35,319 bases of DNA from Candidatus Methylomirabilota bacterium (GTDB taxonomy: Bacteria > Methylomirabilota > Methylomirabilia > Methylomirabilales > Methylomirabilaceae), in the NCBI GenBank assembly GCA_028870115.1, contig JAGWQH010000003.1, positions 1 through 35,319 on the forward strand, in the 5' to 3' direction. This document shows positions 1 to 35,319 of this stretch, piece after piece. Positions within the stretch are counted from its first letter, which is position 1. Every line of letters starts with the position of its first letter. Below the pieces are notes generated by a model, which was not told where the DNA came from, ran no database searches, and saw nothing but the letters and a program-made list of their open reading frames with translations. A program made the position numbers and the translations under genes.

Positions 1-1113
1 GTGGGTCGGCGTAAAGGTGATCGCGGGGCTATTGGTTAAGTCATCGATCGTCACGCGCGCGTCAAGCCCCCCGATAAGATCGTGGCGCACCCCGATGGGG
101 AAGCGGTGCTGAAAGTCGAGATCGACCGTATCCCTCGTCTCGCGACTCAGGAACTCATCGCGAAAGGTCCGGTCGTAGTAAAACTGGAGGGTGGTTTCCC
201 TACGATCAGCCGTCCGATGCCTCCAGCGGGTGAGGAGATTGCCCCCCGCAGAGTCACCCTGGTTGTCGGAGGTGGCTGAGAAGGGGGGCAGGAGCGAGGG
301 AACCGTGAGTGTCTGGCCGAAATCGCCCTTGTAGAGATCGCCCTGAACCGTCACCGCATCGCGGGTGGAAGGCTCCCAGTCCATTCGAAAGCCGCCCCGG
401 TACGCCCTCCAGTCATCGTTCGCCCCAAGGCCGCTGGCGGTTACCAGGTTATCGCGATTCGCATACTTGAAGTAGCCCCGGTAGAAGAGATCGTCTCCCA
501 CCTTGCCACCGTAGCGCGTCCCCACGAACCCACGCTCCTCGTTCCCTCCGCCAGTCTCGATGTAGCCTCCTTGAGTCGCCCTGGCATGTTTGGTGATGAT
601 ATTGATGACGCCGTTGACCGCATTGGCGCCCCAGAGGGTCCCGCCAGGTCCGCGGATGACCTCGATCCGGTCGATATCCTCGAGGAGGGTGTCCTGCACG
701 TCCCAGAAGACCCCGGCGAACAGCGGCGTGTAGACGCTCCGTCCATCTATGAGGACCAGAAGTTTGTTCGCAAAGGCGTTGTTGAACCCGCGAGTGGAAA
801 TGGCCCATCGGTGAGCATTGATCTGCGCGACCTCAACGCCCGGCGCCAAGCGCAGCGCTTCCGGGATGCTCGTGACACCTGCTCGGCGGATATCCTCTCC
901 GGTAATGACAAAGACAGCCGCAGCACTCTCCCACAACCGCTCCTCCTTCTTGGAAGCTGACGTAATCTCGATGCTCATCAACTGCTCGAGCGTAAGCTCC
1001 GTCAGATCAGGTGGATGGTTTATGGCCTCGGCAGCAGGGTGGAACCATGTACCAATCAAGCCCCCCGCCAGCACCAGGATCCGAGCGGCTCTGGCCATCA
1101 CCACGCTCCCCAT
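1..1113 (-). CDS. TonB-dependent outer-membrane receptor, N-terminal part (gene continues past the left edge)
   Basis: This is the N-terminal 371 residues of a TonB-dependent receptor, an outer-membrane beta-barrel that takes up siderophores, cobalamin or other large ligands using TonB energy; the ligand cannot be told. A signal peptide is visible (MARAAR, hydrophobic ILVLAGGLIGTWF, then HPAAEA). The plug domain follows at about residues 40-170, with LTLEQLMSIEITSASKKEE, ITGEDIRRAGVTSIPEAL, RGFNNAFANKLLVLIDGRSV, IDRIEVIRGPGGTLWGANAV and NGVINIITK, all typical of the family. Barrel strands begin after that. I see no classical TonB box ahead of the plug. Three in-frame starts are possible: 1146 (GGGGA upstream), 1113, and 1098, the last preceded by GGGGAGCGTGGTG and giving the cleanest signal peptide. 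The 3' end is outside the window. The family call is certain; the substrate is unknown. Confidence 0.9.
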   Translation of the reverse strand, partial: MGSVVMARAARILVLAGGLIGTWFHPAAEAINHPPDLTELTLEQLMSIEITSASKKEERLWESAAAVFVITGEDIRRAGVTSIPEALRLAPGVEVAQINAHRWAISTRGFNNAFANKLLVLIDGRSVYTPLFAGVFWDVQDTLLEDIDRIEVIRGPGGTLWGANAVNGVINIITKHARATQGGYIETGGGNEERGFVGTRYGGKVGDDLFYRGYFKYANRDNLVTASGLGANDDWRAYRGGFRMDWEPSTRDAVTVQGDLYKGDFGQTLTVPSLLPPFSATSDNQGDSAGGNLLTRWRHRTADRRETTLQFYYDRTFRDEFLSRETRDTVDLDFQHRFPIGVRHDLIGGLDARVTIDDLTNSPAITFTPTH

Positions 1114-1330
1114 AAAACTCCGGACGCTGACTCGCTCCAACAGCATTCGGTTGTCCCCGATCACGCTTACACCCGACGGCCGCGTTAGCGCACAATTCTG
1201 AGATCGATCCCCATATACAGGACCGGCGTCCCTCAACCTCCCCAATCATCAGGTGCCCTATCCGATATAGTTCGCCGCAGATCTCGAAATTATCTTCTCG
1301 GAGTCGTCACGTTTAAGTCAAAGACGCGAA

Positions 1331-1360
1331 ATACTAGGGTATTCAAGCGCATTATGTCAA
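1331..1360 (-). promoter_or_regulatory. Sigma70-type promoter of the TonB-receptor gene
   Basis: On the minus strand TTGACA (1360-1355), an 18-base spacer and TAGTAT (1336-1331) form a near-consensus promoter. Transcription would start near 1324, leaving a 5' leader of about 210 bases before the receptor start codon. No known riboswitch consensus is recognisable in that leader. Confidence 0.55.
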
Positions 1361-1566
1361 ACCTTTTCTAACTCTCTTATACCATCGATAACACCGACGC
1401 AGTCTTTGGTGTTGCCCTCATAGCGGAATATGATTCAGGGTTTGATAGTATCGGCGCAGAATCGCAGGGAGGGATGAGTCTGAATAGTTTATCTGCAGAC
1501 AGTGTGGCTATCGCCAGGCGAGATACTCAAGTGGCATAGGTTCTCAACCGATGGCTGGCCGCAACG
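1361..1566. other. Intergenic region with no convincing gene
   Basis: The stretch between the receptor promoter and the 3' end of queF shows no protein-like frame of useful length. The only thing close to a gene is a 21-codon plus-strand frame at 1474-1539 preceded by GCAGGGAGGG, a good ribosome-binding site. Its peptide resembles nothing I know, and it may be chance. Confidence 0.3.
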
Positions 1567-1932
1567 TCACCGACGGTCGTGGGCCTGATGCGTAACGGTA
1601 ATAATCGTGTGGATGCCGCCGCGAACGTAAAAATCGGCGATCAGCTTCATGGAGCGGGGCTGGCAGGCCTTGACGAGGTCATCCATAATACGGTTCGTAA
1701 CGGCCTCGTGGAAGTGTCCCTCGTTCCGGAAAGACCAGAGGTAAAGCTTGAGCGACTTCAATTCAATGCATAACCGATCCGGGATATAGGTAAGCGTGAG
1801 AGTCGCAAAGTCGGGCTGACCGGTTCGGGGGCAAAGGCAGGTAAACTCTGGGCAGGTCAGATGGATTTCATAATCGCGCCCCGGTTCAGGATTGAGAAAT
1901 GTTTCGAGTTCTTTCGACGATTGGGTTCCCAC
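1567..1932 (-). CDS. queF: NADPH-dependent 7-cyano-7-deazaguanine (preQ0) reductase QueF
   Basis: QueF reduces preQ0 to preQ1 with two NADPH, the nitrile-reductase step of queuosine tRNA modification, in the cytoplasm. The 121-residue protein is the short, single-domain type. The active-site signature [15 protein letters not shown] is present; the nucleophilic Cys is C34 and the acid is D41, matching Cys55 and Asp62 of the Bacillus enzyme. The QueF motif with the NADPH/substrate helix follows as [20 protein letters not shown]. Translation starts at GTG 1932 behind AGGGAG with a 7-base spacing. A palindromic repeat (1952-2028) lies just upstream and touches the region of the ribosome-binding site. 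No other queuosine genes are in the window. Confidence 0.93.
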
Positions 1933-1951
1933 CGCTTTTCTCCCTCGTGGT

Positions 1952-2028
1952 CATTGCGAGCGACTGAAAGGAACACGGCAATCTCGTCTTAGGTAAGATT
2001 GCTTCGGTCACTGCGTTCCCTCGCAATG
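1952..2028. repeat. Imperfect palindromic intergenic repeat, copy 1
   Basis: The left arm starts CATTGCGAGCGACTG and ends GGCAATCT; the right arm starts AGATTGCTTCGG and ends CTCGCAATG. Folded back, the arms pair over most of about 33 bases. A shorter relative with the same GAGATTGCTTCG and CTCGCAATG segments sits at 9773-9818. This is the look of a dispersed palindromic (REP/MITE-like) element. Confidence 0.7.
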
Positions 2029-2128
2029 GCACTCATTCAATGCGCGTTTATTAGCATATGGACTCGCCGGCACCTCACAACTATAACATGCTGACCAACC
2101 ACGTGAGGGTGCTTACAGGGAGGCGCCC

Positions 2129-2410
2129 CTATTCAATCCGGAAGCGTTGGGGACGTAAGTGTTCGTTCTTACATCTCGGGCACCGAGAGGGATCGTTGAA
2201 TCTGGATCGACCCCTGAAGCGATAGCCACAATTGTCGCAGGTCGGTGAATGGATGAGCAGACGGGATGGTTGGACAACGGAGCGAGCGATATGCTCGAGG
2301 TCGTCGATAATGATCTTCCTGGATACGACAAAGTTCCTGGCCAGCTCGTCCAGCGTCCACTCGCCATCCCGGAGCATCGTCATGATCTCCTGCCGCCGCG
2401 TCAGTTCCAC
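2129..2410 (-). CDS. Small HTH transcriptional regulator with a C-terminal zinc ribbon
   Basis: A 93-residue protein with two parts. Residues 1-50 read as a winged-helix DNA-binding domain (ELTRRQEIMTMLRDGEWTLD, then ELARNFVVSRKIIIDDLEHI). Residues 58-80 form a rubredoxin-like zinc ribbon with C58-x2-C61 and C77-x2-C80. This layout matches the COG3357 class of predicted regulators, common in archaea and scattered in bacteria; their targets are mostly unknown. The start is GTG 2410, with GAGGG six bases upstream. It lies downstream of the tetR-like gene on the same strand and upstream of queF, and could be co-transcribed with either. The fold is clear; the function is only predicted. Confidence 0.8.
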   Translation of the reverse strand: MELTRRQEIMTMLRDGEWTLDELARNFVVSRKIIIDDLEHIARSVVQPSRLLIHSPTCDNCGYRFRGRSRFNDPSRCPRCKNEHLRPQRFRIE

Positions 2411-2423
2411 CTTTGGCCCTCGC

Positions 2424-2573
2424 TTAACGCTTCACCCTATGTCCCATTTCGACCTGTTCGACCACCCGCTTACCTTCATCCTCGTTGGCCTTAGCCTGGT
2501 GGACCACCGGCTGCCGAAAGAACCAGTGAGCGCCCAAACGACAGGTAAACGCCTCGTGGGAGCATGCGCCTTT
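2424..2573 (-). other. Open frame continuing in phase after the tetR stop codon
   Basis: After the TGA that ends the TetR protein, the same reading frame stays open for 49 sense codons to a TAA at 2426-2424. The translation is protein-like (for example LGAHWFFRQPVVHQAK, then ANEDEGKRVVEQVEMGHRVK). It has no ATG with a good ribosome-binding site near its beginning. It could be a decayed C-terminal extension, a small protein with a non-ATG start, or chance. Confidence 0.25.
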
Positions 2574-3176
2574 TCATCGCTCGATTCCCTTCAGAAAGAT
2601 CGATGCAAACAGCTCTACCACCTCTTCCGGAGAGGAGTGGGGAGGGCGTTTAATCCCGAACAGCTCATGGATCAACAGGTAATGCACGATCATCCCGATG
2701 AATCCCCGTGCCGCGACCAGCGCATTCATCGACCGGAACCGCTTTTCTTCGATCCGTTTACGAATATAGTTGCTCAGAAACTCATGCAGCTTTTTGACTC
2801 GCGATTCGAAGAAGATATCGGACAATTCGTGCTCTTCGAGGGCGCTGAACAGCAGGAGCCGCATGAGGCTCGGGTCGGCTACCGTCTGCTCGATCATCTT
2901 CAGGCCTATCGCTCGAAGGACCCCGGCGTCATCTTTCCTGTGCGCGGCCGTCGCTGCGCTCGCCAGCAACTCCTCGGTCGCGGATTTTGCTTCGATGATC
3001 GCGGAATACAACTCTTGCTTGGTGGCAAAGTGTCGGTAGATCATCGCCTCACTGATGCCGGCAGCCTCTGCGATCTCGCGCGTCCTGGTCCCCCTAAACC
3101 CTTTCCGCGAGAACAGATTTACCGCCGCCTCAACAATCTGCTGCCGGCGCTCTTCGGCGTTCAAACGCTCTTTCAT
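2574..3176 (-). CDS. TetR/AcrR-family transcriptional regulator
   Basis: A 200-residue dimeric repressor-type regulator. The N-terminal HTH is canonical: RRQQIVEAAVNLFSRKGFRG, TRTREIAEAAGISEAMIYRH, FATKQELYSAIIEAK, residues about 9-60. The rest is the variable helical ligand-binding domain (for example DPSLMRLLLFSALEEHELSD), so the effector cannot be read. I chose ATG 3176 because GAGGA lies six bases upstream; a longer frame to 3215 lacks support. Its own promoter carries a palindrome over the -10 box, so autorepression is likely. TetR regulators often control fatty-acid genes and this window is rich in them, but I did not find the same palindrome upstream of fadN, fadL or the carboxylase genes, so no target is assigned. 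Confidence 0.9.
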   Translation of the reverse strand: MKERLNAEERRQQIVEAAVNLFSRKGFRGTRTREIAEAAGISEAMIYRHFATKQELYSAIIEAKSATEELLASAATAAHRKDDAGVLRAIGLKMIEQTVADPSLMRLLLFSALEEHELSDIFFESRVKKLHEFLSNYIRKRIEEKRFRSMNALVAARGFIGMIVHYLLIHELFGIKRPPHSSPEEVVELFASIFLKGIER

Positions 3177-3228
3177 TGTGAGTCCTCGAACGGTTGACGC
3201 ACACATGGTGACCACAACATTTTCAATA

Positions 3229-3250
3229 AGTAAGCACTTACATACTTACT
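3229..3250. promoter_or_regulatory. Palindromic operator candidate upstream of the tetR-like gene
   Basis: AGTAAG (3229-3234) and CTTACT (3245-3250) are perfect inverted repeats separated by ten bases, with a second overlapping GTAAG-CA-CTTAC palindrome inside. The site covers the -10 box and transcription start of the minus-strand promoter, the usual position for TetR autorepression. Confidence 0.6.
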
Positions 3251-3270
3251 CGAACCAATAACAATGTCAA
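3242..3270 (-). promoter_or_regulatory. Promoter of the tetR-like gene
   Basis: On the minus strand TTGACA (3270-3265) is followed after 17 bases by AAGTAT (3247-3242). The start would fall near 3235, inside the palindrome, about 60 bases before the tetR start codon. Confidence 0.55.
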
Positions 3271-3391
3271 CTATTGTTCTCCGCAATCCAAGCTGAAGCG
3301 TGATGAGAGGCAAGCCGATTACTGCGCACACCACCGTTACGGAAGACGGCGCTACTTGACAGGCGGGCTGCTTCTATCTGGCGGCCGTTCC

Positions 3392-3649
3392 CTACTCCGT
3401 GACCTTGAAGACTTGATCGTGCGGGCGGACGCGCTCGGGGACCTTGACCCCGACCAACTGGCCCGGTTCGGCTCGCTGCAGGGCGTGGTGCTCGAGCTGG
3501 ATCGAGTCCACTCGTTGGGTTAATTCGGTGGTGTGGCCCTTAATGTGAATGGTGTCACCCACCACCAGATGACTCTCGGTGATCTCAATTGCGGCTACCC
3601 CCACCTTGGCAAAATACTCTTTCACGTAACCCACCTTGACCTCTGCCAT
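3392..3649 (-). CDS. Small translation-elongation-factor-like protein (EF-Tu domain 2-type beta barrel)
   Basis: An 85-residue protein that reads as a lone EF-Tu domain-2-like beta barrel: KVGYVKEYFAKVGVAAIEIT, LVVGDTIHIKGHTTELTQRV, then GQLVGVKVPERVRPHDQVFK. The pattern of a G-D-x-I-x-I-x-G turn followed by V-x-S-I-Q matches this domain in translational GTPases. There is no GTPase domain, so it cannot be an elongation factor itself. Such stand-alone proteins occur in several phyla, sometimes near U32 peptidase genes, and have no settled function. The start ATG 3649 has a strong GGAGGAGG site just upstream. Confidence 0.75.
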   Translation of the reverse strand: MAEVKVGYVKEYFAKVGVAAIEITESHLVVGDTIHIKGHTTELTQRVDSIQLEHHALQRAEPGQLVGVKVPERVRPHDQVFKVTE

Positions 3650-4003
3650 GGCTTTCCTCCTCCCACCATCACAATGCCCAAGATCTCCAAATCTTTCTTC
3701 TTAAAGTGATTTCATCATATCGCGGCCTCGAAAAGGAGTCAAATCACCCCAGGGCCCCTGATGGTAAACACCTGGGGCCGCGGATCGAGGAGGTGCTCTA
3801 CATCAATTCCAGCGGTACTTTCAGTCATGAGAATCGCAAGATAAAGATGTGACGATTACAAAAGTACCTACTGATTTGATAATTGTGATATTATTAAGGA
3901 GGTTGATGGGCTCGCGAAGTTGCTGAATCCCGAGCCCTGGAACGGGAGACACTGTCCATGCTCCACTGTCCCCTTGGACGGTGAGGAGGGGAACAACAGA
4001 TCT
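3650..4003. other. Divergent intergenic region between the EF-Tu-like gene and glgP
   Basis: About 350 bases with no convincing gene. An inverted repeat CCCCAGG/CCTGGGG at 3747-3777 has a 17-base loop and no following T-run, so it is not a clear terminator. A weak plus-strand promoter (ATTACA 3855-3860, 17 bases, GATAAT 3878-3883) could serve glgP. A perfect AAGGAGG at 3896-3902 lies only three bases before an ATG that opens a six-codon frame (3906-3926), about 100 bases before the likely glgP start. Confidence 0.4.
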
Positions 4004-5707
4004 ATGGAAGTTGAGAAACTCGCGCCGCGAACTATCGCATACTTCTCTATGGAGGTCGCACTCGAAAGCCCTCTGCCCACATACAGCGGAGGGCTTGGTG
4101 TATTGGCGGGTGATATGCTGCGCAGCGCTGCCGACCTGGGGCTATCCATGGTCGGTGTGACGCTGCTGTATCGAAAGGGCTACTTTTCTCAACGGCTCGA
4201 TGAAGAGGGACGCCAATACGAGGAGCCGGCAACGTGGCCTGTCGACCAATTCCTCCATCTCACGGATAGCACATGCCAGGTAGAGATCGAGGGACGGCAG
4301 GTCACTGTGCGCGCATGGCGGTACCTGATCACCGGGGCATCAGGCGCCGTCGTTCCTGTGTTGCTGCTGGATACCGATCTGCCCACCAACGATCCCTATG
4401 ATCGCACGCTGACCGACCACCTGTATGGCGGCGACCAGCGGTATCGCCTGTGTCAGGAGGTCATTCTCGGGGTGGGCGGCGTGCGCATGCTGCGAGCAAT
4501 GGGTTACACCCGGGTGTTCAGGTTCCATATGAACGAAGGCCATGCCGCCCTGCTGGCCCTGGAGTTGTTTGCCGAGGAGTTCAAGCAGATGCCGGAGCGG
4601 CGGCAGGACGCCATCGATCTGGTAAAGCACCTCTGCGTCTTCACCACTCACACACCGCTTCCCGCCGGCCACGATCAGTTTTCTCTTGCTCTGGCCCAAC
4701 GCGTCTTGAACGCGGACCAGTGGGAGGCAGTGCAAGCTCTCGGCTGTTGCAACGGCTCGCTCAACATGACATGCGTGGCACTCCGTTTGAGCGATTACGT
4801 GAACGGGGTAACCAAACGGCACAGTGAGGTGTCACGTACCTTGTTTCCCAACCTCGTCATCGGCTCCATCACCAACGGCGTCCATTCCGCGACCTGGACC
4901 GCCCCGGCATTTCGCGCCCTGTATGATCGGTATACCCCGGATTGGCGAGAGGACAGCTTCCTCCTGCGGTACGCGCTTGGCATTCCCCTCGACGCTATTC
5001 GGCAGGCCCATGACGAGGCGAAGCAGTTGCTGATCAAAGAGGTCAACAGATCGGTACACATAGCCTTTGATCATCATGCCTTCACCATCGGCTTCGCACG
5101 GAGGGCGACGTCCTACAAGCGCCCGGATCTGCTTTTTTACGATCGGGAGCGGCTCAGAAGCATTTCGGTCCAGCACGGCCCGTTGCAGGTGATCTTTTCC
5201 GGAAAAGCGCATCCCCAAGATGAAGAGGGAAAGGCGCTGATCCAAAAAATATTCCGCTGGGCGAAAGAGCTGGCGCCTGAAGTCAAGATCGCTTACCTGC
5301 CCAACTACAATATGGAACTGGGTCTGCTGCTCACCTCAGGCACGGATCTATGGCTCAATACACCGCAGCCGCCATATGAAGCATCCGGGACCAGCGGGAT
5401 GAAGGCGGCCCACAACGGGGTACCGAGCCTCAGCGTTCTCGACGGCTGGTGGTTAGAAGTGCCCGTGGAAGGCGTAACCGGCTGGGCCATCGGTTCCCGA
5501 GATTACGGAACGGTATTCGAGAGGCGGGATGACAAGGACGCAGAGGAACTCTACTGTAAGCTGGAGGATACGATCCTACCCATTTACCACGGCGACCCCA
5601 TCCGATGGGCGGAGTTGATGCGATTTACTATTGCGCTCAACGCCTCTTTCTTCAATACGGACAGGATGATCCACGAATACGTCACCCACGCCTACCGAGA
5701 TCAGTAG
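4004..5707 (+). CDS. glgP: Alpha-glucan (glycogen/maltodextrin) phosphorylase, short GT35 type
   Basis: The enzyme releases glucose 1-phosphate from alpha-1,4-glucans by phosphorolysis, in the cytoplasm. From ATG 4004 it has 567 residues and begins with the family's usual start (RTIAYFSMEVALESPLPTYS, GGLGVLAGDMLRSAADLGL). HMNEGHAALLALE lies in the middle. The pyridoxal-phosphate site YEASGTSGMKAAHNG lies near the C-terminus, with K467 as the expected Schiff-base lysine. It belongs to the shorter, archaeal/thermophile-like group of phosphorylases rather than the 800-residue E. coli type, and lacks the extra N-terminal domain some relatives carry. An open frame extends upstream to TTG 3920, but those 28 residues do not look conserved. 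The GAGGAGGGG at 3983-3991 is 12 bases from ATG 4004, a long spacing. No other glycogen genes are nearby. Confidence 0.92.
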   Translation: MEVEKLAPRTIAYFSMEVALESPLPTYSGGLGVLAGDMLRSAADLGLSMVGVTLLYRKGYFSQRLDEEGRQYEEPATWPVDQFLHLTDSTCQVEIEGRQVTVRAWRYLITGASGAVVPVLLLDTDLPTNDPYDRTLTDHLYGGDQRYRLCQEVILGVGGVRMLRAMGYTRVFRFHMNEGHAALLALELFAEEFKQMPERRQDAIDLVKHLCVFTTHTPLPAGHDQFSLALAQRVLNADQWEAVQALGCCNGSLNMTCVALRLSDYVNGVTKRHSEVSRTLFPNLVIGSITNGVHSATWTAPAFRALYDRYTPDWREDSFLLRYALGIPLDAIRQAHDEAKQLLIKEVNRSVHIAFDHHAFTIGFARRATSYKRPDLLFYDRERLRSISVQHGPLQVIFSGKAHPQDEEGKALIQKIFRWAKELAPEVKIAYLPNYNMELGLLLTSGTDLWLNTPQPPYEASGTSGMKAAHNGVPSLSVLDGWWLEVPVEGVTGWAIGSRDYGTVFERRDDKDAEELYCKLEDTILPIYHGDPIRWAELMRFTIALNASFFNTDRMIHEYVTHAYRDQ

Positions 5708-5735
5708 CCGGCAGACTGCCTGCCGCCGGTTCCGG

Positions 5736-5764
5736 TTGCTCACCACTCATGCATGCTCTATAAT
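5736..5764 (+). promoter_or_regulatory. Promoter candidate for the bioF/kbl-like gene
   Basis: TTGCTC (5736-5741), 17 bases and a perfect TATAAT (5759-5764). Transcription would start near 5771, downstream of the most upstream possible ATG (5753), which argues for a later start codon. The -35 box is weak. Confidence 0.4.
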
Positions 5765-5797
5765 GCCCAGACAATGATCTCCGCTGAAGAAACGAAG

Positions 5798-7006
5798 ATG
5801 CCGGCAACCCGTGACGTTCTACATCTGCGCAACAATATGATCCAGTCGCTTCAGCGGGAACTGGACGGCTTCAAGGCCGAGGGCCTTTACCGGTGGCTCA
5901 GACAGGTCGACGGTCTACAGGGCCCGCGAATTCGCGTGGACGGTAGAGAAGCGATCCTCTTCGCCGGCAACGACTACCTTGGCCTGGCCTGCCACCCGCG
6001 ATTGAAGAGCGCCGCCTGTCAGGCTACCATGCGGTACGGCTGCAGCGCCGCCGCCGCCCGTCTGATCTCGGGTAATCACGATCTCTATCCCCAACTGGAG
6101 GAACAGCTTGCCCGCTTCAAACAGGCCGAGGCGGCCCTCCTGTTCAGCACCGGGTATCAAGCCAACCTGAGCGTGATCTCCGCCCTGATGGACTCTCAGG
6201 ACGTGGTGTTCAGTGATGCGCTGAACCATGCGAGCGTCGTTGACGGCTGTCGGCTCTCGCGAGCTCAGGTCCGCATCTTCCCGCACAACGACCTCACCGC
6301 CCTGGAGGACCTCCTGAGGGAAGAGACCTCCGCCAGGCGACGGCTCATCGTGGTCGATGGCCTCTACAGCATGGATGGAGACGTCGCGCCATTAGGGGAG
6401 ATCATCGGACTGGCGGAACGCTACGACTGCGTAACGATGGTGGACGACTCCCATGGCATCGGCGTACTGGGTAAGACCGGACGCGGGACCGCCGAGGCGA
6501 CGGGCGTGCTGGGCCGGATCGACATCGAGACCGGAAGCCTCGCTAAAGCGCTGGGCGGCTTTGGCGCCTATGTGGTCGGAAACCGCACAGTCATCGACTA
6601 CCTGATCAACCGGGCCAGACCCTTCATCTTCACGTGCGCATTGCCTCCCGCGGTGCTGGCAACCGCACTCGAGGCGCTCACCATCGTGGAGCAAGAGCCT
6701 GAGCGGCGGCAGCGGTTATGGGACAACACCAGGCACATGCGGGCAGGACTGCGCGAGATCGGGTTTGAGGTCAACTCAAGCGGGACCCAGATCATCCCTC
6801 TGATCGTTGGAGAGCCTGAGCGCGCCATGCGCTTCTGTCAAGAGTTGCTGGACCGCGGCGTCTTTGCCCAAGGGATCCGCTATCCTGCCGTCCCGCGCGG
6901 AACCGAACGGATCCGACTCATCGTAACAGCCTCACACAGCAAGGCAGATCTGGATATCGCGCTAACCGCTCTAGGCGGGGCGGGGCGGGCCCTCGCGCTC
7001 ATTTAA
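5798..7006 (+). CDS. 8-amino-7-oxononanoate synthase / 2-amino-3-ketobutyrate CoA ligase family PLP enzyme
   Basis: An alpha-oxoamine synthase: a PLP enzyme condensing an amino acid with an acyl-CoA (BioF: alanine plus pimeloyl thioester in biotin synthesis; KBL: glycine plus acetyl-CoA). Family marks seen: LFAGNDYLGLACHPRLK, RLISGNHDLYPQLEEQLARF, the DDSHGIGVLGKTGRG motif, and the PLP-lysine segment GSLAKALGGFGAYVVG with K250. The C-terminal region ends at RIRLIVTASHSKADLD. From 5798 it has 402 residues. The frame is open to ATG 5753, but neither start has a clear ribosome-binding site and a promoter-like TATAAT lies between them. No biotin or threonine-degradation genes flank it, so I cannot choose between BioF and KBL. 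The biotin-dependent carboxylase genes elsewhere in the window make BioF attractive but prove nothing. Confidence 0.82.
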   Translation: MPATRDVLHLRNNMIQSLQRELDGFKAEGLYRWLRQVDGLQGPRIRVDGREAILFAGNDYLGLACHPRLKSAACQATMRYGCSAAAARLISGNHDLYPQLEEQLARFKQAEAALLFSTGYQANLSVISALMDSQDVVFSDALNHASVVDGCRLSRAQVRIFPHNDLTALEDLLREETSARRRLIVVDGLYSMDGDVAPLGEIIGLAERYDCVTMVDDSHGIGVLGKTGRGTAEATGVLGRIDIETGSLAKALGGFGAYVVGNRTVIDYLINRARPFIFTCALPPAVLATALEALTIVEQEPERRQRLWDNTRHMRAGLREIGFEVNSSGTQIIPLIVGEPERAMRFCQELLDRGVFAQGIRYPAVPRGTERIRLIVTASHSKADLDIALTALGGAGRALALI

Positions 7007-7045
7007 TTCACTCACGACCTTGACCCGGTAAAAAGGAGGGGCGTC

Positions 7046-9760
7046 TTGGCGCAACACAGTGGAAGCAGTTCAGATCTCAAGGGCAGGCAGCTTGCTTTCC
7101 TGCTCCTCTTGCTGGTTGTCTTTGTCCTGGCAAGCCAGACAGTTCCTCTTTACTCTGACTGGCTCTGGTTTCAGGAGGTCAAGCTTTCCAAGGTTTTTCT
7201 GACGATCCTCACGACGCAACTGACGCTCGCCATCGCATTCGGCCTGGCCTTCTCGGTCCTGGTCTACGTGAACCTGTTCCTGGCCAGCCGATTTACCACT
7301 ACCGATGTCCTCCTCGAGGTGGAGGACCGGTTCGGGCTCCCCAGTCGCCTGGTCATCGAACCGTACTTCCGCCCACTCTTAATCCCCGGCGCCCTCGGAC
7401 TCGGAGTCCTCTCGGCATTCCGAGGGTCCGCCGCGTGGGAGTTTTACATCCGCTTTGCGAACGCGTTACCCTTTGGCATTCAAGATCCGATCTTTCGTAC
7501 GGACGTCGGCTTCTATGTCTTTAAGCTGCCCTTCCTCTCCTTCGTGTACAGTTGGTTGATCACCTCGGTCGTCCTGACCCTCATATTGACTGCCCTGACC
7601 TACCTCCTCTTTCGGGGCATACAGATCACGACCCGGGGACCCATCATCGCCCGCCTGGCGAGAACGCACCTGCTCGTGCTCGGCGCAGTGCTGTTCCTGA
7701 TTAAGGCGGTTGGATATCGGCTCGACACCTACCAACTCCTGTACTCCCCTCGCGGAATGGTCTTCGGCGCGGGCTATAGCGACATTAACGCCAACCTCCC
7801 GGCCCTCAATTTTCTGACGGTCCTGGCCATCTTTGTCGCCCTCCTCTGTCTGGCTCAAATCTTCCAGCGCGGCTGGAGACTGGTCCTGGTCGGCCTCGGG
7901 ATGCTGGTCGTCTCCAGCATTATCGGCCTGGGTCTCTATCCCGGCTTCATCCAGCGCTTCCGCGTCGTCCCGAACGAAATCGATGCAGAGAGTCCTTACA
8001 TCAGTCACAACATCCGCTTCACCCGCCAGGCTTACGGACTCGACCGGATCGATGAGCGAGAGTTTCCGGCTGAGGAAACCCTGACACGGGAGGACCTGCG
8101 ACGCAACGATCCGACGATCAAGAACATCCGGCTCTGGGATCACCGTCCGTTACTCACGACCTACGGCCAGCTCCAGGAGATCCGGACCTACTACAAGTTC
8201 GTAGACGTGGACAACGATCGGTACCCGATCGATGGCGAGTATCGGCAGGTCATGCTCTCGGCCAGAGAGATGTCGTATCAAAATCTCCCAGGCCGGAGTT
8301 GGATCAATGAGCATCTGATCTTTACCCACGGCTACGGGGTCGTCCTCGGGCCAGTGAACCGGATCACCCCGGAGGGGCTGCCGGAGTTCCTGATCAAAGA
8401 CATCCCGCCTGTCTCAACCTCATCGATTAAGGTTACGCGCCCGGAAATCTACTTTGGCGAGCTCGCCAACGACTACGTCATCGTCAAAACGCAGGCCCAG
8501 GAACTGGATTACCCCTCGGGCGAAAAGAACGTCTATAGCACCTATAACGGCCAGGGTGGCGTGCCGCTCACGTCCTTCGGACGAAAACTGCTCTTCGCGA
8601 CCCGCTTCGGCACCATCAAGATCCTCCTCTCGCAAGACCTGACATCAGACAGCAGGATCATGTATTACCGACAGATCTCCGAGCGGGTCCAGAAGGCGGC
8701 GCCCTTTTTGAGCTTCGATCGGGACCCCTATCTGGTCATCGCTCGGGACGGCCGCCTGTTCTGGATCATCGACGCCTACACCGTCTCGGATATGTACCCA
8801 TACTCCGAACCGATCCGCGGCGTAGGCAACTATATCCGCAACTCGGTCAAAGCGGTGGTAGACGCCTACAACGGGAGCGTCAACTTCTATCTGGCCGATC
8901 CCACCGATCCCGTGATCAAGGCCTATGACCGTGCCTTCCCTGGACTGTTTCAACCGCTCGACGCGATGCCGGACGACCTGAAGGCCCATCTTCGCTACCC
9001 TCAAGGGATGTTCAACATCCAGGCCAGGCTCTACAACACCTACCACATGCAGGATCCCCAGGTCTTTTACAACAAAGAAGATCTCTGGAGCATCCCCGCT
9101 GAGATGGAGCCGTACTACACCATCATGCGGCTTCCGGGCGAAACGAAGGAAGAGTTTATCCTTCTCTTGCCGTTTACGCCAAATAAGAAAGACAACATGA
9201 TTGCCTGGCTCGCGGCCCGCAGCGACCCGCCACACTACGGCAAGCTGATCGCCTTCAACTTCCCCAAGGCAAAGCTGGTCTACGGCCCGCGACAGATCAA
9301 CGCCCGCATCGACCAGGATTCCTTCATCTCGCAGCAGCTCTCGCTGTGGAGCCAACGCGGCTCTACCGTGATCCGAGGCAGCATGCTGGCCATCCCGATC
9401 GAACGGTCGCTGCTCTACGTCCAGCCGCTCTACCTGGCGGCCGAGAACGGGTCGCTCCCAGAGCTGAAACGGATCATCGTGGCCCATGGTAGCCAGATCG
9501 CCATGGAAGAGAGCCTCGACGCCGCCCTGGCCAAAGTCTTTGGTGGCGCGGCCAGGGGGCCGGCTGAGGCAAGGATTCCGTCTGGCACAGCGGCGCCCCC
9601 GGAGGTGGACAGCTCTCTCAAAATGCTGGCGACCCGCGCCTACGACCATTACACGCGAGCACAGGACCTCCTTCGACAGGGCAATTTCGCCGGCTACGGC
9701 GAAGAGGTCAAGCGGCTGGAATCTGCGCTGAAGGAGCTTCGCGCCCGCGCCGGGAAGTAG
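7046..9760 (+). CDS. UPF0182 family large membrane protein
   Basis: A 904-residue protein of the UPF0182/COG1615 family, whose function is unknown. The N-terminal third (to about residue 300) holds about seven hydrophobic segments, including LAFLLLLLVVFVLASQTVPL, TLAIAFGLAFSVLVYVNLFL, SWLITSVVLTLILTALTYLL and LVLVGLGMLVVSSIIGLGLY. The remainder is a long, charged, probably extracytoplasmic domain with conserved blocks such as IKNIRLWDHRPL, YRQVMLSAREMSYQNLPGRS, HLIFTHGYGVVLGPVNRITP and MRLPGETKEEFILLLPFTP. The start is TTG 7046, fixed by AAGGAGG six bases upstream. It lies 39 bases after the PLP-enzyme gene and 78 bases before fadN, with a palindromic repeat in the latter gap. Nothing in the context reveals its job. 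Confidence 0.93.
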   Translation: MAQHSGSSSDLKGRQLAFLLLLLVVFVLASQTVPLYSDWLWFQEVKLSKVFLTILTTQLTLAIAFGLAFSVLVYVNLFLASRFTTTDVLLEVEDRFGLPSRLVIEPYFRPLLIPGALGLGVLSAFRGSAAWEFYIRFANALPFGIQDPIFRTDVGFYVFKLPFLSFVYSWLITSVVLTLILTALTYLLFRGIQITTRGPIIARLARTHLLVLGAVLFLIKAVGYRLDTYQLLYSPRGMVFGAGYSDINANLPALNFLTVLAIFVALLCLAQIFQRGWRLVLVGLGMLVVSSIIGLGLYPGFIQRFRVVPNEIDAESPYISHNIRFTRQAYGLDRIDEREFPAEETLTREDLRRNDPTIKNIRLWDHRPLLTTYGQLQEIRTYYKFVDVDNDRYPIDGEYRQVMLSAREMSYQNLPGRSWINEHLIFTHGYGVVLGPVNRITPEGLPEFLIKDIPPVSTSSIKVTRPEIYFGELANDYVIVKTQAQELDYPSGEKNVYSTYNGQGGVPLTSFGRKLLFATRFGTIKILLSQDLTSDSRIMYYRQISERVQKAAPFLSFDRDPYLVIARDGRLFWIIDAYTVSDMYPYSEPIRGVGNYIRNSVKAVVDAYNGSVNFYLADPTDPVIKAYDRAFPGLFQPLDAMPDDLKAHLRYPQGMFNIQARLYNTYHMQDPQVFYNKEDLWSIPAEMEPYYTIMRLPGETKEEFILLLPFTPNKKDNMIAWLAARSDPPHYGKLIAFNFPKAKLVYGPRQINARIDQDSFISQQLSLWSQRGSTVIRGSMLAIPIERSLLYVQPLYLAAENGSLPELKRIIVAHGSQIAMEESLDAALAKVFGGAARGPAEARIPSGTAAPPEVDSSLKMLATRAYDHYTRAQDLLRQGNFAGYGEEVKRLESALKELRARAGK

Positions 9761-9772
9761 CCGCTCGCACCC

Positions 9773-9818
9773 GTCATTTCGAGACGGTGAGATTGCTTCG
9801 CCCACGGCTCGCAATGAC
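9773..9818. repeat. Imperfect palindromic intergenic repeat, copy 2
   Basis: GTCATTTCGAG and CTCGCAATGAC form arms matching at 10 of 11 positions around GAGATTGCTTCGCCCACG. It shares the GAGATTGCTTCG and CTCGCAATG blocks with the longer copy at 1952-2028 and lies between the UPF0182 gene and fadN. Confidence 0.65.
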
Positions 9819-9838
9819 ATGAATCAATCGGAGAAAGG

Positions 9839-12247
9839 ATGCCATCAGAGATCAGGCGTGTGGCGGTTCTGGGAGCGGGCGTGATGGGGAGCGGCATCGC
9901 CGCTCATCTTGCGAATGCGGGTATCCCTTCCTTCCTGCTTGACATCGTACCGTCTGAGCTGACTGAGGAGGATCGGCGCAAAGGGCTGACCAGGGACAGC
10001 CCAGCGTTCCGCAACCGCCTTGCCGCCAAAGGTCTTGAAACCGCTCTCAAGGCTTCCCCGCCCGCCTTCTTCTCGCCCAAAGACGCTGGTCTGATTACCA
10101 TCGGCAATATCGAAGATCATCTCGAATGGCTCTCCCAGGCCGACTGGGTTATCGAGGCGGTACCCGAGCGGCTTGAAATCAAGCAGGCGCTCTTTGCCAA
10201 GATTGAAGTTTACCGCAGACCGGGAACCCTCGTCAGCAGCAATACCTCTGGGATTCCGATCCGGCAAATGACCGAGGGGCGGTCTGCCGACTTCCGCCGG
10301 CACTTTTTCGGCGCACACTTCTTTAATCCTCCGCGATATATGAAGCTGCTCGAACTGATCCCCGGCCCAGACACATCACCCGAGATAATGCAGCAGGTGG
10401 CCGCCTTCGCCGAGCGGACGCTGGGCAAGGGGATCGTCTTCGCCAAGGATACCCCCAACTTTATCGCCAACCGGATTGCCATCTTCGGCTTCTTCACCGC
10501 CATGCGACTCATGGTTGAGGGCGACTACTCAATTGAGGAGGTAGACCGGCTCACCGGCAGTGCCATCGGTCGTCCCAAGACCGCCACGTTTTGGACTGCC
10601 GACATGGTCGGCCTCGATACGGTGGTACACATTGCCGCCAATATCGCTGAGGTTCTCCCTGACGATCAGGAACGGGCGATCTATACTGTTCCGCCGTTCC
10701 TCCTGGACTTGGTGAGACGCGGCTGGTTGGGCGAGAAGGCCGGGCAAGGGTTCTACAAGCGGGTCAAGGGGATCGAAGGCGACGAGATCCTGGTTCTCGA
10801 CTATAAGACGATGGAGTACCGTCCCAAGCGTCCGATTGCCCTCCCCTCACTCGACATGGCCCAGGGAATCGAGGATCACGCGGAGCGACTTCGAACGCTC
10901 ACCTATGCCGATGACCGCGCCGGGCACTATGTGTGGCCGCTCTTACGCGAGACCCTGCTCTACGCCGCGCGTCGGATTCCTGAGATTGCCGATGATATCA
11001 TCAGCGTAGATCACGCCATGACGTGGGGCCTCGGCTGGGAGCTGGGACCGTTCGAGCTGTGGGACGCGCTGGGAGTCGAGAAGGCAAGCGCCCGGATGGC
11101 GCAAGAGGGTGAGACCCTTCCCCCGCTGGTGACGGCGCTGCTTCAGAGCGGCGCGCGCAGCTTCTATCGTCGGGAGGCGGGACGGCAGTACGTCTTTGAC
11201 CTCGGTGCAGTCAAACAGGTTAAGATCCCGGAGCGACCCGGGATCATTCATCTCCAATCGTTGCATGAGCGGCAGCAGGTGGTCGCCCGCAATCCCGGCG
11301 CGTCGCTTCTCGACCTGGGAGATGGGGTCGCCTGTCTGCAGTTCCACTCCAAGAACAATACCGTCGGTCCTGATATCCTCCAGATGATGCGGACGAGCCT
11401 GCAGCATTGCGCTGAGCGATTTGACGCTCTTGTGATCGGGAACCAGGGACGGCACTTCTGCGTCGGCGCGAATCTGATGGCGCTCCTCTTCGAGGCCCAG
11501 GAGGAAAACTGGGACGACATCGAGCTGATGGTTCGGACCTTCCAGGATGCCAACATGGCGCTCAAGCTTTTCGAGAAGCCGGTAGTGGCGGCTCCATTCT
11601 CTATGACCCTCGGCGGCGGGTGCGAGATCTGCCTGCACGTCGCGAGGATCCGCGCCGCCGCCGAAACCTACATCGGGCTCGTTGAGATGGGCGTCGGCTT
11701 GATCCCGGCCGCGGGCGGCTGCAAGGAGATGTTGCTCCGAAGCCTGGAAGGGATCCCGGACGGGGCGGAGGTGGATCTGCTGCCGTTCTTCCGCCATGCC
11801 TTTGAGACGATCGCGTTGGCCAAGGTCTCTACAAGCGCAAAGGATGCGCAGCGGCTCGGATATCTGAGGCGAACCGACAGCGTTACAATGAACCAGAATC
11901 GCCTGCTGCACGAGGCAAAGCAGGTGGCCCTTGGCCTGGTGGCCGAAGGATATGCTCCCCTCCGGCCAAGAGATGATATTAAAGTGCTGGGAACGCGCGC
12001 TATCGCCGCAGTCCACACGCAGTTGTATAATATGAAGTGTGGGGGCTACGTCAGCGATCACGACGAGCTGATCGCCAGGAAGCTGGCCGGCGTCCTTGCC
12101 GGCGGCGATGTGGTATCAGGGACGCTGGTCAGCGAGGCGCATCTCCTCGATCTGGAGCGGGAGGCGTTTCTCAGTCTATGCGGTGAACGCAAGTCTCAGG
12201 AGCGGATGCAGCATATGCTGAAGACCGGCAAGCCACTGAGAAATTAA
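9839..12247 (+). CDS. fadN: 3-hydroxyacyl-CoA dehydrogenase / enoyl-CoA hydratase fusion (FadN type)
   Basis: A two-activity beta-oxidation enzyme: hydration of trans-2-enoyl-CoA and NAD-dependent oxidation of 3-hydroxyacyl-CoA. The 802-residue order is dehydrogenase first, hydratase last, as in Bacillus FadN and opposite to E. coli FadB. The Rossmann motif VAVLGAGVMGSGIAAHL is at residues 8-24 and the dehydrogenase segment GAHFFNPPRYMKLLELIPG follows. A second helical domain comes next. The crotonase domain begins near residue 490, with GRHFCVGANLMALL as oxyanion-hole segment and GGGCEICLHVARIRAAAETY then GLVEMGVGLIPAAGG carrying the two glutamates. The start ATG 9839 follows GGAGAAAGG. fadA begins 18 bases after its stop, so the three fad genes form an operon. 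Confidence 0.93.
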   Translation: MPSEIRRVAVLGAGVMGSGIAAHLANAGIPSFLLDIVPSELTEEDRRKGLTRDSPAFRNRLAAKGLETALKASPPAFFSPKDAGLITIGNIEDHLEWLSQADWVIEAVPERLEIKQALFAKIEVYRRPGTLVSSNTSGIPIRQMTEGRSADFRRHFFGAHFFNPPRYMKLLELIPGPDTSPEIMQQVAAFAERTLGKGIVFAKDTPNFIANRIAIFGFFTAMRLMVEGDYSIEEVDRLTGSAIGRPKTATFWTADMVGLDTVVHIAANIAEVLPDDQERAIYTVPPFLLDLVRRGWLGEKAGQGFYKRVKGIEGDEILVLDYKTMEYRPKRPIALPSLDMAQGIEDHAERLRTLTYADDRAGHYVWPLLRETLLYAARRIPEIADDIISVDHAMTWGLGWELGPFELWDALGVEKASARMAQEGETLPPLVTALLQSGARSFYRREAGRQYVFDLGAVKQVKIPERPGIIHLQSLHERQQVVARNPGASLLDLGDGVACLQFHSKNNTVGPDILQMMRTSLQHCAERFDALVIGNQGRHFCVGANLMALLFEAQEENWDDIELMVRTFQDANMALKLFEKPVVAAPFSMTLGGGCEICLHVARIRAAAETYIGLVEMGVGLIPAAGGCKEMLLRSLEGIPDGAEVDLLPFFRHAFETIALAKVSTSAKDAQRLGYLRRTDSVTMNQNRLLHEAKQVALGLVAEGYAPLRPRDDIKVLGTRAIAAVHTQLYNMKCGGYVSDHDELIARKLAGVLAGGDVVSGTLVSEAHLLDLEREAFLSLCGERKSQERMQHMLKTGKPLRN

Positions 12248-12265
12248 GAGGTTCGGAGTGAACAG

Positions 12266-13450
12266 ATGAAAGACGCGGTGATTGTGGCGGCGGTGAGAAC
12301 AGCGGTGGGCAAGGCGCCGCGCGGTACACTCTGTGCCACACCTCCTACAGCCATGGCGGCGGCTGTCATCGCCGACCTGATGAAGCGCGCGCCGGGATTA
12401 GCACCTGATGAGGTTGAGGATGTGATCATCGGCTGCGCCTTTCCGGAGGCCGAACAGGGCATGAATATGGCGAGGGTAGCGGCCTTACGGGCGGGGCTCC
12501 CATATACCGTTCCGGGGCAGACGGTCAACCGCTTCTGCTCCTCAGGACTCCAGACCATCGCCATAGCGGCTGAACGCATTATGGCCGGCTTTGCCGACGT
12601 CATCATCGCCGGCGGCGCCGAAAGTATGAGTCTGGTTCCGATGAGCGGAAATACCTACGCACCCGATCCCTACCTCGCTGAGCAGTATCCGGCTGTCTAC
12701 ATTTCCATGGGAAACAGCGCCGAAAACCTCGTTCGCGCCTACCAGGTGAGTCGAGAGGAGCAGGATAGCTTCGCGCTCCAGAGCCACCTCAAGGCGGCCG
12801 CCGCCATCCGGGAGGGACGATTTGAGGGCGAGATCGTCCCGCTCACCATTGCAAAGAAGACATTTCGCGTGAAGGACCAGCCATACAGCGCAACTGACGA
12901 GGTCATCTTCGCCACTGACGAAGGCGTTCGCTTCGACACCTCCGCCGAGGCGCTTGCCAAGCTCCCGCCGGTCTTCCACAAGAGCGGCACCATCACCGCC
13001 GGCAATTCGTCTCAGACCAGCGACGGCGCAGCCGCAGTGTTAGTGATGTCGCGACAAAAAGCGCGGCAGTTGGATCTGACACCGCTCGCGCAATTCCGGG
13101 CATTCGCCGTCGCGGGCGTGCCGCCGGATCTCATGGGGATCGGGCCGGTCGAGGCGGTTCCCAGAGCGCTTAAGCTGGCCGGCCTTTCACTCGACCAGAT
13201 CGACCTGATCGAGCTGAACGAAGCGTTTGCAGCCCAGGCGCTTGCCGTCATTCGCGAACTGAAACTGCCCCTTGAGCGAGTGAACGTGAACGGCGGCGCC
13301 GTCGCCCTGGGCCACCCTCTCGGCTGCAGCGGCGCGAAACTGACGGCGACGCTGCTGTATGAGATGCAGCGACGAAAATCCCGCTACGGGATGGTTACGA
13401 TGTGCATCGGCGGAGGGATGGGCGCAGCCGGCATCTTCGAGAGGGTATAG
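12266..13450 (+). CDS. fadA: Acetyl-CoA acyltransferase (3-ketoacyl-CoA thiolase)
   Basis: The thiolase cleaves 3-ketoacyl-CoA with CoA, releasing acetyl-CoA. The protein has 394 residues, the normal length. The nucleophilic cysteine is C91 in [19 protein letters not shown]; the C-terminal motifs [19 protein letters not shown] and [14 protein letters not shown] carry the catalytic His and second Cys. It starts at ATG 12266 with GGAG seven bases upstream, between fadN and fadE. The position between a FadN-type and a FadE-type enzyme favours degradation rather than biosynthetic condensation. Confidence 0.94.
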
Positions 13451-13453
13451 CGC

Positions 13454-13463
13454 GGGGGGGGGG
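13454..13463 (+). repeat. Run of ten G residues serving as the fadE ribosome-binding region
   Basis: Ten consecutive G bases lie between the fadA stop codon and the fadE start at 13469, five bases from the ATG. The only purine-rich sequence available as a Shine-Dalgarno site is this run, so its length could affect fadE translation. Confidence 0.6.
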
Positions 13464-13468
13464 ACCAG

Positions 13469-15259
13469 ATGACTACGGCAAAGAATGAGTTCGTCGCGGG
13501 CGGCAGCTTTCTCATTCGGGATACATCAGCGCTGGAGGTCTTCACGCCTGAAGAGCTAAGCGAGGAGCAGCAGTTGATGCGAAAGCTGACTCGAGAATTC
13601 ATCGAGGCCGAGGTCAAGCCCAAGGCTGAGCGGATCGAGCACCAGGATTGGGACGTGACGCTCACGCTCATCAGGAAGGCCGGCGAACTGGGACTGTTGT
13701 CGGTGGACATTCCGACCAAGTATGGCGGCTTGGGGCTGGACCTGATCACATCTACGGTCATTGCCGAGCAGATGATTGAGGCCGGCTCTTTCGCCATCTC
13801 GCTGTTGGACCATTCAGGGATCGGATCGCTCCCCATCGCCTGGTTCGGCAACACCGAACAGAAGGCCCGCTATCTGCCCCTGCTTGCTACCGGGGCAAAG
13901 ATCGGCTCCTACGCCCTTACAGAGCCGGGCTCCGGCTCCGACGCCCTCAGCGCCAGGACCAAGGCGGTTCTCTCACCTGACGGAGCGTCCTACACCTTGA
14001 ATGGGACGAAACAGTTTATTACGAACGCCGGCTTCGCCGATCTGTACATTACCTACGCCAAGGTGGACGGCGACAAATTTACCGCCTTCATCATCGACAA
14101 GGATACGCCCGGTGTCACCCTGGGACCGGAAGAGAAAAAGATGGGGATCAAGGGAACCTCCACCCGAAGCGTCGTTCTGGAGAATGCGAGAGTCCCGGTG
14201 GGGAATCTCCTCTATGAGATCGGCAAGGGACATAAGGTCGCCTTTGACCTGTTGAACATCGGCCGGTTCAAGCTCGGGGCCGGCTGTGTGGGTCTATGTA
14301 AGCTGGCCCTGCGCGAAGCGGTCAGGTACGCGAAGCGGCGAATCCAATTCGGGCAACCGATCGCCTCCTTCGGCCTTATTCAGAAAAAGCTGGCCGAGAT
14401 GGCGATTCGGACCTATGTAGCCGAGTCAATGATCTATCGGACTGCCGGGCTGATCGAGCAAAATTTATCATGTATCGACCAGGAGGACGAGCGGGCTGGA
14501 CTCGAGACCGCCAGGCGGGTTGAGGAGTATGCCGTTGAATGCTCAATCAACAAAGTCTATGCCTCCGAAGCCCTCGATTACGTCGCTGACGAGACCGTCC
14601 AGATTTTCGGCGGCTATGGCTATATCGCGGACTTTCCGGCCGAGCAGATCTATCGAGATGCCCGAATCAACCGACTCTTCGAAGGCACCAACGAAATCAA
14701 CCGATTGTTGATTCCTACGACACTCTTTCGGCGAACGCTTCAGGGACGCCTGCCGCTCTTCATTGCGACACAGAAACTGCTGACTGAGCTGCTCACCTAC
14801 AGCCCGAGTCAAGAGGAGGCGCCAAAGGGCCACCTTGGTGAGCAGATCCGGCTGCTCCGTTTAGCGAAGAAGATCACGTTGATGGTCTCCGGAGCTGCCG
14901 TCCAGAAGTATCGCGAGCGGCTTCAGGATGAGCAGGAAATCCTCGGGGTGCTGAGCGATCAGGTGATCGAGCTGTTTGCCATGGAGAGCGCGCTGCTCCG
15001 AGCGCTGAAGTCGGTAGAGCGAGACGGAGAGGACGCGGCGGAATCGAAATCGGATATGGTCAAGGTCTACGTAAGCGACGCCTTTGCCCGGATCGACTTG
15101 CTGGCGAAGGAAGGCTTAGCCGCTATGGAGGAGGGGGACACCCTCTGGACTCAGCTCGCCGCTCTCAAGAAGCTGACCCGTTACACGCCTGTTAACACTA
15201 CCCGCTTACGAAGAGCGATCGCTAAACGCATCATCGAGACAGAAGAGTACCGGGTCTGA
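13469..15259 (+). CDS. fadE: Acyl-CoA dehydrogenase (FadE, Bacillus FadNAE type)
   Basis: An FAD enzyme for the first step of beta-oxidation, making trans-2-enoyl-CoA; electrons normally pass to electron-transfer flavoprotein. At 596 residues it is longer than the 380-residue core family, with an additional C-terminal helical region (after about residue 430), as in Bacillus FadE. Motifs: TEPGSGSDALSARTKAVL and NGTKQFITNAGFADLYITY (flavin/substrate binding), KMGIKGTSTRSVVLENARVP, RIQFGQPIASFGLIQKKLAE, QIFGGYGYIADFPAEQIYRD, and LFEGTNEINRLLI, in which E405 is the expected catalytic base. It is the last gene of the fadNAE operon; its stop is only eight bases from the 3' end of the convergent moaE. 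Confidence 0.94.
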   Translation: MTTAKNEFVAGGSFLIRDTSALEVFTPEELSEEQQLMRKLTREFIEAEVKPKAERIEHQDWDVTLTLIRKAGELGLLSVDIPTKYGGLGLDLITSTVIAEQMIEAGSFAISLLDHSGIGSLPIAWFGNTEQKARYLPLLATGAKIGSYALTEPGSGSDALSARTKAVLSPDGASYTLNGTKQFITNAGFADLYITYAKVDGDKFTAFIIDKDTPGVTLGPEEKKMGIKGTSTRSVVLENARVPVGNLLYEIGKGHKVAFDLLNIGRFKLGAGCVGLCKLALREAVRYAKRRIQFGQPIASFGLIQKKLAEMAIRTYVAESMIYRTAGLIEQNLSCIDQEDERAGLETARRVEEYAVECSINKVYASEALDYVADETVQIFGGYGYIADFPAEQIYRDARINRLFEGTNEINRLLIPTTLFRRTLQGRLPLFIATQKLLTELLTYSPSQEEAPKGHLGEQIRLLRLAKKITLMVSGAAVQKYRERLQDEQEILGVLSDQVIELFAMESALLRALKSVERDGEDAAESKSDMVKVYVSDAFARIDLLAKEGLAAMEEGDTLWTQLAALKKLTRYTPVNTTRLRRAIAKRIIETEEYRV

Positions 15260-15267
15260 GTGGGCAA

Positions 15268-15690
15268 TCAGTGGTGCTTGCAGCTGCCTGGGCCGACCCA
15301 CTCCTCACCATCCGTCCAGACCTCCTTCTTCCAAATCGGCACAATCTCTTTCAAGCGGTCGATGGCATACGCGCAGGCGGCAAGCGCCTCGTGGCGATGA
15401 GGGGCGGATACGGCAATAGCAACGCTCGCCTCCCCGATCTGTAGACGGCCAACCCGATGCACCATGGCGATCTCGTCCACCTCCCACTTCCGGCGAATCT
15501 CATCGGCAATCTCGCGCATCTTGGGAATCGCCATCTCCCGATAGGCTTCATACTCCAGGTAGCGGACCTGTCGGCCCCGCGTCTGTTCCCGCACTACGCC
15601 GAGGAAGGTCACGACGGCTCCAGAGCTCGATCGTTTCACCGCATTCACAAGCGGCTCAAGCACCAGCGGCTGATCGATGATTTCAAACAT
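15268..15690 (-). CDS. moaE: Molybdopterin synthase catalytic subunit MoaE
   Basis: MoaE converts cyclic pyranopterin monophosphate into molybdopterin using sulfur carried on the C-terminus of MoaD. The 140-residue length is typical. Conserved blocks: GAVVTFLGVVREQTRGRQV, LEYEAYREMAIPKMREIADE, VHRVGRLQIGEASVAIAVSA, HRHEALAACAYAIDRLKEIV and PIWKKEVWTDGEEWVG, the last two containing the active-site lysines. The ATG overlaps the end of moaD by eight bases, so translation is probably coupled. A molybdoenzyme must exist elsewhere in the genome. Confidence 0.95.
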   Translation of the reverse strand: MFEIIDQPLVLEPLVNAVKRSSSGAVVTFLGVVREQTRGRQVRYLEYEAYREMAIPKMREIADEIRRKWEVDEIAMVHRVGRLQIGEASVAIAVSAPHRHEALAACAYAIDRLKEIVPIWKKEVWTDGEEWVGPGSCKHH

Positions 15691-15937
15691 CGGTTCCCCC
15701 GCTTACGGGGGGGATGAGCGCGACTTCATCCCCTGCTGCCAACTTCTTATCACTGGAAGCATACTCTCGGTTGACTGAAAACAGGAGCGATCCGGTCAGC
15801 GCCTGCAACCGCGGGTACTGACAATGAAGCTGATCTATGAGCTGAATGAGCGTACTCCCCTCCGGCAGGTCGACAATCAGCTCACTAACCCCGACAATCT
15901 CACGAACGGCCGCAAAGCATCGCACTTGGACCTTCAT
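15683..15937 (-). CDS. moaD: Molybdopterin synthase sulfur-carrier subunit MoaD, with a three-residue tail after Gly-Gly
   Basis: An 84-residue ubiquitin-fold sulfur carrier. VQVRCFAAVREIVGVSELIV, DLPEGSTLIQLIDQLHCQYP and LAAGDEVALIPPVSGG match MoaD. In the family the protein ends at Gly-Gly, whose carboxylate is adenylated by MoeB and converted to a thiocarboxylate. Here the frame continues Thr-Asp-Val before TGA, so the Gly-Gly is not terminal as encoded. A one-base slip would not create a stop directly after Gly-Gly, so a simple sequencing error does not explain it. Proteolytic trimming may be needed. The ribosome-binding site upstream of ATG 15937 is weak. It overlaps moaE by eight bases. 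Confidence 0.9.
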   Translation of the reverse strand: MKVQVRCFAAVREIVGVSELIVDLPEGSTLIQLIDQLHCQYPRLQALTGSLLFSVNREYASSDKKLAAGDEVALIPPVSGGTDV

Positions 15938-16058
15938 CGCAGTCTGTCCACGATCGACTCACACTACTCCGCACCAGAACGGTTATGTATCTCGACAGAT
16001 TCCTATGCGTCGTCCAGCTACCATACTGTTCGTGACCTCATAGGACCAAGATATATTC

Positions 16059-16092
16059 ATTATAATAGTTGTATTTCAGTATGTTACAACAT
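16059..16092 (-). promoter_or_regulatory. moaDE promoter with an overlapping ATGTT-AC-AACAT palindrome
   Basis: On the minus strand GTAACA (16087-16082), 17 bases and a perfect TATAAT (16064-16059). The -35 box lies inside the palindrome ATGTTACAACAT (16081-16092), and another palindrome, ATACATAATGTAT (16093-16105), is adjacent. The leader to moaD would be about 115 bases. Confidence 0.5.
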
Positions 16093-16223
16093 ATACATAA
16101 TGTATTATATAGATATTCCTGGCTCACTCGCCTCTCTAGAAAATACCATGATCCTTCCAGGGCTGTCAATCTGAGAGGATTCTAAGCCAGTATTTACTAA
16201 CAAAACGACTTCCGGCTTGACCA

Positions 16224-16251
16224 TTGAGACTCCTTATGTTAAAAACATAAT
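16224..16251 (+). promoter_or_regulatory. Promoter of the orphan TPR gene with a TTATGTT-AAA-AACATAA palindrome
   Basis: TTGAGA (16224-16229), 16 bases and CATAAT (16246-16251). The perfect seven-base inverted repeat TTATGTT/AACATAA (16234-16250) fills the spacer and overlaps the -10 box. It shares the ATGTT...AACAT core with the palindrome over the divergent moaDE promoter, which suggests one regulator for both. The whole 15938-16301 gap is AT-rich and holds no gene. Confidence 0.45.
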
Positions 16252-16301
16252 ATAAAGATCAGCTGCTGAGGACCTATTGTGTGAGGAGAGGGTTGTCAAG
16301 G

Positions 16302-18074
16302 GTGGCGCCAAAACAGCCAAGGACCACAGCGAAATCGTCTCCTGAGGCGATCGGCATGAAGATCCTGGCTGGATTGAATAAAGACAAGACACTCGCCTTA
16401 GCGCAGCTAATAGAAGATCTTCTCGACGAGCTCGGCTACACCGATTTTCACCCCAAGCTTTCCTCAACTCGTCTTACCATTGACCTGAAGGCCCGTCACC
16501 GTTCCAGTGGTCACCGTCTGCACTGCTATGGGTGTACGATCGCTCACGAGATACGCCCACGGGAACTGCAGGGGGTCCATAGACGCTATATGCAGGCGCG
16601 TCACCGGGACAGGGACCTTGTCGGCATCTTCTTCTCCACTACCGGCTTCCACCCAACCGCTCGAAACTGGTTTTCACGCTTGGATCCTCCCGCCAGGGGC
16701 GATTATCACCTGTTCGGGGTTGATAAGATATGCGCCCTGCTTCGACGTGCCAAGTTGATCACATCCCCCGATCAAGTTATTTACGCGATCGAGAGCCGTG
16801 TCATGGCACGGCTTGAGGCAGGCAACCTGGTCTTTGCCATGGGAAGGTTCTATTGGGTTTTCCGAATCGAAACCAAGAGAGGGGCCGCATATGCGGTTCT
16901 CGATGCCTACGGATCGCCGGTCTCTCTTCGCGTGGCCTTTTCCCTGAAGCGGCTGGATGGCTCCCTGAAGGGAAAGCGCCCGCTGAACCTACAAGCCATG
17001 GAAAAAGTCCTCCTCGCGCTGGCGGAGTCCGGCCAGAAAAACATCGAGTTCCTGTCGCGAGAGATTAAAGAGCCTCTGGACGATCTTCGGGAGGTGATGC
17101 AAGAGCTTCTCGATGAAGGATTCCTCATTGCAGAACCCTCCGGTCAGCCGCGATGGCGGTGTAATCGCTATTCCATCAAGTCCGAATTCGATGTCTTCCT
17201 TAGCCTTGCCCGCCAGTTCCTCGATGGCGCTCAACGCTTCAAGTTCCTCCGCTCGAACTTTTCGGTTCAAATGCTGGTTGCCGGCCTGCGTCCCTATTTG
17301 GAGGGGCGCTTCCACCTCAAACTCTCTGAGGAGGAGCGATCCTGGCTTCCAAGATTCCTGGCAGTCTCCCCCTCAGCCCTTTCTTACGCCCTATTTGCGC
17401 CTACCGATGAGTTTATCTCCACCTCGGAGGAGCTGGAACACAGCCCCTTGCCCAGCCCGGAGAAGGAGCGGCTCCGCAATCAACACATCAGCAAGCTGTA
17501 CTCCAACCTGCTTCTTCGATACGCCAGCGACGCGCAGGATAGCCGATTCGATGAGGTGCTCCGCCACAAAGGAATACGAGGTCACCTCTATCGGATTACG
17601 GCCAAGGCGGCAAGCGCTGAGGAGCTGTTTTTCGCCATGCGGGGTGAATCGTATCTCACTCTCGCCGTGCCGCCTGGCGCTGGGATCGCTGTCCAGAAGG
17701 GACTCGGACATTCGAACTTCCTCAACGGCGATACACTATTGAGTAATGCAAAGGCCCTGATGCACATACAGGAGTTCGACTATGCTATCGAGCTGTTGGA
17801 TCGCGCGATCAAAGATCTGAAGGACCCGAGCAAGCTCCTGGAGGCATGGCACTGCAAGGGGTCATGCCTCTCCGGCCAGAAACGCTACTCCGCCGCGATC
17901 ACCTGCCTGAATGAAGCGCTCCGCTACGACAGTAATTACAAAGAGGCGTGGCTCCATAAGGCTGCCTGTTTGCGGGGATTAGGCGATAGCGGCGGGGCCG
18001 TTCATTGTGCCAGGCGAGCCCTGGAGATCGATCCCGCCTATGAAGAAGCGCGAGACTTCTTGAGGAGTACGTAA
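16302..18074 (+). CDS. Orphan multidomain protein: nuclease-like N-terminus, winged helix, C-terminal TPRs
   Basis: I do not recognise this 590-residue protein as a named family. Residues about 30-160 alternate helices and strands in the manner of a restriction-endonuclease-like (Mrr-type) fold: LAQLIEDLLDELGYTDF, then STRLTIDLKA with D61, then HRLHCYGCTIAHEIRPRELQ. The strand that usually carries (E/Q)-x-K reads CYGC instead, so the domain looks inactive. Residues about 225-290 resemble a winged helix (AMEKVLLALAESGQKNIEFL, then EVMQELLDEGFLIAEPSGQP). An unassigned helical region follows. Residues about 475-590 hold about three TPR-like repeats (AKALMHIQEFDYAIELLDRA, CLSGQKRYSAAITCLNEAL, CLRGLGDSGGAVHCARRALE). 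There is no signal peptide. I prefer GTG 16302 because GAGGAGAGGG ends nine bases upstream; GTG 16281 and ATG 16356 are alternatives. A DNA-linked regulatory or scaffold role is inference only. Confidence 0.7.
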   Translation: MAPKQPRTTAKSSPEAIGMKILAGLNKDKTLALAQLIEDLLDELGYTDFHPKLSSTRLTIDLKARHRSSGHRLHCYGCTIAHEIRPRELQGVHRRYMQARHRDRDLVGIFFSTTGFHPTARNWFSRLDPPARGDYHLFGVDKICALLRRAKLITSPDQVIYAIESRVMARLEAGNLVFAMGRFYWVFRIETKRGAAYAVLDAYGSPVSLRVAFSLKRLDGSLKGKRPLNLQAMEKVLLALAESGQKNIEFLSREIKEPLDDLREVMQELLDEGFLIAEPSGQPRWRCNRYSIKSEFDVFLSLARQFLDGAQRFKFLRSNFSVQMLVAGLRPYLEGRFHLKLSEEERSWLPRFLAVSPSALSYALFAPTDEFISTSEELEHSPLPSPEKERLRNQHISKLYSNLLLRYASDAQDSRFDEVLRHKGIRGHLYRITAKAASAEELFFAMRGESYLTLAVPPGAGIAVQKGLGHSNFLNGDTLLSNAKALMHIQEFDYAIELLDRAIKDLKDPSKLLEAWHCKGSCLSGQKRYSAAITCLNEALRYDSNYKEAWLHKAACLRGLGDSGGAVHCARRALEIDPAYEEARDFLRST

Positions 18075-18099
18075 AGTATACCCCGCTAACCTATCATGC

Positions 18100-18117
18100 C
18101 GGCACCATCACGTGCCG
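18100..18117 (+). promoter_or_regulatory. Small hairpin in front of bfr
   Basis: CGGCAC/GTGCCG form a six-base-pair stem with a six-base loop, between the stop of the orphan gene and the bfr ribosome-binding site (GAGGAGATGAC). There is no T-run, so termination is unlikely. Confidence 0.3.
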
Positions 18118-18139
18118 ACTGAGCCCATGAGGAGATGAC

Positions 18140-18604
18140 ATGCAGGGACATCCGCAGATCATTGAGCTGTTGAACAGCGTGCTCAGGATGGAGCTGACGG
18201 GAATCAATCAGTACTTTTTGCATTCCAAAATGTGTGGCAATTGGGGTTATCAGGTCCTAGCCAAGGCGATCCTTGAGGAATCGATTGAGGAGATGAAGCA
18301 CGCCGACAAGGTCATCGCGCGCATCCTATCCCTTGACGGACGCCCAAATCTGTCAAGCTATGATCGGATTGCAATCGGCGGTAACATCCGGCAGCAGTTG
18401 GAGAACGATCTCGCGCTGGAGATGGCCGCGCTCAAAATTCTGAATCCTGGCGTAAAGCTGTGCGTCGAGCTTCAGGACACCGGAAGCCGTGAGCTGTTGG
18501 AGCGCATCACTGTCGATGAAGAACGTCATGCCGGTTGGATCGAGGCGCAGATCCACCAGATCGACGAGCTAGGGTATGAGAACTACCTGGCAGAGCAAAT
18601 CTAA
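18140..18604 (+). CDS. bfr: Bacterioferritin
   Basis: A 154-residue haem-containing ferritin forming 24-subunit shells that oxidise and store iron. All ferroxidase ligands are present at the standard numbering: E18, E51, H54, E94, E127 and H130 (segments LRMELTGINQYFLHSKM, EESIEEMKHADKVIARILSL, ENDLALEMAALKIL, ITVDEERHAGWIEAQIHQID). M52, the inter-subunit haem ligand, is also conserved. The C-terminus LGYENYLAEQI is the usual one. The start ATG 18140 follows GAGGAG. It lies 65 bases downstream of the orphan TPR gene and could be co-transcribed with it. It is convergent with fadL, and I see no terminator between them. Confidence 0.96.
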   Translation: MQGHPQIIELLNSVLRMELTGINQYFLHSKMCGNWGYQVLAKAILEESIEEMKHADKVIARILSLDGRPNLSSYDRIAIGGNIRQQLENDLALEMAALKILNPGVKLCVELQDTGSRELLERITVDEERHAGWIEAQIHQIDELGYENYLAEQI

Positions 18605-18649
18605 GAGCTAAGGAGAATTCATCGAAGCGGAGATATCGAGACGCTACCT

Positions 18650-20119
18650 TCAAAACTTGACACCCAGCGTGACAAAGCCTGCGTGGTGCAGCGTGGTATA
18701 TCTGCCATTCACAACTGCCGGAAGTGTCAAGGGAGGCCTATTGTCGGTGATGTCCCGCGCATCGTAGACGGCTGCCTGATATGCCACATCGAGGCTGATG
18801 GCCGATGGGCGATACCAGCCACCTTGCTCACCGCAGGGGATGAAGCCTGCGAAATAGCCGCCTGCCTTGCAAAGAAAGCCCATGCCGACGGACAGTATAT
18901 TCTTGTCACTATCGGGCACCGCGGGATCAAACGTCTGACTGGGAACCGGCGTGGCGGAATGTTGCCACCCTGCACGTGTTGTCACGTCCCAATGCAGAAG
19001 CGCGGCAGGATCGATCCATTTATACTCTGTTCCTACCATGAACGTAAGAGTGTTCGACCAGTTCCGCGGAAGGGGAATCACCTTTCCAGTGCCCAAATGG
19101 ACGTCGGTGTTGCGGAAGCTGCTCCAGTCTGTCTTGTCCAGATCTACCTCGACCTTCCACTCATGGCCCCTGGCCAGGAGGGGCCAGACCGCCATACCGA
19201 AGGTAAACGATTGCGGGATCACGAACTTTGTTCGGGCCGATGTGAGCGCCATTCCCGCATCGAGAAACTCCCCTTCCAAGTGGAGTGTGGCGCGGCTTCG
19301 ATACTGGAAACCGAAGCTACACCATGGGCGCGTGCCCTCCAAAAGGCAGGGTGTGTAGCGGAGACTCAGGTTGAACCCAGGGGTGGTGTCATTGCCGTTG
19401 ATTTCGAGGGGCGTCCCAGGTGGAGGTAACCCCGGAGCCCCTGAGGACTTGAACTTCGTTACACCACCCCCCTCTCCCATGAAGCTTGCAAAGGTGTAGA
19501 CATCGGCCCCTGCCGCAAGTGAGAGCTGCTCGTTCACCTTGTATGCGATCACCGGCCTGATATCGAGCAACGGCAGCGACGCAAATGTCAAGGACGTACT
19601 CAGGGGACCATCCTCCGGCCATCGGTATCTCAGACCAAACGACGAGAAGACGCCGACACCCACTGTCGTTCGCGCCAAGGCGGGAAGATCCAGAGTGTGT
19701 GCGAGCGGCTTGAGATTCGCGGTCAGGAAGAAGTGGAGGGGCGGAGGATTGGAGACCGGCCCGTCTAGGTCTCCAGAGCTCTTTGCACCGGTCGCGCGAT
19801 TGGTGAAGTGCGTGTAGCCACCTACCATAAGGGCCCCCATCGCTAGTTGGACTCCAGGAAGTTGAGTGATTCCGGCGGGATTGTAATAGATGGCGGAGGG
19901 GTCATCACTCTGGGCCACAAACGCATCGGCTTGGCCGGCTCCCGATGCGCTTTGCGGCATAATCCGAAAGCCGGTTGCCTGCGAGATGGACGGTACGACC
20001 AAGATAAGCCAGAACGCGGCGATCTGAAGCCCACGCTGTCTTTGTCTGCCGCAGCGTTTCAGATGCGTAGAAGCCGTAGATTTATCAATCTGCTGAGCGG
20101 CAGTAGCCAACCACCACAT
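18650..20119 (-). CDS. fadL: OmpP1/FadL/TodX-family outer-membrane hydrocarbon or fatty-acid porin
   Basis: A beta-barrel that lets long-chain fatty acids or other hydrophobic compounds through the outer membrane. The mature start TGFRIMPQSASGAGQADAFV, then SDDPSAIYYNPAGITQLPGV, is the FadL signature (the hatch-domain NPAG motif), and the C-terminus ends in aromatic F as expected for an outer-membrane barrel. A signal peptide is visible (RQRQRGLQIAAFWLILVVPS then ISQA), but the n-region from ATG 20119 is unusually long, about 30 residues. GAGG lies five bases before ATG 20119; a GTG two codons earlier (20125) is possible. Four cysteines occur in two pairs, unusual for the family. With fadNAE in the same window a fatty-acid role is plausible, but aromatic transporters share this family. 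Confidence 0.88.
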   Translation of the reverse strand: MWWLATAAQQIDKSTASTHLKRCGRQRQRGLQIAAFWLILVVPSISQATGFRIMPQSASGAGQADAFVAQSDDPSAIYYNPAGITQLPGVQLAMGALMVGGYTHFTNRATGAKSSGDLDGPVSNPPPLHFFLTANLKPLAHTLDLPALARTTVGVGVFSSFGLRYRWPEDGPLSTSLTFASLPLLDIRPVIAYKVNEQLSLAAGADVYTFASFMGEGGGVTKFKSSGAPGLPPPGTPLEINGNDTTPGFNLSLRYTPCLLEGTRPWCSFGFQYRSRATLHLEGEFLDAGMALTSARTKFVIPQSFTFGMAVWPLLARGHEWKVEVDLDKTDWSSFRNTDVHLGTGKVIPLPRNWSNTLTFMVGTEYKWIDPAALLHWDVTTRAGWQHSATPVPSQTFDPAVPDSDKNILSVGMGFLCKAGGYFAGFIPCGEQGGWYRPSAISLDVAYQAAVYDARDITDNRPPLTLPAVVNGRYTTLHHAGFVTLGVKF

Positions 20120-20317
20120 AGGCACCTCGTCGAGCGTTTGAAGGAGGTTGAGATCGCAAGCTTATACCGAATATCACTAGATCCTATCATTCAGCAGGAC
20201 ACAGAGCCCAAATCAGGGCATTACTCGATGACGGCTCTAATTCCTAGCAGCCTATGCAGTTCATTGAATCACAAAAAGCCCAAACATGTAGAATGTGCAT
20301 AATCATATCATATACCA

Positions 20318-20346
20318 ATGATATTTATTTATAAATATTTTGTAAA
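20318..20346 (-). promoter_or_regulatory. Promoter of the FadL-type gene
   Basis: On the minus strand TTTACA (20346-20341), 17 very AT-rich bases and TATCAT (20323-20318). The leader to the start codon would be about 190 bases. The gap 20120-20370 holds nothing else that I can identify, and no clear terminator for the upstream minus-strand genes. Confidence 0.5.
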
Positions 20347-20370
20347 TACTCCTATGGTTAGTGTATGCCG

Positions 20371-22305
20371 TTATTGTAATTGAAACGCTTGAATCTCACT
20401 TCTCGTGCTCAATCCAAATCTTTCGCGTTTCACAACGAGCGCAAGGAGACGACGCCCAAGCCCTTCCCCAAAATCTGCAACAGCGTAGTCGACCAGCGTG
20501 CCATCAGAGATGGGCATCTGCCGTACCTCATGAAATCGTGCTCCGTCCCACCCCAGTACGGTCAAGCCGGCGACCTTACTTCCGGTCCACCAGCTTAGCA
20601 GTCCGACTCCGGTCTCCTGTTCTTGTGCGAGGATGATGTGAGGCTTCTCTCCGTCTTTCTCTTTTTCAATCAGAACCCGAAGACCGGCTCGGTTCGTCGG
20701 AGTCGTCACCCCTCCACTCCCTTTATACGTGCTAATCAGATCTCCGGTTTGTGAGCGAACTTCGAGGGTGGTCCCGCCCTTAAAAGTTATCAACCGCACG
20801 ACTCCATCCCCAATCAGATCGGCCATCATGAACTCCAGCAGCGAGAGGCCCGGCGGAACATCGAGGGGAGGTCCGGAGTGAAAGTTCCGTCCATCCCACG
20901 TATACTGGTGAATCGGTTTCGCGGTCTGATCCCCCTGGACCACGGTCTGGCCAAAGAGCTGAACTGTTTTCCCACCGGATAACAGAGGCCGGAGGATAAG
21001 GTCTGGCACGACCCAGATCGGTAGGAGCTTACCGTCGGCCCACTGAAAAACAAAAGCGTGAAAACGACCTTTGCGCAACAGGGTCATAATGACCTCGGCC
21101 CCTCCATCGCCAGTGACGTCAATTGTCTCCAGCGTCACCACGGTTCCCTCCCCCTTCAACGGGTACTCTGCAAGAGGTCTGAGGTGGGGGCCATCGATAC
21201 GTAAGGCGATAAGCCGATCTGTGCCTGCCAAGAGAAGCTCGCTCTTCCCGTCACCATCCAGATCGCCAACTGCCATGGCCGTCATGGAGCCATCAAACGC
21301 CGGTTCAAGCACAACATGGTCTGAAAGCGTGGAGGCGACTGGGAATCTACTGGATGCCGGGGGGGTAGCGATGGCTGGTTTACCGGTAGCTGGAGGCTTC
21401 GTCGTGGCCGATCGAGCAGCCGGAGCCGGCTGGGGTTCACGAGGCGGCTTGTCGTGAGCAATGATACCGGGCTGTACCTGTGCGCTGGCGACGACAATCG
21501 AGTTGCCGGTCAGTGTTGAATAGGCCTGTACATCGAGTGTTATACTGTCCGCTGAGGGCGTCAGGCGGCTCAGCAGAAGAACCTGGATCTTTCCCCTGTC
21601 AGCGAGCTGCTTGAGAATTCGAGGGTTCGCTAACTCCCCTGCCCTGAACTCCTTGTCAACTAACAACATAGATCGCAACTGTCGCTCCTCAATCAACTCG
21701 AAGCGCCCTGTCCGAACCAGAGCGGCAGACAGCTCCTTTGTCATTGATCTCGCGCCGATTTCTTTGACTCTTTCAATATCGACATTGGGAAATGCGATGA
21801 GCATCCGCGCCATGGAGACTCTCACCCGATCACCTTTACGAAACTCGGCCTTCTCGGTCTTTTTGATCACGGTAGCCTCGGCATAGCGCTCGCGAACGTG
21901 GAGGATGCGAACCGTTCCAAGATCCTTATCCAACCTTCCCAGGATCTCTCCTGTAAGCGGATGCTTAAACTCTTCTCCTTCACGGAATACGTCGAGTTCC
22001 ATTCCCTGGACAACACCGTCTGCCGTTCCACGATCAATCAGGACCCGATCACCCTCAAAACCGATGACAAGACCCTCGACGCGGGGAAAGGCGGCAGTGA
22101 GTCGTTCGGCCACGACCCTGGCGGCTTCAGCAAATCCGCCCTGCTCATGCCTGGCTGAGGAAGGGCTTCCGCCTCGGAAGGGAGTTCGCTCCTCAGCCAG
22201 CGCTATTGTGCCGGACGAACTGATAAGCGACATGGAAGGGAGAAGGACGAAAAGAAGCGCAGTGCGGGAAATTAGAACCGACCAAACAGATCGTCTGCAA
22301 CCCAT
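20371..22305 (-). CDS. Exported FlgT-like protein with C-terminal FG-GAP/VCBS-like repeats
   Basis: A 644-residue secreted protein. The signal peptide is RTALLFVLLPSMSLISSSGT then IALA|EER. Residues about 75-145 look like the FlgT C-terminal domain (VEGLVIGFEGDRVLIDRGTA then DGVVQGMELDVFREGEEF). Residues about 150-270 resemble the CsgG/TolB-N-like domain (LIAFPNVDIERVKEIGARSM then ELSAALVRTGRFELIEERQL). A Pro/Ala-rich linker leads to FG-GAP-type blades with aspartate loops (AVGDLDGDGKSELLLAGTD, TIDVTGDGGAEVIMTLL, MADLIGDGVVRLITF). I chose ATG 22305 because GGAGG sits six bases upstream; a TTG at 22344 would overlap the epimerase gene. It is the last gene of the carboxylase/mutase run, only 16 bases after the epimerase, although nothing links it to that pathway. 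An envelope-associated role is likely; the precise function is unknown. Confidence 0.75.
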   Translation of the reverse strand: MGCRRSVWSVLISRTALLFVLLPSMSLISSSGTIALAEERTPFRGGSPSSARHEQGGFAEAARVVAERLTAAFPRVEGLVIGFEGDRVLIDRGTADGVVQGMELDVFREGEEFKHPLTGEILGRLDKDLGTVRILHVRERYAEATVIKKTEKAEFRKGDRVRVSMARMLIAFPNVDIERVKEIGARSMTKELSAALVRTGRFELIEERQLRSMLLVDKEFRAGELANPRILKQLADRGKIQVLLLSRLTPSADSITLDVQAYSTLTGNSIVVASAQVQPGIIAHDKPPREPQPAPAARSATTKPPATGKPAIATPPASSRFPVASTLSDHVVLEPAFDGSMTAMAVGDLDGDGKSELLLAGTDRLIALRIDGPHLRPLAEYPLKGEGTVVTLETIDVTGDGGAEVIMTLLRKGRFHAFVFQWADGKLLPIWVVPDLILRPLLSGGKTVQLFGQTVVQGDQTAKPIHQYTWDGRNFHSGPPLDVPPGLSLLEFMMADLIGDGVVRLITFKGGTTLEVRSQTGDLISTYKGSGGVTTPTNRAGLRVLIEKEKDGEKPHIILAQEQETGVGLLSWWTGSKVAGLTVLGWDGARFHEVRQMPISDGTLVDYAVADFGEGLGRRLLALVVKRERFGLSTRSEIQAFQLQ

Positions 22306-22321
22306 AGCGATCCTCCAGCGA

Positions 22322-22732
22322 CTACGCTCTACTGGGTTGCTCAACCAGCTCTATGAGAACACCATTGCATCCCTTCGGGTGCAGGAAGGCCACTCTCGTA
22401 CCGCTGGACCCCGATTTGGGAACTCTGTCGATGAGAAGGAACCCGGCCTCATGGAGCCGGCTCAGTGTCCCAGGAAGATCCTCGACCTCAAGGCAGATGT
22501 GGTGAAGGCCCTCGCCCCGCCTCTCGATAAATTTACTCATCGGGTTATCGGACTCAGTTCCTTGTACCAGTTCAATGCGACTCCCGCCAAGATCGAAGAA
22601 TGCCACCTTCACATGCTCATCAGGAAGCACCTCGATTCGACTACGATTGATCCCCAGAAGCGTCTCAAATAGCCTGGTTGAGGCTTCGACATCTTTTACG
22701 GCAATAGCAATGTGCTCGATCCGACGCATCAT
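22322..22732 (-). CDS. mce: Methylmalonyl-CoA epimerase
   Basis: A 136-residue vicinal-oxygen-chelate fold enzyme interconverting (S)- and (R)-methylmalonyl-CoA, the step between propionyl-CoA carboxylase and the mutase. Metal-ligand blocks: RRIEHIAIAVKDVEASTRLF (first His), GSRIELVQGTESDNPMSKFI, GEGLHHICLEVEDLPGTLSR (central His) and GVLIELVEQPS (C-terminal Glu). The position directly downstream of the mutase gene makes the assignment secure. A second ATG lies one codon further in; the ribosome-binding site is weak (GGAAAG). Confidence 0.93.
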   Translation of the reverse strand: MMRRIEHIAIAVKDVEASTRLFETLLGINRSRIEVLPDEHVKVAFFDLGGSRIELVQGTESDNPMSKFIERRGEGLHHICLEVEDLPGTLSRLHEAGFLLIDRVPKSGSSGTRVAFLHPKGCNGVLIELVEQPSRA

Positions 22733-22815
22733 AACTTTCCACCAAGAGCAGCAGTCAGTCAGCTATCAGCCATTACTACAAAGCGGAGAGCTGGCCGCTG
22801 TGAGCTTCACGCCTC

Positions 22816-24495
22816 TCATATTGCGACCGATTCGCGATACTCTCCAAAGACACGCCGCAACACAGCACAGATCTCCCCAATGGTGGCGTAGGTCTCGACC
22901 GCCTCGATCAAGGGCGGCAGTAAGTTCTCGTTCTCCTTCGCTACCTCGCCCAACACGTGAAGGATCCGCTCCACCTTACCGTTATCTCGATTGCGACGGA
23001 GCCGAACAACCTTGGCCCGCTGTTCTATTTCAAGCCTGGGATCGACAGTAAACACAGCGATGTGAACCGGCTCGGCAGTAGTACACTCGTTGACTCCTAC
23101 CACGATGCGCTGTCGTTCCTCCGTGGCCCGCTGCTCCCGGTACGCGGCCTCCTGGATTTCCCGTTGGACAAACCCAACCTCGATCGCACGAAGCATCCCT
23201 CCCATCGCATCGATCTTCTCAACGTAGGCCGCAGCCTCCCGCTCGATCCGATCGGTCAGAGCTTCCAGATAGTAGGAGCCGCCGAGCGGGTCGATGGTGT
23301 TCGCCGCTCCGCTCTCGTAGGCGATGATCTGCTGAGTCCTGAGCGCGAGGCGGACCGCATCTTCGGTAGGAAGTCCCAGCGCCTCATCGCGCGAGTTCGT
23401 GTGCAGCGACTGAACCCCGCCAAGGACCGCAGCAAGGGCCTGCAGCGCGACGCGGACCAGATTGTTCTCGGCCTGCTGTGCCGTGAGGCTTACACCGGAG
23501 GTCTGCGCATGAAAACGCAACATCCACGACTTCGGGTCGCGCGCGTGAAAGCGCCGCCGCATGATCGTCGCCCAGAGACGGCGAGCCGCGCGGAACTTGG
23601 CGACCTCCTCCAGGAGATCGTTATGGGCATTGAAAAAAAAGGAGAGTTGAGAGCCGATACGATCCACGTCCAGCCCGGCTGCCTTCGCCGCCTCCACATA
23701 GGCGATGCCATCGGCCAGCGTGAAGGCCACCTCCTGGACTGCCGTCGAGCCTGCCTCTCGAATATGGTAGCCACTGACGCTGATCGCGTTCCAGCGCGGC
23801 AGATGATTCGCGCAGTAGGCGACCGTATCGGTCACCAGACGCATGGAAGGCCCGGGCGGGAAGATATAGGTCCCCCTGGCAATATATTCCTTAAGGATAT
23901 CGTTCTGAATGGTTCCCGTAAGCTGTTCTGGCGCAACACCCGCTCGCTTGGCCACAACCACATACATCGCCAGCAGGATGGCAGCGGTGGCATTGATGGT
24001 CATGGAGACGCTCACCCTATCGAGGGGAATATCTCGCAGCAGCGCTTCCATGTCGGCCAGAGAGTCGATAGCGACGCCCACCTTACCCACCTCACCGACG
24101 GCCATCGGATCATCGGCGTCATACCCAAGCTGGGTGGGAAGATCGAAGGCCACCGACAGCCCCGTCTGGCCCTGCTCAAGCAGAAAGTGGAACCGCCGGT
24201 TAGTCTCCTCCGCAACCCCGTAGCCGGCGTACTGTCGCATGGTCCAGAGGCGGCTTCGATACATTGTCGGTCTCACCCCACGGGTATAAGGCCAGTTGCC
24301 AGGAAACCCCAGCCGCTCCAGATAGTCATGATCGGCGAGATCCATGGGGGTATAAAGGCGCTTTACTTCAATACTGGAACTCGTTCGGAACTCTGTCTTC
24401 CGCTCCGGGGTGCGCGTGAGCACAGGCTCAAGAACGTTCGCCTGCCAGTCATCATACTCGCGGTCCAGCCTTTTCATTCGCTCTTCGTCGTCCAT
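22816..24495 (-). CDS. Methylmalonyl-CoA mutase, large (catalytic) subunit without cobalamin domain
   Basis: The catalytic TIM-barrel subunit of an adenosylcobalamin-dependent acyl-CoA mutase, isomerising (R)-methylmalonyl-CoA to succinyl-CoA. The 559 residues cover [98 protein letters not shown] and [21 protein letters not shown]89 and R219 sit where methylmalonyl-CoA mutase has its substrate Tyr and Arg; isobutyryl-CoA mutase has Phe and Gln there, so this is the methylmalonyl type. H244 is the expected catalytic histidine. The B12-binding domain is not fused, so a separate small subunit of about 130-150 residues is required and is not in the window; nor is the MeaB chaperone. The gene starts five bases after the biotin-carrier gene. 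Confidence 0.94.
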
Positions 24496-24500
24496 CTCGC

Positions 24501-25007
24501 TTACTCAATCACAACCAGGACCTCGCCTCCGCTGACACCAGCCCCTTCCTGTACCTTGATCTCTTTGATCACCCCCGGACCGGATGCCTTTAACTCGTTT
24601 TCCATCTTCATCGCCTCGATAACGATTACCCCCTGGCCCGCGCTCACCTCTTGCCCTGGTGAGCCGAGTAACGCCACAACCTTTCCCGGCATCGGAGCGA
24701 CAATTACCTGGCGGCCTCTCGCGTCATGACCTGTCGCGACGGCGCTTCTTCTAGGACGACGCCCCTCCTCCTGGTATTCGATCCGGTACAGTTCGCCCTC
24801 CACCCAGACCATCAGGACGCCATCCGCTTCCTCTACCACATCGACCTCGTACGAACGGCCCATCACGAGAAGCGAGAGAAGGCTGCCGTCAGCAGCGCTG
24901 AAATCGACCTCATAGGTCTTCCCGTTAATCTGAACCGGCACCGGCGATCCCGTACTCTTTACCGCAAGCCTGTACATTCTACCCTGCAAATCAGCGGAGT
25001 AGATCAT
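24501..25007 (-). CDS. Biotin carboxyl carrier subunit of an acyl-CoA carboxylase
   Basis: A 168-residue carrier with a C-terminal biotinyl domain: [20 protein letters not shown], then [20 protein letters not shown], with K134 as the biotinylated lysine, one Met on each side. The N-terminal 90 residues form a beta-rich BT-like domain ([20 protein letters not shown]) of the kind that joins carrier and carboxylase subunits in propionyl-CoA carboxylases. I chose ATG 25007 because it overlaps the biotin-carboxylase stop in an ATGA; an upstream in-frame ATG at 25046 would lie deeper inside that gene. Confidence 0.9.
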
Positions 25008-26506
25008 CGTCGTCGCAATCCATCCTGACGAGCGGTCCGCTTCCATGAACTGTCGATTTGGCCACCCTGCCCGATCGATGAGGAGGCTGCACGCTGCCTG
25101 GTATGGAGATAGAGCGCTCCGGCAATCAGCGCGATCTCCGCGAAGGCCCCATTCTCGGGTACAAGTCCTTTGGCCAGCCAGCGCTCCAGAAATTCTGTAT
25201 TGATCTGGCTGGTCACAAACTGCGAGATGTTGAGCACCTGACGGTGAAACGGAATATTCGTCTTCACGCCCAGTACGACATATTCATTCAGGGCGCGCCG
25301 CATCCGCTCCATCGCCTCCTCACGGTCGCGTCCCCAGGCGATCAATTTTGAGATCAGAGGATCATAGTGGATCGGGACATTGCACCCTTCGTAGATCGCG
25401 CTCTCGATCCGGAGGCCTGGCCCACCAGGCGTACGCAGCGCCCGGATTCGTCCGGGTGACGGCATGAAGTTGTTGAACGGGTCCTCGGCGTAGATGCGGC
25501 ACTCGATCGCGTGACCGCGCATCTGAATCTCGTTCTGTCGCACTGAGAGGGTCTCCCCGGCCGCAATCCGGATCTGCTCTTTCACCAGGTCAAGTCCGGT
25601 CACCATTTCGGTGATCGGGTGCTCCACCTGGAGCCGAGTATTCATCTCCAGAAAATGGAAGTTCTTTGACGGATCGACCAGGAACTCCATCGTCCCCGCA
25701 TTCGTGTAGTTTGCAGCCCTGGCTAATCTTACCGCGGCCTCGCCCATCTGACGCCTCAGTTCGAGATCTACAAAGGGAGACGGCGACTCCTCGATAACCT
25801 TCTGGTGACGGCGCTGCAGCGAGCATTCGCGCTCACCAAGGTACACCACATTACCCTGCGTATCGGCCATCACCTGCATCTCGATGTGGCGAGCGGCGCC
25901 CAGATAGCGCTCCACATAAATAGCCGGATTGCCGAATGCAGCGGACGCCTCGGAGCGGGTGGCGCGGATAGCGCTCGGAAGCGCCGCCTCGGTTGAGACG
26001 ATTCGCATCCCTTTCCCGCCCCCTCCAGCGGAGGCCTTGATGACGACAGGCAGGCCGATCTCCCGGACGGCCTCAAGCACCTCTCGATCAGCCAGGTCTC
26101 TGGTCGTTCCCGGAACGACGGGGACACCAGCTTGGCTCGCCAGGCTCCGGCCGGCGGTCTTGCTGCCCACCGCGCGGATCGCATGAGAAGAGGGGCCGAC
26201 AAACACCAGGCCTTCTTCCTCGCACCGCATGGCGAACTCCGCATTCTCCGACAGAAAGCCATATCCCGGGTGAATGGCCTTCGCGCCGACCAGTTTCGCG
26301 GTCTCAATAATCCGGTCAATCTTAAGATAACTCTGAGGAGAAGGCGCCGGACCGATCAGGTACGCCTCATCGGCCAACCTGACGTGCAGCGCAGATCGGT
26401 CGGCCTCTGAGTAAACCGCCACGGTGCCGATGCCCATCTCGCGGCAGGCGCGGATCACCCGAACAGCAATCTCTCCACGATTCGCAATCAGAATCTTATC
26501 GAACAT
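25004..26506 (-). CDS. Biotin carboxylase subunit of an acyl-CoA carboxylase (AccC/PccA type)
   Basis: An ATP-grasp enzyme that carboxylates the biotin on the carrier protein using bicarbonate and ATP. The 500 residues start with the family's MFDKILIANRGEIAVRVIRA and include AIHPGYGFLSENAEFA, KASAGGGGKGMRIV (ATP-binding loop), GERECSLQRRHQKVIEESPS, EMNTRLQVEHPITEMVTG and GHAIECRIYAEDPFNNFMPS. A short, poorly conserved tail of about 30 residues ends the protein. The carrier is a separate protein encoded next. The 28 bases upstream contain no purine-rich ribosome-binding site, so translation may depend on coupling to the preceding gene. The neighbouring beta subunit, mutase and epimerase point to propionyl-CoA as substrate. 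Confidence 0.94.
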   Translation of the reverse strand: MFDKILIANRGEIAVRVIRACREMGIGTVAVYSEADRSALHVRLADEAYLIGPAPSPQSYLKIDRIIETAKLVGAKAIHPGYGFLSENAEFAMRCEEEGLVFVGPSSHAIRAVGSKTAGRSLASQAGVPVVPGTTRDLADREVLEAVREIGLPVVIKASAGGGGKGMRIVSTEAALPSAIRATRSEASAAFGNPAIYVERYLGAARHIEMQVMADTQGNVVYLGERECSLQRRHQKVIEESPSPFVDLELRRQMGEAAVRLARAANYTNAGTMEFLVDPSKNFHFLEMNTRLQVEHPITEMVTGLDLVKEQIRIAAGETLSVRQNEIQMRGHAIECRIYAEDPFNNFMPSPGRIRALRTPGGPGLRIESAIYEGCNVPIHYDPLISKLIAWGRDREEAMERMRRALNEYVVLGVKTNIPFHRQVLNISQFVTSQINTEFLERWLAKGLVPENGAFAEIALIAGALYLHTRQRAASSSIGQGGQIDSSWKRTARQDGLRRR

Positions 26507-26535
26507 GGCATAAAACAGATGTTGGGAGTTAGGGG

Positions 26536-28095
26536 TTAAAGTGGGATGTTGCCATGCTTTTTGGGAGGGTTCGTCTCGCGCTTTGTCCTCAGCGACCTGA
26601 GCGCCCTGATCAGTTTCGGACGGCTCTCTTTCGGGGCGATCACTTCGTCGATGTAGCCGCGCTCTGCGGCAATGTACGGATTGGCAAACTTATCGCGGAA
26701 CTCCGCTACCTTTTCCGCGCGGAAAGACGCGACATCAATCTCCTCGGCAATCTTCCGCTTATATAGGATATTGACCGCCCCTTCAGGTCCCATAACCGCG
26801 ATCTCCGCCGTCGGATAGGCGAAGTTGATATCCGCCCGCATATGCTTGCTGCCCATCACGCAATAGGCGCCCCCGTAGGCCTTTCGCACGATGATGGTGA
26901 TTTTCGGCACCGTGGCCTCTCCGTAAGCATACAGCAGCTTTGCGCCGTGCTTAATGATGCCGCCATGTTCCTGCGCCGTACCCGGCAGATAGCCGGGGAC
27001 GTCCTCCAGGGTGATGATGGGAATGTTGAACGCGTCGCAAAAGCGGATGAAGCGGGCCGCCTTGACGGAAGAGCCGATATCGAGGCATCCGGCCAGCACG
27101 GCAGGCTGGTTGGCGACAAATCCGATCGATTGTCCATCCAGACGCCCAAAGCCGACTACGATATTCTGGGCGAAATATTCCTGGATCTCGAGAAACTCGC
27201 CGTCGTCCACCACCATGCGGATCAGCTCCTTCATATCGTACGGTCTGTTGGGGCTGTCGGGGACGAGGGCGTTCAGGGCCTCCTCTTGCCGCTCCGGATC
27301 GTCCCTGGACTCACAGCGAGGCGGATCTTCCAGATTGTTCTGCGGAAGGTACGAAAGGAGTTCCCTGATCGAGGCGAGACACTCCTGCTCCGAATCGACG
27401 GCAAAGTGGGCGACGCCCGACGTGGCATTATGGGTCATCGCGCCACCCAGTTCCTCGAAGTTGACCTCTTCGTGCAGGACCGTCTTGATCACATCAGGAC
27501 CTGTGACGAACATGTGGCTGGTATCGCGTACCATGAAGACGAAGTCCATCAGGGCCGGTGAATAGACCGCGCCGCCCGCGCATGGACCCATGATGGCCGC
27601 GATCTGCGGGATCACACCTGAGGCCAACGTGTTGCGGAGGAAAATATCGGCATACCCTGCCAACGAAACGACCCCTTCCTGGATTCGGGCCCCGCCAGAA
27701 TCGCTGAGGCCGATAATCGGAGCGCCCATCTTTACGGCCAGATCCATCACCTTGCAGATCTTGGCGGCGTGAGCTGCACCCAGACTGCCGCCGAATACGG
27801 TGAAATCCTGGGCAAAGAGATAGACCTGCCGCCCGTCGATCGTCCCGTATCCAATAACGACCCCGTCGCCGGGGATCCGTTGCTGGTCCATGTCAAAGTC
27901 GTAGCACTGATGGGTGACGAAGGCATCCAGCTCGGTAAAACTCCCCGGATCAACAAGCAGGTCGATCCGTTCGCGCGCCGTCAGCTTCCCGGACTGGTGA
28001 TGTCGATCGGACCGCTCCTGCCCGCCGCCCTGCAGAGCGGCCTCGCGTCTGCGGCGCAGCTCCTCCAATTTGTCCTTATGGCGCTCATTCGCCAT
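26536..28095 (-). CDS. pccB: Propionyl-CoA (acyl-CoA) carboxylase beta subunit
   Basis: The carboxyltransferase subunit moving CO2 from biotin to acyl-CoA; with its neighbours it should make (S)-methylmalonyl-CoA. The 519 residues show both crotonase-like halves: [80 protein letters not shown], then [38 protein letters not shown] and [17 protein letters not shown]. At the position reported to govern acyl-chain choice (Asp422 of Streptomyces PccB, Ile in AccB) this protein has C412 in [14 protein letters not shown], so substrate preference is less certain than the context suggests. The start ATG 28095 follows GGGGAG. The gene lies 18 bases after the PfkB kinase gene. Confidence 0.92.
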
Positions 28096-28113
28096 CCTGT
28101 TCTCCCCTTCAGT

Positions 28114-29025
28114 CTACAGGTCTTCAAAATGCGCGAGGCGCTTGAATACCTTGTACCTCGCCTCGATTTCAGGATAGGTCAGCCGTCGTAATCGGTCGAG
28201 CGAAAATGCCTCGACGTTAAAAGAGGCCATCACCGATCCCATCACAATCGCCTTCCGGATGTTGGCCTCCTCAAAATTCATCGTGTTGGCAAGGTACCCG
28301 ATGAAGCCGCCGGCAAAGCAATCGCCCGCTCCTGTCGGGTCAAACACCGAATCGAGCGGAAGCGCCGGCGCGGCAAACCATCCACCCTTTCGAACCAGCA
28401 GCGCCCCGTACTCTCCTCGCTTGATAACCAGTGAGGTCGGCCCCCAGCCCAGGACCTTCTGGGCGGCTCGGACCAAGTTCGGCTCGTCGGCAAGCTGCCG
28501 GGTCTCAGCGTCGTTAATGAGCAGGATATCCACCGACTTCAGCATCTCCTGGAGCGCCTCGGGCTTCCCATCAATCCAGTAGTTCATCGTGTCGGCCGCC
28601 ACCAGCCTCGGCGAGCGTACCTGGTTAAGAACCTCCCGCTGCAAATCGGGATCAATATTGGCCAGGAAAACCAGTTCGCTTTCTTTGTATGCCTTCGGGA
28701 TCTCCGGCTGAAACGACGCAAAAACATTAAGCTGCGTTTCAAGCGTCTTCGCCTCGTTCAGATCAAACCCGTACTCTCCGGTCCACCGGAAGGTGCGCCC
28801 CGGGACCCGTACCAGCCCTTTCAGATCAATCGACCGGCTCTTCAGAAACGCCAGGTGCTCTTCGGGAAAATCCTCTCCCACCACCGCTACGATGCGAACG
28901 TCGGCGAAGAAGCTGGCCGCTACCGAGAAATACGTGGCCGATCCCCCCAACGCCTCTTTGGCGTTGCCGAATGGCGTCTGAACGGAATCAAGCGCGACCG
29001 ACCCGACAACAAGGATGCTACTCAT
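28114..29025 (-). CDS. PfkB/ribokinase-family sugar or nucleoside kinase
   Basis: A 303-residue PfkB kinase. N-terminal glycine motif: EALGGSATYFSVAASFFADV (residues 25-44). The C-terminal signature DPTGAGDCFAGGFIGYLANT carries the catalytic base D235 and the anion hole. The substrate is not readable; ATP is the usual donor. It lies between mtnP and pccB on the same strand. Proximity to MTA phosphorylase suggests a role in handling ribose or deoxyribose moieties or adenosine, but that is inference. The ribosome-binding site GAGG (six bases before ATG 29025) is inside a 9-bp sequence duplicated on the other side of a palindromic element. Confidence 0.88.
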   Translation of the reverse strand: MSSILVVGSVALDSVQTPFGNAKEALGGSATYFSVAASFFADVRIVAVVGEDFPEEHLAFLKSRSIDLKGLVRVPGRTFRWTGEYGFDLNEAKTLETQLNVFASFQPEIPKAYKESELVFLANIDPDLQREVLNQVRSPRLVAADTMNYWIDGKPEALQEMLKSVDILLINDAETRQLADEPNLVRAAQKVLGWGPTSLVIKRGEYGALLVRKGGWFAAPALPLDSVFDPTGAGDCFAGGFIGYLANTMNFEEANIRKAIVMGSVMASFNVEAFSLDRLRRLTYPEIEARYKVFKRLAHFEDL

Positions 29026-29030
29026 TATCT

Positions 29031-29105
29031 ACCTCGCACGAAATCCCCCCCAAGTCCCCCCCCTTTGGCAAAGGGGGGTGCGGGGGGATTTTTCGCACCT
29101 CGCAC
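29031..29105. mobile_element. Palindromic MITE-like insertion flanked by a 9-bp direct repeat
   Basis: ACCTCGCAC occurs at 29031-29039 and again at 29097-29105. Between them lie 57 bases built as a long imperfect palindrome: AAATCCCCCC, a run of C, TTTGGCAAA, a run of G and GGGGGGATTT. Removing the insert and one repeat copy would leave an 18-base gap between mtnP and pfkB, the same as the pfkB-pccB gap. The duplicated bases include the pfkB ribosome-binding site. As RNA the palindrome would make a very stable hairpin inside the operon. Confidence 0.65.
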
Positions 29106-29109
29106 AATG

Positions 29110-29973
29110 TTAGATATACTTCCCGATGATCGGCCTCAGCCGCTCCCGAACATCCACAGGAATCGCGTTGCGAGCGGTGATGATCGCATCCCGCATCGCG
29201 CTCCCGCACGAACAACCGTCCCTGCCGGACGGAAACGATGACACCGTCGCTTTGATGATGGCCTTGGCGGTTTCGGCGTTTTGCTTCAGGATCGCGACTA
29301 CCGCCTCCACCGATACATCCTGCTCTGTTTCGTGCCAGACATCGTAATCGGTGACCAGGGCCAGCGTCGCATAGCAGATCTCGGCCTCGCGGCAGAGCTT
29401 CGCCTCTTGCAGATTGGTCATCCCGATAACATCCACTCCCCAACTTCGATAAATCCGCGACTCGGCCCTGGTCGAAAACTGCGGCCCCTCGATACACAGG
29501 TACGTGCCGCCGTGATGTATTCGCGCGCCCACCGACTGCCCGGCGGCGAACAGCGCCTTCCCAAGAGCCGGACAGGTCGGATCGGCGAAGCTCACATGGG
29601 CCACGAGGCCGTTCCCGAAGAAGGTGCTGACCCGCCCCTTCGTTCGATCAAAGAACTGATCAGGAATCACAATATCCAGAGGCGGCAATTCTTCACGCAT
29701 GCTGCCTACCGCCGAAGCGGAAATGACCCACTCTGCGCCCAGGAGCTTGAACCCGAAGATGTTCGCGCGGAAATTCAGTTCGGACGGCATCAGGCGATGG
29801 CTGCGTCCGTGCCGCGCGAGAAACGCCACCTGCCGCCCTGCCAGGGACCCGATGATGTAGGTGTCAGACGGCGCCCCGAAGGGGGTCTCGACGCGCCGTT
29901 CCTCAACCCGATCGAGTCCCTCCATTTCGTACAATCCGCTCCCGCCAATGATGCCGATCAGCCCCTGGTTCAT
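29110..29973 (-). CDS. mtnP: S-methyl-5'-thioadenosine phosphorylase
   Basis: A 287-residue nucleoside phosphorylase cleaving 5'-methylthioadenosine (and often 5'-deoxyadenosine) to adenine and the sugar 1-phosphate. Motifs: GIIGGSGLYEMEGL (phosphate loop), FLARHGRSHRLMPSELNFRA, ISASAVGSMREELPPLDIVI, CIEGPQFSTRAESRIYRS and GMTNLQEAKLCREAEICYAT followed by VTDYDVW. The Asp-containing TDYDxW segment points to 6-amino purines, i.e. the MTA type rather than guanosine/inosine phosphorylase. The start codon overlaps the stop of mtaB by four bases (ATGA), so the two are translationally coupled. Confidence 0.92.
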   Translation of the reverse strand: MNQGLIGIIGGSGLYEMEGLDRVEERRVETPFGAPSDTYIIGSLAGRQVAFLARHGRSHRLMPSELNFRANIFGFKLLGAEWVISASAVGSMREELPPLDIVIPDQFFDRTKGRVSTFFGNGLVAHVSFADPTCPALGKALFAAGQSVGARIHHGGTYLCIEGPQFSTRAESRIYRSWGVDVIGMTNLQEAKLCREAEICYATLALVTDYDVWHETEQDVSVEAVVAILKQNAETAKAIIKATVSSFPSGRDGCSCGSAMRDAIITARNAIPVDVRERLRPIIGKYI

Positions 29974-31313
29974 TTTCCCTCCGGCGTAGGTACGAAGTCG
30001 TCGGTGCGTCGCCTGTACAGGCGGCCAATGGTCTCCCGTTCAGTGACCGCCTCGATCCTCAGATTGACCATGCGGCCGATACCCCCCTCGACGTTTTCGA
30101 GGCGTACCGTGATATAGTTATCAGTCAACGCTTCGATCCGCTCGGTTCGCGCATCCCGACTCTCCAGAACGACAGCCGTAAACGACTGTCCCGCCTGTGT
30201 CTGTCGAAACTGCTGCCACTTCGTATCGCTGAGCGCTCGGAGTGCCGCGCTTCTGGTCGTCCTCACGTCCTTGGGGACCTGGTTCGGCATTGAGGCCGCA
30301 ACCGTTCCCTTCCGCTGCGAGTAGTTGAACACGTGAAGATAGGCGATCGGCAGTCGGTCGAGCAGCCGGTAGGTGGCCTCAAATTCTTTGTCCCCTTCGC
30401 CGGGAAAGCCGACAATGACATCGGTCCCGATGGCGATCCCAGGGACCGACTCCGTAAGCCGTTCTACCAGCCGCCGGAAATCGTCCGCAGTGTGCGGTCG
30501 TCGCATGCGCTTGAGGACGCCCTCATCGCCGCTCTGCACCGGAAGGTGCAGGTGGCGGCAGAGGTTACCGAAGCGGCTAAAGCAGCCGATCAGCTCTTCC
30601 CCGACCTCGTGCGGATCGAGCGAACTCAGGCGGATCCTCGCAGGGACCGCCGCTACCAGCATGTCGGCCACCAAGCCGGCAATTGACCCGCTGGTCGGCA
30701 GGTCCCGCCCATACGTCCCCAGGTGAGTTCCGGTCAGAACCACCTCGGGATACCCGGCGTCCACGAGGGCTCGCAGGTCGTGCAATACCGCCTCGGTCGA
30801 TTGACTACGGTTCGGCCCGCGGGTTTCCGGAACAATACAGAAGGTGCAACGATAGCTGCACCCATCCTGAACCTTGAGGAGTGCCCGACTCCGGGCCGCA
30901 CCCACCGGCGGCAGCAGCGGCGTAAAGCGGCTTAACTGCTGAATATCTGAAACCGCGATGATCGGCGGCCTCTGATCGCGCAACCCCGAAATGAGCTCAG
31001 GCAGTTGCGCCTTCTCGCCATTGCCTGCGATCAGGGCGATACCAGGTATCGCTGCAATCTCCTCGGCAGCCACCTGGGCATAGCAGCCGGTGACGACCAC
31101 CCGTGCCGACGGGTTATATCGAACCGCCCGCCGGATCATCTGCCGCGAGTCGGCGTCGGCCTCCTTCGTCACACTGCAGGTATTGATGATGAACAGATCG
31201 GCCGCTTCGTCGAGCCCGACCGCCGTATGCCCATCCCGCCGCAGCGACTCCTGGAGCGCATCGCTCTCGCACTGATTCTGCCGACACCCCAAGGTCTTAA
31301 TCGCGATGCGCAT
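29970..31313 (-). CDS. mtaB: tRNA (t6A37-C2) methylthiotransferase MtaB
   Basis: A radical-SAM enzyme adding a methylthio group to the t6A at position 37 of ANN-decoding tRNAs. The 447 residues carry the N-terminal cluster cysteines C10, C46 and C77 (TLGCRQNQCES, INTCSVTKEAD, VTGCYAQ), the radical-SAM triad C152-x3-C156-x2-C159 (QDGCSYRCTFCIVPETRG), and a C-terminal TRAM-like domain (GQSFTAVVLESRDARTERIE). The short linker and TRAM sequence fit MtaB better than MiaB or RimO. Its N-terminus overlaps the end of the RNase H-like gene by 17 bases and its stop overlaps mtnP. The reaction uses two SAM and releases 5'-deoxyadenosine, a compound many MtnP-type enzymes can degrade, so the coupling to mtnP is suggestive. 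Confidence 0.9.
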   Translation of the reverse strand: MRIAIKTLGCRQNQCESDALQESLRRDGHTAVGLDEAADLFIINTCSVTKEADADSRQMIRRAVRYNPSARVVVTGCYAQVAAEEIAAIPGIALIAGNGEKAQLPELISGLRDQRPPIIAVSDIQQLSRFTPLLPPVGAARSRALLKVQDGCSYRCTFCIVPETRGPNRSQSTEAVLHDLRALVDAGYPEVVLTGTHLGTYGRDLPTSGSIAGLVADMLVAAVPARIRLSSLDPHEVGEELIGCFSRFGNLCRHLHLPVQSGDEGVLKRMRRPHTADDFRRLVERLTESVPGIAIGTDVIVGFPGEGDKEFEATYRLLDRLPIAYLHVFNYSQRKGTVAASMPNQVPKDVRTTRSAALRALSDTKWQQFRQTQAGQSFTAVVLESRDARTERIEALTDNYITVRLENVEGGIGRMVNLRIEAVTERETIGRLYRRRTDDFVPTPEGK

Positions 31314-31785
31314 ACGTCCTGTCGAACTCCACGAGCCGCGCTTCGAGAATCGGGAGGTTCAAGACATCCTCCCTATTGTAAGTGAGAAGCGTCTGCAACG
31401 CCTGCTCGTCCTTGCTGTCCTCATATCTCGACCACAACCGCATCGCTTCCATACCATCGATCCCCTTGGAACGCCTGGAGATGCCGAGTTGCTCCTCCAC
31501 CCGCTTCAGCCCGCCGAACAGGCCATACCGCCAGCAGATATACATCAGATCGTGGGAGTGGAACGCCGCAAACAGATCGAGACCCAGTCGACGGCGGATC
31601 ACCGGGAGATCGAAGCGGCTCCCGTTATACGTACAGATCGTCTCCACGCCCTCAAGCACCTGCCAGACCGTGACATCGCTGATCTGGGTACCGATCAACT
31701 GAATCAGGCCGCGATCGGTCGCATACAGGCCCACAACCGTTATGGCGCCCTCGAACGAGGTTTCGATATCCAGGTAGGCCTTCAT
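31297..31785 (-). CDS. RNase H-like (YprB-type) 3'-5' exonuclease domain protein
   Basis: A 162-residue stand-alone ribonuclease-H-like domain. The DEDD exonuclease residues are all there: D6 and E8 in YLDIETS, D59 in TYNGSRFDLPVIRRRLG and D140 in TYNREDVLNLPILEARL. It resembles the YprB-type RNase_H-like family (PF13482). The biological substrate, DNA or RNA, is unknown. It is the first gene of the long minus-strand run; overlap with mtaB by 17 bases indicates co-transcription and possibly a role near tRNA metabolism. No strong ribosome-binding site is seen before ATG 31785, and the upstream promoter is not clear. Confidence 0.85.
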   Translation of the reverse strand: MKAYLDIETSFEGAITVVGLYATDRGLIQLIGTQISDVTVWQVLEGVETICTYNGSRFDLPVIRRRLGLDLFAAFHSHDLMYICWRYGLFGGLKRVEEQLGISRRSKGIDGMEAMRLWSRYEDSKDEQALQTLLTYNREDVLNLPILEARLVEFDRTYAHRD

Positions 31786-31937
31786 CGGTACTTGAGCTTA
31801 CCACAGGTCGGGAAAATTTCAATGTAAAAGCATGAGATTAGAGGCGGTTTCAGTGGCGCGCGCTCCACGCCTATGCTACTGTGGCCATGCTTGGACGAAC
31901 GGCCTACGAATCAGACTATATACAGGAGATCGAGCAG

Positions 31938-33017
31938 ATGCGCATCGGTATTATTGGATTGCCGGCCTCCGGCAAGAGCACCGTGTACCGGCTGTTGACC
32001 CACGGCCAGCCAAGCCATCAGGCGGGCCAGTTGGGGGAGGCATCAATCGCCGTCGTGAAGGTCCCCGATCCCCGCCTCGAACGCCTGGCGCTCATGTTCA
32101 ACCCGAAAAAGGTGACACCAGCCAGTTTCGAGCTTGTGGACTTCGCCCCGCTCGTCAAAGAATCGAGCAAACCCGCAAGCCCCGGCGGACAGCTCCTTCC
32201 TCAGATGCGGCAGAGCACCGCCCTCCTCATGGTCGTTCGAGCTTTTAAGGACGAGCGGGTCCCCCACATCGAAGGAAGAGTCGATCCGGCCAAGGATGCG
32301 GCGACGCTGTGGGCCGAGTTGGTCTTAGCCGATCTGGATGTGGTAGAGAAGCGAATCGCCAGGATCGAGGAGGCATTGCGAAAGGGCAAAAAGATCGAGA
32401 GTCACCAGGAACTGGCCCTCTTGAAGCGATGTTATGCGGCGCTGCAGGAGGAACAGCCGTTGCGGGGGATGTCGTTGACCGCTGAAGATGAGCGTCTGCT
32501 TCGCGGCTTTCAGTTCCTGACGGCCAAGCCGAGCCTTCTGGTGGTTAATACCGATGAGGAGAGCGGCGGACAACTCGCCGGCCTTGGGGCCATACCGGCG
32601 CTGGGGACATCCCAGCCGGCTTCAATGGCCATCCCGGCCAAGCTGGAATTGGAGTTAGCGGATCTCCCTCCCGATGAAGCGAGCGCCTTCTGCGCCGAAC
32701 TGGGCCTGGAGGCATCCGTGGCGCCGCGACTACAGCAAGCCTGCTATGATCTTCTGGCTGTGATGACCTTCTTTACGGTGGGAAGCGACGAGGTGAGAGC
32801 CTGGACCATCCCACTGGGCGCTACGGCCCTACAAGCAGCAGCAGCGATCCACAGTGATCTCGCGCAAGGCTTCATTCGGGCAGAGGTGGTGGCCTACGAG
32901 GCGCTCATCCGCTGCGGGTCGCTGGCAGCGGCCAGACACGAAGGACTGTTGCGCCTTGAGGGGAAAGAGTACCTCGTGGCTGATGGCGATATCATGACGA
33001 TCCGGTTCAATGTCTGA
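31938..33017 (+). CDS. YchF/OBG-like P-loop ATPase with C-terminal TGS/DUF933 domain
   Basis: A 359-residue protein with the YchF layout. The Walker A loop is IGLPASGKST at residues 6-15 and the C-terminal TGS-like (DUF933) domain starts near residue 270 (LLAVMTFFTVGSDEVRAWTI, then GSLAAARHEGLLRLEGKEYL, ADGDIMTIRFNV). YchF binds ribosomes and prefers ATP. Here the switch-II region reads LVDFAPLVKES, where YchF has the D-x-A-G-L-V form, and the base-specificity motif is NTDE, so it looks like a divergent paralogue rather than the housekeeping copy. The start ATG 31938 has AGGAG nine bases upstream; a longer frame to 31881 lacks this. It is divergent from the RNase H-like gene and convergent with the tRNA. 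Confidence 0.85.
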   Translation: MRIGIIGLPASGKSTVYRLLTHGQPSHQAGQLGEASIAVVKVPDPRLERLALMFNPKKVTPASFELVDFAPLVKESSKPASPGGQLLPQMRQSTALLMVVRAFKDERVPHIEGRVDPAKDAATLWAELVLADLDVVEKRIARIEEALRKGKKIESHQELALLKRCYAALQEEQPLRGMSLTAEDERLLRGFQFLTAKPSLLVVNTDEESGGQLAGLGAIPALGTSQPASMAIPAKLELELADLPPDEASAFCAELGLEASVAPRLQQACYDLLAVMTFFTVGSDEVRAWTIPLGATALQAAAAIHSDLAQGFIRAEVVAYEALIRCGSLAAARHEGLLRLEGKEYLVADGDIMTIRFNV

Positions 33018-33024
33018 GGCGGTA

Positions 33025-33102
33025 TGGTGCGCCCGGGCAGATTTGAACTGCCGGCCTTTTGCTCCGCAGGCAAACGCTCTATCCGGGCTGAGCTACGGGC
33101 GC
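33025..33102 (-). tRNA. tRNA-Arg, anticodon GCG
   Basis: The minus strand folds into a complete cloverleaf: acceptor GCGCCCG/CGGGCGC, D-stem GCTC/GAGC, anticodon stem TTTGC/GCAAA around the loop CTGCGGA (anticodon GCG, reading CGC), a five-base variable loop AGGCC, T-stem GGCAG/CTGCC with loop TTCAAAT, discriminator A and an encoded CCA. It lies just after the YchF-like gene, convergent with it, and marks the border to the accessory region on the right. Confidence 0.95.
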
Positions 33103-33128
33103 AAAGCAACTGCGGCAGGAACGGGCCG

Positions 33129-33168
33129 ACTGTACCATGACCGCCGTGGGCGGTCAAGCCGCTTGACC
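33129..33168 (-). promoter_or_regulatory. tRNA-Arg promoter overlapped by a perfect palindrome
   Basis: On the minus strand TTGACC (33157-33152), 17 bases and TACAGT (33134-33129), placing the start about 20 bases before the tRNA. The -35 box forms one end of the palindrome GGTCAAGC-C-GCTTGACC (33152-33168), eight base pairs per arm with one central base. Confidence 0.55.
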
Positions 33169-33270
33169 GTGTTTGTAGGGCCGGAATCTGAGTCAGGTGG
33201 CAGTTGCAAGAGCCAGGATTTTGTTCTTCACTGCCTCAGGTAGTGGTCATCGGGTAGGCCAAGGGCAGCA

Positions 33271-33359
33271 GTCTAACGTACTGCTCACCGGCGGCACAGA
33301 CCACTGCAAGCCAAGCTCATGGCTACCCGGCTGCGGTCTGGTGAAGCGGATCATTCGAC
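33271..33359 (-). repeat. attC-like recombination site following brnA
   Basis: Read on the minus strand this 89-base segment has the arrangement of an integron attC site. It runs GTCGAAT (R''-like), GCTTCACC (L''), an imperfect hairpin core including GACCGCAGCC and GGCTTGCAGTGGTC, GGTGAGCAG (L'), and GTTAGAC (R', matching GTTRRRY). L'' and L' are complementary apart from one extra base, a feature of attC sites; R'' is degenerate. It begins 11 bases after the brnA stop, where a cassette's attC belongs. Confidence 0.5.
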
Positions 33360-33370
33360 AAGATGTGCCT

Positions 33371-33586
33371 CTACTCGATCACCTCTGCAAGGTGCTTATC
33401 CGTAAGAATCAGCTTGTTGACCACCGTCGAGATGTCGGTCTTTTTCTTCCGGGCAATGCGCTGTACAAAGGTCATCGCTTCTTGGTCGAGGTACACGGGA
33501 AGACTGAGCTTCAGGCCTGACCTGTAAAACTTGCCCCGAACACCCTTCGAAAAGTCGTATTCTTTTCTCATCTCCTCATTTGCCAT
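33371..33586 (-). CDS. BrnA-like antitoxin
   Basis: A 71-residue protein (FSKGVRGKFYRSGLKLSLPV, YLDQEAMTFVQRIARKKKTD, ISTVVNKLILTDKHLAEVIE) that looks like the ribbon-helix-helix antitoxins paired with BrnT (DUF497) toxins: a basic N-terminus, a beta strand KLSLPVYL and two helices for dimerisation. In this family the antitoxin binds the toxin and represses its own operon. ATG 33586 follows GAGAGGGGG. The start overlaps the end of the restored brnT frame by 11 bases, the normal toxin-first arrangement. Because of the toxin frameshift, the antitoxin frame is also continuous with the toxin's N-terminal frame. The antitoxin itself looks intact. Confidence 0.75.
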   Translation of the reverse strand: MANEEMRKEYDFSKGVRGKFYRSGLKLSLPVYLDQEAMTFVQRIARKKKTDISTVVNKLILTDKHLAEVIE

Positions 33587-33883
33587 ACTGCCCCCTCTCG
33601 CGCCTGGTGGCTCTCCGACACATGATGATCCGCACTCTCGGCACCGCCCCTCGTCGATTGGCTGGAATGTGTGGCACACCACGAGAATCCGTCCAGTCGA
33701 AGAAAACCCGAGCGTGATCCATCGATCTTCCTGTTCGCTATGCTCTTCATCGTACAGTGAGATGGCCCGAGGATCAAGGAACACCGTAGCTGCCTCCTCG
33801 AACGGCACGCCGTGCTTGCGTTGGTTGACCCTTCTCTTCTCGGGGTCCCATTCGAACTCGTAGACTATGGTAGCATCTGCCAT
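33576..33883 (-). pseudogene. BrnT (DUF497) ribonuclease toxin, frameshifted
   Basis: The N-terminal part reads as a BrnT toxin: VYEFEWDPEKRRVNQRKHGV, PFEEAATVFLDPRAIS, EHSEQEDRWITLGFSSTGR, ILVVCHTFQPIDE. After Glu the frame diverges into a Cys/Gly-rich sequence unlike the family. The expected C-terminus (GAVPRVRIIMCRRATRRERG, then QYGK and stop at 33578-33576) is in another frame. Adding one G to the four-G run at 33650-33647 joins the two parts. BrnT toxins are RNases that cut mRNA and halt growth, so loss of the C-terminal helix should inactivate it. The start is ATG 33883 with GAGG seven bases upstream. A base-calling error in the G run cannot be excluded. Confidence 0.7.
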
Positions 33884-33947
33884 TCCCACGCCTCGCCGAT
33901 CTCACGCATTTGCCATCATTTACCATGCGCTTCGTACCAATGCAACT

Positions 33948-34039
33948 CTACCCTCCGCAAGGCACCGTTCGGTAGGCGAACGGTAGCAACACCCTTCAGC
34001 TTGCGCTATCGACCTCGACCATACGCCTTGCGAAGGTAG
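33948..34039. repeat. Nested inverted repeats upstream of the brnT-like gene
   Basis: Outer arms CTACCCTCCGCAAGGC (33948-33963) and GCCTTGCGAAGGTAG (34025-34039) pair almost completely. Directly inside the left arm a perfect eight-base hairpin ACCGTTCG/CGAACGGT (33964-33984) has a five-base loop. A further inverted repeat, TTGAGCCA/TGGCTCAA, lies at 34089-34130. The 33884-34164 gap shows no gene, so these are its main content; they could be regulatory or remnants of recombination sites. Confidence 0.55.
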
Positions 34040-34164
34040 GAGCGCACCAGAATTGCTGGGCCTGACGCGATAACCTCAACGTCTGCAATTGAGCCAACGA
34101 CCTCAAGCCTCATCGGCCCCTGTGGCTCAAGCAGTGTTCACCAGGCAAGCAGCCATGCGCAGCA

Positions 34165-34245
34165 GTCTAACGAGGCTACGGATCAGCGGCGGCACCCAGC
34201 CCTGCTGCAAGCTGCAACCCATGTCCCCAGACTGTTTTGTTACCT
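34165..34245 (-). repeat. Second attC-like site, following the 295-residue gene
   Basis: On the minus strand the segment ends in GTTAGAC followed by TGCTGC, identical over 13 bases to the end of the site at 33271-33359, and shares inner blocks (GTGCCGCCG and GCTTGCAG). About 80 bases upstream is AGGTAAC as a possible opposite core. I could not draw a convincing L''/L' pairing, so this is weaker than the first site. It lies 43 bases after the end of the preceding gene. Confidence 0.4.
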
Positions 34246-34287
34246 ATCTCCCCGGCCGGTCACTACTTCGATTCCTACACAATGACG

Positions 34288-35175
34288 TCAGCGGGCTAGC
34301 AAGCTTCCTGGATCTGAAAGACGACGCTGACAAAACTGAGTGGCATCAGGGCATACAACTTCCTTTGGCGCCACGACATCTTCGTTCACCGTCCAAATCA
34401 TTCTGAACTCGTCTTTGACCTCGGAAGTATTCTCTTTCAAGAAATAGATCTCATCCGAAATCTCGTCGTCGATTCGCTTTGCGAGTTGCGCGTTCATTCT
34501 GTAAAAGGACTCCTCCACCGCACGTTGGTCCTTGACCTTCGCCGCCTCAAGCAGCTCCGATGGATCGGGCGGGATCGACTGCAGTGTGTTACGTACAACG
34601 GAGCGTTCGGGCAAATATTTGCATCGGCCGAACTTGTACGATAGAAAGCCGGAAAGGCTGGATGATATTGCCTTGCAAAAACCTGGTACATCAACTATCC
34701 GAAAATAGTCATCCGTTCCGAAGTGTCGCATGAGTGCGGAGCTCTCGGACAGACTAGTACAAAGGATGTAGCTTCTACTTCCCGACGTTTGAATGCCTGT
34801 CAACGCATATAAACCATCCGTGATGTGAAAGTTTCCTTTTCCTTCCCGCTCGTCCCGACGACTGAGATCTTCGTGAGTTCTACACTTTTCATATGTGCTC
34901 AACATCAGCCGACCAGCGACAAAGAAATCGTTGATCCACTTTGCATCCAGGTACCGTATCGGAATCATGCGCTTTATGTTGAAACTGGGTGCTCTCGCGT
35001 GGAGACTAACGATCACAACTTTGATACCCCTGAGTGCCACGCCGCCCCATGGCCTTAAGCGGTTCTTCCACCACGCCCAGAGTTCTCTCCGCCGCTTGTC
35101 CGGCCATGCCCAAAAGCCTGCGTACTTCCGTATCCGGGCGATGAGTGCGCGTTGGTCCTCCTCCAGACGTGACAC
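34288..35175 (-). CDS. Hypothetical protein of unknown function in the cassette region
   Basis: I do not recognise this 295-residue protein. The segment MIPIRYLDAKWINDFFVAGR, LMLSTYEKCRTHEDLSRRDE, REGKGN resembles uncharacterised proteins in which a short N-terminal strand is followed by an E-D-x(3)-R-D-x-x-E-G signature; some relatives are reported near phage-defence or mobile genes, but no activity is established. A cysteine occurs in YILCTSLSESSALMRHFG, and the rest is mixed helix and strand. The first 68 residues are unusually rich in Trp and Arg; the family-like part starts at ATG 34971, so the true start may be there rather than at GTG 35175. Neither has a strong ribosome-binding site. 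Base composition seems less GC-rich than the core genes. The 144 bases from 35176 to the window end hold nothing I can identify. Confidence 0.6.
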   Translation of the reverse strand: MSRLEEDQRALIARIRKYAGFWAWPDKRRRELWAWWKNRLRPWGGVALRGIKVVIVSLHARAPSFNIKRMIPIRYLDAKWINDFFVAGRLMLSTYEKCRTHEDLSRRDEREGKGNFHITDGLYALTGIQTSGSRSYILCTSLSESSALMRHFGTDDYFRIVDVPGFCKAISSSLSGFLSYKFGRCKYLPERSVVRNTLQSIPPDPSELLEAAKVKDQRAVEESFYRMNAQLAKRIDDEISDEIYFLKENTSEVKDEFRMIWTVNEDVVAPKEVVCPDATQFCQRRLSDPGSLLAR

Positions 35176-35319
35176 TTAACCCATCTTCCGCAGTAGTGGC
35201 TCGATCTGCACCAAAAAGACCGCTCGTCGATCAGCCGGACCGCGTCACTCCGTGATCCGGAAGCGCCGGATGCTGAAAACCGCGTGTAGTGCAGAAAAGC
35301 CTCTTGCGGTGGACGCCGA

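Follow-up and report, generated by a model that had tools for sequence, protein, structure and literature searches.

The window analysed here, a stretch of 35,319 nucleotides, belongs to a genome of 2,812,395 bases in 122 contigs (G000 in the comparisons below). This genome encodes pmoA (PF02461), a gene also present in 9 of the 14 congeners, and its owner is probably a methane-eating NC10 bacterium, a Methylomirabilis species. On the minus strand of the window, an mtnP-like phosphorylase gene is followed by a gene for a pfkB-family carbohydrate kinase across a gap of 84 nt (29026-29109; Table 1). The gap holds the nonamer ACCTCGCAC twice, at a repeat spacing of 66 and with 57 bases intervening (29040-29096), and reads on the minus strand TAA-CATT-GTGCGAGGT-GCGAA-palindrome-C-GTGCGAGGT-AGATA-ATG. 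Removing 66 bases from it therefore leaves 18 nt and keeps the candidate Shine-Dalgarno motif GAGG (29032-29035, minus strand), which lies in the pfkB-side nonamer and is likely the predicted ribosome-binding site of pfkB. A sequence-only reading of this stretch had described the exact repeat, the short gap restored by deletion and the retained GAGG just so, and had taken the nonamers for the duplicated target of a MITE-like element. Elsewhere in the window, a tRNA gene (33028-33102, minus strand) is the sole Rfam match at the gathering score.

Table 1. Features of the mtnP-pfkB gap in the window and genes of the host genome that carry the palindrome in frame.
Feature	Position	Strand	Remark
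C-rich palindromic repeat AAATCCCCCC ... GGGGGGATTT	29041..29091	.	51 bp here; copies in the genome are most often 46 bp
Inner hairpin CCCCCCTTTG-G-CAAAGGGGGG	29058..29078	.	
Two GTGCGRR units (GTGCGAGGTGCGAA), mtnP side, adjoining the palindrome	29092..29105	-	exact match to GTGCGARGTGCGAR; includes the 9-mer at 29097-29105
Second 9-mer GTGCGAGGT, pfkB side	29031..29039	-	holds GAGG; single-copy equivalent in G004 and G012
pfkB-family carbohydrate kinase, downstream gene	28114..29025	-	PF00294, 1.7e-25
mtnP-like phosphorylase, upstream gene	29110..29973	-	PF01048, 3.1e-45
Mfd	C42:34473		in-frame palindrome
FolC	C55:64586		in-frame palindrome
FecCD-type permease	C63:3202		in-frame palindrome
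Copper-type ATPase	C78:23026		in-frame palindrome
AsmA-like protein	C99:2215		in-frame palindrome
TsaD	C42:29971		in-frame palindrome
PyrK-like protein	C25:39158		in-frame palindrome
QueA	C29:28054		in-frame palindrome

An inverted-repeat search of the window returned both the outer arms, AAATCCCCCC...GGGGGGATTT, and the inner arms, CCCCCCTTTG/CAAAGGGGGG. The block had been called palindromic; the inverted repeats stand, and the structure is an imperfect double hairpin whose long arms reach 79% complementarity. With up to 3 mismatches allowed, the window should hold 0.02 occurrences of CCCCCTTTGNCAAAGGGGG by chance, and it holds one, which is exact. The folding energy of the gap is -44.9 kcal/mol (z -3.95). 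Hence, the palindrome is not a product of chance. The Rfam search gave no family at the block, and a consensus terminator scan called no terminator there.

The palindrome is a small repeat dispersed over about 50 places in the 2.81-Mb host genome, and to this extent the sequence-only reading is supported. The outer arm AAATCCCCCC occurs 50 times, compared with 2 occurrences of the reversed control, and the inner hairpin core (≤3 mismatches) has 58 matches on each strand, compared with 0 for its control. Being a palindrome, each core is scored once on either strand; a few neighbouring matches overlap. Both outer arms are kept in about 27 copies. A stricter pattern finds 0-87 matches per genome across the genus, which is represented by 15 genomes, the host and 14 congeners. 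Within the class (70 genomes searched), the palindrome is confined to this genus and to genus g5 of family f5, and a scan of a species collection returned, among the matches listed, Desulfobacterota, Nitrospirota, Proteobacteria, Omnitrophota, Chloroflexi, Bacteroidota, Patescibacteria and others. Because many phyla are matched, yet matches in the class are confined to two genera, the palindrome is a widespread repeat type that has been amplified patchily.

Transposition of the kind proposed would leave a 9-bp duplication at other copies too, and the sequence-only reading had suggested a search for copies each flanked by its own repeat. For each of 27 full copies we scored the highest 9-mer identity, in direct orientation, between the 12 bp next to one end and the 12 bp next to the other, with the left flank of one copy set against the right flank of another as the control. 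The window copy scores 9/9, which is unusual at a single copy named beforehand. None of the 26 other full copies has a repeat of 8/9 or 9/9 in this range (maximum 7), and a comparison at the offsets of the window copy gives 7/9 at most and far lower values for the majority. This is the outcome that the sequence-only reading had named as refuting it. Since no other full copy exceeds 7/9, the 9-bp duplication is not a property of the family, and its interpretation as a mark of transposition is not supported. Cross-copy flank pairs hit 9/9 at 0.12 per 27 pairs, and these cases stem from a background of the heptamer GTGCGRR, not from random sequence. Flanks are slightly more alike within copies than across them (mean 6.23 vs. 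5.80 of 9), and 7/9 matches, at varying offsets, are found in 10 copies where 4.4 are expected; the presence of heptamers on either side would account for this slight likeness, although the likeness is no proof of it. It is easy to take a perfect direct repeat next to a palindrome for a transposition scar; the comparison with congeners below shows that a tandem-repeat background can mimic one.

By its sequence, the nonamer GTGCGAGGT is a piece of GTGCGRR, a heptamer that flanks many palindrome copies. A global excess of the nonamer was rejected as an explanation, with 22 occurrences in the genome vs. 42 of the reversed control word. Several other occurrences of GTGCGAGGT adjoin palindromes (C25:38773, C29:74079, C29:75338, and C36:8968). 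The flanks of the 26 other copies show a 7-bp period of 0.315 vs. 0.256 in controls taken 250-585 bp away, a value that 0 of 2000 resamples reach; lag 12 is likewise somewhat elevated. Moreover, GTGCGRRGTGCG is matched at 10/12 or better in 8/26 copy flanks vs. 3/77 controls, and heptamers of the same direction stand on both sides of the copies at C47:42859, C104:28041, and C29:75275.

The orthologous gap was taken from 13 congeners (G011 has no pfkB match, and in G003 the contig ends within the gap). The window's palindrome is in none of these 13 gaps. G004 and G012 have gaps of 15 nt (GGTGCGAGGTAAAGC and GGTACGAGGTAAACC), which lack a hairpin and place one GTGCGAGGT, or its one-base variant GTACGAGGT, before the pfkB ATG. 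The predicted empty site exists, therefore, in two relatives, yet it is itself a heptamer unit. Heptamer arrays lacking the palindrome fill most of the other gaps. The comparison with relatives, proposed earlier as a check, agrees with an insertion in that the palindrome is absent from their gaps and two of these are near-empty. In G006 the gap is occupied by GTGCGAA units that form a long hairpin (z -6.1), and in G002 by GTTTCGA units (z -6.9); GTTTCGA-like units are found in G008, GCTGATA and TTCAGCC types in G010 and G001, and TTCAANG/TTGAACC units in G005, G013, G014, G007, and G003, and in G009 GTGAGAAGT and GTGCGAGGC enclose another C-rich palindrome, unlike that of the window. The gaps of G003 and G008 fold no better than shuffled sequence. 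Lag-7 identity in the filled congener gaps is 0.38-0.59 (mostly 0.5-0.6) vs. 0.30 in the window gap. The TTCAANG/TTGAACC type is common to its five carriers and the unit numbers differ; the number of units thus seems to evolve more quickly than the type of heptamer.

A two-gene tree pairs the host with G010 (0.97), and its deep nodes are weak. G004, G012, G009, and G006, whose gaps carry GTGCGRR or a close variant, fall in other branches of this tree than the host. Because the carriers are placed in this way, a GTGCGRR unit plausibly stood in the mtnP-pfkB gap before the palindrome, an order that we infer from the two-gene tree and that depends on its weak deep nodes.

With 14 congeneric genomes whose flanks can be aligned, gain, loss, and replacement can be followed at each slot. 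Flank pieces of 80 bases, concatenated into one query, located 15 further palindrome sites in three congeners, and 13 of them proved alignable; for C29:75275 and C68:5494, the loci of the relatives yielded no match that could be used. The congener slots at the 13 sites have a lag-7 identity of 0.355 (3001 comparisons) vs. 0.255 at 100-300 bp away (11001 comparisons), and lags other than 7 are about unchanged. At C99:2215, one congener has a CTCGCAC heptamer array alone and another a reduced palindrome within heptamers, and at C25:39158 the congener has CTCGCAC heptamers without a palindrome. At the FolC site (C55:64586), G005 carries the same palindrome at the same codon, G004 a short different insert and G001 no insert. 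Two congeners have nothing at C78:9876, and the congener sequence at C63:3202 is not clearly repetitive.

A single open reading frame crosses the palindrome at 8 of the 13 compared sites, and in each congener compared the homologous frame matches on either side of it (Table 1; the names of the eight genes were assigned by sequence reading, not by family search). The upstream match at C63:3202 is short because the insert lies near the gene start. The added peptide is of the type PPxPPFxKGGxGGF, in the forms KSPHPPFTKGGYGGIF, QNPPTPPLQKGGTGGF or PNPPVPPSYKGGVGGFR, and at the same codon position congeners have a heptamer-encoded peptide, another peptide or none. That only in-frame copies are seen needs no special cause, as selection for an open frame suffices.

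Taken together, the block is probably a dispersed REP-like C-rich palindrome in a pre-existing 7-bp repeat slot, and its 9-mers heptamer units rather than a target duplication. The tandem slot (GTGCGRR) between mtnP and pfkB would predate the palindrome, and the flanking GTGCGAGGT copies would be units of the heptamer array, one of which may double as the ribosome-binding site of pfkB. The family occupies slots of this kind elsewhere too, both intergenic ones and, with the frame kept, ones inside genes. It would spread by a duplication-free mechanism (single-strand copying of the Y1/RAYT type, hairpin-primed or slippage repair) and would be kept since a spacer or a short loop peptide of this kind does little harm; in the mtnP-pfkB message, the block would be just a stable hairpin with no essential role. 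The single-copy gaps of G004 and G012 speak against this reading, as an insertion with a 9-bp duplication predicts exactly these for the window copy, where a duplication may therefore have taken place.

Movement of a MITE by a DDE transposase, with a true 9-bp target-site duplication, is the explanation to which these gaps (15 nt, near-empty, with the single 9-mer or its one-base variant) and the perfect repeat at the window copy would belong. The family is also small, bounded by terminal inverted repeats and present in many copies, as MITEs are. We nevertheless consider it unlikely: of all full copies only that of the window reaches 9/9, which its heptamer context explains, the other 26 stay below 8/9 and, at the window's offsets, at 7/9 or less, the 9-mer recurs as a heptamer unit beside other copies, and no longer element with the palindrome's ends was seen in the stretches of the genome examined, which are a part of it. 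A selected regulatory hairpin between the operon halves, be it an attenuator, an mRNA stabiliser or a transcription-translation spacer, appears highly unlikely. The fold is very stable and several congeners have a strong hairpin in the gap as well, but the gap differs in sequence and size from species to species, two congeners are free of a hairpin, no terminator was called at the block and the same repeats occur within genes.

Within the slot interpretation, copying of a REP/REPIN-like repeat on single-stranded DNA by a Y1 transposase (RAYT or IS200-like) is a possible mechanism that we entertain tentatively. The palindrome count tracks the count of Y1_Tnp genes over the 15 genomes of the genus (rho 0.76, p 0.001, kinship uncorrected), but the correlation may reflect mobile-element load alone. 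A cluster of Y1 genes in G009 sits among inverted palindrome doublets, and the single Y1 gene of the host has a related double palindrome ~150 bp upstream; by reading of its sequence, however, this gene resembles IS200 TnpA rather than RAYT. A target duplication is not expected from Y1 copying. On the other hand, G008 has 11 palindrome matches and no Y1 hit, G034, G018, and G029 have 8-13 Y1 genes and 0-1 palindromes, and several genomes of families f5 and f3 are rich in Y1 genes yet have no palindrome or one. The link between palindrome and Y1 transposase is thus circumstantial. A Y1 transposase as sufficient cause is unsupported at class level, where many Y1 genes go with 0-1 palindromes, and palindromes directly flanking every Y1 gene were rejected, as 17 of 20 stretches around such genes are palindrome-free. 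In contig C13 of G009 (L346:8949-9428), a palindrome doublet appears to break the frame of a Y1 transposase, and a neighbouring copy is uninterrupted there.

A further and rather doubtful proposal is that fixed slots, intergenic or inside conserved genes, persist across species divergence while their filler is rewritten, in frame inside genes: a heptamer type with inverted arms in one species, a second type in another and a C-rich palindrome in yet another. If true, heptamer hairpins and nested palindromes would be written at specific sites by a process so far unrecognised, such as hairpin-primed synthesis or the action of a dedicated enzyme, and not by ordinary transposition or slippage alone.

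Several known repeats resemble the palindrome in part. Intrastrand triplex motifs, or PIT elements, such as BoxC and TMECO (Holder et al., 2015; PMC4666352), share a C-rich stem, a short loop, a G-rich stem, a spacer of 3-4 nt and a second G-rich block, and likewise occur in many dispersed copies at sites that vary between close relatives. The likeness ends at the architecture, since the TMECO consensus (CCCTCNCCC... / CCCTCNCCCN3-6GGGNGAGGGN3GGGNGAGGG) is not matched; furthermore, all TMECO copies of E. coli MG1655 lie between genes (PMC4666352), whereas palindrome copies here are also in frame within genes. Rickettsia palindromic elements (RPEs; PMC2229807, PMC10969869) occur between genes and in frame in conserved genes, where they encode a recurrent peptide, and the palindrome described here likewise lies in frame in conserved protein genes, eight in number. 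Target duplication is not established in either. Compared by description, RPEs are 105-150 bp long, whereas the present palindrome is about 46-51 bp, C-rich, associated with heptamers and found in an unrelated phylum. Our observations add a free-living phylum to the Rickettsia-type occurrence of palindromes within functional protein genes, and they connect this occurrence with heptamer repeats.

Heptamer repeats are themselves known from the heptanucleotide multicopy elements of Geobacter metallireducens, which lie between and within genes (PMC2700814), and from the heptameric SSRs of Xanthomonas and Nostoc (PMC4692102). As far as the accessible parts of these two reports go, they too concern many-copy intergenic 7-bp tandems, some of them hairpin-forming, that vary between relatives; the heptamers are others, and those parts describe neither a nested C-rich palindrome nor a change of heptamer type between species at one slot. 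No paper on these repeats in Methylomirabilis was found in the literature searched, a scope outside which most subscription journals lie.

REP/REPIN sequences (PMC3733652, PMC3116915, PMC2817692) are, like the present family, short imperfect palindromes in many copies, and here as there dispersed singles occur together with inverted doublets. Unlike them, the palindrome has no constant GTAG or CGTC tag, nor was a similar constant end tag seen when the flanks of the copies listed were read, and its transposase link is circumstantial.

Two larger repeats were observed in the host genome. A longer related subfamily of ~78 bp (C47:9323-9456, C47:14091-14215, and C67:13612) is a single large palindrome in which a CCCTCTTT...AAAGAGGG hairpin adjoins a CTCCCTTT...AAAGGGAG hairpin, and resembles a REPIN doublet. 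Four places (C16:2161-2303, C49:13726-13868, C64:32185-32327, and C64:57324-57466) have in common a repeat of two inverted palindromes with shared outer sequences around GAGATGT.GTGCAAGAGTGCAATC and GAGCATAAAATAGCTTGC, and a doublet resembling it recurs in G009.

Follow-up and report, generated by a model that had tools for sequence, protein, structure and literature searches.

Probable remnants of a chromosomal integron cassette array next to a tRNA-Arg gene in a Methylomirabilota genome

Introduction

Near one end of a contig from a Methylomirabilota genome, two sites on the minus strand share a 13-base sequence, which raises the question whether this region is, or once was, part of an integron. 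The integron integrase IntI captures gene cassettes by recombining the folded bottom strand of their attC sites, and the sequence past the R′ core of an attC is part of the next cassette. An earlier note on this DNA had suggested that the two sites are attC-like and that the 894 bases between them form a single excisable cassette carrying a toxin-antitoxin pair, in an array that has no integrase nearby and might be a relic or a CALIN-type cluster.

The window (the whole stretch of DNA that was analysed, 35,319 nucleotides) is the entire contig C3 of a MAG with 122 contigs, a size of 2.8 Mb and an estimated completeness of 99.99%. The YchF-type GTPase that flanks the array shows 85-91% identity to records of Candidatus Methylomirabilis (NC10, Methylomirabilota). 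The anatomy of the array was read by comparing it with congeners.

Results

Layout of the array

Read along the minus strand, the array is bounded by the end of a transposase-type insertion sequence (35319-35176), at which the contig stops and of which a 99% identical copy is found on contig C28 of the same genome. This insertion-sequence end is directly abutted by the first visible gene of the array, an ORF of 295 aa (34288-35175, minus strand). This ORF has no Pfam match over the cut-off and no NCBIfam match, and a homologue was found in none of the 147 other genomes, nor in plasmids. The solo end of a second insertion sequence (34262-34213) follows, then an attC-like half site with the core GTTAGAC, the relic of a gene (gene 1; 34113-33921), the junction 33921/33920 and a BrnT/antitoxin module (33920-33371). 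Behind the module lie an attC site (33359-33271), the leader of a gene1-gene2 cassette fused to the tail of gene 2, and tRNA-Arg(GCG) (33025-33102, minus strand), a conserved gene that borders the array on its 3′ side.

Neither IntI nor attI is in view in the window. The contig ends about 2 kb upstream of the attC, and both the IntI belonging to this array and its attI would be expected beyond that point. The segment upstream of tRNA-Arg(GCG) differs from species to species. The genome G005 contains a gene1-gene2 pair (L083 6631-6935) that bears a copy of the sequence located directly upstream of tRNA-Arg in other species; no tRNA follows this copy in G005, and its counterpart in the window is 33128-33236.

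The site at 33271-33359 is an attC

The attC of the BrnT/antitoxin cassette (33271-33359, minus strand) is matched over its full length by a covariance model, R1. The 89-base element described earlier, with pairing between L″ and L′ and one extra base in L″, is indeed present: R″ is GTCGAAT (33359-33353), L″ lies at about 33348-33340, L′ at about 33289-33283, and R′ is GTTAGAC (33277-33271). The R′ core conforms to GTTRRRY, and R″ departs from the consensus; five of seven positions are complementary between R″ and R′, compared with six of seven for the R″ GTCGAAC of genome G001. A core with a complementary R″, the pairing of L″ and L′ with the extra base and the overall profile place this element among the attC sites.

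The R1 model combines 17 sites from Methylomirabilota genomes other than the window's with seven class 1 plasmid attCs; neither the window's genome nor its BrnT module contributed a site. The phylum sites were chosen by our own structural scan, and many of them are confirmed by an independent class 1 model; as a control, R1 recovered attCs throughout known class 1 arrays. With filters off, R1 gave the element 32.1 bits and an E-value of 6.4e-7, and no other R1 match in the 35-kb window was significant, the runner-up reaching 12.5 bits; these E-values are rough. The orthologue in G001 receives 39.4 bits and that in G005 27.6 bits, and the three sites were aligned. The stricter and independent covariance model R2, made from 13 class 1 sites only, also ranks this element first in the window, at 10.4 bits and an E-value of 1.4, which is not significant; R2 is significant at many attCs of the phylum, several of them in the window's genome.

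A scan that considers pairing only is uninformative for this site, because 21 of 40 shuffles reach its score, and is informative for clear sites. Box sequence and structure jointly separate the attC from background, as the R1 E-value shows; pairing by itself does not. As an empirical bound, 16 R1 matches of at least 32.1 bits were obtained in 40 genomes of other families (about 112 Mb) with a subset of the candidates scored, and most of these sit in multi-hit genomes, which probably have real arrays. The whole-genome search, whose first look scores only some candidates, left the attC of the window unlisted. Folding of both window sites as single-stranded DNA gave no stability signal (z-scores from -0.65 to 1.66), and an Rfam search of the window found the tRNA alone to be significant and no attC family.

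The shared 13-mer and the half site at 34171

The sequence GTTAGACTGCTGC is found on the minus strand at 33277-33265 and 34171-34159, exactly where the earlier note had placed it, and no other exact copy is present in the genome. Because 59 different 13-mers recur at least twice within the window, the shared 13-mer by itself is weak evidence. More than chance would give is the extended homology that flanks the two cores on either side; across some 80 bp it amounts to 72% (E = 1.2e-4 in a search of the entire genome). That this homology runs downstream of the core was puzzling at first, because the sequence behind R′ belongs to the next cassette. Each copy of the 13-mer consists of the core GTTAGAC and the first six bases of the following cassette, which is of the gene 1 type behind the copy at 34159-34171, and homology to contig C50 of the same genome and to G005 starts at the 34171 core. 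The comparison with congeners resolves the puzzle: both 13-mers mark the 5′ ends of copies of one gene1-gene2 cassette family.

Of the two proposed attC-like sites, the one at 33271-33359 is borne out by the covariance match; the site at 34171 yielded no covariance match even with filters off and is a half site. It spans 34165-34212 (minus strand) and comprises R′, an L′-like arm and an inner stem resembling that of 33271-33359, and it lacks R″ and L″; we regard it as a putative attC remnant. Tested alone, this half received no score, and the test is uninformative because the corresponding half of the good site scores nothing either. The place of the 5′ half is taken by the solo end of a dispersed insertion sequence (34213-34262, minus strand), copies of which, about 50 bp long and 83-93% identical, are spread over many genomes in the class. 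The dispersed insertion-sequence end is located inside an attC in G035 (L057, upstream of 1501), between L′ and R′, and it is apparently likewise placed within an attC at the second window site.

Two cassette remnants in the 894-bp interval

The relic of gene 1 (33921-34113, minus strand) contains an in-frame stop, is cut off at 33921 and keeps about the first three quarters of the gene, with 87% identity over 253 bp to contig C50. The intact homologue on C50 codes for 79 aa (1524-1763) and is followed by gene 2, the pair covering C50:1524-1996. Homology to the BrnT/antitoxin cassette starts at 33920, so that the relic and the BrnT module meet at an abrupt junction. The 894-bp interval is a fusion of a truncated gene1-type cassette with a BrnT/antitoxin cassette, and the comparison with relatives overturns the proposal of one excisable cassette. 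A remnant of a second gene1-gene2 cassette lies at 33193-33270 (minus strand), where a deletion has joined the 5′ leader to the final dozen codons of gene 2.

Within the module, brnT is frameshifted into the ORF at the antitoxin position, giving one frame of 172 aa (33371-33889, minus strand). Its residues 14-76 match PF04365 (E = 8.3e-21) over model positions 1-61 of 77, and the brnT frame is broken afterwards, near its 3′ end. A working toxin-antitoxin cargo, as originally envisaged, is doubtful because of this frameshift. The putative antitoxin of 71 aa in the BrnA position (33371-33586, minus strand) is conserved in at least five congeners and has no Pfam match and no match to a BrnA model. 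Both ORFs are intact and in separate frames in G001. Most of brnT is deleted in G005 (L084 4560-4885), which retains the antitoxin ORF and hence has an orphan antitoxin in a cassette.

The module of BrnT, antitoxin and attC is found at a different place in G005. There the homology ends at the GTT of the core, which continues as GTTGAGC in G005 versus GTTAGAC in the window. On the 5′ side of the module, G005 and G004 have a start at GTTCGAC in common, the point where an attC-like match in G004 (18.8 bits) ends. In G006 (L096), the gene1-gene2 pair is located among four attC-like sites on the same strand. Module boundaries at GTT together with changed neighbours are what one expects of cassettes.

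Integron remnants elsewhere in the genome

Altogether, about 20 further attC-like matches were found on some fifteen contigs of the window's genome, several of them in same-strand clusters. The search for intI that the earlier note had recommended returned decayed tails only: at least six C-terminal tails of IntI are present, most with stops or frame breaks, and no IntI exceeds the curated cut-off in this MAG. Integrase matches on C104 and C119, with 31-37% identity to IntI, were judged by similarity to be XerC/XerD-type recombinases and were rejected as IntI. Three of the IntI tails keep the arrangement in which attCs lie 3′ of intI on the same strand, and the tail on C50 does not. This C50 remnant (L082 2118-2333) lies downstream of the gene1-gene2 copy, on the side of the array opposite to the norm of the phylum.

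A complete integron has intI beside its array, which is not the case in the window. CALINs are called where at least two attCs less than 4 kb apart occur without intI. The window has one full attC, and clusters of this kind are present on other contigs of the genome, for example C55, C103 and C74.

Integrons across the class

IntI over the curated cut-off was present in 34 of 148 genomes searched, mostly from the class of the window. An intact IntI is encoded in G013, which belongs to the same genus as the window's genome (L132, G013:C37:5082-6026), and matches the solved integron integrase IntI4 with E = 2e-94. Of 60 genomes of the class, 56 gave attC matches; of 40 genomes from outside, 6 did. 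A near-complete IntI with an attC match close by is present at 19 loci (including L132, L137, L140, L142 and L143). At every one of them the attCs share the strand of intI and follow its 3′ end, the first site being 253-1309 bp away, and this same-strand, 3′ arrangement in relatives from the phylum is that of a "reverse integron". The attCs of G009 are inverted. At three attC sites of the phylum GTTRRRY is replaced by the R′ core GTTCGAC or GTTCGGC (L099 8766-8832, L143 14217-14289, L115 3754-3825).

Discussion

We conclude, with a probability of roughly 0.88, that this region is what decay has left of the 3′ end of a cassette array in a chromosomal integron whose IntI is gone from the genome. 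The suggestion of integron-derived cassettes in a relic or CALIN-like setting has thereby held up: it agrees with the attC match, the module in new contexts, the attC-like matches and IntI remnants of the genome and the intact systems of relatives. The array was probably of the "reverse" type used in the phylum.

The two sites might also be diverged copies of a gene leader that arose by chance or by a simple segmental duplication, their pairing being a coincidence. Homology passing through the core into the downstream leader is what a duplicated gene would show, 13-mers recur often in the window and pairing alone does not rise above shuffles; yet the common leader is itself explained by two copies of one cassette, and neither chance nor duplication accounts for the covariance match, for the end of the BrnT module homology at the core in G005 or for the attC and IntI evidence across genome and class. 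The attC match and the GTT boundaries of the module in relatives largely refute this explanation, which we consider very improbable. Even less credence is due to a genomic island inserted at tRNA-Arg by a phage-type integrase. The array does adjoin tRNA-Arg(GCG), a neighbourhood that the earlier note had found remarkable, and the region upstream of the tRNA varies between species. The tRNA is not an integration target, since the array is found at its 5′ side and the window contains no second copy of its 3′ end; moreover, no island integrase is seen in the window and no repeat of the region touches the tRNA.

The cassettes would still be mobile if an IntI located elsewhere in the genome, undetected or unassembled, excised the BrnT/antitoxin cassette in trans, as in a live CALIN. 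The boxes of the attC are kept, an intact IntI exists in the same genus and a MAG of 122 contigs could be missing a gene; against this, no IntI exceeds the cut-off in a genome whose completeness is estimated at 99.99%, and the pieces of IntI that are present are broken tails. In addition, excision of the 894 bp would lack a proper second attC because the upstream partner is a half site. We regard trans-acting excision as unlikely, and a decayed array without its integrase remains our preferred reading.

The array probably arose as IntI inserted cassettes successively, an activity that would lie in the past at this locus. Erosion of the array, probably after the loss of the integrase, involved several events whose order we can only infer: two gene1-gene2 cassette copies were mostly deleted, an insertion-sequence end took over half of the upstream attC, brnT acquired its frameshift and another insertion sequence came to bound the array. 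Without an integrase from elsewhere, the remaining attC is probably inactive today.

The closest likeness is to the reverse integrons of Treponema (T. denticola), in which intI and cassettes are on one strand and the attCs 3′ of intI (PMC7691350); T. phagedenis has lost the integrase while attC remnants and cassettes persist (PMC3607928). Treponema belongs to another phylum, and the window's genome differs in the scatter of many attC-like matches and IntI tails among several contigs and in the insertion sequences that have cut the array. Like CALINs, which are thought to be degraded integrons, the region combines an attC and cassette genes without IntI (IntegronFinder 2.0, PMC9024848), but its single full attC is below the default threshold of two. 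The window attC shares with class 1 plasmid attCs the order R″-spacer-L″-loop-L′-spacer-R′, the extra L″ base, GAC after L″ and the GTTRRRY core, whereas its loop is unrelated, its R″ is degenerate, its context is chromosomal and there is no resistance cargo. The cargo resembles the type II system BrnT/BrnA in that a toxin domain of the BrnT RNase family precedes a small gene in the antitoxin position, but brnT carries a frameshift in the window, most of it is deleted in G005, and the antitoxin ORF is without a Pfam match.

A list of integron-bearing phyla from 2021 omits Methylomirabilota (PMC8618304). In the open-access full-text literature we found no integron report for Methylomirabilis, NC10, Methylomirabilota or Rokubacteria, and earlier reports may exist. 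As decayed integrons go, the array described here is unremarkable; of greater interest as a lead are the reverse integrons of the class as a whole. With some reservation, we favour the view that the reverse-type chromosomal integrons of Methylomirabilota, among them those of the methane-oxidising NC10 bacteria, form an old lineage that has been passed down throughout the class and has decayed time and again in Methylomirabilis, leaving scattered attC relics; the core variant GTTCGRC would be part of this lineage. The known range of reverse integrons is widened by attC matches in nearly every genome of the class searched and a true IntI in many, and the loss of integrons can be followed within one genus, which has an intact integrase in G013 as well as decayed systems.
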